From Macrocystis pyrifera (lineage: Eukaryota > Sar > Phaeophyceae > Laminariales > Laminariaceae): DNA of 64,000 bases. Both the position numbers and the translations under genes were made by a program. The notes beneath the pieces are model-generated. The model was not told where the DNA came from. It ran no database searches and saw only the letters and a program-made list of their open reading frames with translations. The stretch is from NCBI GenBank assembly GCA_031763025.1, contig JASSKH010000007.1, positions 12,754,454 to 12,818,453 of the forward strand. Direction: 5' to 3'. Positions 1 through 64,000 of the stretch are shown piece by piece; the stretch's first letter is position 1; each line of letters opens with the position of its first letter.

Positions 1-95
1 CGCTCACTACGTGAGCTAGACAACCAGGGTACCGTTTTTTTTTTTTGGGCGGTCGGTCACAGCTGCGATCGAGTTGTAGATCATACAAGGTTCCC
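1..95 (+). repeat. Tail fragment of repeat family A
   Basis: The block GTGAGCTAG...CCAGGGTACCG, followed by a T-run and a GATCGAGTTGTAGATCAT-like stretch, matches the segment at 13141-13225 and, in reverse, 41835-41935. It is the distal end of the dispersed family A described at 13226-13636. The rest of this copy lies outside the window or is lost. Confidence 0.6.
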
Positions 96-529
96 CTCCA
101 GGAGTTGCCTAGGGGAGTGGCGCAAGAGCGAGGTAATACTCGTATAAAATACCTGCCTTCATACGTGTTTAGAACAAACTGCGTCCACAATCATTAATAA
201 TGCGAAGAACACAAACCCATATTTTCGAAGACAGATTATTCTGCTGTTTGTAGAAATAGTGTGGGATCATTATCACTACGATAATGAATCAAAGGAGGGT
301 ACCGGTTAGTGGATATTGATCCTGAACAGATCACTCGCGGCCACCAATTGAAAAGAAAAAGTCGCGGCGTGCACTCAATCAAGAATAAAAGTTGCGTGAA
401 GTCGAGGTTGCGGCATGATACTTTTGTGACCGGCTGAGTAAAATCCAGCACATACAAAACATAGTCCCGCAAAATAAATGTTTCTTTGCCCAACATAAAG
501 GTTTCACAGATACTGTAGATCTCGACAAC

Positions 530-1200
530 AATTCGTAGTCCGAGTACTGAGAGTATTGGAGATTGAAGTACTGGCGGCCAAAGTGTTGCCAGTACTGAGA
601 AGGCCCACATATTGCGAGTACTGAGAAGGCCCAGATACTGAGAGTATGAGCAGTACGGAACCCCGAGCGCACAGGCCAATATGTACCTGCAGTATCGAAA
701 CACGAAATACTTGTGGAGCACAGGCGATATCCCCAGTATGAAACCTCGAGATACTGAAAGTACTCGCACTACGTCTTCCTCTCAATACATATTCTCGAAA
801 TACTTCATACTCCCGAGTATACTGGGCATATTGAGAATAGTTTGGGTACTGCGAGTACTCGCAGTAAGAACTCTACCAACGGACGGAAGGAATACTGCTA
901 CTATAGTACTTGCAGTACCCGCAGTACAGAACCCCGAGATACTTGAAGCACAACGGGGAGTATCCACATCACAAGCAGTAAGTACTCGTAGCGAGGTCCC
1001 GAATTAGTGCGAGCCCGAAAGTATCCGCAGTACATATGGAGTGATATCCGCAGCAGTAGTACAGAAAACCTCGAAATACTCGGAGTACTCGCAGTATCTG
1101 CTGCAGTACAAACCCGAAATACTGCGAGTGCACGAAGTGCCGACAGTATTTTCTCCAACATACTTTTTTGCTTTACTCCCCCAAGTATTGGGAGCAACTG
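530..1200. repeat. Degenerate array of AGTACT / GAGTACTCGCAGTA motifs
   Basis: More than twenty copies of a core around the palindrome AGTACT occur, usually within CGAAATACT or GAGTACTCGCAGTAC, separated by 10-40 bases of unrelated sequence. Around 536-640 the cores are followed by GAGAAGGCCC. After about 680 they mostly sit in the context CCCGAAATACT...CTCGCAGTAC. No open frame here looks like protein. Sub-terminal repeats of a DNA transposon are one explanation. Confidence 0.6.
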
Positions 1201-1430
1201 TGAAAGGTTGAGGAATGATCGCACGCCACACGTTTGCGCGCCCAAACTCCATGGCCTCGCGTAAAAACACAGAAGTTGTATGCCATACGTAAAAAATGAT
1301 CGTGTGACGTCATTGCAAGAGAAGACCAGACGCAACAACAGGAACGCACGTGTTTTTGCTACCCTTTTGGTTGGCTGTGATAGTCACACTGCTACTACTG
1401 CTCTCTGTAGGAGAAGCCCAGTAGCGTACA

Positions 1431-1449
1431 GCAGCAGCAGCAGCAGCAG
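1431..1449. repeat. (CAG)n microsatellite
   Basis: Six uninterrupted GCA/CAG units lie in a CTG/CAG-rich stretch (1380-1750). No splice-bounded coding frame was seen around it. Confidence 0.8.
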
Positions 1450-1759
1450 GGCAAACAGCAGACAGTTTTTGTACGATGTTTTGTGTGAACGACGTACATG
1501 TCGTATGTACGCTTTCACGGGAGGGAGGGATCGGTTCCATTCCTTGGGCGCGAAGGAAAAAAAAAATGAAAAAAAATGCCTGCAGACTGCAGCAAGCCCG
1601 GCAAGTACCAGGGTGCCTGGTGCATAGCGGCCAACATGGCAACAGCAACGAGCAACAGGTACTCGTAGGTACATGCTTGCTGACTGCTGCCCTCTCGGCT
1701 GCCGCAAGCATCGCACTACTGCTTCACTGTTGCTGCTGCTCTGCTGCGGTCTATGTGTA

Positions 1760-2380
1760 GGAAGCAGAAGAAGAGCTCAGCAGCACTAAATAGAAATCAA
1801 TCTGTGCCGTCATACACCAAAATATGTCAGGAGACATGTATGTCAAGCAAAGGCAAAACGTGCGCTGTCAAGGATGTAGGGCCGAGTGTTAGAGACTGAA
1901 ACCTAGTATTAATAGTGGTGTCGGTCAAGGCATGTCAAGGCCAAGTTGCTATGTGTCAAGAGGTGAAAATTCTGTCTCCTGACATGTTGCTTTGTCACAC
2001 ACAGCAAGGAAGAGCGGAGCAACGGCGTCATTTGATTGCTCGGATAGGCTCCGATATAGAGCAACCATCTACCGTGCAGCGCGGGTTTACCACCGTTCAG
2101 GGTGCTGCCTGCTGCCTGCTGTTGATGCTGTAGTTAGCTGGGGGTTAGCACGCCTTCTGCACTGACTGCTGGCTTAGATGTCTATTGCCGCAGTCGCACT
2201 GCTGTGTACAGCAGCATCAAGAGTACGTACGATCACAATATCGGGCACAACGTCAGAGAGAGAGATATGTGGTGTGTTGTTGGGGGGTGATCGATCTCAG
2301 GCTCAAATGAGACCAACTACTGTAGCTACAGCAGTACAGCGGAGACCAACGCGTATGTGGATTTGCCACACGCGCACGAC
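1760..2380. other. No gene seen
   Basis: Unique-looking sequence with short open frames only. No splice-bounded coding stretch, RNA gene or clear repeat was recognised. Confidence 0.5.
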
Positions 2381-2386
2381 GCTGCC

Positions 2387-2387
<1 letters not shown>

Positions 2388-2418
<31 letters not shown>
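2388..2418. repeat. (CTG)n microsatellite
   Basis: About ten CTG units in a row. Confidence 0.85.
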
Positions 2419-2422
<4 letters not shown>

Positions 2423-2820
2423 ACAGGGATGTAGCGTTGTAGGCAGCTGGGGGTAAGCACACTCTTCGCTCTGCTGCTGTATCGTCTGTTTATGCTGTGC
2501 TGTGTTCAGACGCAAAACAATGATAACCGGTACCAGGTACGTTAGTACGACACTCATGAGGGCAAAAAGATTACGACGTTTCACCGGCACGTACGTAAAA
2601 ATAAGGCCTCTCGTACTGAATGAAACCAGGGAAATCGTCTTATCCACTCCCGCCGGAAAAAAAGTTCGAGCGCCCGCCACGCGCTCCAGAGTGCACGGAT
2701 CGCGTCCGGACCTCGACCAATGTGTCCGGCCGGGCTTCCCGTGTCGACTATTCGCGTTTTGCCCAAAAGCGCTCGTACGAAGAGATATGCTCGAAAAAGT
2801 ATGACAATTTCACGATTATT

Positions 2821-3195
2821 ACTAATAATATGTGCGGGGTGGAGAACCTTTACTCCGCACATGGGGGATGGCTGCATTACGTAGTGTTTACGATAAAGCA
2901 CCCACGAGGCAGTCACGTAGTACCCGCTGCTGTCTCTGGACATGGCCACACCGGAAAATAAATTAACGCATTGAAGGTGTCATCCACGTGCAAGTCCGCC
3001 TCACAAGCGGTTCTCAGTATGATGCAGCTCGTCCGTCATGCGACTCGCCGATCACCTCACGGCGTTTCGCGCTTGGTGCACGCATTGTCTGCCTGGTCGG
3101 TAGAAAAGCCACGTACTCCGTCCCGGCATTGTACGGATGCGAGGGTCTATGGTCATACGACTACCGTACCACACTGGGCGATAAGATAACACACC
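2821..3195 (+). repeat. Repeat family A, copy 1
   Basis: It begins with a hairpin (GTGCGG...CCGCAC around ACCTTTACT) and runs through CCCACGAGGCAGT, TGGCCACACCGGAAA, CACGGCGTTTCGCGCTTGG and CCCGGCATTGTACGGATGCG to TATGGTCATACGACTACC. The same order of blocks is found at 12719-13075, 13226-13611 and, reversed, 41382-41830. It lies upstream of the visible kinase exons. Confidence 0.75.
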
Positions 3196-3415
3196 CCCTG
3201 CGACGATTTTCAGACTCGGTTTCCTCCAAAACATGGGGACCGCACACAACGAACATGGCGGCTTTGGAAATTTTCGCCGAGAAGTTGCATAGACGCATCG
3301 CTGGTCGAACTCAGTACGCCCTCCCCGTTGCCGAGAAACCAAGCTTTGAAAATCGTTCGAGGGTGTGTGTTGTCTTGCGTGTTTGTACGGTACGACCATG
3401 CGTGATATCGAGTGC

Positions 3416-3416
<1 letters not shown>

Positions 3417-3447
<31 letters not shown>
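3417..3447. repeat. Poly(C) tract, 31 bases
   Basis: An uninterrupted C run just before the acceptor of the kinase exon at 3538. Length is likely to vary between reads. Confidence 0.9.
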
Positions 3448-3448
<1 letters not shown>

Positions 3449-3537
3449 CCTACGAGTAGGCGTTTAGATTTCCCACTCCCTCCCCCCGTCCACCCCCCCT
3501 CCCCCCTCCCCTTGTCGCTTGCCTCCCGGCGCGGCAG

Positions 3538-3687
3538 GTACAACGAGAAGACGGACGTTCACAGCTTCGCCGTCGTGACGTGGGAGCTGGTGACGGGCTG
3601 GCTGCCGTACTCGGGTCTCTCTTCCGACCAGTTCATGTTCCAGGCCGTGCAGGTGGAGCACCGCCCTCGTCCCCAAAACCAACCCTT

Positions 3688-3722
<35 letters not shown>

Positions 3723-4331
3723 ACACGCCTCCGCTGGTTGTATCCCTTGTACTGGTGCATTGTACAGAAACCCAGATATGACTCTGATTCCAAGTGTTTT
3801 GTTCCTTCACAACGGGAGCGCAGTCCTAAAGAGGGTATAACTGGTGTATGATTCCGCTGGTGGGGGATAACGGTTTGGGGAGGGGAGTTGCAAGTATTAA
3901 CCTTGGCAAAAGGTTTTTGCTTGCTTTTGCCGGATTTTTTACCCGGCAGAGAAGAACGCCATGCAGACGAGCGACTTGCACGGCGGTTTTTTTTTTGCAG
4001 ACAGCTGGTCGGTTTTTGTGTTCGGTTGGGTTTGGTTCGATTCGTTTCGATTCGTTTCGCCGGGGTTTGGAGCTTGGACTCGCCAATAATGACAAACGTT
4101 ATCTGAAGCCATCTCGGCACACCCGTGAAGTGAACCGGTGCCGTATATCTGGTGGAAGCGGGGAAAATGTTCTCCGCGCTGCCGTTTTTTTTTTCGATCG
4201 GAAACATGGGTGGCATGACTATTATCGTAGTTTGATATACTTGAGTTCTGTTTGCTTTTGATGCATGCTTTGGCTGCTCGACACCCCCTTCGTTAATGAC
4301 GACGGTCCCTTCCCCCCCCCATAAAACGGAG

Positions 4332-4363
<32 letters not shown>

Positions 4364-5462
4364 TGGCTCCCCCCTCCATGTTCTCGTTCTTATATCATAG
4401 GAGCTCTTCCTCGACGTCTCTCGTCTTTACACCCCCCGCTCCGCCTCACGCCAGGTATTAATTGTCGTCCATTTTGTTTTCGGACTTTTTTTCATGTTTG
4501 TCCGGTCGCCGCCGCCGCCGCCGCACATGTGATGTGTCCATAGCATGGTCAGCGGCCGCTGATGCAGTTCGGGTGGGATTCTTCCTTCAAGAGCCTTCTA
4601 TCCTCGTGCTGGGCCGAAGATCCACGGGAGCGACCAAGCTTCTGCCATATACACGTGAGCTACTTGCTGTAGTACAGTAGTGGCCCCTCTTATACAGGCA
4701 GTGCCGGCATGCGCCAGCCGTATACACGTGGGTCACTTGTAGTATAGTGCTGTAGTAGTCCCTCTATAGTGCTCCTCTAGTACTGCCGGTATGCAGTCCC
4801 TCTATTATGCGAAGTACATATATGTATGGACTGTGAAGGCAGCGGGATGCGGGAGAAGTGCGGGAGGTGGGGACACCTCAGGAGACTATTGAGGTTCTTA
4901 ATAGGCTATTGAAATTTTCAGTAGACTATTGAGGCTCTCAGTAGAGTATTGACGTTCTCCAGTAGACTATTCAGGTTGTTCTGCTCTGAATGTGCGTGGC
5001 AACTACCTGGTATACCGTCGAAAGTTGTAAGCGTGGCAAAAGAATATTCGAAGAACCTTACACGGGCAACCATACGTTCCTATATCCAAAGCCACGTACC
5101 ACGTATGTACTCCAATGACAATACATCACAGGCATGAAGCCAATTAACCAGTTGACAACTGCCGCTTTCCAAAACAGGCAACCTTGGAGGTGTTCGGTGT
5201 CCCCTGTCCCCTGACGTACGTTTTTCTCATCATATAGCCGATTGACCGATCGCCGAACGCTTCTTCTTTTCTGTAGGAAACCTTGGAGGCATTGGTGGAA
5301 GAGAACGCCCCGCCGCCACCGCCACCGGCACCCGCCGCTCGAAGCAGTCCAAACGAACGCAAAGCTTCTTCGTCCACCGTGGGAGGCATCTTTTCGCGGC
5401 TGATGCCGGGGCGGGGGTCGAAGAGCAGTTCGGCGAAAGGAGCGTCGATACGTATGATATGA
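3538..5462 (+). CDS. Protein kinase, TKL-like; last three visible exons
   Basis: This is the C-lobe of a Ser/Thr (TKL-type) kinase with its tail. Exon 3538-3652 follows an AG acceptor and encodes YNEKTDVHSFAVVTWELVTG then LPYSGLSSDQFMFQAVQ (subdomains IX-X; the D-x-x-SF-x-V-x-x-WE pattern). Exon 4553-4654 (or starting at 4568) encodes FKSLLSSCWAEDPRERPSF, the subdomain XI signature with its invariant Arg, and ends CAC|GTGAGC. Exon 5277-5462 follows TTTTCTGTAG, opens ETLEALVEEN, then a Pro-rich run and a basic Ser-rich end, with stop TGA at 5460-5462. All phases agree. The donor after FQAVQ (CAG|GTGGAG) is the least sure: reading on through VEHRPRP also fits the family, but a 32-base C-run follows. 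The N-lobe and catalytic loop were not found, so they lie upstream of the window or in exons I missed. Confidence 0.8.
3690..3721. repeat. Poly(C) tract, 32 bases
   Basis: An uninterrupted C run directly downstream of the kinase exon. It may mask the true exon end. Confidence 0.9.
4332..4373. repeat. Poly(C) tract, 42 bases
   Basis: An uninterrupted C run inside the kinase intron. Confidence 0.9.
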
Positions 5463-6745
5463 CTCGTATATACGAATACGGATATACTTGTAGTCGTGTG
5501 GTGATAGTTCTTGCTGTGGTTTATGATGGTTTATTGGCAATTTGGTGGATAGGGTGTGTGACTGGTCGGTTGATTGATTTGATTGGTTTTTATTGTGGCC
5601 AATCACGACGATGATCCAAAGCAGTGACTGGACTGGCTCAGATGATGCCGACGAACACGATCATGATGAACCAAACCATGAGGAAATTGCATGGCCGTAA
5701 TTGTATGAGCATAGGAGCTTTCTTGAATGTGGCAGAGAATGCATTGATTGATCGATCGATGTTAGACATGTGAAGCTTCGCATCGGGACGGACGGACACA
5801 GCGGGGGTTGCGTTCCGTGTCGGACCACGCCCAGAAAAGACGTACGTGAGAGCGGGCGGAACAATATAGGAAATTCCCTCTCGTTTTTTTTCTGTCTTTT
5901 TTTTCCCCATTCTCGAGGGGAGTAGAGGGGTGTGGGTTTTAGTTTGTCGTGCTTCTCGCCTACGAACGGCATTTTTATTGTACGTTTTTCTTGTATTTTG
6001 TTGATGCAGGGAAGGGAAAGGCCGACCGCATGGGTTTTGGGTTGGTTGTCCCGTCGGGCTGGTAGCCCCCAACTGCTTCGTTACGTTGACACCTCGTGAC
6101 GCTTTGTAAACACCACTGCCGGTGGCGGAAAAGGTGGCAGCGCTAGTCGCGGCGGAAAGCGTGTAGCGTTAGCGGTGGCGGTGGTGGCAGCAGCGTACAG
6201 CAAGAGGGGAGACACCCCTCGCGGCGCGGCAGTACGATGTCTAGCCCCAGGCATGAGCTGCGGTTGTATTCGGGGGAAAAAAATAGTCTCGGTGTTACGT
6301 TTTGGGGATCGTTTTTTCTTGTCCACCGCGGTTTTTTGTCCCGATGTGGACCGAAACGCGGCTGTTGATAAACTGCGAGATTGCAAAAGGACACCACCCT
6401 GTGCGCGCTATTGTGGCGGTGTCAAGCGGGCACGAGAACGCCGACTGCGAACGGCGCCCCCGCCCTCCTCCCCTCACCCTTCCTCCCCCCTCTCTCGGCG
6501 TGCGTTACCATCGCCGCGCCAAGGGTTTTGAGTACACTGGGATTCACGGTTTATTGTCCGGGGTGTTTTTTGTCGTTCGTGGTTATTTATGCTTCTTTGT
6601 TGTACGTTCGTTGATGTACAGATGCGTCTTTTTTCCTTGTTGTTTTTTTCATGGGTTTAGCCACCGCTAGTTTCGTGTCCTTGTCAGCGGCATGCCTTCG
6701 GTCGTATATTTTTCTTTGCACTTTTTTATCTGTATGTTGGGTGAG
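5463..6745. other. Downstream of kinase; no supported gene
   Basis: It holds the presumed 3' UTR of the kinase. A good acceptor (TTTTGTTGATGCAG at about 6008) precedes a short open stretch, and 6100-6530 stays open on the plus strand with a Gly/Arg/Ala-rich translation, but no donor or known domain supports a gene. Coding potential here is unproven. Confidence 0.4.
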
Positions 6746-6858
6746 TCGGGGGGGGAGGGGGTGTACTCGATAAGAGAGATGTACTCGATCTTATGCATGG
6801 CCGTAGTCGTATGACCATAGACCCTCGCATCCCCACAATGCCGGGACGGAGCATGTCT
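6746..6858 (-). repeat. Repeat family A head fragment with poly(G)
   Basis: Two tandem head starts (TGTACTCGAT) are followed by CATGGCCGTAGTCGTATG, ACCATAGACCCTCGCATCCC and ATGCCGGGACGGAGCATG. This is the family A head as seen at 41470-41540. It runs into a 53-base G tract. Confidence 0.7.

Positions 6859-6911
<53 letters not shown>
6859..6911. repeat. Poly(G) tract, 53 bases
   Basis: The longest homopolymer in the window, sitting directly against a family A head fragment. Confidence 0.95.
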
Positions 6912-6912
<1 letters not shown>

Positions 6913-7089
6913 GGGGGGGCAGAAGGGGGAAGTACTTCCATGGCAGAGATGTGAAATTTCTCGCACCTTTTTTTTATCGTTGACAGGGATGTGACGCTCA
7001 TACGTACCGAGCACGCACTGCTGTGACTAGCTAGCCTGTGAAAAACAAGTAATTTCGTGAATTCGACAGTAACTTAACTGGGCTCGTGG

Positions 7090-7215
7090 GTGCGGTGAGG
7101 GTGTTTAGCTGGATAGGTGGGCGGGCGGGTGGGTGGGGTGGTTCAGGGTGGGTGGGTGGGTCGGTAGGCATGTTTGGGCGAGTGGGTTTGGGAAAGTGGG
7201 TGGGATGAGTAAAGT
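7090..7215. repeat. GGGT/GGGC low-complexity stretch
   Basis: Imperfect repeats of GGGTGGGC and GGGTGGGT, strongly G-rich on the plus strand and able in principle to form G-quadruplexes. Confidence 0.7.
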
Positions 7216-10200
7216 GAGTTCGTGGCGTTCGCTAGTATTACTTACCGAAATGATATGTTTTGTCTTGTAAGAAAAACGGTGGTTGATTACGAAACAAAGG
7301 AGGAGGTCTCGGGCGAAATGTTTAGAGAAAAGTCACTTGTCTTGGTACCCGCGAGAGGCATGTTACGAAAGGGGGCTTGTCGCAGCGAAGCCCCCCTCGC
7401 CCCCTCCCCTTACTTACTTCGCCCTGGCTCTTTAGGTAATGCGTGAAGAGAGCGAGCTGGGTGCGGGTTGGTGGGTGGGTGGGTTTAAGATCAGGAGGCT
7501 AAGTCCTCTCGCCGCGGCTGCGGGGCCCTCGTTTTTTTAAGTTCACCACGAGCGTGCTACAAGTTTGACCCTTCTAAAAAATAGTGAGCGGGGGAGGTGC
7601 TTGGTGACCCTAAAATATACTAAACTCCCAGATTAGTCTTGTTCTTGTACGAGTTGGAGACAATAACGGGGGAAGGTGGTGGGAGGAAGAGGGGGGAGGG
7701 GGGGGGGTTGCGATTATATTCACCGCCAGCTTGGCACTAGCTGCGTGCGAGGATCCTCCTGATTGTTCGCGTTCGCGTTGCTTCCGCTTTTGTCTCTCGT
7801 GTGCATCCCACAGGCGCGGTTGGGTATTGGATTTGATTTTTTTTAAATCTGTTTCGGTTTTGCTTCGCTTTGGTTTTCGACCGATTTCGTCCCGTTGTAG
7901 ATTCGGATCCCCAATCTGAATCGAGTTCTGAACACACAAAAAGAATACACGGTATTTGGATTTGAACACGTTTAAGCTTTTGGTCCGGATGGAGGGAAGC
8001 TGTTAGCTGTCGTGCTTTCCTAAGATAGGTGGGGCGGGCGAGCAGGTGGGCGGGCGCCCCCACCCCCCTCAATAAAATATAAAGCGAAAGCACGAATGAC
8101 ACGGAAGTCTGCGTGTGTTTTGTTTTGTATACGCCTTCTGCCTTAACTTTCTTTTGTCTATTATTAGAGGAGGAAGACACTACTCTTGCTGTTCACGCCC
8201 GCCCGGCCACACATACGTACGCTCGCAACCCGTACGAGCGCTCCCTGCCCGTTTTATCTGGCGAACGCGCTTGTTGTTTTCTTTTGCGAACCAGCTGCGT
8301 GTCATCGTTGCAGGCGGTGGGGCGATACGGCACATGTATGTTTCGTGGAGTGATCGATCGCAGTTTCTTTGAGATCAAACATTTTGGAACGATCGATCGA
8401 TGGATCGAACGGCCTTGCTGTTTGTTGTACGAGACCCGTTTCTCGCTTTTTATTGGTACGTTCAACGTGCCCCCCCCCGGTAACCGCCCGGTCTGTTCGG
8501 TTCGGCTGGTCTGTTCTGTTTGGTTGGGCGGTCATTCTGGTCGGTTGGGCGGTCGGGCGGTTATGACTCTGCGATTTCCTGGCACGTGCTGTTTTTCAGG
8601 GGAGGAATGCAGGTTGGGTTGGGGGAGGGAGAAAGACTATTGTTACGGTGTCTGTATGGAAGCGTTCTCCCAACATTTTCCCCCGAAGGGGTGGGTAGGA
8701 GCAAAGGATGGGGGGTGGGGGGGGGCGGAAAGGTTCGTCCCCGTTGAGCAAACGATATATCCCTACAAGTAACGCTTCTGTACAGCAGTTTTTTTACCTG
8801 GCACTAGTCAAAACTGTATTGTCATAAAAAGTGGTTTGCATTGGTTTGCAAGCGCAAGCTGAGTGTGGAGGGTGGTGGTAATCATGATGATGCTGCCTGC
8901 ACAGAATCGGTGTGTATGTGTCTTCGCGGCGGCGCTCGTTTCCCGCCCATCTTGTCTCTCCGGCTGCTGTGATATGACTGATCAGCACGTCTTTTGGTTC
9001 CTCTCTGCGTGTTATTGGGTGGTATTCCCGTTGTTATTAGGTGTCTTGTCTGTCGTGCATCCTGCACCAAATATTGTCGAGCAGACCGACCGGCCTCTGT
9101 TGCGTCTCGCGGGGTTGTGTTATTTTATTAGTTTTTTTTCAGCGGCTCGTTTTGTAGAACACCCCGAAAAAAACTTGCGGTACCTCGCCCTACGTAATAT
9201 ACGTATGTACCCGGTTATTCTAGACGGTGACCGCGTTTAGTAGGAAGCGAGAGTGCACCATTTCCTCATGCGATTCCTGTTTTCCAAGTCAACATATCAG
9301 AGTGTAAGTTCTATGGCTGCTTCTCCTATCTTCTATCATATTGCTGGTGTTGCTTTGTCTAGTGTCCGGGGACGAGAGCTTTTTTTTATACTCTGATTTT
9401 TATGATAATACGATATTATACTTAACTCACTCTTTTGTTTATATTTTTGTCTGCGAAGCGAGTACCCGGTCTCTGGGCACGAAAGCCGCAGTTCCGACCC
9501 GAGCGTTGCGCCAGCTTCGCAACAGCTATATCTCTTCATGCTTTTTGGGGGGGACCAGATGTAGCTACCCGAAACGTGTAACGTTTGGTCTCATCAATCA
9601 TCCATTGTATATACCACGTACCAGGTAGTGCGCAGGAAGAGCGCGAAGCAGTAGCGAGTTCTACGTGAGTTACGTACGGGTGTAGTGCCACGATGCTGCG
9701 CGCGTGCCGCGCATCTCCCTTCGTTGCACTTTGTTGGACGCCTCCCCTCGCACAGCAGCCGGAGAGCGTGTTGGAGTGGTCGATGCTGTCATTGTCGTGT
9801 TTTTTTCCGGTTGTTGTTGGCTCTGATACCCATAGGGGTCAATTGGTGCCCTGGCACGTACCGCATATAATATGGTATGTAGGAGTACGTATTGTACCAC
9901 GGTCGTGATGATTTTATATGAATTTCTGACGGCACAACAACAGACCAATGTTTCTCACTCACTTGACTTGAAAAATGATACCAGGTACCTGGCATATGTT
10001 TTCCCTCGGGTAATATACCCATCGTGGGGTCTAAGGAGACCATGTTACACTTTCTTGACTAAAAATAGTAGAATTTCGTTCCATCTAGTTCCCCAGTTTA
10101 CTGGGGTTTCTCTGACGGAAAGTGAAGATGGGCCGGTGTCCGTCCGTCCGGTCCAAGTACTGGATGGACTAAACATTGCGAACGCTTTGATCCTGATGAA

Positions 10201-10950
10201 ACAATAATACGACATCATATTCCTGCGGTAATTCCATCTGCTGCATGTTAGAATTTTCCACCCAGTGTGTGTCGTGTAAATATGCTCTGACGTAGGGGTG
10301 GCTCGTTTGGCCGCTTTTGAGACACGACCAGATTTTGTGCCGGCAAGACCGATTGAAGGAAGAGTCGATGAGCGCGAGATTAGTCAGTCGGGGCGGGCGG
10401 GCGTGAGCCATCACGGGCACTCACTGGGTGTTGGAAGTTTGAGTTGAAAAACAAACAAAAAAAGTGCGAGAGTTATCTCTACCATAGGAGAGTTTTATAT
10501 GCTCTTCGAAAACAAAAATCTGCTGTGGTATACGCGTAGTCTCTTCGTGCATAAGAGAAAGTCCTACGCGTAAGATGCCCTTGGTGCTAGCGATGCCTGA
10601 TACGACACAGGTGACGTTTTTTTACCAAGTATTTTTCTGGCTGACGGATTTCCTGAAACTGAAAACACTACCCAAAGTCACTATGTCACTGGGAACATCA
10701 TTTTTCGTGTTGCGATATTATTCGAACAACACCTACGATCGGCCGAGCTAAACTCTTCCAGGACTCCAGTCCCGTTTTGGGGACAAACCACTCAAATTCC
10801 AAGTAGTTTGCAGGACTAAAACGGTTGAGGTTCCGTTTTTTTTCTTGTCGAAAACAGCTTTTGGGATAAATAGAGTTCCTATACTACAATCAAGTTAGGA
10901 GCCTCCGAAAGGCTACGTACCTCTGCCGTAGCACATGTCTGAAGTCAGGG
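7216..10950. other. No supported gene; low-complexity and unique DNA
   Basis: Several frames stay open (for example 8113-8772 plus, 7610-7969 minus). They consist of skewed simple sequence (GGTCGGTTGGGCGGTC-type, GATCGATC) or lack splice-bounded ends. Around 10169-10420 (minus) a frame reads LPQEYDVVLLFHQDQSVRNV before a stop, which looks more protein-like. Near 10105-10207 (plus) an overlapping frame reads VRPVQVLDGLNIANALILMK. Neither could be tied to splice sites or a family. Confidence 0.35.
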
Positions 10951-11005
10951 CTTTCACGGGCCATGACCCGACCCAAGGATCGATGTAAAGATATTATGTA
11001 ACCTC

Positions 11006-11262
11006 AAGGCTGCGGTATCAGCGTACGAATAGGCAGTATGGGACAAGCCTGACCACTACTACTGTGAAGGTTCACTCGGTCTGGTTGCTCTTGATGACTC
11101 ATCCATACGTGTTGGACCCATACTACTATTGATAGCGATCCCTATGCCTCTCCAGAGCTTCTGAGCAAGAGGGCAGGTATTCCTCTCCCCAGAGGAATAT
11201 ATAAATAGGAGCTCCTCCGCAGCAATAGAGGAGAAACGGGGATGCCATATCATTGGCGCACC
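11006..11262 (+). repeat. Diverged direct repeat, copy 1
   Basis: It starts GGCTGCGGTATCAGC, passes AGGCAGTA, GGTTCACTC, TTGGACCCATA and CAATAGAGGAGAAACGGGGA, and ends near CCATATCATTGG. The same blocks in the same order follow at 11361-11605. Perhaps 70 percent identical by eye. Function unknown. Confidence 0.7.
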
Positions 11263-11360
11263 TCGAAGAGCTGTACAGGCAAATGCATAGAAATCAGGAG
11301 GGCACCAAATCCATCTGGAAAAAGCGAAGCCGACGACGCCATGTGTGAAGAGATGTAGCC

Positions 11361-11605
11361 TTTAGGCTGCGGTATCAGCACACGATTAGGCAGTAGGGGG
11401 CAAGCCCTACTACTGTGCAGGTTCATTCTGGTTGCTTTAGATCACTCACTCATAGGTGTTGGCTTCATAGTAGCCGTTCATTTGCCTCACCAGAGCTAGT
11501 GAGCAGGAAGGCAACTATTCCTCTTCTCAAACGAGTATGTAAATACGGTAGTAACGCCTCCACGACAATAGAGGGGAAATAGGGATTCCATAACATTTGG
11601 TCAGG
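11361..11605 (+). repeat. Diverged direct repeat, copy 2
   Basis: Second copy of the 11006-11262 block (GGCTGCGGTATCAGC ... CAATAGAGGGGAAATAGGGA ... CCATAACATTTGG). About 100 bases of other sequence separate the two. Confidence 0.7.
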
Positions 11606-11620
11606 ATTTTTTAATATCTC

Positions 11621-11688
11621 ACGGGTCGGGTCGGCTTACCCTTACCCGAACCGGCTCGACCTGGCCCGGGACGTTTGACCCGACCCGT
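11621..11688. repeat. Perfect 12-bp inverted repeat, GGGTCGGGTC type
   Basis: ACGGGTCGGGTC at 11621-11632 pairs with GACCCGACCCGT at 11677-11688, enclosing further CCCGAACCGG-like sequence. The style resembles the GGGCCGGGCC motifs of the foldback element at 20.5-22.2 kb. Confidence 0.6.
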
Positions 11689-11699
11689 GAACAGCCCTG

Positions 11700-12710
11700 A
11701 TGCTAACCTGCGTTAAAGTAACCAGGGTCTCTAATTCAGAACTATGGTTTTTTTCTTGTCTGATTTGCTGTCAAGACTGAAAAAATATAAATGTACGGGG
11801 GGTGGTTTGAATATGGAACAGCTACGTAGGGAAAGCAGGCCAACGTCATTCCTGGCGTTGCACTACAGTAGTTAAGTATATGTATAGGTGTAGGGAGGGG
11901 AAAAAGAAGGCACTAGTGACCACGGCTTGTCCACAGAGCAAAGAAATCCGAAGGGGGGAGAGAACCAGGGCTTCATAAGTAGGGACGGTCGAAGGAATGG
12001 AAGGGGGCCGAAAGGAGTGTGCTGTTGATAGCAGGGAGGCATCTCGGCCCACGGCGACCTTCATACCAGCACAAGCATCAACCGACCAGCTCGCAAAATC
12101 GTTCGATGTGGCTCCAAACTCGCAACCACAATGCACAAACACCTTCCTAATATAGATGAAACACAGAACAAACGCCCTAGACGTACCACGAAGCTTGCAG
12201 AGTTGATTATCAACAACTCACTTGATCGGACTCACAGCTGACGTACATGTAATTATTCTATAAAATTACGAAACAAAATGGAGAGTCACGCTTGAAAGAG
12301 AGTATATAGCCCGAAAAAAAGGGGGACTGACATACGGACAATATTTGCACTTCTCTCACAGAAACCCAAGCAGACACTGGGTTACTCCATTTCTCCCCAC
12401 AGCACACCATAACGCACCATCATAGTTTGCTACCTGCGTCTAAAACTTGGCGCTCCTGTACCTTTCCTACTGTTGTAAAACCCACACATTTTCAAGGGAA
12501 ACATAAAACGCTCATGACGCACCTCTCTCCGCTCTAAGGCAGAACAATCGAAAAAGCCTTCCGTAGCTTGTCAAGTTTATGTCGACGGCTAAGACTGTTT
12601 TGCCGAGGTACATACCATGTACTTCGTACATTCTTCTTTCATAAAAGTACAACCCCTCCCTGCATCGTATTGGTAAGAACTCCACGGCATACACCCTAGG
12701 GGCATTTTTG
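11700..12710. other. No gene seen; one family D fragment
   Basis: Around 12190-12255 the sequence reads AAGCTTGCAGAGTTGATTAT ... GGACTCACAGCTGACGTACA, a diverged copy of the family D core (compare 26125-26215 and 48595-48640). Nothing else was recognised. Confidence 0.5.
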
Positions 12711-12718
12711 CCCCCCCG

Positions 12719-13075
12719 CCCCGGATGATCGTATCACGTAGTGTGTATATGGTAAGGCACCCACGAGGCAGTTCCGGAGTAAACCTATTGCTGTCTCTGG
12801 AAGTGGTCACACCGGAAATTAAATCAATTCATTGATGCTGTCATCCATATGCAAGAAAAGCCGCCTCTAAAGCGATTCTTAGTAGGATGCAGCTCACCCT
12901 TCATGCGACTCGCCCAACACCTCACGGCGCTTCGCGCTTGGTGCAAGCAATGTCTGCCTGGTCGGTGAAAACCCGACGCGCTCCGTCCCGGCATTGTAGG
13001 GATGCGAGGGTCTATGGTCATGCGACTACGGCCATGCATGATAATGAGCACACACACCCCCCACCCCGGCCTATA
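12719..13075 (+). repeat. Repeat family A, copy 2
   Basis: It carries GATGATCGTATCACGTAGTG, CCACGAGGCAGTTCC, CACACCGGAAATTAAATCAA, GCGCTTCGCGCTTGGTGCAA, CCCGGCATTGTAGGGATGCG and TATGGTCATGCGACTACGGC, then an AC/C-rich end. The antisense frame across it stays open (MTIDPRIPTMPGRSASGFHR ... CLHQARSAVR), as in other copies. Confidence 0.8.
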
Positions 13076-13225
13076 TGATATACCTGGCATATATAGGTTG
13101 GGTTGGTGTCGGTTAGCGACGTTTACGCTGTAAAACACACCTGTCACTGCGTGAGCTAGTCAGCCAGGGTACCGTTTTTTTTTTTTGCGGTTACCACCGC
13201 TGGTGGTCGAGTTATATAGATCATT
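13076..13225 (+). repeat. Repeat family A, distal segment
   Basis: GGTTGGGTTGGTGTCGG, then CACTGCGTGAGCTAGTCAGC, CAGGGTACCG, a T-run and GGTCGAGTTATATAGATCAT. The same order occurs in reverse at 41835-41990, and part of it at 1-95. It joins copy 3 without a gap. Confidence 0.75.
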
Positions 13226-13636
13226 TCTGTGCGGGGAGAATCTTTACTCCGCACAAGGGGGACAAGGGGGATGATCGTATCACGTAGTGTTGATATGGTG
13301 AGGTATCCACGAGGCAGTGCAAAGTAAACCCATTGCTGTATCTGGAAGGGGCCACACCAGAAATTAAATCAACTCATTGATGGTGTCATCCTCATCCGTA
13401 TGCAAGAAAACCCGCCTCTAAAGCGGTTCTTAGTACTAGTAGGATGCAGCTCACCCTTCATGCGACTCGCCAAATACCTCACGGCGCTTCGCGCTTGGTG
13501 CAAGCAATGTCTGCCTGGTCGGTGAAAACGTGCTCCGTCCCGGCATTGTAGGGATACGAGGGCTTCTGGTCATACGACTGCGGCCGTGCATGATAATGAG
13601 TACACCCCCCTCCCCCCCCCCCCCCCCCCCCCCCCC
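13226..13636 (+). repeat. Repeat family A, copy 3, ending in poly(C)
   Basis: The most complete copy. It has a hairpin GTGCGGGGAGAATCTTTACT-CCGCAC at the start, the internal blocks listed for copies 1 and 2, then TGATAATGAGTACA and a 25-base C run (13612-13636). Read on the other strand, the family starts at poly(G) followed by TGTACTCATTATCATGCA. Confidence 0.8.
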
Positions 13637-13715
13637 GGAACGGTGCTCTGTCTCGAAAGGGATGCGTGGCCGATGGTCAAATTGCTATGGCAAGCAACAA
13701 CTGAGTACGCGCCCC
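13637..13715 (-). repeat. Repeat family B fragment sharing the poly(C/G) tract
   Basis: On the minus strand it reads TACTCAGTTGTTGCTTGCCA, TTTGACCATCGGCCACGCAT and CCCTTTCGAGACAGAGCACC, the head of family B (41066-41340). It abuts family A copy 3 across the C tract, so A and B sit head to head around a homopolymer. Confidence 0.75.
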
Positions 13716-14221
13716 CCCTTCCAATACAGCTATGATATGCTAATGTATCGGGCGCTACGATATCCTGCACCGGGAGAGTGTGTATGTATCATCCCCCTCG
13801 CCTCCTGGCGGCCCTACCGTTTGTATGAAGTGGTGATGATATCATCCGCTACCCCCCCACGCACTCCCACCCACCCCCGCTGCACTCTCTTCCGCTTCGC
13901 CCTCGTCGCACCTGTACCGGTTCGCTCGCCGGAGGCAAAACATTCTAATATACTGGTATGGTATTTACTACTGTAGTCGACGAGCACCATATTTTGAAGG
14001 GATCGCAAAAGCCTTATTCTGCCCCCGCGTCGTTACTTTATTACTACTCTCACTCCGTCGAGAACCCGAACTTCTCGGCCCTTTTTCTCCGGTCGGTTGA
14101 CTTCGCTGATGTAAGTTTCGAAGTTGTCGTTACGGTTCTTAGTCTTGTTGTTGTGGCTGTCCTTCTTGATGATGCTGTTGTTGTTGACGTCGTCGTTGTG
14201 CTGTTGACGTTGTCGTCGTTT

Positions 14222-14560
14222 TTACTCCGTCAACATGAATTCCTCTAGCTTATCCGCTCGGTTGATGCTGCCTTTGCTGTTGGTGTTAACGATTCTGCTG
14301 TTGCCGTTGTTGGTACTTATACTGGTGCTGTTGTCATTGCTGTTCTTGCCGCTGCTGTTGGTGAACCTATGCCCAAAGCGTCGCCCATTCTCCTTTCGGC
14401 GCCCAGGGAGCGGGGGTGCGGTACGCGCCCCGACAAAGTCGCCTGTCCCAGACTCACTAATATCCTCAAGACCTGTCGTCGATGTCCCCGACAAACCCTC
14501 TCCGGCCCGGTCGCGTGAGCGCGCCCGCAGACGGTGCTTGCTCAACCGTAGCAGGCTCGG
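14222..14560 (-). CDS. Possible terminal exon, unknown protein
   Basis: On the minus strand an open frame follows an AG at about 14543. It reads HRLRARSRDRAGEGLSG and GLEDISESGTGDFVG, a basic stretch, an Asn/Ser/Thr-rich run from a GTT/GTC-type simple repeat, then DKLEEFMLTE and a stop. The hydrophilic part looks protein-like, but the antisense frame is also open (a Leu/Val run) and no second exon was found. It lies downstream of the membrane-anchored gene and could be an extra 3' exon or a separate gene. Confidence 0.25.
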   Translation of the reverse strand, partial: PSLLRLSKHRLRARSRDRAGEGLSGTSTTGLEDISESGTGDFVGARTAPPLPGRRKENGRRFGHRFTNSSGKNSNDNSTSISTNNGNSRIVNTNSKGSINRADKLEEFMLTE

Positions 14561-15108
14561 GGGGGGTGGGGGTAAAGTACTGCCTGGAAGGGCGGACAGG
14601 GGGGGGGGGTAGAAGACGGGTGGGAAACACGCCGCATCGAAAGATGAAGCGCGCACGGAGAGAACCGGGGGGAAAGAGTCAGGGGATACATCCAACAGAG
14701 CGAACTGAGGAAACGAGTGTAGGAAGAAACCAACACACATCAGTTTTTACGAGCAGGTGAAACGAACCATAATTAACTACGCACCACGTATCGTACAAGG
14801 TAAATAAAAAAAGTCTTCGAACTGGGTGGGAGTGATCGAGTTGGTAGTTGCGTAAATTGCTGGTCAGGGTTTCCGCATCCTCATCTGGAGAAAGTCGTTC
14901 TGCAAGCCAGGGGGGAGGACCGGGAAGCAAGTGTGTAGTAGAATCGTTCCGCCTCCTGGCTGTGAAGGTTAGCGGGCTGCAAGCCACCAAGAGCGTGCAG
15001 CTCGACTGACAGCGACAGAAAAAAATACGAAAAAGGAAACGTACCCCTCCCTTAGACGAGCGGAGAGCTCGCTTGCCTGTCATAAAGTACACAAGCAAAA
15101 AAATTCGA

Positions 15109-17516
15109 TCAAGAAGGCGCTCCACAACGAAGCACTTTGGCCCATGCGACGAAGAGTATAGCTGAGACAGTGAACCCTAGCAGAACAGCCCAAACTATCG
15201 ACCGCCAACTCCAAGTAGCTTATCGCGAAAAACGCGGGTGCACTTCTAAACTAGATAAGCCATAAGCGCAACGATGTCTACGGCGCCCAGCCAAATCACC
15301 GACGTACCGTGGTCATCGTTGTCCCAAATCATTCCTCTCCGGTGGCACGGACCCGATTGCGCCTTCTGCTGCTGCGACGACGTTGGTGATGACGGCCAAA
15401 TGCTCTTGGGACGTCCTGGTCCTTTCACCGTCCCGCAACGGCGGTGGCTATACCGGGCACCCGAAGTACTGGCACCTCCACCTCCACCTTTTCCGCCCCT
15501 CTTCTGTCCCTTTCCCCCCCGCCCCACCTCCCCCCTTCCCCCTCCTCCTCTAGGAGACCACTTTTCCCTGAAAACGTCGTAATCGTGGTCGCATCGGTAG
15601 CCGAAGCCGCGGTCGGTGTCCGATGGTCGAGTTGTGCCCCCTTTTGATTCTCTCTCTCGCTTTTCGATACCCGAACCACCCCCGCTGCCGCCACCACCAC
15701 CAACGTGCCGGAGCGGGGCAAGCTCGGCGTTGGTTTCGGCAACAGCGTTCGTACTGGCGACGCCCGCCCTGATAGGTAGAGAGAGACGTTGAAATGAACT
15801 CGGCCCATAACACGAGAGGTGAACGTTGTGCTTGGAACGATGAAAAGGCCGAAGATGAGGAGGGGAGGGAGGAGGAGAAGATGATGGTATAGAAGGAGGG
15901 GCGGCGATGGTTACGACCGATCCGTGGGAGATGTCGTCAACGGTGCTCGCGGCGGCTGGATCAACGACTGTAGGTTCTCGGGACACCGCAACCACATCAT
16001 CGCGAAGGCGCAAGCCAATGGAGCCAAAGTCAACAACCGAACCCAAGCTATCGGCACCCGTTGGATTGAGGTCGGAGCACTCTACCAAAGATTGTCTCTC
16101 AGCAGCGGCAGCGGCGACGGTGGCGGCGCGATGATCCGTAGCCACCATTATGCGTATGCCCCACCTGGACCCAGCGATCGTGGATACCGGGCTCTCCTTC
16201 CCCGGAACCACGTTTCCCACCGGACTCAGCAGTAGATTATGGGGAGCGCTCGGGTCGGCACGTTGCAAACCGTCCTCAGGAAGGCGCTCTGCCGATGAAC
16301 CACGGGTTACGGTATGGTATCGCAGGAGTTCGCCTGTACTGGAGATTATCGTAGAAGGAAAATAGCTGGTCGTGGAGATGCCCCTAGCAGAACCTTCAGA
16401 GCCATCGTTCTCCTGTTCGAGCAGTCTATCATCGTTGGCATTTGCCGAAGTGTCAGCCGAGAGACAAGCGCTGCGCAGCGTCTCGAAGGCATGCGCCTTG
16501 CGGTTCAAGGGTGACAGGAGAGTCGGACTGCTGCCCGGCGATATCCCCAAGCTTTCACTACTCGTATGGCGGATCGATCCCGCGCATCTCGCCCAGTAGC
16601 TCCATGCCTGCTCTTGGTCTGAGTCTGAACGCCCCAAGTCCGGACCCACCTGCCGCAGCTTCTGCTGCTCCCGCCGCTGTCGCTGTCTCCGCCGCCGCTC
16701 GTCACGCCCACGCAGGATGCCAATCGCAGCGCAGGGTGCCTTCGCTAGAAGACCACGGGGGCTTTGTCGGCTCGGATACACGTCACAGCTATCGATACTA
16801 CCTCTTCTACCTTCGCTCTGTCGCTTTTGGGCTGCGCCAATGGTTTTCGCGGCATCGTCCCAGATTCCGGCTTGAGTACGCTCCAAGACATCATCGCTGC
16901 TGCTGTTGCTGCTGTTGCCATCGTCGGGGAAAAACTGGGAGAGCTGCGGAGCCGGCAGCGAGGATCTTTGGCCTTGACGAGGTCTGCTGTGCTTTGACGG
17001 ACTGTTGGTCTCCCATGGTCGCAGGCGCTCAGACTGCTGCACCACAGTAGGGGCCACTTCATGCTGGTCGAGGAAAGCGGTGCCTTTCACGCAGACACTG
17101 CCACAAAAAGGCGCCCATGTAGAGCTTGGTATAGTAGTACTTCCGCCGCGGCGGTAGGGTGGTGCTTTCACTGAATTCAAGCGGCCGGCGCCACTTCTGG
17201 GCACCGTTATTCTGGGTGAGAAAGGGCTCCTCGCGTCTCCACGAGCCAAACCACCGCCGGTGTCACGGCAGCCGCCGCTGCCGCCTTCGCCGCTGCTGCA
17301 TTCGCTAAGGGACATTGTAATCGCGTCGTCCAGGTCAGAGCCGTATTCTCGGCTGCTGGAGTTCGGGGAATCCGTCCATTCGCAAACGTTGCTGCCGGAA
17401 ATTGTGCTCTCTCTTGGCGGCACATCATTTATCACTCGCGAGAGTTGTACCGAGCTCGACCCATCGACTGGCCCCCTCCACGTCCAGGTGTCGGACCTCG
17501 CCACTGGGTCGGGCAT
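15109..17516 (-). CDS. Ser-rich, largely disordered protein with C-terminal membrane anchor
   Basis: Two exons are proposed. Exon 1 runs 17516 to 15308 and ends CAC G|GTACGT. Exon 2 runs 15218 to 15109 after GCGATAAG, giving 772 residues. Three nearer AGs (GATAG, CTAG, TCAG) keep the same frame. The first 730 residues are hydrophilic and Ser/Gly/Arg-rich: a basic stretch RGRDERRRRQRQRREQQKLR at about 269-288 and a Gly/Lys/Arg run at about 665-690. Exon 2 supplies one hydrophobic helix (about 743-766, containing VWAVLLGFTVSAILFVAWA) and a short RCGAPS end, the layout of a tail-anchored protein. A stop in frame upstream of the ATG (CCCTAAG) could also be an acceptor, so a 5' exon is possible. 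The uninterrupted 736-codon frame and GC-rich third positions argue for a real gene. No domain was recognised and function is unknown. Confidence 0.7.
15219..15307 (-). other. Short intron whose retention gives another hydrophobic tail
   Basis: An 89-base intron, GTACGT...GATAAG. If it is retained, the frame runs to a stop at 15246-15248 and the protein ends VIWLGAVDIVALMAYLV, also hydrophobic. Both the spliced and the retained form would therefore end in a membrane-type helix. Confidence 0.5.
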
Positions 17517-17559
17517 GACGGCGGGACCTTCCGACCTTCTGGAATGTCTTGCTCCTTAG

Positions 17560-19480
17560 GGAACAACAGGGGTACGCCGGGGTGGAGGGTGGAAACTTAA
17601 GGTGAAGGTAGCTGTCGTTGGAGATGCAAACTATCCAAGAGAGCGATGTGCTGGCATGTCACACAGGAGCAGCCACCCGCAAATATGTATTCGACACGTG
17701 TACCGATTTTAAAAAAAAGGATCCTATATATGACGACGTAGCAGACAAAGGGAACGCTTTCAGCTCTAGAAATTTTTACCGCGGGCGCAACTGTGCGACG
17801 AAAGCCCGAGAGGAAATTCGTGCGCTCGCGTCAGCTGAAAATTAGAAACGCAACAAGTGCGTGCGGGTGGGAGCCTTGCTGAACCGGAGCAGATAGGTGG
17901 CGCTGATCTGTCGGGCAGCAAAGAGGTCGTGCACAGTTTACTACCACACGACGTAATACCATTGAAAATGGAAGACGCTACGCAGGTATGCGTACTGCGT
18001 CAGATTTCAGGCACACCGATATAAACTGAACTGACTGCCTTCGGTAAAGTATGACAGCAGTCTCGCGTTGGCCTCGACAACTACACCCACCCACAAAGTT
18101 AATTGAAGATTCAGCGCTGACGAAAACTTCGCAGCATGCACGAGACAGACACACAGCGTCGATCACAAAACATGGAAGCGTCCCGCACTGCGTGCGTGGA
18201 ACGATATACAGTTGGATAGTTTTTCCCTATCCTGATCACTGCACTGTCCACTTGTGAGCTGGTTCACGGCCAAGGTACAGCGCGTCAGGGCGATCGTAGG
18301 GGTCGGGTTGGGTCGCCTCGGCAACAAAAGTAACAGCCTGAGAACAGGCTGTCAATACAAAACAATGCGGTGGACGTCGCCGTGAGCCTGAAAAAAAGGG
18401 TTGTGATGTTTTATTACATGATGTACCTGATACCTGGTAACTTTTATTTTTTATATGATGGCGTAACAGCGGTGTCCCGTTTGTCCGGCTTGATGCTGAA
18501 GATGTTTTAGTTGTAATGCTGAATCTGCCACTTGCGGGCTCGAAAAAAAACGATGTACCTATGGACTTTCGAAGTCCTCACGTAGATGTGCTCGGCGGAG
18601 AGTCTAGTAGAGCGAAGTGAAGCAAATATAGTGGGCAGAGTAGGTGCTGCAATTAATTTGGTGCCTGGACGTCTTGAGCTATGTAAAAGACTACTATACT
18701 TACTGCAATGGTCTAGAAGTCTACGATGTCTATATTACTGCCATGCTTTAGAAGCCCACAGCAGTTCTGAACCGTGGGGAACGATCCTTGTCAGCTCTAG
18801 CATATTAATTTGACTGCGCTCTACGTGGAGTTCTCCTTGCAGAATACTGTGTAGAAGAAAGACTTCCTGTTGTGAAAAATTCACACAACGATTGCACTGC
18901 TGCTTTCTACACCGACATGGCAACAAATAGCTACAGTACAGATTTTACATACCGCTGTTACGATGCGTTACGAAGCTTTACCGCAGTGCCTAGTAAACAT
19001 TGATCCCGGCAGGCTGCTGGTGCCTAATTCTTAACACTCCCCCTCAATGGAAGTCGAATCTACAAACACTGCTTATGTCGCACACAATGCCGTTGAAATT
19101 TTGCCGTGATGGCATCGAATTACTTGAAGATTGTTCAGTGAAGTGACGTTGCAAGAATGTGTCATTTTTCACTGCTGATCGTGTCCACTCAATCAAATGC
19201 GTGTTGATGTAGGTGCTGCCAAAAGTTGCTCCTGAACAATACATAGTCAGCAGAACAGCAACAGCGACCACTCAATCACAAGGGTCCAAAGTTCACAGTC
19301 CGCCGTGTTTGTCGCTGGACTCGAAAATAGATCAACCTGCTGTATTAATGCCGCACATTGTCTACGTGTCAGCGTTGGGTATATTGATAAATGCCCACAC
19401 GAATGTTCTCCGTCTGGTGTGCTCTTGATTATGATGCGAGGCTATAAACAAAAGCCACCGAAGCCGGTGTTGTTGATGTA
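17560..19480. other. Upstream of the anchored-protein gene; no gene seen
   Basis: The presumed promoter side of the minus-strand gene is here, without a recognisable core promoter. A plus frame at 17618-17845 is open but unsupported. A tight pair TACCTGATACCTGGTA at 18424-18439 belongs to the dispersed palindrome noted in the findings. Confidence 0.4.
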
Positions 19481-19555
19481 GCTGTTATAGTAAGAGCTGA
19501 AGTAGGCGAGGAAGCTCGTGATGTTACTGATGAAGCTGAAGTGGTTGATGTCGCT

Positions 19556-19636
19556 GGTAATATTGCTGATGATGTTGCTGGTGAAGCTGGTAATATTGCT
19601 GATGATGTTGCTGGTGAAGCTGGTGATATTGCTGAA
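19556..19636 (+). repeat. 33-bp minisatellite, about 2.5 units
   Basis: Unit GGTAATATTGCTGATGATGT TGCTGGTGAAGCT repeats at 19556 and 19589, with a partial third at 19622. The period is a multiple of three and the frame stays open on the plus strand from about 19460 to a stop at 19660, giving an Asp/Glu/Ala/Val-rich translation (NIADDVAGEAG repeats). No splice site or start supports coding. Confidence 0.7.
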
Positions 19637-20499
19637 ATATCTGTGGTGTATCTTAAGTAGAAGTAAAGTACTGTAGTAGTAATAGTAGTGGTACTAATAG
19701 TAGTAGTGGCGCTACGTATTTTATGATGTAGAAAACCTCCACTGACACCGCAGCAGGTACTGTAGAGGCACTCTCATTTTACTTGGCACATCCAACCCAT
19801 TCAATTTCGAGTATGAATGAACCGGCGAACGACGACAAAAATATCTCGCGCCCTCAAGGTATCCTGACAGCAAGGTGAGCGCACATGACAAATACACAGG
19901 ACGAACGGACGCGCTCGCCAATACTTTACGTTTTTACCCTTTCTTGCACGTAACACACTCGTCAGCCGGAAATATTCCATGTGTTACTCATAAGTTGTAG
20001 CCGTAAGCAGCACCAGCAGATGGTGATATAGATCAGGTAGGTATGATTTCGCGTTAGGCGGGCAAAGGGGTTTACGTCAACGAGCCGGCCTTGACATTCC
20101 AACACGCTACAGCAACCCTCTGCGCGAAGAGGCCGCAGACGCCCTTTCCGCGGGCATTTGGGCAGGCCCTTTGGAAGCAAGCACACAACAGGCAAGCGCT
20201 GGACAAATTGACATTAACCGGGTGGTAGCATTAGCTACACACGAAGCTCGAGCCTACGGGAAGGACGAAATATATACTGTAGTGTACCTGTACAACGGGT
20301 TGCGTCGGTCGACGCCCGCCCACCGAAGCGAGCCCAAGACCTTCATGATGTGAATGATGACCGTATTATGTTAACATTTTTATTGTAGCAATATTAGTAT
20401 TTACTGGGCACTGGAAGGAGTGTGTGCGGGCAGAAAACAAATACGAGCTGGTTCAGGGATTCCGTCAGATAATGTTCTGACATCGTGAGTTCGCGCAAT

Positions 20500-22205
20500 G
20501 TGTTTCATTTAGACCTTGAAACTTCGCACACACTTTCCGTACCCTCACGCCGAGGGGTGTATGGCGGGGGGTGTAAGTTTGTTTACTTATTCGCCAACTA
20601 TCTGGAGTCTTCAAATAATCCTGAATCTTGGGATTTCTTCAAGGCTTGTCATGGGCCGCTGGTCCAGGCCGAGCCGGACCGGGCCAAGATTTTTGAAAAT
20701 GCCATGGGCTGGACCGGGCCGGGCCAAGTTTTTTTGAATGTAATGGGCTGAGCCGGGCAGGGCCGTCAAAATTTGAAAAAATTGATGGGCCAGGCCGAGC
20801 CGTGGCCCTTGCTCTGAAAAAATGATGGCTGGGCCCGGTAGCGGCCCACGAAATGATAATTTGATAGACCGGGTCGGGCCGCGGCCCATGATCTAAAAAT
20901 TTGATCGGCCGGGCCGGGCCGTGGCCCATGAGACGTGGGTTTTTCATAGACCGCACCATCCGGCCGATGAGGCGGCCCACGTGTTTTAATGGGCCGGCCC
21001 GGGTCGCACCCCATAATATGTAATGTATTCCTACTACTAATATTACGACGTCCATCTCGCCCATCAGGAGACCCACGGGTTTTTGCTGGGCCGGCCCAGG
21101 CCGCGGCCCATGAGATGGGGTGTACTGATACTTGCTACTGCTTGTATAACGACGTCGGCCCTGCTCATGAGGCGACCCACGGGCTTTCACGGGACGAGAC
21201 AAAGGGCGGCATGTGTGTGTTGTCTTCACATTAAATCTTCCTTTCTACCCAGCTTCATCAGTACACCCAGTGTCCGTCCTGATTCCTTATCCTAGAGATA
21301 TACTAATTACGTGGTTACAGACTGTGAGAGAGAAAGACGTGTACACCGTGTACAAAAGCGAGTGGTAGAAAAGCGGTTTACTTTTGTAGCGCTGAGGAAT
21401 AGCACACTGTGGATGGGAGAAATAAGGTAAACGCGCACCAGCAGAAGCAGAGGCAGCAGGGGGTGATGGTCCTAAAGTTGGGACGGCAGCCATCGGACCC
21501 GGCCGTTGGTGGAACAGATTGGATGGTAGTGGGTAGTGGGTTTGTGTGGGCCAGAAGCAGCTGATCCACGGAATCTGAAAGGAGGTACGCAGAAAATAGA
21601 AGACAGAAAAAAGAAATCGCCAGCCTGAACCTTTCAGTACGGGACACAATACATGGGCCGGCCCGCGGACAGGCTCGTCAAATCTACGGACCGAAAAAAA
21701 ACGTCAGGCCGGCCCGTGTAGAACCCATGTTTCATGGATCTCGTTGACATTTCATGGGCCGGGCCGACAAAGTCGAAAAAGTCATCGGCCGGGCCGGGCC
21801 ACGCCGAAATACTCGGAAATGTTATGGGCCGGTTCGGGTCGGGCCGGACCGCGGCCCAGCTTTTACAACTTGGCCGGGCCGGGCCGCGGCCTATCAGATG
21901 ATCTTTTATTGGGCCGGGCCGGACCGGGCCACGGCCTATCAGATGATCATTTGATGGGTCGGGCCGGGCCGGGCCGCGGCACATCGTCTGAAAAAGTGGT
22001 GGGCCAGGCCGATGCCGGCCGACCCAGCCTGGCCCAACCCCGGGCCGGCCCACCAGCACCGGCCCACCAGCACCGGCCCATGAAAAGCCTTGGATTTCTT
22101 GGAGCAAAAATATGGCGAAAAAAAAAAAAGCTTGGACCCCCTCCGGGAATACCTCGGCACAATTGCACTGAAGGTGTGTGCGAATTTTCAAAGTGCAATT
22201 AGAAA
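20500..22205. mobile_element. Foldback-type element with GGGCCGGGCC sub-terminal repeats
   Basis: The two ends are inverted copies: the left end (TTGAAACTTCGCACACAC ... GCCGAGGGG ... GGGATTTCTTCAAGGCTTGT) matches the reverse complement of the right (TTGAAAATTCGCACACAC ... GCCGAGG ... GAAATCCAAGGCTTTTCATG). Inside each arm about ten copies of GGGCCGGGCCGCGGCCCATG-like sequence are spaced by A/T-rich bits such as AAATTTGAT or GATGATC. The centre (about 21190-21640) is unrelated and has no convincing coding frame. This is the structure of a non-autonomous foldback DNA transposon. Target-site duplication was not identified. Confidence 0.65.
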
Positions 22206-22544
22206 AATCGGGCTTTCGAGGGAAAACGTGTATTTATCGTATTTTTTCCTGACTTGGTTTCAGTATGGAGTCCACCGTAAGCGTTAAATTTTACCGAAAA
22301 TGATCCTACGCAGTATTTTGTTTCTAATATTGCGCAAACGTTTTCTACAGACGCGCGCCTTGGGGTATTGTCCCTGGAACCGGTTCGTTCAGCAAAAAAA
22401 TAAAATAAAGCAAATTGTTTCCATCCTACGGAAACGTCTGACTATTGTTGACCTTTTTGAAGGCCTGTGGTTGGTCGAGACAAAATTTCGCCGGTAGCGC
22501 CAACCCTAGGCCTCTGACAAAAAAACGAATATTGCCGCCCTCTT

Positions 22545-22740
22545 CAGACGTTCACTACGGCCAGTATGGTACCGGTACCGAATAATGTGACATTCGGGCA
22601 GCTGTTGCAAGCGGCATTCGTGGCGGACGGAATTGGGGGTGTTTTGCTTGAACCAGCCTGTAGAGCGAACGGGTCACTATACATCGCGTTTATTCTGGGC
22701 GTTGGAAGAGCGTTCGGAAGCAACCGGCATCCGCCGAAGG
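22545..22740 (+). CDS. Possible exon, unknown protein
   Basis: A good acceptor (CCGCCCTCTTCAG) precedes a plus frame reading TFTTASMVPVPNNVTFGQLL, QAAFVADGIGGVLLEP and NGSLYIAFILGVGRAFG. It stays open into the CCGTGGGG array, which then supplies the codons, so the true end is unclear and no consensus donor was seen. It could be an upstream exon of the plus-strand gene at 23.5-25.8 kb. Confidence 0.3.
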
Positions 22741-23345
22741 GCGTGGGGATTCCCGGAAGACTGTGGGTGCCCGTGGGGATTTCCGCGGGAAACCGCAATA
22801 GATCGTGGAAATTGTAAATGGGATACCATGACATAAATTACTGCCGTGGTTTACTAGTGATCCCCGCTTTTCCCGTGCATGCCCGTGAGGATTCCCCGTC
22901 GGGAAACCATCGGTACTGCAGATTGTTTCTGTGGGTTCATGTGGGTTCACGCTTTCCCCGCGTCATGTTTACGCTATGAACCCGCTCATAGCTCTTAGGT
23001 TCTACGCGATGGTGCAGTATACCTATTCTCGAGGAAACCTCAATCTGATGACGGGATAAACATCCAGAAGGACGTGTCGTGGGGACGCATGGGGTCCCAT
23101 GGGGCGCCCCAGGGGGAGCTTTAGAGGGAATCACGCCGGAATTTTCGAGGGCATTCCCACGGGACCCCACGGTATACGATGGAGTCCCGGTGTCTTCCCG
23201 TGGGACCCCGGAGCAGCAATTGGGATTACCTACGGTATACCGTGGTTTTCGTGGGACGTCCCACGGGATACCGTGGGAGTCCCATGGGTTGCCGTGGGTT
23301 TCGACGGAAACCCATGGAGATTTCCCGTGGGCACGCAGTATTGTC
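22735..23345. repeat. Array of CCCGTGGGGATTCCC and CCACGGTATACCGTGG motifs
   Basis: Many variants of GTGGGGATTCCCG, CCCGTGGGACCCC and the palindrome ACGGTATACCGT recur every 15-40 bases. Examples are CCCACGGTATACGATGG near 23167, TACGGTATACCGTGG near 23231, and CCCACGGGATACCGTGGG near 23260. The pieces can pair with one another in many ways. It lies upstream of the exon ending at 23599 and right after the foldback element. Confidence 0.65.
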
Positions 23346-23479
23346 AATCATTGCCGCGCAGGCACGATCTGTTTTTCGGGGCCAGCAACAACGACGTAGA
23401 CTCTTTCCAAGCACAGCGACCCCAGAGCACATTCTGGGAAGTGCTGGGGTCAGGGTTAGAGTTCCGGGTCGGGGTGGTG

Positions 23480-25816
23480 GCCGCCGAATGCCAAAGCCAA
23501 ACATAATTTCCGAGTCTGCGTCTGATTACGCCCGCTTATTGAAGCAAGTCCAAGGTCTTGATATTGGCGGGCAGTGGATGGACGTGCTTGCGCGGACAGG
23601 TTTACCATGAGCAAAGGTGAAACACCACACCACTGCGCTTGTATCTGAGCATTGTATGGACACGGATGGGTAGTGCATAAAATGGGCGAGCTTATGTGAA
23701 CAACACACTCCACGGTAGCACGATATATAATATCTACCATACCAGGCACAAATTAAAAACACACCTCGGACAACGTAACACTCGGATACCACTTATCTAC
23801 GTTATGAGGCCTAAAACAGGAACGTGGTAACGTACTAACATAGAGCCAGCACTGGAGGAGCGATCACGGTAACGCGTTAACACGGTGGTAACTGGAAAGC
23901 CACGAACGTGCACACGCCTTAACGTGATGCTGCTGCTCGGTCTCGTCCAGCTCTGGTACAACAACATTATGTTATGCCGTGATCAGTCCTTGAACTAACA
24001 CTGTAACACAGTGTTGGGCTTTGACAAAACATGTACGTTATTACTCTAACATGCCCAGATCAATATCCGCATATTTACTAACCCGACAACATAATGTTAC
24101 TGTCGACCCAGCGCTAGATATAACACACTAACATAGTGTTACCCTTAGGAGAAGTGTTACTCATAAAACCCTAACATGACGTTACCATGTTCGCCAGCAC
24201 TACTAACACATAACATTGTGTTACAGATAACACACTAACGTAACATAACGCAGTGACCAGCACTACTATAACACTGCGTTATCTGGACCGCTCATCTGAT
24301 TGCCTTAGACTCGGATAACGTAACACTTGACGTACGTTAGATACGTTACAGTCTTAGCCGGCCCATACGTAACAGTATGTTAGGATGTTAGCCTAAATGT
24401 GGAAGTCTCTGTAACATTATGTTACGGTGTTACCGTAAGTAAAGATCTGAAGGTAACATTCCGTTACCGCGTTACAATAAACGGGTCTGACATTATGTTA
24501 CTGAGTTACAGTTGGGGCCGAAGTCGTTGTAACGTAATGTTACTACGTTACCCTGTGGATCTTCCCGAGATATAACATGTGTTAACTGTGTTAGTGGTAA
24601 AGCGGCGTGTGGGAGTAACAGAACGTAGCCGTGTTATCCAATTTCGCCGACATCCCAGCAGAGGGTACCTACAAGTTCATACATAATAATATATATATAT
24701 ATATATATCCCCGGGGGGGGGGTAACATGGCATCCCCGGTGAAAAAAAACTCCATATTTAAAAATCCCAAAACAGGGGATACTTAGGAGGGATCCCCGCA
24801 CAAAAACGCCCCATTTCTTTCTGGAAACCCCGCCAGTACGTTATGCATTCATAACACAGTACGTTAACCATCTATAACGTATTATGCACACTCGCACGAA
24901 CGAGTTAACACGGCAAAAACATATCGTTGATGATAGATTGCGGGTGTACGTCAGCTGCTAACTTGTGTCACTACCTACATTGCATACGAGCTAACACATT
25001 AACATAATGCTAGAGTTTTACCGATCATATAAGTGTCGTTTGACGTATGTTTTGGTAGCAAGACTTCCGTTAACACCCTCACATAACGCTGCTGCGGCTG
25101 ATACGGTAACATAATGTTAACGTTGTATTGCCCATATGCACCATCCCTCTAACGTGTGTTACGATAGCCACTATTAATAGGACTTTCACTATCACACTAA
25201 CATAGTGTTATGTACGTGTTTATATGGTCGTGTACGTTATCTGTCTAGAGGGTGTTACGGTAGCAAGTGGGCATCCCGCTGACACACTAACATAACGCTA
25301 CTCGCTACGGGCTGATGTCGCTAACACGGCAACATAATGTTAACGTTCAATTGACCATGTACGTTATCCCTCCAACGTGTGTTACGATAGCCACCAGGAA
25401 TTCCGCTAACACGCTAACATAGTGCTACTCGGCATGGGCTGCATACCCTAACACCGTAACACACATATATATTGCGGTCAGTACGGGATCAAGGTAACGC
25501 TCTAACATAATGTTACGCGATCGCCCGCCTATATCATAACACACTTAACACTATGTTATCACAAAATCTAGAAATCAGTTAACGTAGTAACGAAATGTTA
25601 CGGTTTTTTTTTTTCCTGACGCCTAAACGTTAAGTGTTACATTGACTAAGGTGTGAAATATTAATATACATACATAATAATAGCACTACTATCACTATTT
25701 TTATTTATTTTTCAAGTTATTTATCGTCACTTTTAAATTACTTTTGCAGGAGATTTTACGCTCAGCGATCTTCTGGACAAGCCGTGGTCACAGGTGTCGT
25801 CCCTTCTTCCCCCCCG
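23480..25816 (+). CDS. Unknown protein, two internal exons
   Basis: Exon A ends at 23599 (CGGACAG|GTTTAC) and reads SDYARLLKQVQGLDIGG then QWMDVLART. Its start is uncertain because the frame is open further upstream. Exon B runs 25750-25816 after TTACTTTTGCAG and ends CCCCCG|GTGCGT; it reads DFTLSDLLDKPWSQVSSLLPP. Exon A ends one base into a codon and exon B supplies the other two (Gly), so the phases match across a 2.15 kb intron. Both look like amphipathic helical protein. I do not recognise the family. Exon B ends two bases into a codon; a well-bordered candidate at 30993-31052 could continue it. The intron is filled by the TAACATARTGTTA array. Confidence 0.5.
23825..25650. repeat. Array of TAACATARTGTTA palindromes
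   Basis: Thirty or more copies of a near-palindrome TAACATAATGTTA / TAACATAGTGTTAC, usually paired with a second TAACAC or CGTTAC 5-10 bases away, are separated by 25-50 bases of non-repeated sequence. In 23830-24300 and 24900-25640 the accessory TAACAC lies on the left of the palindrome; in about 24310-24620 it lies on the right. The middle (24690-24840) holds an (AT)n run and a G run with a CCCCGG-rich stretch. The array lies inside the intron between 23599 and 25750. No coding frame was seen. Confidence 0.75.
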
Positions 25817-25953
25817 GTGCGTGCCCTCACCTATATCGCGCATAGGATTCTGTCAAGTGTACGGTAGCCACTGCTCGTCGATTTTCATCTACTGTTGCTA
25901 ACTCACGCTCTCGCGCTTCCCGCTATTAAATCCATTTTTAAGCAAAAAAAAAA

Positions 25954-26068
25954 GTCCCTACAGTACTCACTCGTACGAGTATGCATTCCGTGAGACTCGA
26001 ACCCACGAAATTGATCCTACTGCTGTACAGTAGTAGGCACGCGGACCACCTACCAAGCCACCAGGGAC
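25954..26068 (-). ncRNA. tRNA-derived pol III unit (tRNA-like, possible SINE)
   Basis: On the minus strand: GTCCCTGGTGGCTTGGTAGG (A-box-like TGGCTTGGTAGG), a stem CCTACTACTGTACAGCAGTAGG where the anticodon arm would be, then GTGGGTTCGAGTCTCAC, a sound T arm with B-box GGTTCGAGTCT. An outer stem GTCCCT/AGGGAC closes the unit at 26068 and 25954, and a run of ten T follows (25944-25953), a pol III stop. The anticodon arm is too long for an ordinary tRNA and position 14 is not A, so this is more likely a tRNA-derived repeat than a working tRNA. Confidence 0.5.
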
Positions 26069-26069
26069 G

Positions 26070-27040
26070 CGTAGTCCTAAAACAGCTGAAAAAAACTCAG
26101 CTGTGAGCTCGAGAATTTTCTCAAAATGGAATATAGACGAGGCGTATTACGCAGCTTGCAAAGTTGAGTATCAACTATTTAATCAGTCGAACTCACAGCT
26201 GACGTATTTCAAAATTTATAAAATCTATTTTTTTTGCAACCTTGACGAACCTTGCCTTGATGTGATACTTCGATCGTGCGTGCTACGTACGTACGGGGTA
26301 TGTATAGGTTTTAGAGTAATACAAAAAACACGACAGTTTGTGTACGTAGTAATGAATTCGGTGTCTACCAGGTACGATAATAGCAATGGCTACGCGCGCG
26401 TACGTGCATACTTCGTCTTCTGTAGTTTTACTGCAGTACCTATTGCTATGCTGTAGAAGTTGTGGGTTATCAAATAAATTCATCGCCACAGCAGTGCAGT
26501 CTGTAGTCGTCGCAGGTCAGGTTCCAATAATTCTGAAGGTGCTATTATAATAGGAGTGGAATATTAATGTTGCCTCCGAGGAGGGAAAAATGCAAACGGC
26601 AGAAAAGTTGTGTACATATGCTGCTGCCGTAATACGTAATATGACAGATGTGTACGAGGTACATGCTGCGTAAGTGAGGTACATAACAAAAAAAAAACAC
26701 CAGCTGTGAGATGGGGGATTTCGTCTGAACTCATTTTCGTGAAAGTGATGCGTCCGTTCGTACGAGTATTACGGGGTATATATGACCTCATGAAGGGCAG
26801 GAATCTAAAAACTACGGGCTCGACGCTCGACGTTGTGAACGCAGTATGAATGCACACAGGAATTTAGAGCCGTGTGGTATGCGGTAATACACAATACGCG
26901 CGATCGAAGTATCACACACAGCTTGAGATTCGCCGAAATCCTCGATCTCACAGCAGTATATAACAACAGCAGTTGTTTTTTTTTATTTTCTACCGGTACG
27001 TAGATAATACTGATGTCACAATTATTGCCGTCCCACGGGC
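26070..27040. other. No gene seen; family D fragment
   Basis: A family D core is at 26148-26205 on the plus strand (GCAGCTTGCAAAGTTGAGTA ... TCGAACTCACAGCTGACGTA). The rest is A/T-rich, with scattered CAGCTGTGAG-like pieces near 26700 and 26920 and no supported exon. Confidence 0.5.
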
Positions 27041-27049
27041 TCTGAGCGT

Positions 27050-29770
27050 TCAGAGTTGTCCTGGAAGACGCTTGAGATGAAACGCGGCGGAACGTGACTT
27101 TGGTGCGATTTCAGGGTCTGAGTCTAAAAAACACTTGGTACGGCAGTAGAGTATGAACCTACTACTCGTACGAGTACTCCGTAGGGGGCGGCTGCTGCAG
27201 AGTACAGTACTGCAACGCTGTCCTTTTACGTAATGTAGTAAGTTGCTTCTACTGTAAAATTGCTTGATGATCACACTGCCTGTCTGTAATGACCCGGCGT
27301 GTGTGCTTGCCTTTTGCCATGATGAATATGGTAAGGAGTGGATACCAGAAACAAGAGACACAACAAGAGATAGAAGATGCACCGACCACAACGCACACAG
27401 GTTTCCAGGAGGAGAAGGAAAATAAATGTAAATACACCTGACTGAGTCTACTGCTGTTTTACCAGGTGTATCAGTACCTACATACTGCATGCACCCTGTA
27501 CGTAACAAGCACGGGGACTACGTAGCCTGCGGTGACCTGTGTCCGGCCTGCTATAGACTCTACCTGGCGGATCTCGTAGGGAGTCCACAGGCACTCTCGT
27601 TCGCGAAGGTCGCGAAGTACTGCGGGACTACCGCTGTGTGGACTCTCTCACCTGCGGGAGGTGGGTATATTGCGCTTGGTCAGAGGCGTACCAGGTGAGG
27701 TTGGACGTACAGCAGGTACCTTCCAGAGGTAGGATAAAATTTCACACGCTGCTTGTTCCACTCTCTTCGACTTTTTGGGTCGAGACGTGTACGATATAGT
27801 AGCAGGATTAGTTCGATGCCACAGGCTTTTCCTGAGCCCTCGCGAAGGGCAAGTCGGGAAGGGTGGCAGCTGAGAGATTGGAGGTGGGAGGTGGGAGGTG
27901 GGAGGTGGGAGGTGGGAAGTACTTGAGGTAACCTGTCTGCTGCTACGCTACTGCCTAGGTCCTCAAACGGAACGGGGGTACGTTCGCGGGACTGGCACGA
28001 TAGGCCAATCAGCGGCCGGGAGTTAGTTTTAATTTCAAAATATTTTCATATTTCGGAATATATCAGAATATTTTTCAGATTTTCAGTCTGTGAAATCCAG
28101 TCTTCGTTCTGGTGACAGTCCAGTATCTTTCGATTCAGGTCGTTTAAAATACCGTTGTAAAATTGTTTTCCTGAGGAACAACAGAAGAACGACACGTAAG
28201 AAAAGCGAGTACATAACATACACACGAATTGCATGCGCGCCTCTCTCTGTTGTGGCTGGCTCAGGCAGGAGAACAAAATATACAAAATATACTTGATAAT
28301 TATTTGAAAGTGCCGGGTTCCACCCCGCCATGCAAGTTGCATGCACTCACCTGCATGCAATTTGCACACAGCATCCAAGTTGCAGTGCAAGTAAAAGTTG
28401 CTTTTTTTGCTTGTAGTTGCATGCGATGCATACCATAATCCATGCATTCAATGCCGCAATGCATGCAAGCAGCAACTAACTGCCAACATTGCTTAAACTA
28501 CGAGTAGTATTAAGTGTACCTGGTAGAATACGGTTGGTTGGGGTGGCATACAACACCACAAACAACGATATCATGATTGGGGATTTGGGTGATATGTGAC
28601 AACACAAGAACGAACACAGGTACGATTGCGTATTCTTCACTTTCTCTTCCTCTCAGTCTTTTTTGGAACACTACTACTACACATTGTCGGATGGCAAGCA
28701 TAAAATAAGAATCGTATAAATCTTTGGGCGCCTCGGAAAGGAAGGCAGTCATCTGATTGATCAGGTGGGCGTCTGCAAAAAGGACGCCTCTTCCAGATAA
28801 TCTCGGTGACCACCCAAGTCGCGATTTCGCGCCGAGTGCATAGGTATAAACTTGCCCTGAGGGACCGCCAGGCCGCTAGGGGAAGGGAGGAAGAAGCCGG
28901 AGAGGAACGCGGCCAATATCCTGGGGATGGAACGTTGATGAGGAATAGGATATATATATATATTATTATTATTAGACTTGTCATCTGACAATATGCAGCA
29001 TGTATGTATGTGATGAGCTTCACCGTTGATGAATCAAAACATCCCTGAAGGAAGAAATACCCGGATACAACCTATATATATTATACCGGTAGCTAAAATG
29101 AAACGATGTGGGGAATGGAAACTGGGAAACGGCTGGCAGAGAAGCATACATATGAGGGATACTGCTGATTTACGGAAGGATAGTCGGTTTAAATCCGAAC
29201 GGCATCTACGTTGTATAGTCGGAAGGCAAGCTAATAATAATAATAATAATCGTATACCAGTATCATTTATACATACATACATACATACATACATACTCGT
29301 ACATACATTTTATTGCGGTGATCGTAATGTTGTTGCGATACTGCTGCTGCTGCAGCATGCTGTGCTCTGTGAGAGGCTCAAAATTTCGAGACTCGGTGAC
29401 TTTATGATACACCCGGTCGGGTATGTAAGCGCGTGCCAGGTACGAGTATGAAATAGTGGGTCATGTCCTGATATAGGGGGGGGCGTGATGGCGAGTCATT
29501 TACTACAGTTGTGTTTGTTTGCTGTGGGTGCGCGATGTTGAGATGGACAAAAAAACGGGAAGGGAAAAAATGGTGGTACCTGGTGATGGTGTTCGGGAGG
29601 GTATCAGGTATTCTCAGGTGCATACAATAATAGTAGTAAGAGCTCAACGTACAGGGCACCTTGGGGCACCCGAGAAGTTAAGAGTGTTGGTGTATACGCC
29701 ACTGCCGAGATATGCGTGCCAGCATCAATGGTCGTCGTGGAATGGGCGACAATCGTTTCGGATTGTTTGA
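27050..29770 (-). CDS. Unknown gene, candidate exons at 29660-29770 and 27050-27117
   Basis: Exon 29770-29660 follows CATTTTCCCAG and reads KQSETIVAHSTTTIDAGTHI then SAVAYTPTLLTSRVPQ, ending CCAAG|GTGCCC. Candidate last exon 27117-27050 follows TTTTTTAGACTCAG; in the frame that fits the first exon's phase it reads DPEIAPKSRSAAFHLKRLPG then QL and stop. Another frame of the same stretch (TLKSHQSHVPPRFISSVFQD ...) is also open. The join is only phase-compatible, and further exons may lie between (see 28761-28920). No family recognised. Confidence 0.35.
27440..27695 (+). CDS. Possible Cys-containing exon, unknown
   Basis: After TGCTGTTTTACCAG the plus frame reads YCMHPVRNKHGDYVACGDLC then PACYRLYLADLVG and continues to a stop at about 27696. 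A donor-like GAG|GTGGGT occurs at about 27660. The spacing of Cys and His recalls a small zinc-binding fold, but there is no second exon or family match. Could be chance. Confidence 0.25.
27880..27917. repeat. (GGGAGGT)n, 7-bp minisatellite
   Basis: Five tandem GGAGGTG units followed by GGAAG. Confidence 0.9.
28322..28480. repeat. Cluster of TGCATGCA palindromes
   Basis: GCATGC-type palindromes recur within 160 bases: CATGCAAGTTGCATGCACTC, CTGCATGCAATTTGC, TAGTTGCATGCGATGCATAC and CCGCAATGCATGCAAGC. The spacing is irregular. Confidence 0.6.
28761..28920 (-). CDS. Possible terminal exon, unknown protein
   Basis: After a strong acceptor (CAACGTTCCATCCCCAG) the minus frame reads ILAAFLSGFFLPSPSGLAV, PQGKFIPMHSARN and RDLGGHRDYLEEASFLQTPT, then TGA at 28763-28761. 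Third positions are GC-rich. The plus strand is open too (HRYKLALRDRQAARGREEE) behind its own acceptor CTCTTCCAG at about 28795, so the strand is not settled. Its phase does not directly fit exon 29660-29770. Confidence 0.35.
29269..29297. repeat. (ACAT)n microsatellite
   Basis: About seven CATA/ACAT units. Confidence 0.85.
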
Positions 29771-29922
29771 CTGGGAAAATGAAACATGCGTGAGACTCGT
29801 CGCGAATGGAATCGGAGATGGAAAATAATGCAAACTAATCTGTTTCAAGATAGACCCCAGCTGCCACCGGGGAACGGTGAGATGTATGCTCTCAGTGCAT
29901 GGTGTCTCTCCATACTGTGATT

Positions 29923-30172
29923 GTGTGTACTTGGTCTACAGCTATAGCTGAAGCTTTGCAAGCTACTAGCCTACGAGTGGGCACAGATCGGCTGCTTTTA
30001 TAGGCTTGCTTACACGGTTGGTTGGGATGACTAAAGCATGTATGAGCCACTCGCCGAAAGCCACTCCGAGGGGGCTCGAAAAGCTTCACCTAAGGTAGAA
30101 CAGCCTATCTGTGCCCACTCGTATAGCTCTATAGCCTGGAAAGCTTCAGATAGGTATAGACCGAGTACAAAC
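29923..30172. mobile_element. Short inverted-repeat (MITE-like) element
   Basis: The left arm GTGTACTTGGTCTA ... AGCTGAAGCTTTGCAAGCTA ... CGAGTGGGCACAGATCGGCT is matched in reverse by the right end (TTGTACTCGGTCTA ... TCTGAAGCTTTCCAGGCTAT ... CGAGTGGGCACAGATAGGCT). The arms are about 75 bases in a 250-base unit without coding. The flanking duplication is unclear. Confidence 0.6.
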
Positions 30173-30992
30173 AAAAAACGCTATGGAAACACTACATTGA
30201 TTATTTACCTGCTCTGTCTGGTGTGTGTACGGGTGGGTTGAATGGATGGATGGGCGACCGACCACCCGCGGGCATCAACCATAGACGGCACCAACCACGA
30301 CCCCCACCACACCACCATCACCATCACCGCTATACAATCACCGCCACCACCGCCCCACCAAGTTGTGATCGACTGAGAGGTACGATATTATTTCTCTCTT
30401 CTACCTACTAATCGTACCGCTCGCTAGAATGAACGTGTCCCTCGACCTATACAACACAGTTATTATTTTTCTTGACAAAAACTACCAGCTTGTGCCAAGT
30501 AGCTTTTTATTTTACTATTTTACTATTATTATTACTATTGTGCTTGCCATACGACAATGTGTTACATGTAGTGTTGTTCTAAAAAAGACTACCAGGTATT
30601 AAATAACAGAGCGTGAAGAAACTCTCCAGAACGAAAGCGCGGCAACATCATACGACAAATCAAAACTGATGTGACGCTCATGAAGACTACTACAACCAAC
30701 ATCCCTCCATCTCATCCACCAAAAAACAACCACTCCCCTCCTTAAGCACCCCCTAAGAAGCATCTACCAAAACCCGCTGTCCATCGAAATGGTTGGTTTA
30801 TAACTGCTACGCGCATGTTTCGACGCGCAGAAGGTCGTGCGGTGTTGCTGGTCTACACTGCTATCGGTAGTACCTACGAGTATTCTTGTTTACGGTAGGT
30901 ACTATTTTACTACCGTACAGTAGTAGTTTTACTTGATTTGACTTACGAGATATATATTACTAATTTTACTATTTTACCAATTTGTGTTTCAG

Positions 30993-31052
30993 CTGTTACA
31001 CTCCTTTCTGCTCCAGGGGTAGTCCAACCTTGTTTCTCACCACACGCAGCAG
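30993..31052 (+). CDS. Possible 60-bp exon
   Basis: Very good borders: TTACCAATTTGTGTTTCAG before and GCAGCAG|GTAACT after. Two frames are open. One of them (CYTPFCSRGSPTLF...) would fit the phase left by exon 25750-25816. Too short to identify. Confidence 0.25.
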
Positions 31053-31529
31053 GTAACTATCTAGACTACCTGGTGGAGCTGCCATATTGCTTGCATCTCG
31101 TGCCCGGTAAATGTATGATTTGCATTTCGAGGCGCTCTTCAAAAATAGTACACCACCTCCTGATTCACCGAAGCAAAATGGCGCAATGCCGCTCCACCCA
31201 GTACCCCCCCCCCACGAGCTGTATGAGAGCTGCTGCTGCTGCGGTGCACGACACTAGACTGGCTTGACAATGCCCATTCCCCCCTTCTTTCGGCATGCGT
31301 AGCACCTCGTTTAAGCAACCCCCCCTTTGGCACTGCACCCACGTGTTCAGGGGAATAAAACACCCGGACTCGGTGTAGTCATTTTTGAAGGTATCACAAA
31401 AAGAAAGCAAAACGATACTACCGTACAGTCACAGTACGTGCTGCTTTCTGTGGCGAACATAGATTTTCCCGATAAAATCAACGAACGGCATATAGGGCTA
31501 AGCGCACGGAGAATAGGGTTACACACAAG

Positions 31530-31978
31530 TATACTATACTTACACGCTACGCAACGACGCACTACACCCCTTTTCTACCAAGGAGCGAGGGTTGCTGTAC
31601 ACAAATATTGCTCGGGTGAGGAATTCTACTCGTAGTGAGACAGGTCGTTTCACGCTCTTCTTCCGCGAAAAATCCAACGTCTCTATACTCCTGGTCGTTT
31701 TACATTCTCCCTCCGGGAAATCTCCAACGGCTCTATATACTCCGAGAACCACGTTTTTTTCACGGGCCAACAACAACAAGGCAAACTATGCACATATATT
31801 GATTGAACCGTACGAAGTTGAGAAAATGATACTTTGCTGGTCTTTAGATCTCCCAAGTACCGCATGTATGGATGCAGCCCGATCAGAGCCGAGGAAAGCT
31901 TATCACGTGCAACTTGCTAAGCAGAACTCCATACAGCTACGTAGCTCTGCCATGACAGCGCTGTTCTTTGATATTTAA
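31530..31978 (+). CDS. Possible 3' exon, unknown protein
   Basis: A plus frame stays open from about 31590 to TAA at 31976-31978. Its last part reads EPYEVEKMILCWSLDLPSTA, CMDAARSEPRKAYHVQLAKQ and NSIQLRSSAMTALFFDI, with a protein-like composition. Its earlier part holds two similar 55-base units (GGTCGTTT-CAC/ACA ... CTCTATA). No sure acceptor or family. Confidence 0.25.
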
Positions 31979-32543
31979 TCCCTTATCTCCTCCCACCGTC
32001 CTGCCCGTCCGAGCCCTTCCAAACTGTCCAAACTTTCACTAGTTTATGGAAGATATTATCACATTTTCCTATCAGAAAAACACTTGAACATTGAGCGAGT
32101 TACTACGTACACCATCCCGCCCACCACGATGCGTACCGGTCACCCCAAGTTCCGAAAACATGACTACTCACATTGCTGTCTCAAACATCCGCCATGGGGG
32201 AAAAACGCGGCGCGGAATTACAACAACCAAAATGGATACAAAAAAACGAAAACAAAAAACGTGCCAGGCACGTCCGCATGTGTCCTCTCCGGTTTATGTC
32301 TACCACTTGAAGATGTAACAAAGAGTAGTAGTAGCTCAGCCGACTCCTCGCCCTGACTGTTCACGATAATCTTGGAGGATACCTTCGAGCACTTTCTACG
32401 TGGTAGATAGCCGTCTTCACGGGGCCCTGAAGACCTCTGATACGTTGCTCAGAACGTGCTTAAACAAAAAGCGGAAGACTTTTACAAGGGTGCGTTTAGC
32501 AGGGAATGTACTCTGGATGTGCCAGGGTATCTACAGTAGTCTG

Positions 32544-32677
32544 AGTGTACCCGGGTATGTTCTCTGAATATACCCGGGTGTCTCTACCCGGATATGACCA
32601 ACATAACCAGAGTGTACCCGGGTATGTTCTCTGAATATACCCGGGTGCCTCTACCCGGATATGACCAACATAACCAG
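32544..32677. repeat. 67-bp tandem repeat, two units, with ACCCGGGT palindromes
   Basis: Units at 32544-32610 and 32611-32677 differ at one position by eye. Each holds GTACCCGGGTATGTTC, AATATACCCGGGTG and CTACCCGGATATG. The near-identity suggests a recent duplication. Confidence 0.85.
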
Positions 32678-33635
32678 ATCCGGTAGGCGGGTACCGGTAC
32701 CCCAGAGTACATACCCTACAAAACATATTCTCGGAAGGACCTACAGCAGCAGTACATCACATTTTCAAAGACTGTGTACGAGTACTACGGTACTACTGTA
32801 CTGTTCGTAAGGCAAAGACCTTTCTCGCACAAGGGAGAATTTACTCCATACTACGTACACAAAAAACGTCAAAGATACGAAAGAACTCTCCATCTCAAGG
32901 TAAATACACACCGCCAGCAAAGCAGCAAGAGCTGTACGAATAGACTAAGTTCTTACTCTTAACTGACGGGCTCAAAGAAGCAAAACACGCTGTTTGTATA
33001 TGTAAGCACCAGCCCGACCAGACCGGTAAACAACAAAAAAAGCAATGCGGGGCTTCAAAACGCGCGCAACCGCGACACACTCACCTGTGAAGTTTAATTA
33101 CACGAAGGGGTCCCTTTCTTTTCACCATACCCTAGCCGACCAACCTACCCAAAGCGGTAAATAGTGAGTGACAAAATTAACCAATTACACACTCTGAAAA
33201 CAGCGTGTACGGTGGCGGCGGCTGCTGCAACAAAAATGGCTGCGAAGTAAAACCAGCGGCTATATAGCGGAATGGGCCCGCCAACAACGAAAAAACCTAC
33301 TCTGAACAACGTTGAATCCAAAATTAAGACGCCGGCCTTGAAGCATACACTTGGCGATGCTTTGGGATTTGCCGTAGTTCTCGCCACCGAGCATGGACTC
33401 TTAATCCAAAATTTCCTAATAAGCGCACCGAAAGAAAATGAGCCTCGCAGTTTTCATGGTCAAAATCTCTTCAGTGCTCCCGCAAAATTTGAGCCTCAGA
33501 TTCCTACTACTGGGTTGTCTCTTGCTCGTAAGCTCATGCTGTAGGGGTTCACCTCCCGCTTTGTCCTTTTGTGGCTAAATCATTTGGGGCTAAATGCCCG
33601 CCCTTCGTTCTGATGGCGATCCACTCACGCCTGTC

Positions 33636-36600
33636 CTAGAGCGCGAGTTGCTGTCGCTCCTCGAGAGTCATAACGACGCGCTCCCACGAGCGCCATGTAG
33701 TGCACGTCTCCCCAGTGGTAAGGTTGCTCAGCATCAGTTCCTGGTGAGAGGAAATAAAGTAGCAGGTACGTTGGTAGAGTCCCTATTGAGCAACCAAAGA
33801 TAGATGTTGTTGACTTGCAATTTTCGATGACGACCGTGTGCGAGAATTTGGTTTGTTTTTGGATCCGCCAAAGAGAGAAACGAAAAAAGGCAAATCGAGA
33901 AGAAAAAATACCAAAAGGACGATAAAAAGCTAAAAGCATGGCAGCGAACCAGCACTTGAAAGCACCGCTATTTACAGAGTCAGGGCCCCTCTTCCTGCAT
34001 CCACTTATTACCTGTGTTTGGTATTTCCCCCCCGGCTCGAGCCAGCGCCTCTCGACGAGATGCACCTCTCCCGAGCTGGCGGTCGGTACGGACGCCACGA
34101 TCACCAACCCGTCCAGGCGCCCCGGTATCGCAAGAGATGCCGTGGATCGCTTGGTGCCGCTGATGCTCTCCGATCTCTTCTCCACGCCGAGTTTGAAGCT
34201 GCTCGGGTTCAAGCAAGCAACGCTTATGAGATAATAATCAATATCAAGTTTGCTCGTCAGGTTGACGGAAGCAAAACCAGGCGGTACTACTGTACGTACT
34301 GTGCTGCTGTAAGAATGTGTACTTGGAAAAAAAAAACAATGCTGTGAGACCGGAATTTTCGTCAAAACTCATATTTGCAAGCTTCATGTGATATACTTCG
34401 ATCGCGTGTTTTACGGGCGTGAATATGTTTGTTAGCGTCCGTAAAAGTTAGAGAAACGTTTGCATGTTGATATGACCCTCAAACGATCTTTTGACATCTC
34501 CGAACAGAGTGGCACCTACGGTACGTTCTCGGCAAGCGAGCAGCGAGAGCCTTCTTGGGGGAATGCTTGACATACACCCTGCTCAAGCTGCAGAAACTGC
34601 GCACTCTTTTGCACCGCTGGGTGTGTTACACGGTGGCAGTCCTCATCGGCAGGCGACCCGACCCAGCGAAATTGGTTCAGGCGTCGGGCTGATCGCGGCC
34701 TAAACCCGGGAATGGGGGGATGCGCATGAGGGGGGAGGGGGCGTACTCATTTGTGACTTGCCTCAGTCATTTAACCATTGACCATGCATCCCTTTAGCGA
34801 CGGAGCACCACTCCTACTCCTAGTAGAAACACCTCCAACATTGGGCGCTCATTACGTGTTTTCCATATATTACATCAACCTTTTGGCCTACCTTATCCCC
34901 TTCCTGTTATCTTTTGTGGCGACGATCTATCTCGTATTGAGGAGTTTTTTTCGCTTGTATTTACTGTAGTGTATTAAGCTTTCCCCTATCACATTCGTCT
35001 ATTTTCCACAGGGGGGCTCGCGAAACATCGTGAGCATATCCGGAGAGCAGCTCGCGAGTGAGCACTTTGCTTGTCGCCGGCGATCGTGTGCGTGTGTGGC
35101 ATCTGCAGCCAGCGCTTTCTCGTAAGCGGAAAGTGAAGAAACCGAGAAAATATTAATATTTACACAAGCGCAGGCAGGGGTGCGCGCGAACTCGATTATC
35201 GATAGAGATACGAAACGAGCGCAACCTTGAACGATGATACATAAACCTGTGGGCTATTACGTTAACAAAAATGCACGAAGTATGTATATTGCCGCCATAC
35301 CCCATAGATGCAAACTATGTCAGGTATCATACCAAGCATGTTCCAGCAGAAAACAAGAAAAAAAAAAAAAACAAGCTGGTTTCCCTCACGTTTCGGTGAA
35401 GTTGTTGGCGAACGTCTGCTTGTGGATGACGAGCGTCGCCCCGTCGAGAGCGATGACGTTTCGACTCACGCATGTTTTCTCTCCCTCCACCTTTTCCCGC
35501 ACACCAGCACAAAGCACAAAACACCAACCAGCAAAGGAACAGAGGACGACACGGTCAGCCACACGCCCTAAGATGAATCGCTCAACATGGTTTCACACAT
35601 CATCGCGCGGTTGACGATGTTGACTTACTCCACCGCAAGCGTTTTGCTGTGAGTGGGACACGTTGGTGGGAAAGGATGGATTCCACGACGACGGTTGTAC
35701 TGAAAAAAGCTCCGTTGCTATACAACAGAAGTCAGTAGCCCATCGGTGCACTGTCGGGGGAATAGTCATATGGTATACCAGGTGTGATATAACTCGTACG
35801 TAGAGCGCAGCGGCGTACTCGTACCTGGCATAGAGTTGCAGTACAAATAGCCGTGTGTTCAGAACGTGGGATAATAAATTACGGTTTTATGTAAGGTGAA
35901 AATTCGAAAACTCGTTTCGAGTTTACTCGAGGTTTTCACATGCCGGGTATAGTTTTAGGGTCGTGTCGCATTTCCATTGCCTCTTCTGTTTATCTTTTTT
36001 TTTTGCAATGATCGATCATACGTATCGCGCACTCTTTCCCTATATTCTTCTGTTGACGAGGGACTCTGCGCGAGATATGTAACTATCATTTCTTCGAGAC
36101 CGCCCAATAGTCAATACACTTGGCCTTTGAGTGTCATTTATTTCACCAGCTCTGCGGAGACGGAGCTCATTCTACCAGTCTGGTGAGATCGACTGTGGTG
36201 TTTGCCACTTTCGTGGACTATTTGACGTGACTCAGGAGGTCTATCACAAGCCACACGCGAGTTTCTCTCCAATAGGTTCTGATGCCTCGATTCGCGCAAG
36301 CACTGCAACTTGTGATGGTATTACCTACCGAGCTATAGGGGTAAAAGACCGATCTACTACCCAGCCCAGGGTAATCCTTATAACACCCTCCCTCCCTCTG
36401 GATGGTGGGAGCTTTGGAGCGTCGCTACCGTATACGGCCGTACGCTGACCTACCCGCTTTGTTTCAATATCTGGGGAACCAGGGAAATGTTTCTAGGGAC
36501 GCACGCGCAAGCGTTTCTATGGAAGAAACGACCGAAGTGAGATTCGAACCCGTGTCCTCGACGACGTCAAAATGTGATGGTGTTACCTACTGAGCTATAG

Positions 36601-39600
36601 GAGTAAAAGACCGATCGATTACCAGCCCAGGGTAATCCTTGTAAAAAAAGCTGCGGGTCACGAGTTACGTCGGGTGAGACTACGTCTGAGGACGCCGAGC
36701 TTCTGCTTCCGCCGTGAGCTTCTGGACAGAGCTGCCATAATAACCACCCATCTGGGGCTGCTGCTGCTGCTGCGAGCTGCAACTACCACTACTAATACTT
36801 TTTTTTAATCCTCCGGCGTACTGGTAAAAATAACGCTCAAGATCACCACACTTCCACGTTTAGAATACGTGTCGCGTGTCGATTCAACCACTACTAATAT
36901 TAATACTACTACAGAGATGGCCTGCTACGAAAAAAAAAATTGCTCTGTACTTCCACAGAGCTGCCACGATCGGCGACGTCTGGACCTGGTGCTACGAACT
37001 GCAACAACTATTATTACTATTAATACTGCACATTTCGGAACGAGTCCTGAAATAAATTTAGCTTTCGAGTATGTGCCGTTGAGTACGCGAAGATCTGCAC
37101 TGCTGATTTCGAGTACGTGGCTGGGCACGTGGCTGTTCGCGTCTGGTGCGACTGCTTCCGAGTACGCAACAGTTGACTGTTATGTTCGAGTTCGTCAGGG
37201 TCTCGTGACGCATGTATGCGCCAGGTTCGACTGCGTTCGTGCGTACGTGACGGCCGGGCTAGTGTTGTGGTATCCCCTCTCCCCTGTTGCGGCATTATGG
37301 TTTGTAGCAATTGTACCCTCATCATACCTCGTAGGCGTTATTGCCTGCCTTTCTGATAGTTGTTGTTGTCTGATTCGCAGTGTCCACGTGTAATCAGCTA
37401 CAGCCTTGCAAGTTAGAAGTGTGTGAGTGGGTTGTGAAGTGCCGCATCTTCGATCCATTCTCCGAATTCTCCGGATGGGTTTTGGTTCGTGCCTGAGTTT
37501 TTTATGAATCTGTATATGCGGTCCTTCAGGGTGGGCTAGTGTTATGGTATCCGCTCTCCCCCTGTTGCGGCATTATGGTTTGAAGCAATTGTTCCCTGAT
37601 CATACCTGGCAGGCGTTATCGCCTGCCTTTCTGATGAGCGCCTCGCCCTTTCGTTTAGAAGATATCTGGCGAGGCAAGCAGCAACGAACACAAGAGCTTA
37701 TAACTCATAACATCATCAAGCACCTCGTGTGAGTGACCAGAGCAGAGCCAAAGGCATCAACCTGCTAGCAGTAGTCGGTCCCTAGGTCCATACTACCTTA
37801 CACTTGACATTCGACACTACCACTGGTGCACTACTGCTGGTAGTGAGGCAATAGTGACTGTTGTGCGTAAAATCCACCACGAAGGACTTTGTAATTTATT
37901 GTATAGCATCGTACCGCTACGGTACGTACGAGAGGAGCTACTCGTAGTACTGAAATTTGAGAGACACCGACGAGAACGAAAGGCAGCTTTACTTGCGTCA
38001 AGAGGGGTATCAAGTATTTTGGTGATATACAAACGCCGACCACTTTCAGCGGACTTGTGGTACAAGGCCTGCTGCTTTGCGCTCAGAACTAGACTTCAAC
38101 AGGTAAGGCGGGACTCGTAAGCACCATCACTATTTGGACCGCCCAGTCACCCAGCGGTCTATGGTGGTCAGGGGACATCCGGGGTGCATCCCCGGGTTTA
38201 CTAGGTGGATATGGATCTTAGGGTATAACGGATGCTGCTGTTTGCTGCTGGGAACATCGTAACAGCAGACAGTTGGGTCCGGACCTCCAAGCCTGGTATG
38301 TTTCGGGTAATAAAATTCACGATTTTTTACTCGTGTCGGCCAGAGGGATCTTCTCACTCAGGTGTAACAGCAGTGTTGGCCCAGAGTAGAACATGACCTA
38401 CCCGGCCGTCCCAACAAATCTGCAGATTTCGCGTGGGGGGGATGGTTGGAACTCGGAAACATTCAAGCACTAGTTTTGATGGCCTCATCGTATCAACGTG
38501 GGGTCGCTGGGATGACGATTCACGGTATCACTGCAAACCGGCACTTGAGTTTTCCAGAATAATCACACGCCGGAAATCGTTACAGCACGTCACTCGGACT
38601 GCCGGGGCTTCTGCGTCGCCACAACAACAGCAAAGTGGGGTTGCCGGAGAAGTATTCAGATTTCGTTATCGGGTCACAGTATAGTCTTTCTGTTGGGATT
38701 GCCGGGGCAAAACGCCTTCTGGAATCGCCTCATCAACGCCGGTCATTTAGGGCTGCTGGCACAAAGCTTATGAAGTCACTGAATAGCGTCATCATAATGT
38801 ATTTATGGCCCTGAACTTTGATTCCAAAAACCAATACTGCAGGAGTCCGCTTTATCCCGTGGTGCCCATGTTACGGCTACAGATGAGCATCCGACAGGAT
38901 TTTAGAAAAACCGAAAAACGGATAGGACGCGTTAATCTCAAAAACAAAAAACCGGATCAACCGGTTTTTGTTTGGCAGGTATCAAGGCCTCCATAACATT
39001 GGAAACCACGGGTGGTTTTCCGATCGTTCCTCAGTTTTTACCTTGATATGTACTCCCACGTGCGTATCTGGTTCTCTTTGTAATATTATTGGCCCAGCTA
39101 TCACGTTGTCATGATAATGTACACGTTGTTCATTGCTACAGGCTCGTTTTAGTGTAATTGCGGGTGCCCTGAAATAATCAACGATGCAATAGAATAACGA
39201 AACCGGTGTGTATTTTGAAAACCGATCAATCGCAAACGCTTGCCGGGGTTCCCAAAAACCGCGATCAACCGGCTTTTCTTTATCCAGTGCCCATCTCTAG
39301 TTACGGTTCAGACCGGAAACTCGCAGAGCTCAGCAGCCTAATGAGTAATAAACGGTTGTACGATAGCCGTGTGTTCAGAATGTGGGATCAGCTATGTCGA
39401 CTTAATCTGCGATGGGACCCCAAAAAACCCTGTTCGGGTTTATCCGAGGTTTTTGGTTATAGCTTTAGGGCCGTGGCGCATATCCAGGATCCCTGTGGTT
39501 CTGCTTCTGTTACTTTTCGAGCAGTGATCGATTCATCGTGCATCGCGCGCTCTCTCTCTCTCTCCTCTTGTTATATTCTCTCTGAGACTGCGACATCAAC

Positions 39601-40940
39601 ACAAATGGTTTTTGTGGCGCCCTTTGTTGTACCAGCTCTGTGGAGCCGAAGCTCATGCTCCCAGTCGGGTGACATAGAAGGAGTGCTTGCTTTTTTCTTC
39701 AAATCTATTGCCTGGCGAAACTCAGCAGGTCCATCATAAACCACACGCAAGTATCTTCGGTTCTTTACAGGTCGATAAATACACAGACAAGCGCTGCCGG
39801 GACAAGCCCGACGATTTTGCGCAAGGCAGTAATACTACTTGCGCTTGAGATAGTAAAACATGAAAAGGTTTGGAGGTCGTCGCGGTGACCACGATGTGGC
39901 TCAATTTTTTTGCGATTGTGATACGGTGGGTACGGCGAAGACAGGGCCCGACGCGCGCCCGCTTCGCACAGGACAGCCCTTAAAGAGACGTTTCGAGGAA
40001 GCGAGAATTATCGACGATAAATACATATGTCGACGAAAATTGCCAAGAGGCGACATGAACGAAAGCCACGCGGGTCGCGTTTTTTTATTTTGCACGACCT
40101 CCCTTTTTTACGTCGTGTTGCTGTTTATTTATTGTAAAATTTAGTGGGAAACACAACGCACGTACCTGCAGTTTTATGATGGGAGTTATCTACTTGAGGG
40201 GAAAGGAATTATGGGGTTCGAGTGACTTCAAAGCCATTTCTTTGCTGGTACGCAGTTCTTGCTACATACGGACTAGGGCATCAAGCTACCAGTACACACT
40301 ATGTGTAGCAGAGCTCAGCGAGCAAAGCGCCGTATTTTGCCACAAACGTATGGTACGGTTGGTTGGCAGGTTATCTCGTTCAGCTCTGCGACGAATAGAT
40401 TGCACTTCTGCTTCCAGCCCGACCTTGATTAACCCAACCAAACCGCCCTGAGACGAGGTTGATGCAACAAGAAACAGGCAACTCACCGACGCGCTGATGA
40501 CCAACTCGGAGGCGTGCATGCACCGGAGGTACGCTTCCATCGTGTCCGACCTGTGGTTACACCATGCGATGCGATGCGATGGAAGGCGATGGTAGAAGGT
40601 CGCGCGTAGGTTCGGGAGACGAGCGTATGAGCAACGTGTTGTGGTTGCAGGGCTGCTCTGTCCCGTGCCCGAAAAATAGTTTATTCCAGGCGGGCGATCG
40701 GGGCGATCGAAAACTTCAGCAACGAAGCTAAGTACAATCTGACAACCTACCATGCTTGGCACAATCAACTAACCGGAAAACATTGTAAAAAAATCGACGA
40801 ATCCAATGATCACGAGTATTTGCCACACATATTCAGAAGAAGAAGAAGAAGAAGGCCCTAAGTGTGGCTGACCTGGATAAATCCAGCTGCCACGCGCCTG
40901 CTATAGTGTCCGGGCGTGACGAACTCGCTGAATCCCTCAT
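33636..40940 (-). CDS. Intracellular lipid-binding (FABP-like) protein, five exons
   Basis: Exons: 40940-40873, 40550-40487, 35490-35390, 34198-34012 and 33740-33636 (stop TAG at 33638-33636), 525 bases, 174 residues. All phases agree. Donors are GTCAGC, GTGAGT, GTGAGG and GTAATA; acceptors AACCACAG, GGGAAAAG, CCGAGCAG and CTCACCAG. The pieces line up with cytosolic fatty-acid-binding proteins: GAWQLDLSRSDTMEAYLRC (GxWxL plus helix), then TLVIHKQTFANNFTETFKLG (family TITIKxxSTFKNTEIxFxLG), VHLVERRWLEPGGKYQTQEL, and CTTWRSWER near the end, where the family has CTRxYER; Trp replaces the usual Tyr. At 174 residues it is longer than the usual 130 because of an N-terminal extension and an insert near 100-120. 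There is no signal peptide, fitting a cytosolic carrier of fatty acids or retinoid-like ligands. The exon 3 acceptor is the weakest border. Intron 2 is 5 kb of repeats. Confidence 0.75.
34735..35015 (+). repeat. Repeat family B, copy
   Basis: A G-rich start, then GCGTACTCATTTGTGACTTG, TTTAACCATTGACCATGCAT, CGACGGAGCACC, TTGGGCGCTCATTACG and, at the end, CACATTCGTCTATTTTCC. Same order as 41046-41340 and 42040-42330. Lies in intron 3 of the FABP-like gene. Confidence 0.7.
35845..36262 (+). repeat. Dispersed repeat family C, copy 1
   Basis: AGCCGTGTGTTCAGAACGTG, GGGTCGTGTCGCAT, GCAATGATCGATCATACGTA, CACCAGCTCTGCGGAGACGG, CTCAGGAGGTC and CAAGCCACACGCGAGT match 39358-39750 block by block. Both copies sit in intron 2 of the FABP-like gene. 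Confidence 0.75.
36285..36385 (-). repeat. tRNA-derived SINE, copy a
   Basis: On the minus strand: GGATTACCCTGGGCTGGGTA, GATCGGTCTTTTACCCCTAT, then AGCTCGGTAGGTAATACCAT (A-box TAGCTCGGTAGG). The B-box end is decayed compared with copy b. Confidence 0.55.
36530..36642 (-). repeat. tRNA-derived SINE, copy b
   Basis: On the minus strand: GGATTACCCTGGGCTGGTAA, GATCGGTCTTTTACTCC, TATAGCTCAGTAGGTAACAC (A-box TAGCTCAGTAGG), then ACACGGGTTCGAATCTCAC (B-box GGTTCGAATCT). A and B boxes are spaced as in a tRNA, but the acceptor ends do not pair, so this is a tRNA-headed SINE rather than a tRNA gene. It shares the 5' extension with copy a. Confidence 0.65.
37256..37360 (+). repeat. Direct repeat, copy 1
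   Basis: GGGCTAGTGTTGTGGTATCC ... GTTGCGGCATTATGGTTTG ... GGCGTTATTGCCTGCCTTTC. A second copy lies at 37533-37636, roughly 90 percent identical by eye. Confidence 0.8.
37533..37636 (+). repeat. Direct repeat, copy 2
   Basis: GGGCTAGTGTTATGGTATCC ... GTTGCGGCATTATGGTTTG ... GGCGTTATCGCCTGCCTTTC; pair of 37256-37360. Confidence 0.8.
38790..39345. repeat. Degenerate repeats with CCGGATCAACCGG-type motifs
   Basis: Similar strings recur: TTTATCCCGTGGTGCCCATG...TTACGGCTACAGA near 38850 and TTTATCCAGTGCCCATC...TTACGGTTCAGA near 39280, plus GGATCAACCGGTTTTTGTTT and GCGATCAACCGGCTTTTCTT. Low-copy repeats within intron 2 of the FABP-like gene. Confidence 0.5.
39358..39750 (+). repeat. Dispersed repeat family C, copy 2
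   Basis: Matches 35845-36262: AGCCGTGTGTTCAGAATGTG, GGGCCGTGGCGCAT, GCAGTGATCGATTCATCGTG, ACCAGCTCTGTGGAGCCGAA, CTCAGCAGGTC and AAACCACACGCAAGT. Confidence 0.75.
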
Positions 40941-41045
40941 GAACCCGCCACCGCCACCCCACGAGTTAGAGGATGACAGCGAAATGGTCGATACAGCCTG
41001 GTGATAACGTGGGAGGAGGTGTCAACGTAATGCAAGAATGCAAGC

Positions 41046-41340
41046 GGGGGGGGGGGGGGGGGGGGTACTCATTTGTTGCTCGCCTTAGCCATTTGACCAT
41101 TGACCACGCATCCCTTTCGAGACGGAGCACCGTTCCTACTCCTGACAGAGACACCTACAACAGTTGGGCGCTCATTACGTCGTTTCCATAGGATGACATA
41201 GAAACACTTTGCTCATCTTATCTCTTTGCCGTTTCGCCGCCTGTGACCACCGTCTTTCTCCTAGGATAGCGATCATTTCCTCTCTACTTTATAGGGTACC
41301 ACACCTCTTCATGTCACATTCTTCTGTTTCCCCTCCTCTA
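41046..41340 (+). repeat. Repeat family B, fullest copy
   Basis: A 20-base G run, then GTACTCATTTGTTGCTCGCC, CATTTGACCATTGACCACGC, ATCCCTTTCGAGACGGAGCA, GTTGGGCGCTCATTACG, TTTCGCCGCCTGTGACCACC, CCTAGGATAGCGATCATTTC and CACATTCTTCTG. It starts about 110 bases upstream of the FABP-like start codon. Confidence 0.8.
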
Positions 41341-41381
41341 GCACATCCCGTTCCTCCTTGTGCATTTCACACGGGGGGGGG

Positions 41382-41990
41382 GAGTGTCGTCGATATCATG
41401 CATGGCAGTAGTCGTATGGCCATAGATCCTCGCATCCCTAGAATGCCGGAACTAGGGGGGGGGGGGGTACTCATTATCTTGCATGATAGTCGTATGGCCA
41501 TAGACCCTCGCATCCCTATGATGCCGGGACGGAACACGTCGGGTTTTCATCGACCAGACAGACATTGCTTGCACCAAGCGCGAAGCGCCGTGAGGTGTTG
41601 GGCGAGTCGCATAAAGGGTGAGCTGCATCATACTGAGAACCGCTTTAGAGGCGGATTTTCTTGCATACGGATGACAGCACCAATGTAAGGATTTAATTTC
41701 CGGTGTGGGCACTTCCAGAGACAGCAATGGGTTTACTATGTAGCTGCCTCGTGGGTGCCTCACCATATACACACTACGTGATACAATCACCCCCCTTGTG
41801 CGGAGTAAATATTCTCCGAGCACAAACATGATCTAACTTCACCGCCAGCCGTGGTAAAAGCAAAAAAAAAACAAAAAACAAAACAAAACAAAAAGGTACC
41901 CTGGCTATCTAGCTCACGCAGTGAGAGACATGTTCTACAGCGTCGTCGCCAACCGACGCCAACCCAACCTATATGTATACCAGGTATACA
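41382..41990 (-). repeat. Repeat family A, reversed copy with doubled head
   Basis: The head is present twice (41382-41455 and 41456-41540), each ending in or starting from a G run. It is followed by the internal blocks (CACCAAGCGCGAAGCGCCGT, TTTCCGGTGTGGGCACTTCC, GAGACAGCAATGGGTTTAC), the hairpin region CTTGTGCGGAGTAAATATTC, and the distal part GGTACCCTGGCTATCTAGCT ... CGACGCCAACCCAACC. Confidence 0.8.
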
Positions 41991-42039
41991 ATATGGGGGG
42001 CGGGGTCGCATGAAGGGTGAGCTGCATTCTAGTAAGAAA

Positions 42040-42330
42040 AATATTGATTTGTTGCTTGACTTAGTCATTTGACCATTACCATCGACCACGCATCCTTTCG
42101 AGACGGAGCATCGCGCCCACTCCTAACAGAGACACTTCCAACAACTGGGCGCTCAGTCCATGAAATACATCGATATTTTTTTGCTATAAATATGCCCTCT
42201 TCCTGTTTCGCCGCCTGTGGCCACTATCTATCTCCTAGGATAGCGATCGTTTTCTCGCTGCTATCTAGTGTACTGAACTCCTCCATGTGACATTCGTCTA
42301 TTTCCTTCATCTCTCCTCTTCTAACGGGGC
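42040..42330 (+). repeat. Repeat family B, copy without poly(G)
   Basis: ATTTGTTGCTTGACTTAGTC, TCGACCACGCATCC, TTTCGAGACGGAGCATCGCG, CAACTGGGCGCTCAGTCC, TTTCGCCGCCTGTGGCCACT, CCTAGGATAGCGATCGTTTT and ACATTCGTCTATTTCC. Confidence 0.8.
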
Positions 42331-42829
42331 GATGAAGCGAGTTTGTTTTGCTTGAGAGGGGGTGTTCCGGTAAAGCGGGCAAACTGCCTTATACAAAAAG
42401 TGTTGGAGTGTTCCTCCCTGCTCAGAGACGTAGAATACGTTTTGGGTTTCGGGGTGAATATTCGAACGCACTTCTGTATTCGGAAGTATACGTAGAGTGC
42501 GTTTGGGCTTTGGGATGCGTTTTTCTAAAGCGCTCTGTGTTTTCGACCAGAGAGCGGCGCACACAACGGCACATTACTCGCTACCACGGCTACTGTTGCT
42601 TCAGGCGTAAATATCACGTCCGCGATCCCGCCGCAGCAGATCTCCCGTGCGCGAGCATGGTCGTGTAGCGGAGGTGTGGAGGGATGGAGGGGGGCGGGAG
42701 GGGGCACTTTCCCTGCCTTTTTATTTGAACGGGTTCGCGCTACGATAGCCCCAGTAGAAGCCTCGTGCGCGAGCATATCCGCGAAGCGTGGCGGAGGGAC
42801 GGCGGAGTGGCGCGCGGGGGGGGGGGGGC

Positions 42830-42872
42830 GGTGTACTCATGTCATGCATGGCATAGTCGTACGACCATAGAC
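42830..42872 (+). repeat. Family A head fragment after poly(G)
   Basis: GTGTACTCATGTCATGCATG, then GCATAGTCGTACGACCATAG, behind a 13-base G run. A second scrap (CTTCATGTCATGAATGGCCT) is at 43219-43255. Confidence 0.7.
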
Positions 42873-42935
42873 CGGGGGTAGGTTGGAAGAGCTATTTTCG
42901 GGTATCTTGCGTTGGTACACCCTTGGCACGTGGTA

Positions 42936-43042
42936 TCACGGGGGGGCATAGTAAATAGGACCAAATGTTATTAGTAAAAATAAGGAAGTATATATGGGTT
43001 TTTGTGTGTACCGTAGGTCCTATTTACTATGGTCCCCCGTAA
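42936..43042. mobile_element. TA-flanked MITE, copy 1
   Basis: A 107-base unit bounded by TA (42934-42935 and 43043-43044). The ends are inverted: TCACGGGGG-GCATAGTAAATAGGACC on the left against the reverse of GGTCCTATTTACTATGGTCC-CCCGTAA on the right. The middle is A/T-rich. A nearly identical unit is at 60644-60748. A TA target and short ends fit a Tc1/mariner-type non-autonomous element. Confidence 0.8.
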
Positions 43043-43118
43043 TAGCACATACTTTTTCCCGCCACTGTTTGAGGGATGTCACTCTACTGCTGCTGCTTTC
43101 CCCTCCCTCCTGTATCAG

Positions 43119-43177
43119 AGGAAAAGTGCAGCTGTCCGCGAGGTAACGGAGCCATCCATCCTGGGTGGTGCAGCTAG
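43119..43177 (+). CDS. Possible 59-bp exon
   Basis: Acceptor CCCTCCCTCCTGTATCAG, frame RKSAAVREVTEPSILGGAA, donor GCTAG|GTTTAC. Good borders but no neighbour exon found. Confidence 0.25.
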
Positions 43178-43299
43178 GTTTACAAGCAAGTGTGAAACGG
43201 CAACCCGGATGAGGGGGGCGTACTTCATGTCATGAATGGCCTTAGTCGTATAGTCGGGGGCGGGGGGGATGTGCTGACCCGCTATCATTACGACGTAAT

Positions 43300-44370
43300 G
43301 ACGCCGAGAAAACGCAGACAACTGTCGAGAAAAAAAACTATTGATCTTAAATACATGCGTCAGGTAAAAAATAGTGCTGAAACTCGAAAACGCCAACATA
43401 AAAAAGTAGCGGCAGCAGAACTACTGCTGTAAGTGCGTTCTTTTTCCTTGGATTTACATCGCGGATAGCGAGGGAGGCAAAAAACGGGACGCAGCTAAGT
43501 TAAGTATGGCATGGCATGGCAAAAGGTCGTGGTTACTTGTGGTCGTGGCTATCACACGATTATAAGTTCTGTTCTAGCAGTGCAGGTGGGCTTCCACTCG
43601 AGTCATCGACGGGGGGTTGTTACATATGTGTCGCGCACGGTCCTTGTACACTTTGTTGGTGCTCGAATCGCATGTCACCTAAAAAAACAGAACCAACTAC
43701 GCACACGGGGTATACGTTACTCCTTCACAGTCTCCGGGTGTTATTTGCGTCACTAGCGATAGGACTACGACAACCGCTGCAGAATAACCAGAGGGGCGGA
43801 AAGGGGCACACCCCCTAGGCGAGTCCACAGCAACGATTGTTGTTATGGATCAGACCCCTGTCAGTATAAATATGCCCTACTAAGAACAACAGCAGCAGCA
43901 GCTGTTAGTTCGACCATTGATTGCCGACAGAGACCAGGGGCATCAGATATGATACTGGTGTATGTACCTGTACAATAACAACATCATCGGCGGAAATTAA
44001 AAAAACGTGTTTCGTTGATAAACTCAATCAATATGTGTGTGAGGACATGTAAAAGAGCAGAGAGATGAACCAGCTCGACGAGTTCTCCGTCTTGGAGAAA
44101 ACTGCAGTAGTATCTTAATATCAATAGTAGTTGTACCCGATCCCCGCCGGAGACATACAATAACTAACTGATAAGCACACCGCTATTATTAATCATAGTA
44201 CCTGGCAATACCTGATACCTGGTATTACAGCAGTAGTGTCATACCTGGCACCTGGTGCGCCGCAGCTGCAGTAGTACGTACCGCTGTTGTACAATACCTG
44301 GTAGTGTTTACACCAATAATCCAGCTAAAGCAGAAAAAGCACGATGCATGGATGGAAAAACACGCTATTA
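43300..44370. other. No supported gene
   Basis: Short open frames only. Several copies of TACCTGG/CCAGGTA cluster at 44195-44305. Confidence 0.45.
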
Positions 44371-44374
44371 ATAG

Positions 44375-44715
44375 ATCCTGTGGACTCCAAAGTTTTTTTT
44401 ATAAGAAACTAAGAAAGCACGTCAGCTGTGAGTTCAACCGATCGGCAGATCGGTCGATACTCAACTTTGCAAGCTGCGTGAACCGCGCGCGTTTTCCATT
44501 ATTTCCCTCGCGATTGACTACTGGCCAGAGACTCCCCTGGATGCCACCAGGGTCGACGAGACGATAATACTTACAGCTGGTTCGATTTCCAATTGATTTC
44601 GGCCAGTACCATTTCGCGCACTGAAACAGCAGATCGACACGTGAGGGCCGGGGTACACAAGACAGTCGAAAGTTGGTTTACAGCAGTTCACACGTGACAT
44701 ACACACCAAGACACC
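44375..44715 (-). repeat. Repeat family D, reversed copy
   Basis: ACGTCAGCTGTGAGTTCAAC, GATACTCAACTTTGCAAGCT, ACCAGGGTCGACGAGACGAT, ATTTCGGCCAGTACCATTTC and AGACAGTCGAAAGTTGGTTT. The same blocks stand in opposite orientation at 48345-48665. Confidence 0.75.
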
Positions 44716-44884
44716 GGAAATTTCTTAGTACTCCCTGTAAATGTTGCAGCAGGTCTTGACGTACAAGTACGTGTTTTTGATGAATCTCACTATCGTACAT
44801 GTTCTAAAAAAACGTACCAGGTACCAGGCATGATCCTTGTGAAAAACGTAACGTTACCTTTGGTGCTACGACTACTGCTGTAAA

Positions 44885-45413
44885 AATATGTTTTACTAAA
44901 CTACGTAGTGCTGTAGATAGATGCTTGCGGTATCCTGCTGCAGTTTCTGCTCTCCCCTCTCCGCTCAAAGTGTGCGATAGAGACAATATACATAGCTTGT
45001 TACATATGCGTGCAGAGCATTTCGTGCACACGAGAGGTACGATACCTCTCCATGCCTTATCTCTGCCTGCTCGTGTTATACACGTACGATGCTGCTGTGC
45101 TCCTTCTACTCGTCGTGCCCTCGAGGAACCATTTTCTCTCTTTTTTTTTCTGTCTTGGAAAAAAATAACCTGCAAAAGTTTTTAAGCGACCGATTTTTCA
45201 TTTTTTCGGCCCGCCTGTCCTTTTATCCTACCTGGTACATAATGCAATGGCGGGTAGTTTTCTAAATTTTGAAAAACGTCAGCTGTGAGTTCGACTGATA
45301 CTTGATACTCAACTTTGCAAGCTGCGTAGTACGACTCGTCTATATTCCATGCTTACCTAATTTTACAAGTATTGTGATAAACCGAGCGCGCGTATTCTAT
45401 ATATGATATGGAT
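44885..45413 (+). repeat. 0.53-kb tandem duplication, unit 1
   Basis: From ATATGTTTTACTAAACTACG to TATATATGATATGGATA. Nearly identical to 45414-45945; differences seen are three extra bases, an A/C change, a T/G change and one base in a T run. It includes a family D core (GTCAGCTGTGAGTTCGACTG). The shared region is open on both strands, so the direction of any coding cannot be told. Confidence 0.85.
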
Positions 45414-45945
45414 AATATGTTTTACTAAACTACGTAGTGCTGTTCGTAGATAGATGCTTGCGGTATCCTGCTGCAGTTTCTGCTCTCCCCTCTCCGCTCA
45501 AAGTGTGCGATAGAGACAATATACATAGCTTGTTACATATGCGTGCAGAGCATTTCGTGCACACGAGAGGTACGATACCTCTCCATGCCTTATCTCTGCC
45601 TGCTCGTGTTATACACGCACGATGCTGCTGTGCTCCTTCTACTCGTCGTGCCCTCGAGGAACCATTTTCTCTCGTTTTTTTTCTGTCTTGGAAAAAAATA
45701 ACCTGCAAAAGTTTTTAAGCGACCGATTTTTCATTTTTCGGCCCGCCTGTCCTTTTATCCTACCTGGTACATAATGCAATGGCGGGTAGTTTTCTAAATT
45801 TTGAAAAACGTCAGCTGTGAGTTCGACTGATACTTGATACTCAACTTTGCAAGCTGCGTAGTACGACTCGTCTATATTCCATGCTTACCTAATTTTACAA
45901 GTATTGTGATAAACCGAGCGCGCGTATTCTATATATGATATGGAT
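45414..45945 (+). repeat. 0.53-kb tandem duplication, unit 2
   Basis: Second unit, directly abutting the first. The near-identity points to a recent event or to an assembly duplication. Confidence 0.85.
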
Positions 45946-45949
45946 GCTG

Positions 45950-47260
45950 CCCGGTCAACAAGACAGCAGTGTTAAATAATCATTCTGCGCACTGATACTA
46001 TATAACCCGAACAATGGATATTGATATGATATTGCAACCGGCGGGTAGTTAAAAAGTTACATACGTACACACATACCCCCAGGTTCGATGAAACAGGAAG
46101 AACACACGTTTGCCAAATTATTTAAAGTCGAAAACAAAAGAAGAAGGGTCTACCAACGATCTGCGATTCGAAGTATAGACAAAACGTCGACAAGCGAAGC
46201 AAGGTCATGCATGACCACATACATACCAGGTACACGGCAGCTGTGTTATGCCAGTCTTCTCTACGAAGGGCAGATAGATACGGGGCGGTTAGGGGGAAAG
46301 CAGTTCCAGCAACACAGCACCGCAGCAGCAAGCGGCGATTTCCAGAGTAGTAGTGCAAACTCTAATAAAATCGACTACATAAAGACTTTCGCTCTGTGAT
46401 ATCCTAGCCATCTCCACCTACCTGTATATATATGCCGTCTTGTTCTACAACAGTCGTGAGTAGTATTAATAGTACGAGGAGTGCATGTACAGTCGTACAT
46501 ACCGTTCGCATTGCCGTCACATGAGTGCTCAACAGTTGTTGTGGCACACAGCAGCAACGTCAGCCGAACCCGTAACCTACACAAAGCTGGTGCCGGTGCC
46601 GGTACTAGGCCTCTCGATTCGGACGGCTCACGGCAATGGCAGCAACAACAGCAGCAGGCAGTGATGACATAACTCTGACATTATTATGTGGTCAGTTAGT
46701 TGTTCCTTGTGTGCTGATTGTTTTTAAGATTTCTGGACGTTCAGGTTTCGGTTCGTTTTTTTTTTCTTGACAGCACAAAACCGTACTGCGAGAAGGCAAC
46801 CACACAGCTAGACAGACAGGCAGACAAGAGTCGCGTTGTCCCTGATTAAGGTCAACTACGCAGGCAGGTTGTCGCATATCCCGTCTCCCTCTGTGCTTGT
46901 CATGATACGTGAAGAAACGAGGGAGCCTTTCGCTCTCGTTTTGTGTGCGTCTTTTTTTCATCGCGGTTGCTCCGACCAAAAACAAAGTGCCGCCAGTCAG
47001 TGCCTGTTTGGTTTTCCGTTCACCCGTTTCCATATCCATGTATCAAACGACATGTCATCTAATAGTTGTACACACGCCAAGCACAACGTGCACTTGCGAT
47101 ACGAGCACAGCCAAGGTGGTGGTGGTGCACATGCATGCATACACATACATACTACATCGAGAGCGCCTATCAAGAGGAGGAGCACGCGCTTGAGAGCTCC
47201 GCTGAAAACGCTGCTGATGTACTTTGTTTTTTTGTACGCAGCCCTAGGTCCCGAGACTCT
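45950..47260. other. No supported gene
   Basis: Short open frames, a CAG run near 46640-46660 and an A/C-rich stretch. A plus frame near 47155-47215 reads YIESAYQEEEHALESSAENA but has no clear borders. Confidence 0.4.
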
Positions 47261-47271
47261 CATGAACAATC

Positions 47272-47598
47272 ATGAAAACAAATCGTAGTATCAATTATCC
47301 AACTGCAGCCTTTGGTTGTTTTAGTTGGCAGCGTCCACCCTGCCCCAGGGTTGCTCTCACCTTGTTTAGCTTTTCAGCTGCTATGCTGCTGCTCGCTGTG
47401 GTGCTGGTTACTGCCAGACAGGGTTGGGGCTACCACCGAAGGTTGCGCAGGCCAGAGAGAGGTCGCGAGGCAAAGCCAACCGAGGAAGGAGCAAACAGCA
47501 GTGTTTTCAACGAGGCTGTCCCGAGTATTTCTGCTAAAAACGGCACCAGTTGCTGTGAGCCAGGCCTGTGTGTGCGAGTGTATAACCCCCCGCCTTGA
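47272..47598 (+). CDS. Possible small secreted or membrane protein
   Basis: The plus frame opens at ATG 47272 (a second ATG at 47380). It carries a hydrophobic stretch ALTLFSFSAAMLLLAVVLVT followed by RQGWGYHRRLRRPERGREAK and a tail with GTSCCEPGLC, stop at 47596-47598. This is the layout of a signal peptide or anchor with a short polar Cys-containing domain. No family match, no splice sites needed. May be chance. Confidence 0.25.
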   Translation: MKTNRSINYPTAAFGCFSWQRPPCPRVALTLFSFSAAMLLLAVVLVTARQGWGYHRRLRRPERGREAKPTEEGANSSVFNEAVPSISAKNGTSCCEPGLCVRVYNPPP

Positions 47599-47699
47599 CT
47601 TTCGATGGTCGCTTGCTGATACATGCAGAAGAGGTGGAGGGAGCCGAAGATCCAAACGCAAAGTCAGTTCCAAAAAAAGAGAAAGGGCCGAAAAACACG

Positions 47700-48340
47700 G
47701 AAAAATAATTAATTAGAAAAAATATCCATCGGAATCCGTTTCAACGATGTTCCAATGTCCAACCGCTTTCTTGAGTTTGGTGTTCGATTTTGATTCGGTA
47801 CGTTATAACAGTATGCAAAAGTATAACGTATATCAGGCACCCCAGGTAGATAGACCAGGTACCAGGTAGACTCCCTAAATCTAAGCATGTATGCTCGTAG
47901 TCTTGGTGTGTCTTCACAAACGTGAGGGGTGGATAGCAGCAGTAGAAGATACATACAAAGGAGATCGCGGTTGACCCCTTGACTGACTTCCCCCCACACA
48001 CTAAAACTAGTATAATATTATACTATACCAGGTATATAGTATTTTAAGACAGTTTTTTTTTTTTTCTTCATGTGCTAGATATTATTGCAGTCAGTCGTTT
48101 ATGGTCGTGCCACAGTAGTGGGTAGACTTTGTAGCCTATTCGATTGTTCCGCCTGTGCGTGTCAGGCCACAACACCACATGCAAGTGAGTGCGTGGACAC
48201 ACGGAGGGAGGTTCGAAACGCGCCACAAGTTTTGCGTATATCAAGAGCAGAAGAGGCCAAGAACATGTATGTGTGCATATATGTATAGTGAGAATCACCA
48301 ACAACAAAAAATGTGTTTTGTACGTCAAGACCTACTGGCT
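47700..48340. other. No gene seen
   Basis: A/T-rich sequence with tight TACCAGGTA palindromes near 47855 and 48028 and a T run near 48053. Confidence 0.5.
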
Positions 48341-48344
48341 GCAA

Positions 48345-48665
48345 TATTTTTTACAGCCAGTGTCTTGGCCACGCGCGTGAACTGCCATAAACAAAACCAA
48401 CTTTCGATTGTCTTGTGGACTCCGGCCCTCACGCGCGATCTGCTGCTGTTTCGGTGCACGAAATGGTACTGGCCGAAATCAATAGGAAATCGAGCCTGTA
48501 TAGTATTATTATCGTCTCGTCGACCCTGGTAGCTGGGAGTCATCGGGCCGTAGTCAATCGCGGGGGAAAAAGCGCGAACGGTTATCACAAAGGTTGCAAA
48601 GTTGAGTATCGACCGATCGGTTGAACTCACAGCTGACGTGCATTTTCTAGTTTTTTATAAAAACT
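48345..48665 (+). repeat. Repeat family D, copy
   Basis: CAACTTTCGATTGTCTTGTG, GAAATGGTACTGGCCGAAAT, ATCGTCTCGTCGACCCTGGT, TTGCAAAGTTGAGTATCGAC and GAACTCACAGCTGACGTGCA; the inverse of 44375-44715. Fragments of the core also occur at 12190, 26150, 45283 and 45813. Confidence 0.75.
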
Positions 48666-49189
48666 ATCGACTGGCGGCGGGGGAAACGAGAGAAACCAGA
48701 CTCCATCGAAGTAAATAATGCCAAGTCTGTACAAAATATATTTTCGTTCAAGGATTAGGATTAGGATTTCCGTCGGAAAGATATTGGTCATAATTGAAGA
48801 CCTTCCGGCATGGGGCATGGGCATAGTCGGAGACAAAAAAGCGCTGAATTGGACTATTTTACTTCGTTGAAAAAAAACACTTGCAGCAGCGGCAGTACTC
48901 GTACTTACTTCTTGCAGGCCAAACAGATTCTAGAAGTCGAAGGTGAAGCAGGAGGATCTACCTGCAGCGGTCAGCAGCTGCTGCACATCAAAAGCAGTAT
49001 CAATCAATCAGTAAAATAAGCACAAACAAGCGAACACCAATAATAGGCAGCAGTGCGGTCTATCCTGCGCTCCTCGACACTCGCTGTCTCGCGGTGCAAT
49101 CAACGCCGTCACAACGAAAAGATCGCTCGCATTCTTCTTTTTTTTTTCGCTTCGTCCAACAAGGCTCGTCGCGGCAAAGATCAGGAGCG

Positions 49190-49450
49190 TGTTGCAACAA
49201 CAGCAAGCAGCAAAGCAGCAGCAAGCAGCAGCAGCGGTTGCTTGAAGCAGCAGCCGCTCTCTTGCTTGAAACAGCTCCCTTGCTTGCAGCAGCGCAGCAG
49301 CGCTGGCTTGCACGACGAGCGCTTGTTTGCGCCAAAGCGCTCTTGCTTACCGCTTGCCGCAGTGTTTGCTTGCAGCAACACTGCAGCTGCAGCACACTTT
49401 CTTGCAGCAGCAGCAGCAGCAGCTGCTGCAGCAGCGGCAGCTTCTTCTCG
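49190..49450. repeat. Degenerate TTGCTTG-CAGCAGC array
   Basis: Units such as TTGCTTGAAGCAGCAGC, TTGCTTGAAACAGCTCCC and TTGCTTGCAGCAGCG recur every 15-30 bases, ending in a CAG run (about 49405-49440). Frames on both strands stay open because of the triplet bias. Confidence 0.6.
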
Positions 49451-49459
49451 CTAAACCAC

Positions 49460-51140
49460 ACCGGAGTACATCATATATACCAATAATAATAGCAATAAAC
49501 ATGAGCAAACATGGTCCGAGGCCACTCTCGGGGCAAGCTTGACCAATCCTAAACATCCAAAGAGTTGTCGGCGAACAAGAATGAATGCAGTGAGTGGTCG
49601 ATAATGCAGTGGTCGAATCTCGTATCACCCACCTATATCTACATAGATATATGGCTCGAATACCCTATGATCTCTGATACTTTTTGCGTCATAAAATGAG
49701 TAGGTTCAGCGCACACAATGTTCTTGTACTTTAGTTTCAGCACACAACATAATAATATTCTTATAATTGCGTGCTGACCCTGGATTTGAGTTGCTTGCTA
49801 TCGGACCGGGTATACGAGTCTGGTCGGTTTTCGTCGATTTTTGCCAACACGTGTTCTCGCACACACTTTCGAAGCAGAATCGTGAAAGAAGCCAAGATGC
49901 AAAATTTGAAACCAAAACCTACCTGGTTCATTCGAAATTTGAAACTCTCTGCTGAGTTCGAGTTTCGGCCACCATCAACGCATGTTCGAACAAAAGAGAG
50001 ACGCACAACAAACACCATCAAACTCAGGAGAGAGAAGGGGGAGGTCGTCGTGTTGTACGTTGCAACGTACCATCAGGTTATAAGAAAATCCATATGCTTC
50101 GAACCAAGTGTAAAATACAATACAAGCGCTTCGCGTAGCGGGCAGTTCCGCCCGCTACGCTCGCTCACGAGGAAAAAATGGGACTGAACAGTGTCAACTT
50201 CAAAGAACGGGACACTGTATACCTCTTGTTAGGTTTGCCTATTGAGCAGGACCTGGTACTTGCTGGGACTCAAGTGTGTAGTTTGCTTATAGAGACAGAA
50301 GAAGAAGAGCAGCGGTATCCCTTTCGTGCACGATGAGAGGCTGAGAGCAAAGCCCGTGCCTCGCTGGGAAACCCCGAATTTCCTATCTAAGATACGCCTC
50401 CCAAGTACTACAAATACCATCCCAATACCTGAACCCAGGTAATTACCGGGTTTTCAGTCTCAATCAAAGCAGTACCATGACACTAACACACTCTGATGAG
50501 CCGTAAAAGCAGAACTAACTATGGGAAATTCATCGAAACCCTCATTCCACGAGCTAGAACATGAGTCGAAGATTCGGCTCCTCAAAACCCACTCCCACAC
50601 CTCTGAACGGCAAGGTTATGAAGCCGGCAAGATAAGACAAAAAAATATAAAGAAGAAAGACGGAAGGCCTAGCCTTAAGGGGCGGGATAAATCGTCAACG
50701 AAAGCCATCGCCATATCACCCGCAAGGGGGGTGGGGCGAGAAACTGTCTACGGGAAAGCGAAAACTTAACAAAAAAAAGCGAGGCGGTCCTATGCCTAGA
50801 TCGCCCCCAGCTTTCGAGCGGGGGGGTCGGCAGGACGAGAAGAAAAATAACAGGGAATACGCCTAGAGCCACCTAAACCCAGACCAAGACTCCGTAAACG
50901 TGTCCTGTGCCACAAAAGAGTGGCTCGATACTCAGACCAGCCCCGACACTGAGCGAGGAGGTAGGCAGAACAGAATAGGCAAAAAAACTATCCCCAATCC
51001 GGCCCAAGAAAAACAAATTAGGAACAAAACAAACAGAAAAAAAAAACGATTCGAAAACTCGGCAAACGTAAAAAATTAAAAGAAAATCCTTCCAAAGTCC
51101 TGCAAAACGGCAAGAAAAACAAAATCGAGGGCAGCCGCGA
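49460..51140. other. No supported gene
   Basis: Unique and A-rich DNA. A plus frame at 50521-50769 is open and Lys/Ser-rich but has no support. A 20-base GC-rich inverted repeat (CGCTTCGCGTAGCGGGCAGT / CCGCCCGCTACGCTCGCTCA) lies at about 50127-50166. No LTR belonging to the retroelement to the right was recognised. Confidence 0.4.
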
Positions 51141-51149
51141 AGCGAAAAT

Positions 51150-51700
51150 CAATTATCCACAGCTGCACCTCGAGATGCATCGACGTTATGCTTGTCCCCC
51201 CATGCAAACGCGCTAGCCAAGCGTATTTGTAGACACCAAGAAGCTCGTCCAGCTCTCGTTGAAGTCGTGCGGCGCGCCGGAGAAAGAGGAAGCTTGATCG
51301 GTCCCGGGTCGTCAAAACATCGAACCAAATATACCCCATCCGTTGGTTGATGTAGTCGCGCTGATTTTCCCGTGACACCACAGACCGTCGTCGCGCTTAT
51401 ACCGAAAATGGGTCCCGTTGGGGAGTACGGTGTTGCAGTATCGACGAAGCCAATCGGCGTGCGATACGCAGCCATACTCGGGTGCCGGACACCGCTCGCC
51501 ATTACTCCGAGAAAGCTCCATTACTCCGAGAAAGCTCCATTACTCCGAGAAAGCTCCCGTTATGCTGCGCCAGTTCGCATCTGGCGGTACAGGCGGTTGG
51601 TTTGGCGGTGCTGGTTCGGGGTGCCGGCCCAGTAGCGCAAAATATTGTGGCGGGGAAGCTGAAGCTTCATTTCCCGTTCCCAGGATGATCGGGAGAGTCC
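51150..51700 (-). pseudogene. Polyprotein C-terminal tail remains
   Basis: Patches such as YKRDDGLWCHGKISATTSTN and DDPGPIKLPLSPARRTTS resemble the extension that follows integrase in some Gypsy polyproteins. Confidence 0.45.
51500..51556 (+). repeat. 19-bp direct repeat, three units
   Basis: CATTACTCCGAGAAAGCTC repeated three times in perfect tandem, within the retroelement tail region. Confidence 0.9.
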
Positions 51701-51719
51701 TGTCCAGTGCGTCTCGTAC

Positions 51720-53100
51720 ATCACCGCGATGACGCTACCTCAACCTCGAACCAATTGATTTCCGGTAATCTTTTCCACTTCGAGTCGTTGAAGAGGCGTC
51801 GAAACGTCGTCTTGGGTGCCGTGGTACGGGGAAGATTTCTTGGAAAAGTTGTTGAGCACGTATTGCGCCAACCCCGCTGGTGAATACTTCGGCATGTCGC
51901 CACGGTCGTGGGAGTTGGCACAGGGCTTGCAACGTTGAACCGATACGCGCCGGTGAGCATCAACGCCGGGCATATCCGAAGGAAGATCCAAATACAGGAG
52001 CTTGGCCCCGAATTCGATCTGTCCGGGGTGTCCGCTGAGGAGCAGGGGCCAACTGCAAGAACTTTGTAGGGGCCCGTCCAGTTGAGTGAGAGTTTGGCCT
52101 TGAGGACCTTGGCGTCCGTGTCAGGCTTCGGACCCTGGCGGATGGTGGCCACCGTATCGTACACCCACGCCCAGCCGCCAACGGCGAATTTGGGGACTGG
52201 ATGCAGAGCGTCGGAGAGGGCGGGGTTACGGCGGTTCACACGAGCAACAGTGAGGGCGTGGTGTTCACGAACGATATCGTACGCGCGCTGCTGCTGGCGA
52301 TCCGTCGCCAAGTCGCGGTAAGCTAGGTGGTCGCGGGCTACGATCTGGTGGCCGGGGACTCCAACACGCTCGAAAATCGTGACAGAGATTCGTGGCAGTC
52401 GACCCATAAGGACCTCGTTGGGAGCCCAACCTGTAGCCGCGCTGGCGATAGGCAAATTTGACATGAGGGAGGTTCGTCCCAGTTGCTCGTTGACGACCAT
52501 TGACAGTATCTAGGCCATCGTGTGGTTCACACGTTCCACCCCACCTTTGCCGTTCGAGTGAAAGGAGCTGGTGGCAATTTCCTGAACCCCTAAAAGCTGA
52601 TAAACGGCGTGCGAAAGCTTGGAGCAGAACTGGAGGCCGTTGTCCGCAAGGATGCTGCGCGGGCATCTCCACAGGGGAATCTACCGGTTGATGAGAATGT
52701 TTGCCGTGCCCCCAGCGGTGAACTCAGCCGCTGTGACCCCGAACATGTCGGCTCAACGGCTGAAACAATCTGTGAAAAGCAAGAGTTAGGTATTAAATCG
52801 AGGCGTCACCGGGAGAGGGCCGAAGTAGTCGACGCAGATGGCGGTGCCGGGTCCTTCTGGGAAAGGCATCGTGATGGTGGGCCACCAGACCGTCTGCCGT
52901 GACGTTTTTGTGCTCTGTACTTCAAGCAGTTGCGTAACCACCACCGGATGCAGATGCTCATACCAATCCACCCATAGAAACGTTCGAGCATACGTAGGGT
53001 GCGCACGGTCCCTAGGTGGCAGGAAGCTATTGATTCCAAGCCTGCTCGATCCAGAGGCGCACGAGCAGCGGCACATAAATGCGAATAGGCTTGTCCGTCA
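51720..53100 (-). pseudogene. Integrase remains
   Basis: WYEHLHPVV and GPGTAICVDYFGPLPVTPR (start of the catalytic core, with its first Asp in VDYFG) and, further on, KAKLSLNWTGPYKVLAVGP, the usual C-terminal fold of Gypsy integrases. Degraded. Confidence 0.7.
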
Positions 53101-54449
53101 AAAAGCAGGCCATACGACCCACCGGGCGATGCGATGCGTGCCCGGCGCAGGGGGGGGGGGGGGGGCGACCGTCGGACGAGTAGAACGATGCCCGCGTCGG
53201 TGGTGTGTCATCGGTCTTTGCTAGCTAGCTCAAGAACCTCCAAAAATAGAGGGCGCTGGTGAGAGGGGAACCGCGACAAAAAGTCAGCGGGCGAAGCTTT
53301 CGGACGGCCAAGGGCTATGTAGCGCATGGTGGCGTTGTACACGGGCTCGACCTGTTGTTCCCGAGCCCAGTCGGCGTGTGAATAGCGCGCTGCGGAATCA
53401 CCGAACTGGAATTCGGCAGCTGCGCCGAGGGCATCCAAATCGGTCGTGGTGAAGGGAGGTACGTCATTTGGCGGCGGAAGCCGTAAAAGAGGAGTTCCCC
53501 CGAGCTCGGGGCGGTGGCGGTCGGACGGGATGGATACCGTCGGGACCGACGAGGTGACTAAAGCTGAGGCCCTAATGACGGATGCAGGCGGTCGCGGCCG
53601 TGGGGCTCGCGGCGGCGTGATAGCACGCCGGGCGGATGGTGTAGAGGCCGCGCCGGGCCCGAAGCTATATTCAACAGCAGGCGGCGCAGTGCCAGCGGCA
53701 GCAGCAGCAGTTTGTCGGCGCGTCGGAGGGGAGATGCGGCCTGAAGGCGGCAAGACGTTCAGAGGCGCCGGGTTGTCAGGCGTCGAAGGGGCAGACGCGG
53801 TTGGATCGGTGATTACGGCGGAATCTTCTCCTTGTTAAAGTGCTCGTCGGCAAAGGAGCGCGCTGGTCGACAATCACTGCTGCAGCGGAGGCTTCTGTAA
53901 AGCCCTGGTCGCCCCTTGAGGGTACGACGAAAACCGAAGCGAAAGCGGAGTTGGCGGTGGGTAAAAAAAAACTAGCCAGGACGTCAATCGACGGTGCGAC
54001 AGAAGCAGATACACGAGCGACGAATCTCCCCAAAGGAGAAGAAAGGTCGTCAATTCTCATACGTGGCCTGTGTGTGCGTAAACCGTGAAAATTCGACGAG
54101 GTGAAAGGCAGCCCACCCAAGACGGCGCTTTCGGGGCAAGGCACCAGCCCACTTAAGCCGACACCGAGAGTCGGTGAGGAGAAAGCCCGAAGCCTGCAGC
54201 TTCGGATGAGGAAGATACCGCCGTCCTGAGGCTGCTAGACCCACTGCGATCGTGTTCTGTTGCGGACTCCGGCAAACGAGATAGAAAATTAGCACTTCCG
54301 TGCTACCCTTGCGGTACTCGAGTGTGCAGTCGAACGCGGTGAGGAACTCGAGCCACCGCTGGACTCGCGTGTTGTGGTGTCCTACTTTCCCTATGCTCTC
54401 AAGCGCTTTGTGTTCCGAAAATATGCGAAACTTCCCGCCTCATAGGTAA

Positions 54450-55300
54450 CCTCGAAGTCGTCTGATGACCCAGACGATCCTACCAGCTTCCAAATCCAAC
54501 GGGGTTCAGTGTCTCTCGGAATCGAGGGTAGCGCAGCTGACATTCGCGATGGGCCGTACCGAGTCGTCCGATTGTTTCTGTTCGAGCGCGGCACCAAAAC
54601 CGTCAATACAGGTGTCGCAGTATACGTGGAAGGAGCGAGAGCCGTCGGCTACGGCGCCCCAGTCAAGGAAAACCAAAATTTGGTTCGGCAGCAAGCTCGG
54701 CGAGAATTTGGCGTACGACAACTTCCATAAGCGGCGTAACATCGTACTGGGAGGTGCGAGGGCGTATGGGACAGGTCGGGTAGGAATTTGCCATAATATC
54801 CCACACCTCCCATCAGCGCACGGACCTGCTTAAGATTCTTGGGCTTGGGCATTTTCATCAAAGCCGATACGTTTTCCGCCTTTTGAGGTATAGCCGCGGG
54901 CTAAATGGAGTGACCCAGAGAATTGGCAACCGTGGCGCCTAGGCAAGTCTTCGAGGGGGAAAGCTTGAGGGTGTGTTTGCGCAGGCGCTCGATGAAGGTT
55001 CTCATCGTCTTTACGTAGGTCGTCGGATCAGGGTTGAAAACGATCACATCGTCGAGGTAGGTCGCTACTTGCGCCAAAGCTTTAATGACTTCGTTAATCA
55101 CCTTGACGAACCAGCCGGGCGAAGCACTGCTACCCTGGGGCGTGAAGAGCCACTCGTAGAGAGCCTTGGGAATGCTAAACGCGGTAAGAAGAACGGTGTC
55201 ATTGTGCGTGGTAATCGGGTGGAATGAAAAGACCAAATCAAAAAGGGAAAACATCCGTCCCTTCTCCTTGGGGTCGTGGACTTGGTCCACGCGAGGAATA
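54450..55300 (-). pseudogene. Reverse transcriptase and RNase H remains
   Basis: YLDDVIVF, the catalytic RT motif, lies at about 55040-55065. VGYYGKFLPDLS is the RT-RNase H linker motif. FHVYCDTCIDGFGAALEQ is the first RNase H strand with its catalytic Asp. All are typical of Ty3/Gypsy. Degraded. Confidence 0.8.
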
Positions 55301-55553
55301 GGCAGCTGGCGAAGGCTGCTGATCTGGTTGAGTTTCTATTAGTTCACGGTGATCCGAATGCCTTCAGACTTCTTCGGGATGACCACCACCGGACTCGAGT
55401 ACAGAGAGGTCGAGTGCTGGATCAGGCCCGCCGCAATTATTGGTCCAAGGTGGCCTCTACTTCCTTGGCCATAATGGGATCGATGCGGTGCGGCCGGGAC
55501 ATGACAGGAGCGCTTCCTTCCGGGACCGAACCACTAAAGGCATCACGAAGCAG

Positions 55554-55970
55554 GAACCAAAATCCTACTTGGATTTCGAAAATATGTCAGGATATTTGCA
55601 GAGAAAATCTCAGTTATTCGATGGCCTCCGGGGTCCAGTCCGTGCCGCGAAGCTCAAATCTACCGCTCAGAAACGGCAAACGCATCCAGACGCGCAGGAA
55701 CCAAGCGCGCTGTGCTGGACTCAAACGCTCAAGCAGGGCAGGCGAGGGCGAGGCTGGAGCTTGAACCAAACTCCGACTTGGGCTTCGAAAAAAAGTCAGG
55801 AAATTTGCAGAGAACATGCCACAGTTGTTCGATGGCTTCCGGGGGTCCAGTCCGTGCCGCGAAGCTCAAAACTCCACCGCTCGCAGATGTAACGGCAAAC
55901 GTGTCCAGACTCGCAGGAACGAAGCGCGCTGTGCTGGACTCGAACGCTCAAGCAGGGCAGGCGAGGGCGA
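55554..55970. repeat. 0.21-kb tandem duplication inside the retroelement
   Basis: GAACCAAAATCCTACTTGG ... GGTCCAGTCCGTGCCGCGAA ... AACGCTCAAGCAGGGCAGGC occurs twice with a 209-base period (55554 and 55763), about 85-90 percent alike by eye. Confidence 0.8.
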
Positions 55971-56499
55971 GGATGGAGCTACGAGGGATGGAGTCGAAAC
56001 TGTTGAGACCGAAGGCACCTCAGATAGGCCAGAGGAAGAGTTGGGGGCTCGGTGGTCGTGTTGTATAACTTCTAGCGGGACGTACATCAGTGGGGCGTGG
56101 ATGACGCTGAGGATGTCCCCCGGCTCGAGATCCGTTATTCCAACGAGTGGAAGAACTTGTCGTCCGGAGGTGACGTAGTACTCATCAACCGAAGGTAGAT
56201 CGAACTGGGGCATCATGTCAACAAAGCAGTGTCCAGTGATTGCCGGGGAGCCATCGCTGCGAACCAAGTTGACTGCACGCAGTTGAGGATCGTCGGTCAG
56301 GGTGACCCCTACAGCACCTTCGTAGCGTAAAGGGAAACCTCCGCCCCAAGCGGCGGGGTCGATGGCGTAAACAGACCTGCCTGTCGGGGCGTGGTGAACT
56401 AACTCCAGCTCGCCAAAAACGCGTTGGTCCGACGGCCGAGGTGGCAGAGAGCGGTAGGAGCGGCTATTACAACGCATCCAGCTGTCACGTCCCAACAGC

Positions 56500-57520
56500 A
56501 CTGCATGCTGCATCACTAAGAGGGGAACCACGCAGGCCCAAATTGCGAGGGAGCACGTGGGCTCATTTTCTCGAAAACACTGGACGCTCAGGCATACACT
56601 CGTAGAAGTTTTGAGAGGGGCCGATTCACCAAAGCCCTCCCAAGAATGAGGGGCGCATTTTTGCTCGCACGCGATGGATGCCGCACCAACCGAGAGCATG
56701 TGATCCAAAACATTTCGTCAAATGAAAGTCTGTGAGGAGCCAGTGTCAAGGAGCGCTTCACAACCTAAAGATGCGAGAGCGAACGCTCCGCTTTGAGTTC
56801 CAATTTTGGTTATAAAAGAGGCGTTCTCGAGGGTAAATGATGCCCCCGACGAGGCAGGGGCCGTGTTCTGACAGCGCGAGAGGGGGGTGACACTATTAAT
56901 AGGTGCTACAGTCTTAACCTCGGGACTGTGGTCAGCATGCGTGTCAGAAAAACAGATCGAAAACTCCAAGAAAGGACCTGGGCATGCGCGGGCTACGGCC
57001 AAAGGGCGGGGCGGCGCTGATGAGATCTCATTAGTTCCGTCAGGCGTGGGCGGAGTGAAAAATTGATAAGAGAAAGCGGGTTGTGCTAACCCGGCCTCAC
57101 TTGCGCGAAGGGTGTCGCGAGCGGCGGAAAGAGCTTTTCGTAGTATATTTTGTCCTCGCCACCGCGAAGGGTCTTGGGCCTTGGGGTCGTCTGCCCGGAG
57201 GCCGATGCCCCACACGGGGCCAAAAGGGTTGGCTTCAGCGAAAAAATTGGTGCCAGTGCTCAGTAGATGCTGCTTCACGGTCGGATTTTGCGTGAACTTG
57301 CCAAAGTGCCAGCAAGGACAGCGTCTTCCCGAACGCGCTCCCAGAGAACTCGGTCGAAACAATGTTTGCCTCGATCGATGTGTTTGTGCTCGTTTTGTGC
57401 TCGCGTGGGTCTGGCGAGGACATAGTCCGCTCCGCTGCGCCGTGGTCCTGAAAAAGGCGAGCCTTTTCAGCCATCTTATACTGCTTCGCGCAGGAACATG
57501 ACACATCGTCAACGATAAAT
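56500..57520 (-). pseudogene. Zinc-knuckle and aspartic protease remains
   Basis: CEALLDTGSSQTF carries the DTG active site of retroviral-type proteases, and VVPLLVMQHAVLLGRDSWM looks like the later flap/LLGRD part. CPCWHFGKFTQNPTVKQHLL upstream resembles a knuckle. Degraded. Confidence 0.65.
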
Positions 57521-57859
57521 GACGAGGGGGATCACTGCGAAAAATGGGAGGGGGGCTGCCAGCACAGTATCACCCCCTCCGTTAAATACTCGAGAGTAGG
57601 GTCAAAGACGGACGATGCCGAGTCGTCGGTGGCCGCAGTTGTGGTGTGTGTGGGTGGGGGAGTGTGCTTCTCTGAGAACACTGAGCCCCTGATGCGCGAA
57701 ACGAGTCTTTTTCCACGTTTACTGCTCGGTGTGTCCATTGCCCGTAGGCAAATAATCACCAGAATGTTCTCTTTCTGCGCCCAATGGCCTCTGTCCTAGG
57801 TCAAAGGGGGCAGGGGGTTCTGAGCCCGTTCTTCTCAACGAGAGCTGTGATTCTTCCGA

Positions 57860-60800
57860 TTTTCACGGGTATGCCGTCCAGTTGATCTGGCCGGAAATCG
57901 TGGAGTCACCACTGGCTCGACGGGCAGTGTCAGGTTGGTCCTGTTCCACTGGAGCCGAAGGAACACTGCGCACATGGAATAGCGTGCGCGAAGACGAAAG
58001 AGGACCCGTAGACCCTGTAGACGACTTCTGAAAGGGGGCTCGGGCGGGGGGCAACAAAGCGTCCACCGGAGAGGACTTCCTTCCTGAAGACCTGGTGGGG
58101 AAGGGAGACGAGATAGCTAATCTTGTCGACTCCTCCTTGATAGGAAAAAGGGTAGAACGGCCACCGTTATTGCGAGAAAACGCCGAATCGAGCTTCAACC
58201 GAGATCTCGGGGGTTCGGTGTCGGCCTTCCCGCACCTCAAACCGACCGCCACCGCATGGCCGGGAGGCGAAGGAGGGGGACACCCTCGCTGAAAAAAACG
58301 ACGCGGCGGCGCGACAATCGAGGTGCTGCGCGGTGCGAGGTTTGGGAAAGCGGTGTTTGACGCGCCTGTTCTCGTGCCCAAGTTGAGGGGAGCGGCGTTT
58401 GGGGCGCGAGCTCCCGACGCCGGGGGAGACGCCCGGGGGCTCCCCGGTGAAACAAGTGAGGCTGGGTCGCTGCGTCGATCCCGAAGTGCTTGGCAACGTG
58501 CGGGACCCGGTTGGGGCAGGTCGGCGCTGAGCGATCGGCGAGCCTGAGACACGAGCATCTTGTGAAGTCAATGTTTTTACTCCCGGCAGTGCTGGCAGCG
58601 GACAGGCGGGAGAGACCGTACCGCCGTCGACCTGTCAGATAACGGCGCAGAAGTGCCCGACTGGCGTCCGTTTGGGTTTCCGCCCGAGTTATGCCAAGTA
58701 CTGTAGCGGATCCCCAAGGTGGGAGCTGGGGTGGAAGAGGCAGGGGCGGTCGGACCACCACCGTGATGGCAAGAGTTAGGCTGCTGGTGACGTCGTTTCG
58801 CGCGTGTGTTGTAGTCGTCGCTGTGTTTGCTCTGCTGGCCCTGGCCGTGATGCTGCCCACGCGAGTGGTCGTAGCGACATTTTTGTTTTTTCTGGCTGTG
58901 CTGTCTGCTCGGTCGTGAGGTTTGGTTGTCGCGGCGGTGTCGGATCATGCGTTCTTGCCAAGGTCGGAACGCCTCGCCGTCGTCGCCGATGGTTACGAGG
59001 TCGGGGTTCAAAATGCAGCTAAGGTTTTAGAAGGGGTGTCTACACTGTCCGCGGGAGTGTTTGTCTTCGTGGCAGTTAAGGCAGTGGCCTCGGTCTTCGC
59101 TGTGGGCGGTGCCGCGGGCGGACGATAAGAGTAGGCTGCTCCAGAGGGGAGGGTCATGCAGACAGCGTGAACTTCAGCGTAACGGTGTTCATCTAGGGGC
59201 CAGCAGTTGGAAGACGTGTCAAGTCACGGGTCGAGGCAGTCAGGGATGGAGTAGTTGACGTTCATCACAAGCGGATTATTGCACGATCCCAACTGCCATG
59301 ATGGTGACTGGGAAGGAGACCAGCCCTGACCGCGATCATTACTGGCGGGCCGAGGCCCCAACGGGGCGGATGATCGCACAGCCGTCGAAGAAGCAGGCAA
59401 AAAAAAAAGCGCCGTTGATGGAAGATGTCTTATTGTTCGCAAAGGTCTCAAAAAGCCAACCACATGGCGTCCAAAGCACCGAACCGCCTCGATACGGTAG
59501 CCAAAACCCCCGGGTACAGCGCGAGCATCAAGCTGGGATAATGCTTATGTACTACCATCCAAACTACCTCCAAAAACGACCTCCATTCTCGGTGCCTAAA
59601 CACGCTCAGTCCTCGTCGGTGCCGACACCACTCCTCTCGAAACTCCTGGCTAAAATCGCAAAAGGGGGTCCCATTAGACACGCCAAATTTTTGTAACTTA
59701 GTGTAGCTATCCCCCGTGTCGGTGCGTTCGAAGTGGTTGCTCAGCGACCTCAGGAGGAGCGCGAACGCCTCCGGTCCTGTGACTCCGCCTGCGAGAGCGC
59801 GCGACACCTGCCCAAGAAAACCATCCGTCAGGGTAGTGAGGGGGGCGGTCGTGGGATTGTCAGGCGTGATGGCACGCGCGAAGGATTTCTGAGGGGGTAC
59901 TACCAACCGGGGATCCAGTCGGTTGAACTAAGGCCTTCATGACTGTCATCATTGCATATCATGATAATATCAGACGCGGAGGCTTTGACCGAACGAGTGA
60001 CTTGTTGCGCGGCGTCCGAAGGGTTGATCGAGGACGGGAAAGGAAGGATAGCAATGCGAGCGATGTCTTTGAGACCGAGGTGCTTGTACGCTCGTTTAAC
60101 TTCAGCGATGTGCTTTGTCGCGGCGGCTGCTGCGGCGGAGTCGATTGCCGATGTTTGGGCGTGGACAAGACTAGATTACACGGGGATGGCGAGGTCATCG
60201 GACATAGTCAGGCGGCCAAGAAGCGAGGAAGTTAGCGAGGGAACCACGTGCCTCTTGCAGTTGATGCCCGTGATTTCGGGGACGGGGGCTATTCTGTTGC
60301 CGCCGCTGGAGGAGCTGGAGGAGCTGGCTCGATAAGCGTCTTCCCGTGAGCGGCTGTTGTGCCTGTTGCGCCCGTCGCTCGAGCTTTGGCTCCCTTCCCT
60401 CGGTTCCCACTACCGCCAGCCTAGTTGCGTCGAGCGGTGCCATTGCCTTTTGCGTCACCTGTGCCGCGGCGGGACCCACCATCATGGCCGGCAGAGTTCC
60501 CTCCAACTCCTGGGCGCCGGTGGTACCGGTCGCCGGCGCGAAGGTGGGAGCTGTCATCCTGGGCCGCAGAGCCATCGCCAACTCTTGGGTGCCGGTGGAC
60601 CCGGTTGTCGGAGGGGCGGTGGGAGTTGTCGTGGTTCGGCCTATCACGGGGGTCCATAGTAAACAGGACCAAATATTGTCAGTAAAAAAAGGTAACTATA
60701 TAGGTTTTTATGTATACCATAGGTCCTGTTAACTATGGACCTCCGTAATAGGACCATCTCCCACTCCTGGGAGCTGGTGGGTCTGGTTGGCGGAGTTCGT

Positions 60801-63190
60801 TCGGCGCTTGCGGTGGGAGCTGTATGACTTGGGGTCGGGCGAGGAGATGGTGGTCGGAGAAGCATCGTGCGCTCTCCGAAGGCTGACCACCAGGTCCATG
60901 ATGAGCGCCAGGCCTTGCTGTTCCTCCCAGGAGCCCTCGGCCATCTGGACCAAGGCCATATTGACGAAGAGATCGTCTTCAAATCTGGTAACTATTTCCG
61001 GGCGCAGGAGACCATTGCTGTCGCCGCCTCAGATGGGAGGTACTTGTTACGCCCGGCCGCCATACAGGCGACACTCCCCTGCAGGAAGTCTGTGTCCCCG
61101 GGCCTCCGGGTCCGCGCGTCGACCGCGACCTCGCTGCTGGGGTGCTGGTGTGAAGTACCAGGCAAAAAGGTGGGCCGCGCGGGGCCAAGTTCGAGGGCTG
61201 GAAGGGGGACTGAAGCGGCTGGTAGGCTCACCGCGGGCGCGGTCGGAGCGAGGAGTAAACCCCAGCTGAAGCTCCAGTCTCGGGAAGCCGACGGTTCTTC
61301 GGTGCGAGTGCGAGTCCGCTTTGGCGACCCACAGAGCTTCCCTGACGCGGGAGGTGGCTTCCCTGGCGCGGGAGGTGAAAAGCGCGGCTCTTCCGAGGCG
61401 CTCGCGGACGCCTGTTGCTTTGCTTCGGCGAGCGGGATCGCCCGGTGTTGCATCGTCTTCTCCAAGACGACCCCAAAGGCTTCGGCCTCGACCAAGGCCC
61501 GCTCGGCCGCGACGAGGTAGGCTTGCTCGAGCGCCGCTTGCTCGAGCGCCGAGCGTTCCGTCGCGATCCCTTCGACGTGGCCCGAGATGTCAGTCCAGTG
61601 CTTGATTATCATCGTTCTGGTCGGTGTGGGGAGGGAGGTCCATGCTCCTGGGAGCATAAGGGTCGTGTCCCGCGAACTGCTCGACGAGATCTGGAGAGCA
61701 GAAGGCTGTAGCCCCGGTTCCGCGGCCGCCAGCCTAACGTATTCCGAGTTGAGAAGCTCGAGGTCCACCGTACCCTCCGGGGCTGCGGGCGTGGGAAGGG
61801 AGAACGTCAGCGCTTCCGACGGGGAGCAAGTTTGCGCGGCAGAACGTGACGTCCTGTTTTGCGGTGATAAGCCGTATGTCCTCAGCTCGCTGGTCGACCG
61901 GGTGGGGCTGCAAGCTTCCTCCCCTGACATGCTGGGGCGGGGGCGCGCGAAAAACATCGGGGCAGGGGCGGTTTCTGTTGGGCCTCGGGGTCACTGTTCG
62001 CAGGAGCAGCAGTGATAGCAGGGACGTGTACATCAGCAACTGGCACAGCAGTGGTCAAAGTGCGGCGTGCCATACGGCGAGCGCTACGGGCGCTGGGAGA
62101 GCGAGCATCGGTCAAGGAAAGCGGCGTGATGGAAGGGCGGTCGTCTGACTGGTCTCCATTGCCCCTACGTGTACTAACAGCAAGTGTGGTTGGTTTTTCC
62201 ACGTCCCCGGCACTGAAAGGCCTATTAAAAGCATCGCTCTCTCTAACAGCAGTATTATAACTCGCATCAGCACTGAAAACCCAAGCAGAATTTTCGCTGG
62301 TGGCTACAGCAACACGGAAGGCAGGCTCAAAACTGAAATCCAGTGTGTCATCTTGTGGACGAGGCGCGGGAAAAACATAACGAACGGAAGCTTTGCTTCT
62401 GGCCATCATACGAGTACGAGCACGGTCGAGCTGGCAGGGTCGGACAGCAGTGGAATACGAGGCATAAAATCAGGATCCGATGGTCCCTCGTCTTGGGCCA
62501 GAGCCAGGTAGATCCGATGGCGAAGAGCGCAGCCGGCCCGAGTGCAGCTGGGTAGTATAGAGAGCGCTGCTTCCAGGCTTGTCCGACGTGATGCAAAGGC
62601 TTGAAGGCAGAGGGCTTGGGTCCAGAGCCAAAGCTGCAAGATCTACGGCCTGGCTGGCTACGCGCTCAGCGGAGCGGGGCGCCCAGGTGTTTTGGACGGC
62701 ATGGGGCTCGGTTCCAGAGCAAAAGCTGCAAGACCCAGGGCCTGGCTGCCTATACGCGCACTCAGCGGAGCTGGGAGCAAAAACTGCAAGACCCACGACC
62801 TGGCTGGTCTCGCGCTCAGCGGAGCGGGCACGCCCAGTTGTCTCGGGCGACAGAACTCTCTCAGCAGAGCGAGAAGGCACGGTAGGTGTCTTGAACGAGG
62901 CCCGTCCTCGTGAGGCTGCTCGGGCTTCGTCTTGGGGCTCCTGCCGAAACTCTTGCTCCTCTTGTTGGTCTGTTTTACAAGGCGCTCGATCCACGTCGAC
63001 GAGCCTTTGGCGGTGGGTCACCGTGGGGCCTTGGGGCTTAGTGGCTTGGCCACCGTTAGGGGAAGCAGACCCTCCCACCTCTTGAGTCTCCTTCGGGCGT
63101 CGCCTGCGGAGCAAACTTACTCCAGAAAAGCCAACGGCCAAAAACGAGTGAACACAACTATTAGTAGTGGGGTGTGTTAAATATTTCATT
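57860..63190 (-). pseudogene. gag-like region remains
   Basis: A long Pro/Ser/Ala/Arg-rich stretch. A capsid-like patch (FERTDTGDSYTKLQKFGV, CDFSQEFREEW) lies at about 59550-59750, and CQHCRE near 58580. N-terminal parts near 61000-63180 are low-complexity with repeated RSAER motifs. Assigned by position and composition more than by motif. Confidence 0.5.
60644..60748. mobile_element. TA-flanked MITE, copy 2, inside the retroelement
   Basis: A 105-base unit bounded by TA (60642-60643, 60749-60750). The ends TCACGGGGGTCCATAGTAAA and TTAACTATGGACCTCCGTAA are inverted. The middle (GGACCAAATATTGTCAGTAA ... GGTTTTTATGTATACCATAG) matches copy 1 at 42936-43042. It interrupts the gag-like region, so it arrived after the retroelement. 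Confidence 0.85.
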
Positions 63191-64000
63191 GGTAGTGAAG
63201 CATCGACCAGCGATATTGGCGCGCTTTAGCCCAGTGTGTAGGATTTGGTTTTGAGTTGGACGGTCGTACGAGCTTTTTCTAGTATGCAATTGTGTGTATA
63301 CCAGATCCCTTTCCCCTAGATTGTGCCGCCTCATTGTACACAAGTTCAAGGTCGCACCCAAGGTCTGTTACTTCGTTCCTTGTGGACCCTGACTTGCAGA
63401 GCCACCTCGATGCGCATTTTACGCCACAACCAGACAAAATATACTATTTTCCCGGGACGTCTACCCCACACCGTGAAGAATAGGTTTTGTTCCAGATAGA
63501 GCAGGAGCCGGTGCGCACCGTGACAGGTATGATGTACTCTTTTTATTTAAAAAAAACAAAAGGTGCATGTGGCCCACGCCGTGTAAACTTGGTGCGTGGT
63601 GTGCGTGCTAGAGCGCCAACATTTGCGTGCTCACTACAAATCACCTGCAAATACACTTGGATCGGGTGTTGCAGCGTTGTGGCGCCAGGATTTACGGAGA
63701 TAGATGCGTGGCGATTGTCCGGAGTAGCATCATGTGAAAGGTCTACCTGGATAAGCTCCCGTTGTAACATTTACCGGGAAGGATTTCTCCGACGAAGAAA
63801 GCCCTCCGTTGTGTGTGGAAACTATATATCTACATGCGAAGAAGGGAAAGTCTTGCCGAGGACTGCCCATTTCACCTACCTGGTAAATGTTAACCATACC
63901 TGGTATGTGATGAAGGGCGCTTTCCTCGCCGGGAACCCTCCTCATTTCCCTTAAATGTGACGACGGGAGATTGTCAACCGCTATGTTATCGCCCATACAA
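63191..64000. other. No supported gene
   Basis: Plus frames are open at 63292-63483 (LVDPDLQSHLDAHFTPQPDK) and 63487-63954, without recognisable domains or splice support. TACCTGGTA-type palindromes occur near 63880 and 63895. Any upstream LTR of the retroelement should lie here but was not identified. Confidence 0.4.

Follow-up and report, generated by a model that had tools for sequence, protein, structure and literature searches.

The repeat array at the locus

The window analysed in this work is a stretch of 64,000 nucleotides from Macrocystis pyrifera (assembly GCA_031763025.1, contig JASSKH010000007.1, positions 12,754,454 to 12,818,453 of the forward strand). On its plus strand, at 23760-25655, lies an element of about 1.9 kb, a non-autonomous DNA transposon copy filled with short repeated units. 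An initial annotation, made from the letters of the window, had described an array of palindromes at 23825..25650. The array is indeed found there, but the element that contains it is slightly larger. Between 23700 and 25700, the motif TAAC-N4-TAAC-N5-GTTA matched at least 11 of its 12 fixed positions 17 times (11 forward, 6 reverse), or 16 times after dropping one overlapping mirror match. In contrast, no such match occurred on either strand of 61850 bp scanned outside the array, and 60 Markov-1 simulated sequences of the array contained 0.03 matches on average and one at most. The array is hence real, and the concern that its core might be no commoner than expected by chance is answered by the same simulations, in which the unit was far rarer. 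The shorter palindrome TAAC-N5-GTTA was found 13 times in 23700-25650, versus zero times in both 1-23600 and 25700-64000.

The repeated palindrome that had first been noted is present; however, it is the larger part of the actual unit, an asymmetric triple half-site of 21 bp. Each unit holds three TAAC/GTTA half-sites, two of which form the inverted pair, with the third placed in tandem. Most units of the window copy begin in register with a 42-bp grid, which corresponds to about four helical turns, and unit direction changes by block. The left block (23828-24289, plus strand) is mainly forward and on the 42-bp grid, with one weak reverse match inside it at 23962. It is followed by an internal TIR-like sequence, CTCGGATAACGTAACACTTGACGT, at 24310-24333 on the plus strand, which was seen as direct repeat D16 and in alignments and is weak by itself. 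The units at 24370-24636 are reversed (minus strand; spacing 42, 42, 34, 42, 43 and 43 bp), as the initial annotation had recognized. A short core of roughly 200 bp at 24640-24835 is almost free of units and contains a TA microsatellite and a C/G run. The right block (24992-25600, plus strand) is again forward and includes internal duplications. Left and right blocks are therefore oriented alike and not mirror-wise. The spacers had been described as non-repeated, and they are poorly conserved, local duplications such as 25088-25178 versus 25311-25401 (80% identity) excepted. The TIR-like sequence at 24310 and the reversed block behind it resemble an inverted right end, which weakly suggests an older, shorter element inside the present one.

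Surroundings of the window copy

Inside the window copy there is no open reading frame of at least 90 amino acids. Pfam was searched with 181 ORFs of the window (10, plus 101 of 237 of at least 90 amino acids, plus 70 of 126 shorter plus-strand frames, 18.5-36 kb), and the only convincing matches were NADAR and RVT_1 (reverse transcriptase), one each. Three weak matches (E 0.025-0.042) among the 70 shorter ORFs were taken as chance. No gene was thus detected around the element by Pfam on these 181 ORFs, a search that domain-less short exons would escape. Downstream of the element, the stretch at 25748-26070, which follows an acceptor-like TTTTGCAG, is a dispersed repeat with relatives of about 72-76% at six of the array loci described below (L006, L007, L010, L023, L027 and L030). 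The array had been assigned to an intron. Because no gene was found nearby and the stretch after TTTTGCAG is a dispersed repeat, this setting is unproven.

By eye, the minus strand of the same repeat near the right end of the element has A and B boxes like those of a tRNA, and the repeat is in this respect SINE-like; ARAGORN found no tRNA in the window, 25748-26070 included. The NADAR domain is located at 56718-57569 (E 3e-15), and NADAR-bearing Gypsy elements are reported from Ectocarpus in the available text of PMC12477816. Degenerate GGCCGGGCC tandem repeats occupy 20667-21980.

Dispersed copies with common ends

Genome scans covered the source assembly (537376219 bp, 223 contigs). The exact core TAACATARTGTTA occurs 3698 times (1805 on the forward and 1893 on the reverse strand), compared with 22 occurrences (13 and 9) of a reversed control pattern, and among the first 100 matches listed the places are clustered and spread over many contigs. 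The exact 23-bp terminal inverted repeat (TIR) CACACCTCGGATAACGTAACACT was found 531 times (271 and 260), its control not once. When 28 array loci (L005-L032), which include amplified copies of one single insertion, were aligned to the window, the left end at 23759-23762 recurred in 19 of them, and 12 reached the right end at 25656-25666. The genome-wide core search that the initial annotation had proposed for telling a transposon array from a local expansion hence decides for the transposon, as the core recurs with shared outer ends.

In the window copy the left TIR (23760-23782, plus strand) has diverged from the consensus CACACCTCGGATAACGTAACACT, and the right TIR (25633-25655, minus strand) is its reverse complement. 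Alignment of both ends within the window scored 32, barely above shuffled sequences, which reached up to 30. We know these ends as TIRs because the genome copies show them and not from the window alone. A family consensus of 1909 bp was derived from 12 copies plus the window copy. Of these 13, the window copy is the most diverged, with 8.9% from the consensus as computed without its last 3 bp; the other copies differ by 1.6-8.2%.

Exact cores average 7.5 per copy over the 13 aligned copies, so that 3698 cores correspond to roughly 490 copies. A first look with the 89-bp left end gave 841 genome candidates, a rough figure. Of the 40 that were scored, 17 showed no difference along the entire 89 bp, which points to recent movement. 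Five loci (L005, L008, L009, L011 and L012) belong to a diverged subfamily with about 67-71% identity to the window; they lie on short contigs, seemingly within another large repeat. At two further loci, L045 and L046, the left flank resembles another TIR end (tcggataacgtaac), and in L046 another left end lies 556 bp further upstream. Either these copies inserted into another copy, or they became joined to one. One element copy (L023) is interrupted by a 4.6-kb insert with a 1249-aa open frame (2214-5963) that by eye resembles a LINE, with both an endonuclease and a reverse transcriptase.

Target-site duplications

We examined 24 exact-TIR pairs in loci from L013 on and in 20 stretches, mostly close TIR pairs, taken from the first 100 of the 531 exact TIR places. 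Nineteen of them were flanked by an 8-bp target-site duplication (TSD) with seven or eight matching letters. Flanks were identical in seven of these 19 pairs (L018, L019, L023, L029, L031, L041 and L051), which, as the flanks are shared, represent one insertion that was amplified with a larger repeat. The same insertion with common flanks also occurs in L024; its copies lie largely on contig C126 at about 2.9-3.2 Mb, and also on C127 and C138. In diverged copies inspected by eye, the duplication matched at 8/8 letters in L013, 7/8 in L027 and 6/8 in L014. Across 15 separate insertions with seven or eight letters duplicated, the target nAAnnTTn was preferred, with A at position 2 in 14, A at position 3 in 12, T at position 6 in 11 and T at position 7 in 12 of the 15.

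Against the transposon reading stand those copies without a clear TSD. These are five of the 24 exact-TIR pairs (L034, L038, L042, and L045 and L046, which have common flanks), the diverged copies L015, L017 and L026 as judged by eye, and the window copy itself. In the latter, the 8-bp sites expected to be duplicated are ATTAAAAA on the left (23752-23759) and AAATATTA on the right (25656-25663); the two are unlike, and no duplication is recognizable. Nevertheless, dispersed copies have TIRs in common, the TSD has a fixed length and the window copy, which lacks ORFs of 90 amino acids or more, shows no transposase gene inside, which together define a non-autonomous cut-and-paste element. The array is thus one copy of a dispersed non-autonomous cut-and-paste DNA transposon with 23-bp inverted ends and an 8-bp TSD.

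Regularity and decay of the units

The family consensus holds 17 perfect units and, once overlaps are removed, 19 that match at least 11 of 12 positions. Forward units less than 600 bp apart keep to the grid, with 30 of 36 distances deviating by no more than 1 bp from a multiple of 42. Five reversed units are spaced by exactly 42 bp, and two isolated reverse matches, at consensus positions 203 and 413 (the second of them a mirror match), are displaced by 14 bp from the grid on which this block lies. The orientation of the blocks and the grid are seen again in other copies. Column information was calculated over 20 unit sites, one of them a mirror match. Half-site columns reached 1.2-2.1 bits, partly by construction, as the sites had been chosen by their half-sites. 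The linker columns at positions 12-16, which were not used in this choice, are also conserved (0.88-1.15 bits). Outer spacer columns were mostly near 0 and below 0.35 bits, with the exception of a G at -2 (0.87) and a G at -10 (0.42).

Compared with the window copy, half-sites differed less than spacers, both in L013-L032 (0.101 versus 0.131) and in L005-L012 (0.167 versus 0.246), a comparison that is biased since it was the window sequence by which the sites had been picked. In 15 other loci the difference was small, 0.117 for half-sites versus 0.129 for spacers, and half-sites were lower in 63 of 100 pairs. Inserted copies decay almost evenly, and their units hardly appear constrained. Any selection for the unit hence took place in the mobile lineage.

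What the units may bind

We consider it quite probable that the array of this non-autonomous transposon represents an expanded subterminal region with putative sites for a transposase or a partner protein. Binding of such a protein is the most likely role of the units, judged by their position, their spacing and the precedents. Multiple transposase sites have precedents in the BED domains of Hermes (PMC10368747) and the THAP domains of Galileo (PMC3688188), as described in the portions of these papers available to us. A transposase produced elsewhere, or a DNA-binding partner protein of such origin, could load on the units, where the observed 42-bp repeat would present successive protein assemblies on the same face of the DNA. 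The loaded protein may then bring the ends together before it cuts and pastes the element. The array, which fills the element, would have been built in the mobile lineage as units duplicated and their spacers then grew dissimilar, and copies, once inserted, undergo the even decay described above. Several observations speak against this reading. Half-sites diverge nearly as fast as spacers between copies, the left and right arrays run in the same direction instead of being mirrored, two isolated reverse matches are off the grid, and one of two folded stretches is more stable than all its shuffles. Moreover, the searches described below yielded neither an autonomous partner nor a transposase, so that transposase binding stays putative.

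We may even speculate, although we regard this extension as doubtful, that the element parasitizes its own transposition system. Its phased units, having multiplied to occupy nearly all of it, would capture transposase in a regular four-turn filament and so beat a gene-carrying partner, which might be a giant KDZ element or one of an undescribed superfamily, with the target nAAnnTTn.

Alternatively, the units could be sites for a host protein, for example of Myb type, and act as enhancer, insulator or silencing target, with transposition needing the TIRs only. The half-site TAAC resembles the Myb core, and the failure to find a transposase that goes with the sites would also fit. However, the TIR itself holds TAAC half-sites (CGGATAACGTAACACT), which ties the unit to end recognition, and block orientation and grid are maintained between copies. 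We therefore hold a host-protein function of the array to be unlikely.

For each core, the initial annotation had considered either a protein dimer site or an RNA hairpin. A dimer site fits the putative protein binding, whereas support for the hairpin is weak, and we find it very improbable that the units act as RNA, be it as transcribed hairpins or as a structured source of small RNA. The cores are palindromic, and 23759-24300 folds better than all of 100 shuffles (z = -3.6). This indicates some structure, yet inverted units alone can produce it. For 24300-24650 the folding was not significant (z = -1.4), with 8 of 100 shuffles doing equally well, and among 23 single cores 21 had a folding energy of -3.8 kcal/mol or weaker. 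Of the two stem pairs that vary, one was slightly above expectation (14 of 23 Watson-Crick versus 11.3), but the other was not (16 of 23 versus 16.8). Moreover, the tandem third half-site has no role in a hairpin, and with gathering scores as the threshold the window gave no Rfam match.

A satellite, or the local expansion of a minisatellite, to which the 42-bp periodicity and the local duplications might point, is refuted by copies that are dispersed over many contigs with shared ends and TSDs and by spacers that are poorly conserved while the unit stays fixed; the initial annotation had rightly set the array apart from a simple satellite.

Search for the mobilizing enzyme

No autonomous partner or transposase going with the sites emerged from searches for hAT, KDZ and MULE enzymes. 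Likewise, a scan of 73 ORFs, out of 142 of at least 70 amino acids from the inserts and flanks of 10 loci, gave no transposase domain; a weak ParE_like match among the 73 (E 0.006) was taken as chance. For hAT dimer domains, 150 matches were scored out of 317 candidates in the genome. The best 30 of these loci, with 1.5 kb on each side, had no TIR (best fit 16/23) and no array block; one of them, L058, had a lone unit matching 11/12 positions. For the 34 hAT matches on contigs C1-C189, the distance to a listed array or exact TIR was 10 kb or less in two cases, one outside the copy that starts at C189:3153045, the other 7.3 kb outside L035. The region C189:3149000-3155072 was considered as an autonomous copy and rejected, as it shows an ordinary left end at 3153045, 98% identical to the consensus, and the unrelated hAT gene lies outside.

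MULE transposases gave 94 matches in the genome. Nineteen are on C1-C189, two of them beyond the last listed TIR; the other 17 were compared with listed arrays and exact TIRs, and none came as close as 10 kb. Like the corresponding hAT test, this proximity measure would miss a partner that is longer than 10 kb or has altered ends. The KDZ domain PF18758 had zero matches in the genome and also in all 14 controls. Viral contigs, in a collection that may omit near relatives of the window, contained four single unit matches, taken as chance, and no TIR.

Comparison with known transposon superfamilies

Our leading but unproven guess for the mover is KDZ, because of the 8-bp TSD and the CA..TG ends. 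In the excerpts of PMC12730594, an 8-bp TSD like the one found here is given for Zisupton and a Dileera element, and CA..TG termini are given for Kyakuja. According to the same excerpts, however, Kyakuja has a 7-bp TSD and lacks TIRs, and the KDZ descriptions compared, as far as available, mention no subterminal arrays of such form. In the brown alga Ectocarpus, KDZ elements are abundant, with eight families, 6403 copies and elements of up to 30.3 kb; they make up 1.8% of the genome, compared with 0.05% for hAT, and 51 DNA families are listed as unclassified in the consulted sections of PMC12477816.

With hAT elements such as Ac/Ds and Hermes, the kelp element shares the 8-bp TSD. The hAT TIR starts by the rule YARNG and the hAT target is nTnnnnAn. 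In contrast, the TIR described here starts with CACAC, which does not fit this rule, and the target is nAAnnTTn. A further likeness concerns Hermes, where short repeated half-sites near the ends are bound by many transposase domains, as stated in the accessible part of PMC10368747.

Galileo of the P superfamily resembles the kelp element in that binding sites are repeated in its long ends (PMC3688188, in excerpt), and a TSD of about 8 bp is given for the superfamily in the available text of PMC3706591. Unlike the kelp element, in which none were seen, Galileo has long inverted repeats. CACTA/EnSpm had first been suggested by the CAC ends and AAA flanks and was ruled out by the 8-bp TSD, as these elements have a TSD of 3 bp. 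CACTA/EnSpm elements carry many short subterminal motifs. They also share CAC..GTG termini, as described in the excerpts of PMC12730594.

The array had initially been thought to match no known type of repeat. Our literature search, in the parts of the sources that it covered, likewise returned no description of this particular array, but DNA transposons with subterminal arrays of binding sites are already known. An odd palindrome array thus becomes open to tests of how many transposase sites one element can carry, and why, and searches for the missing autonomous partner can start from two precisely defined sequences, the unit and the TIR. Compared with the arrays known so far, the form described here is unusually regular, and it fills the element.
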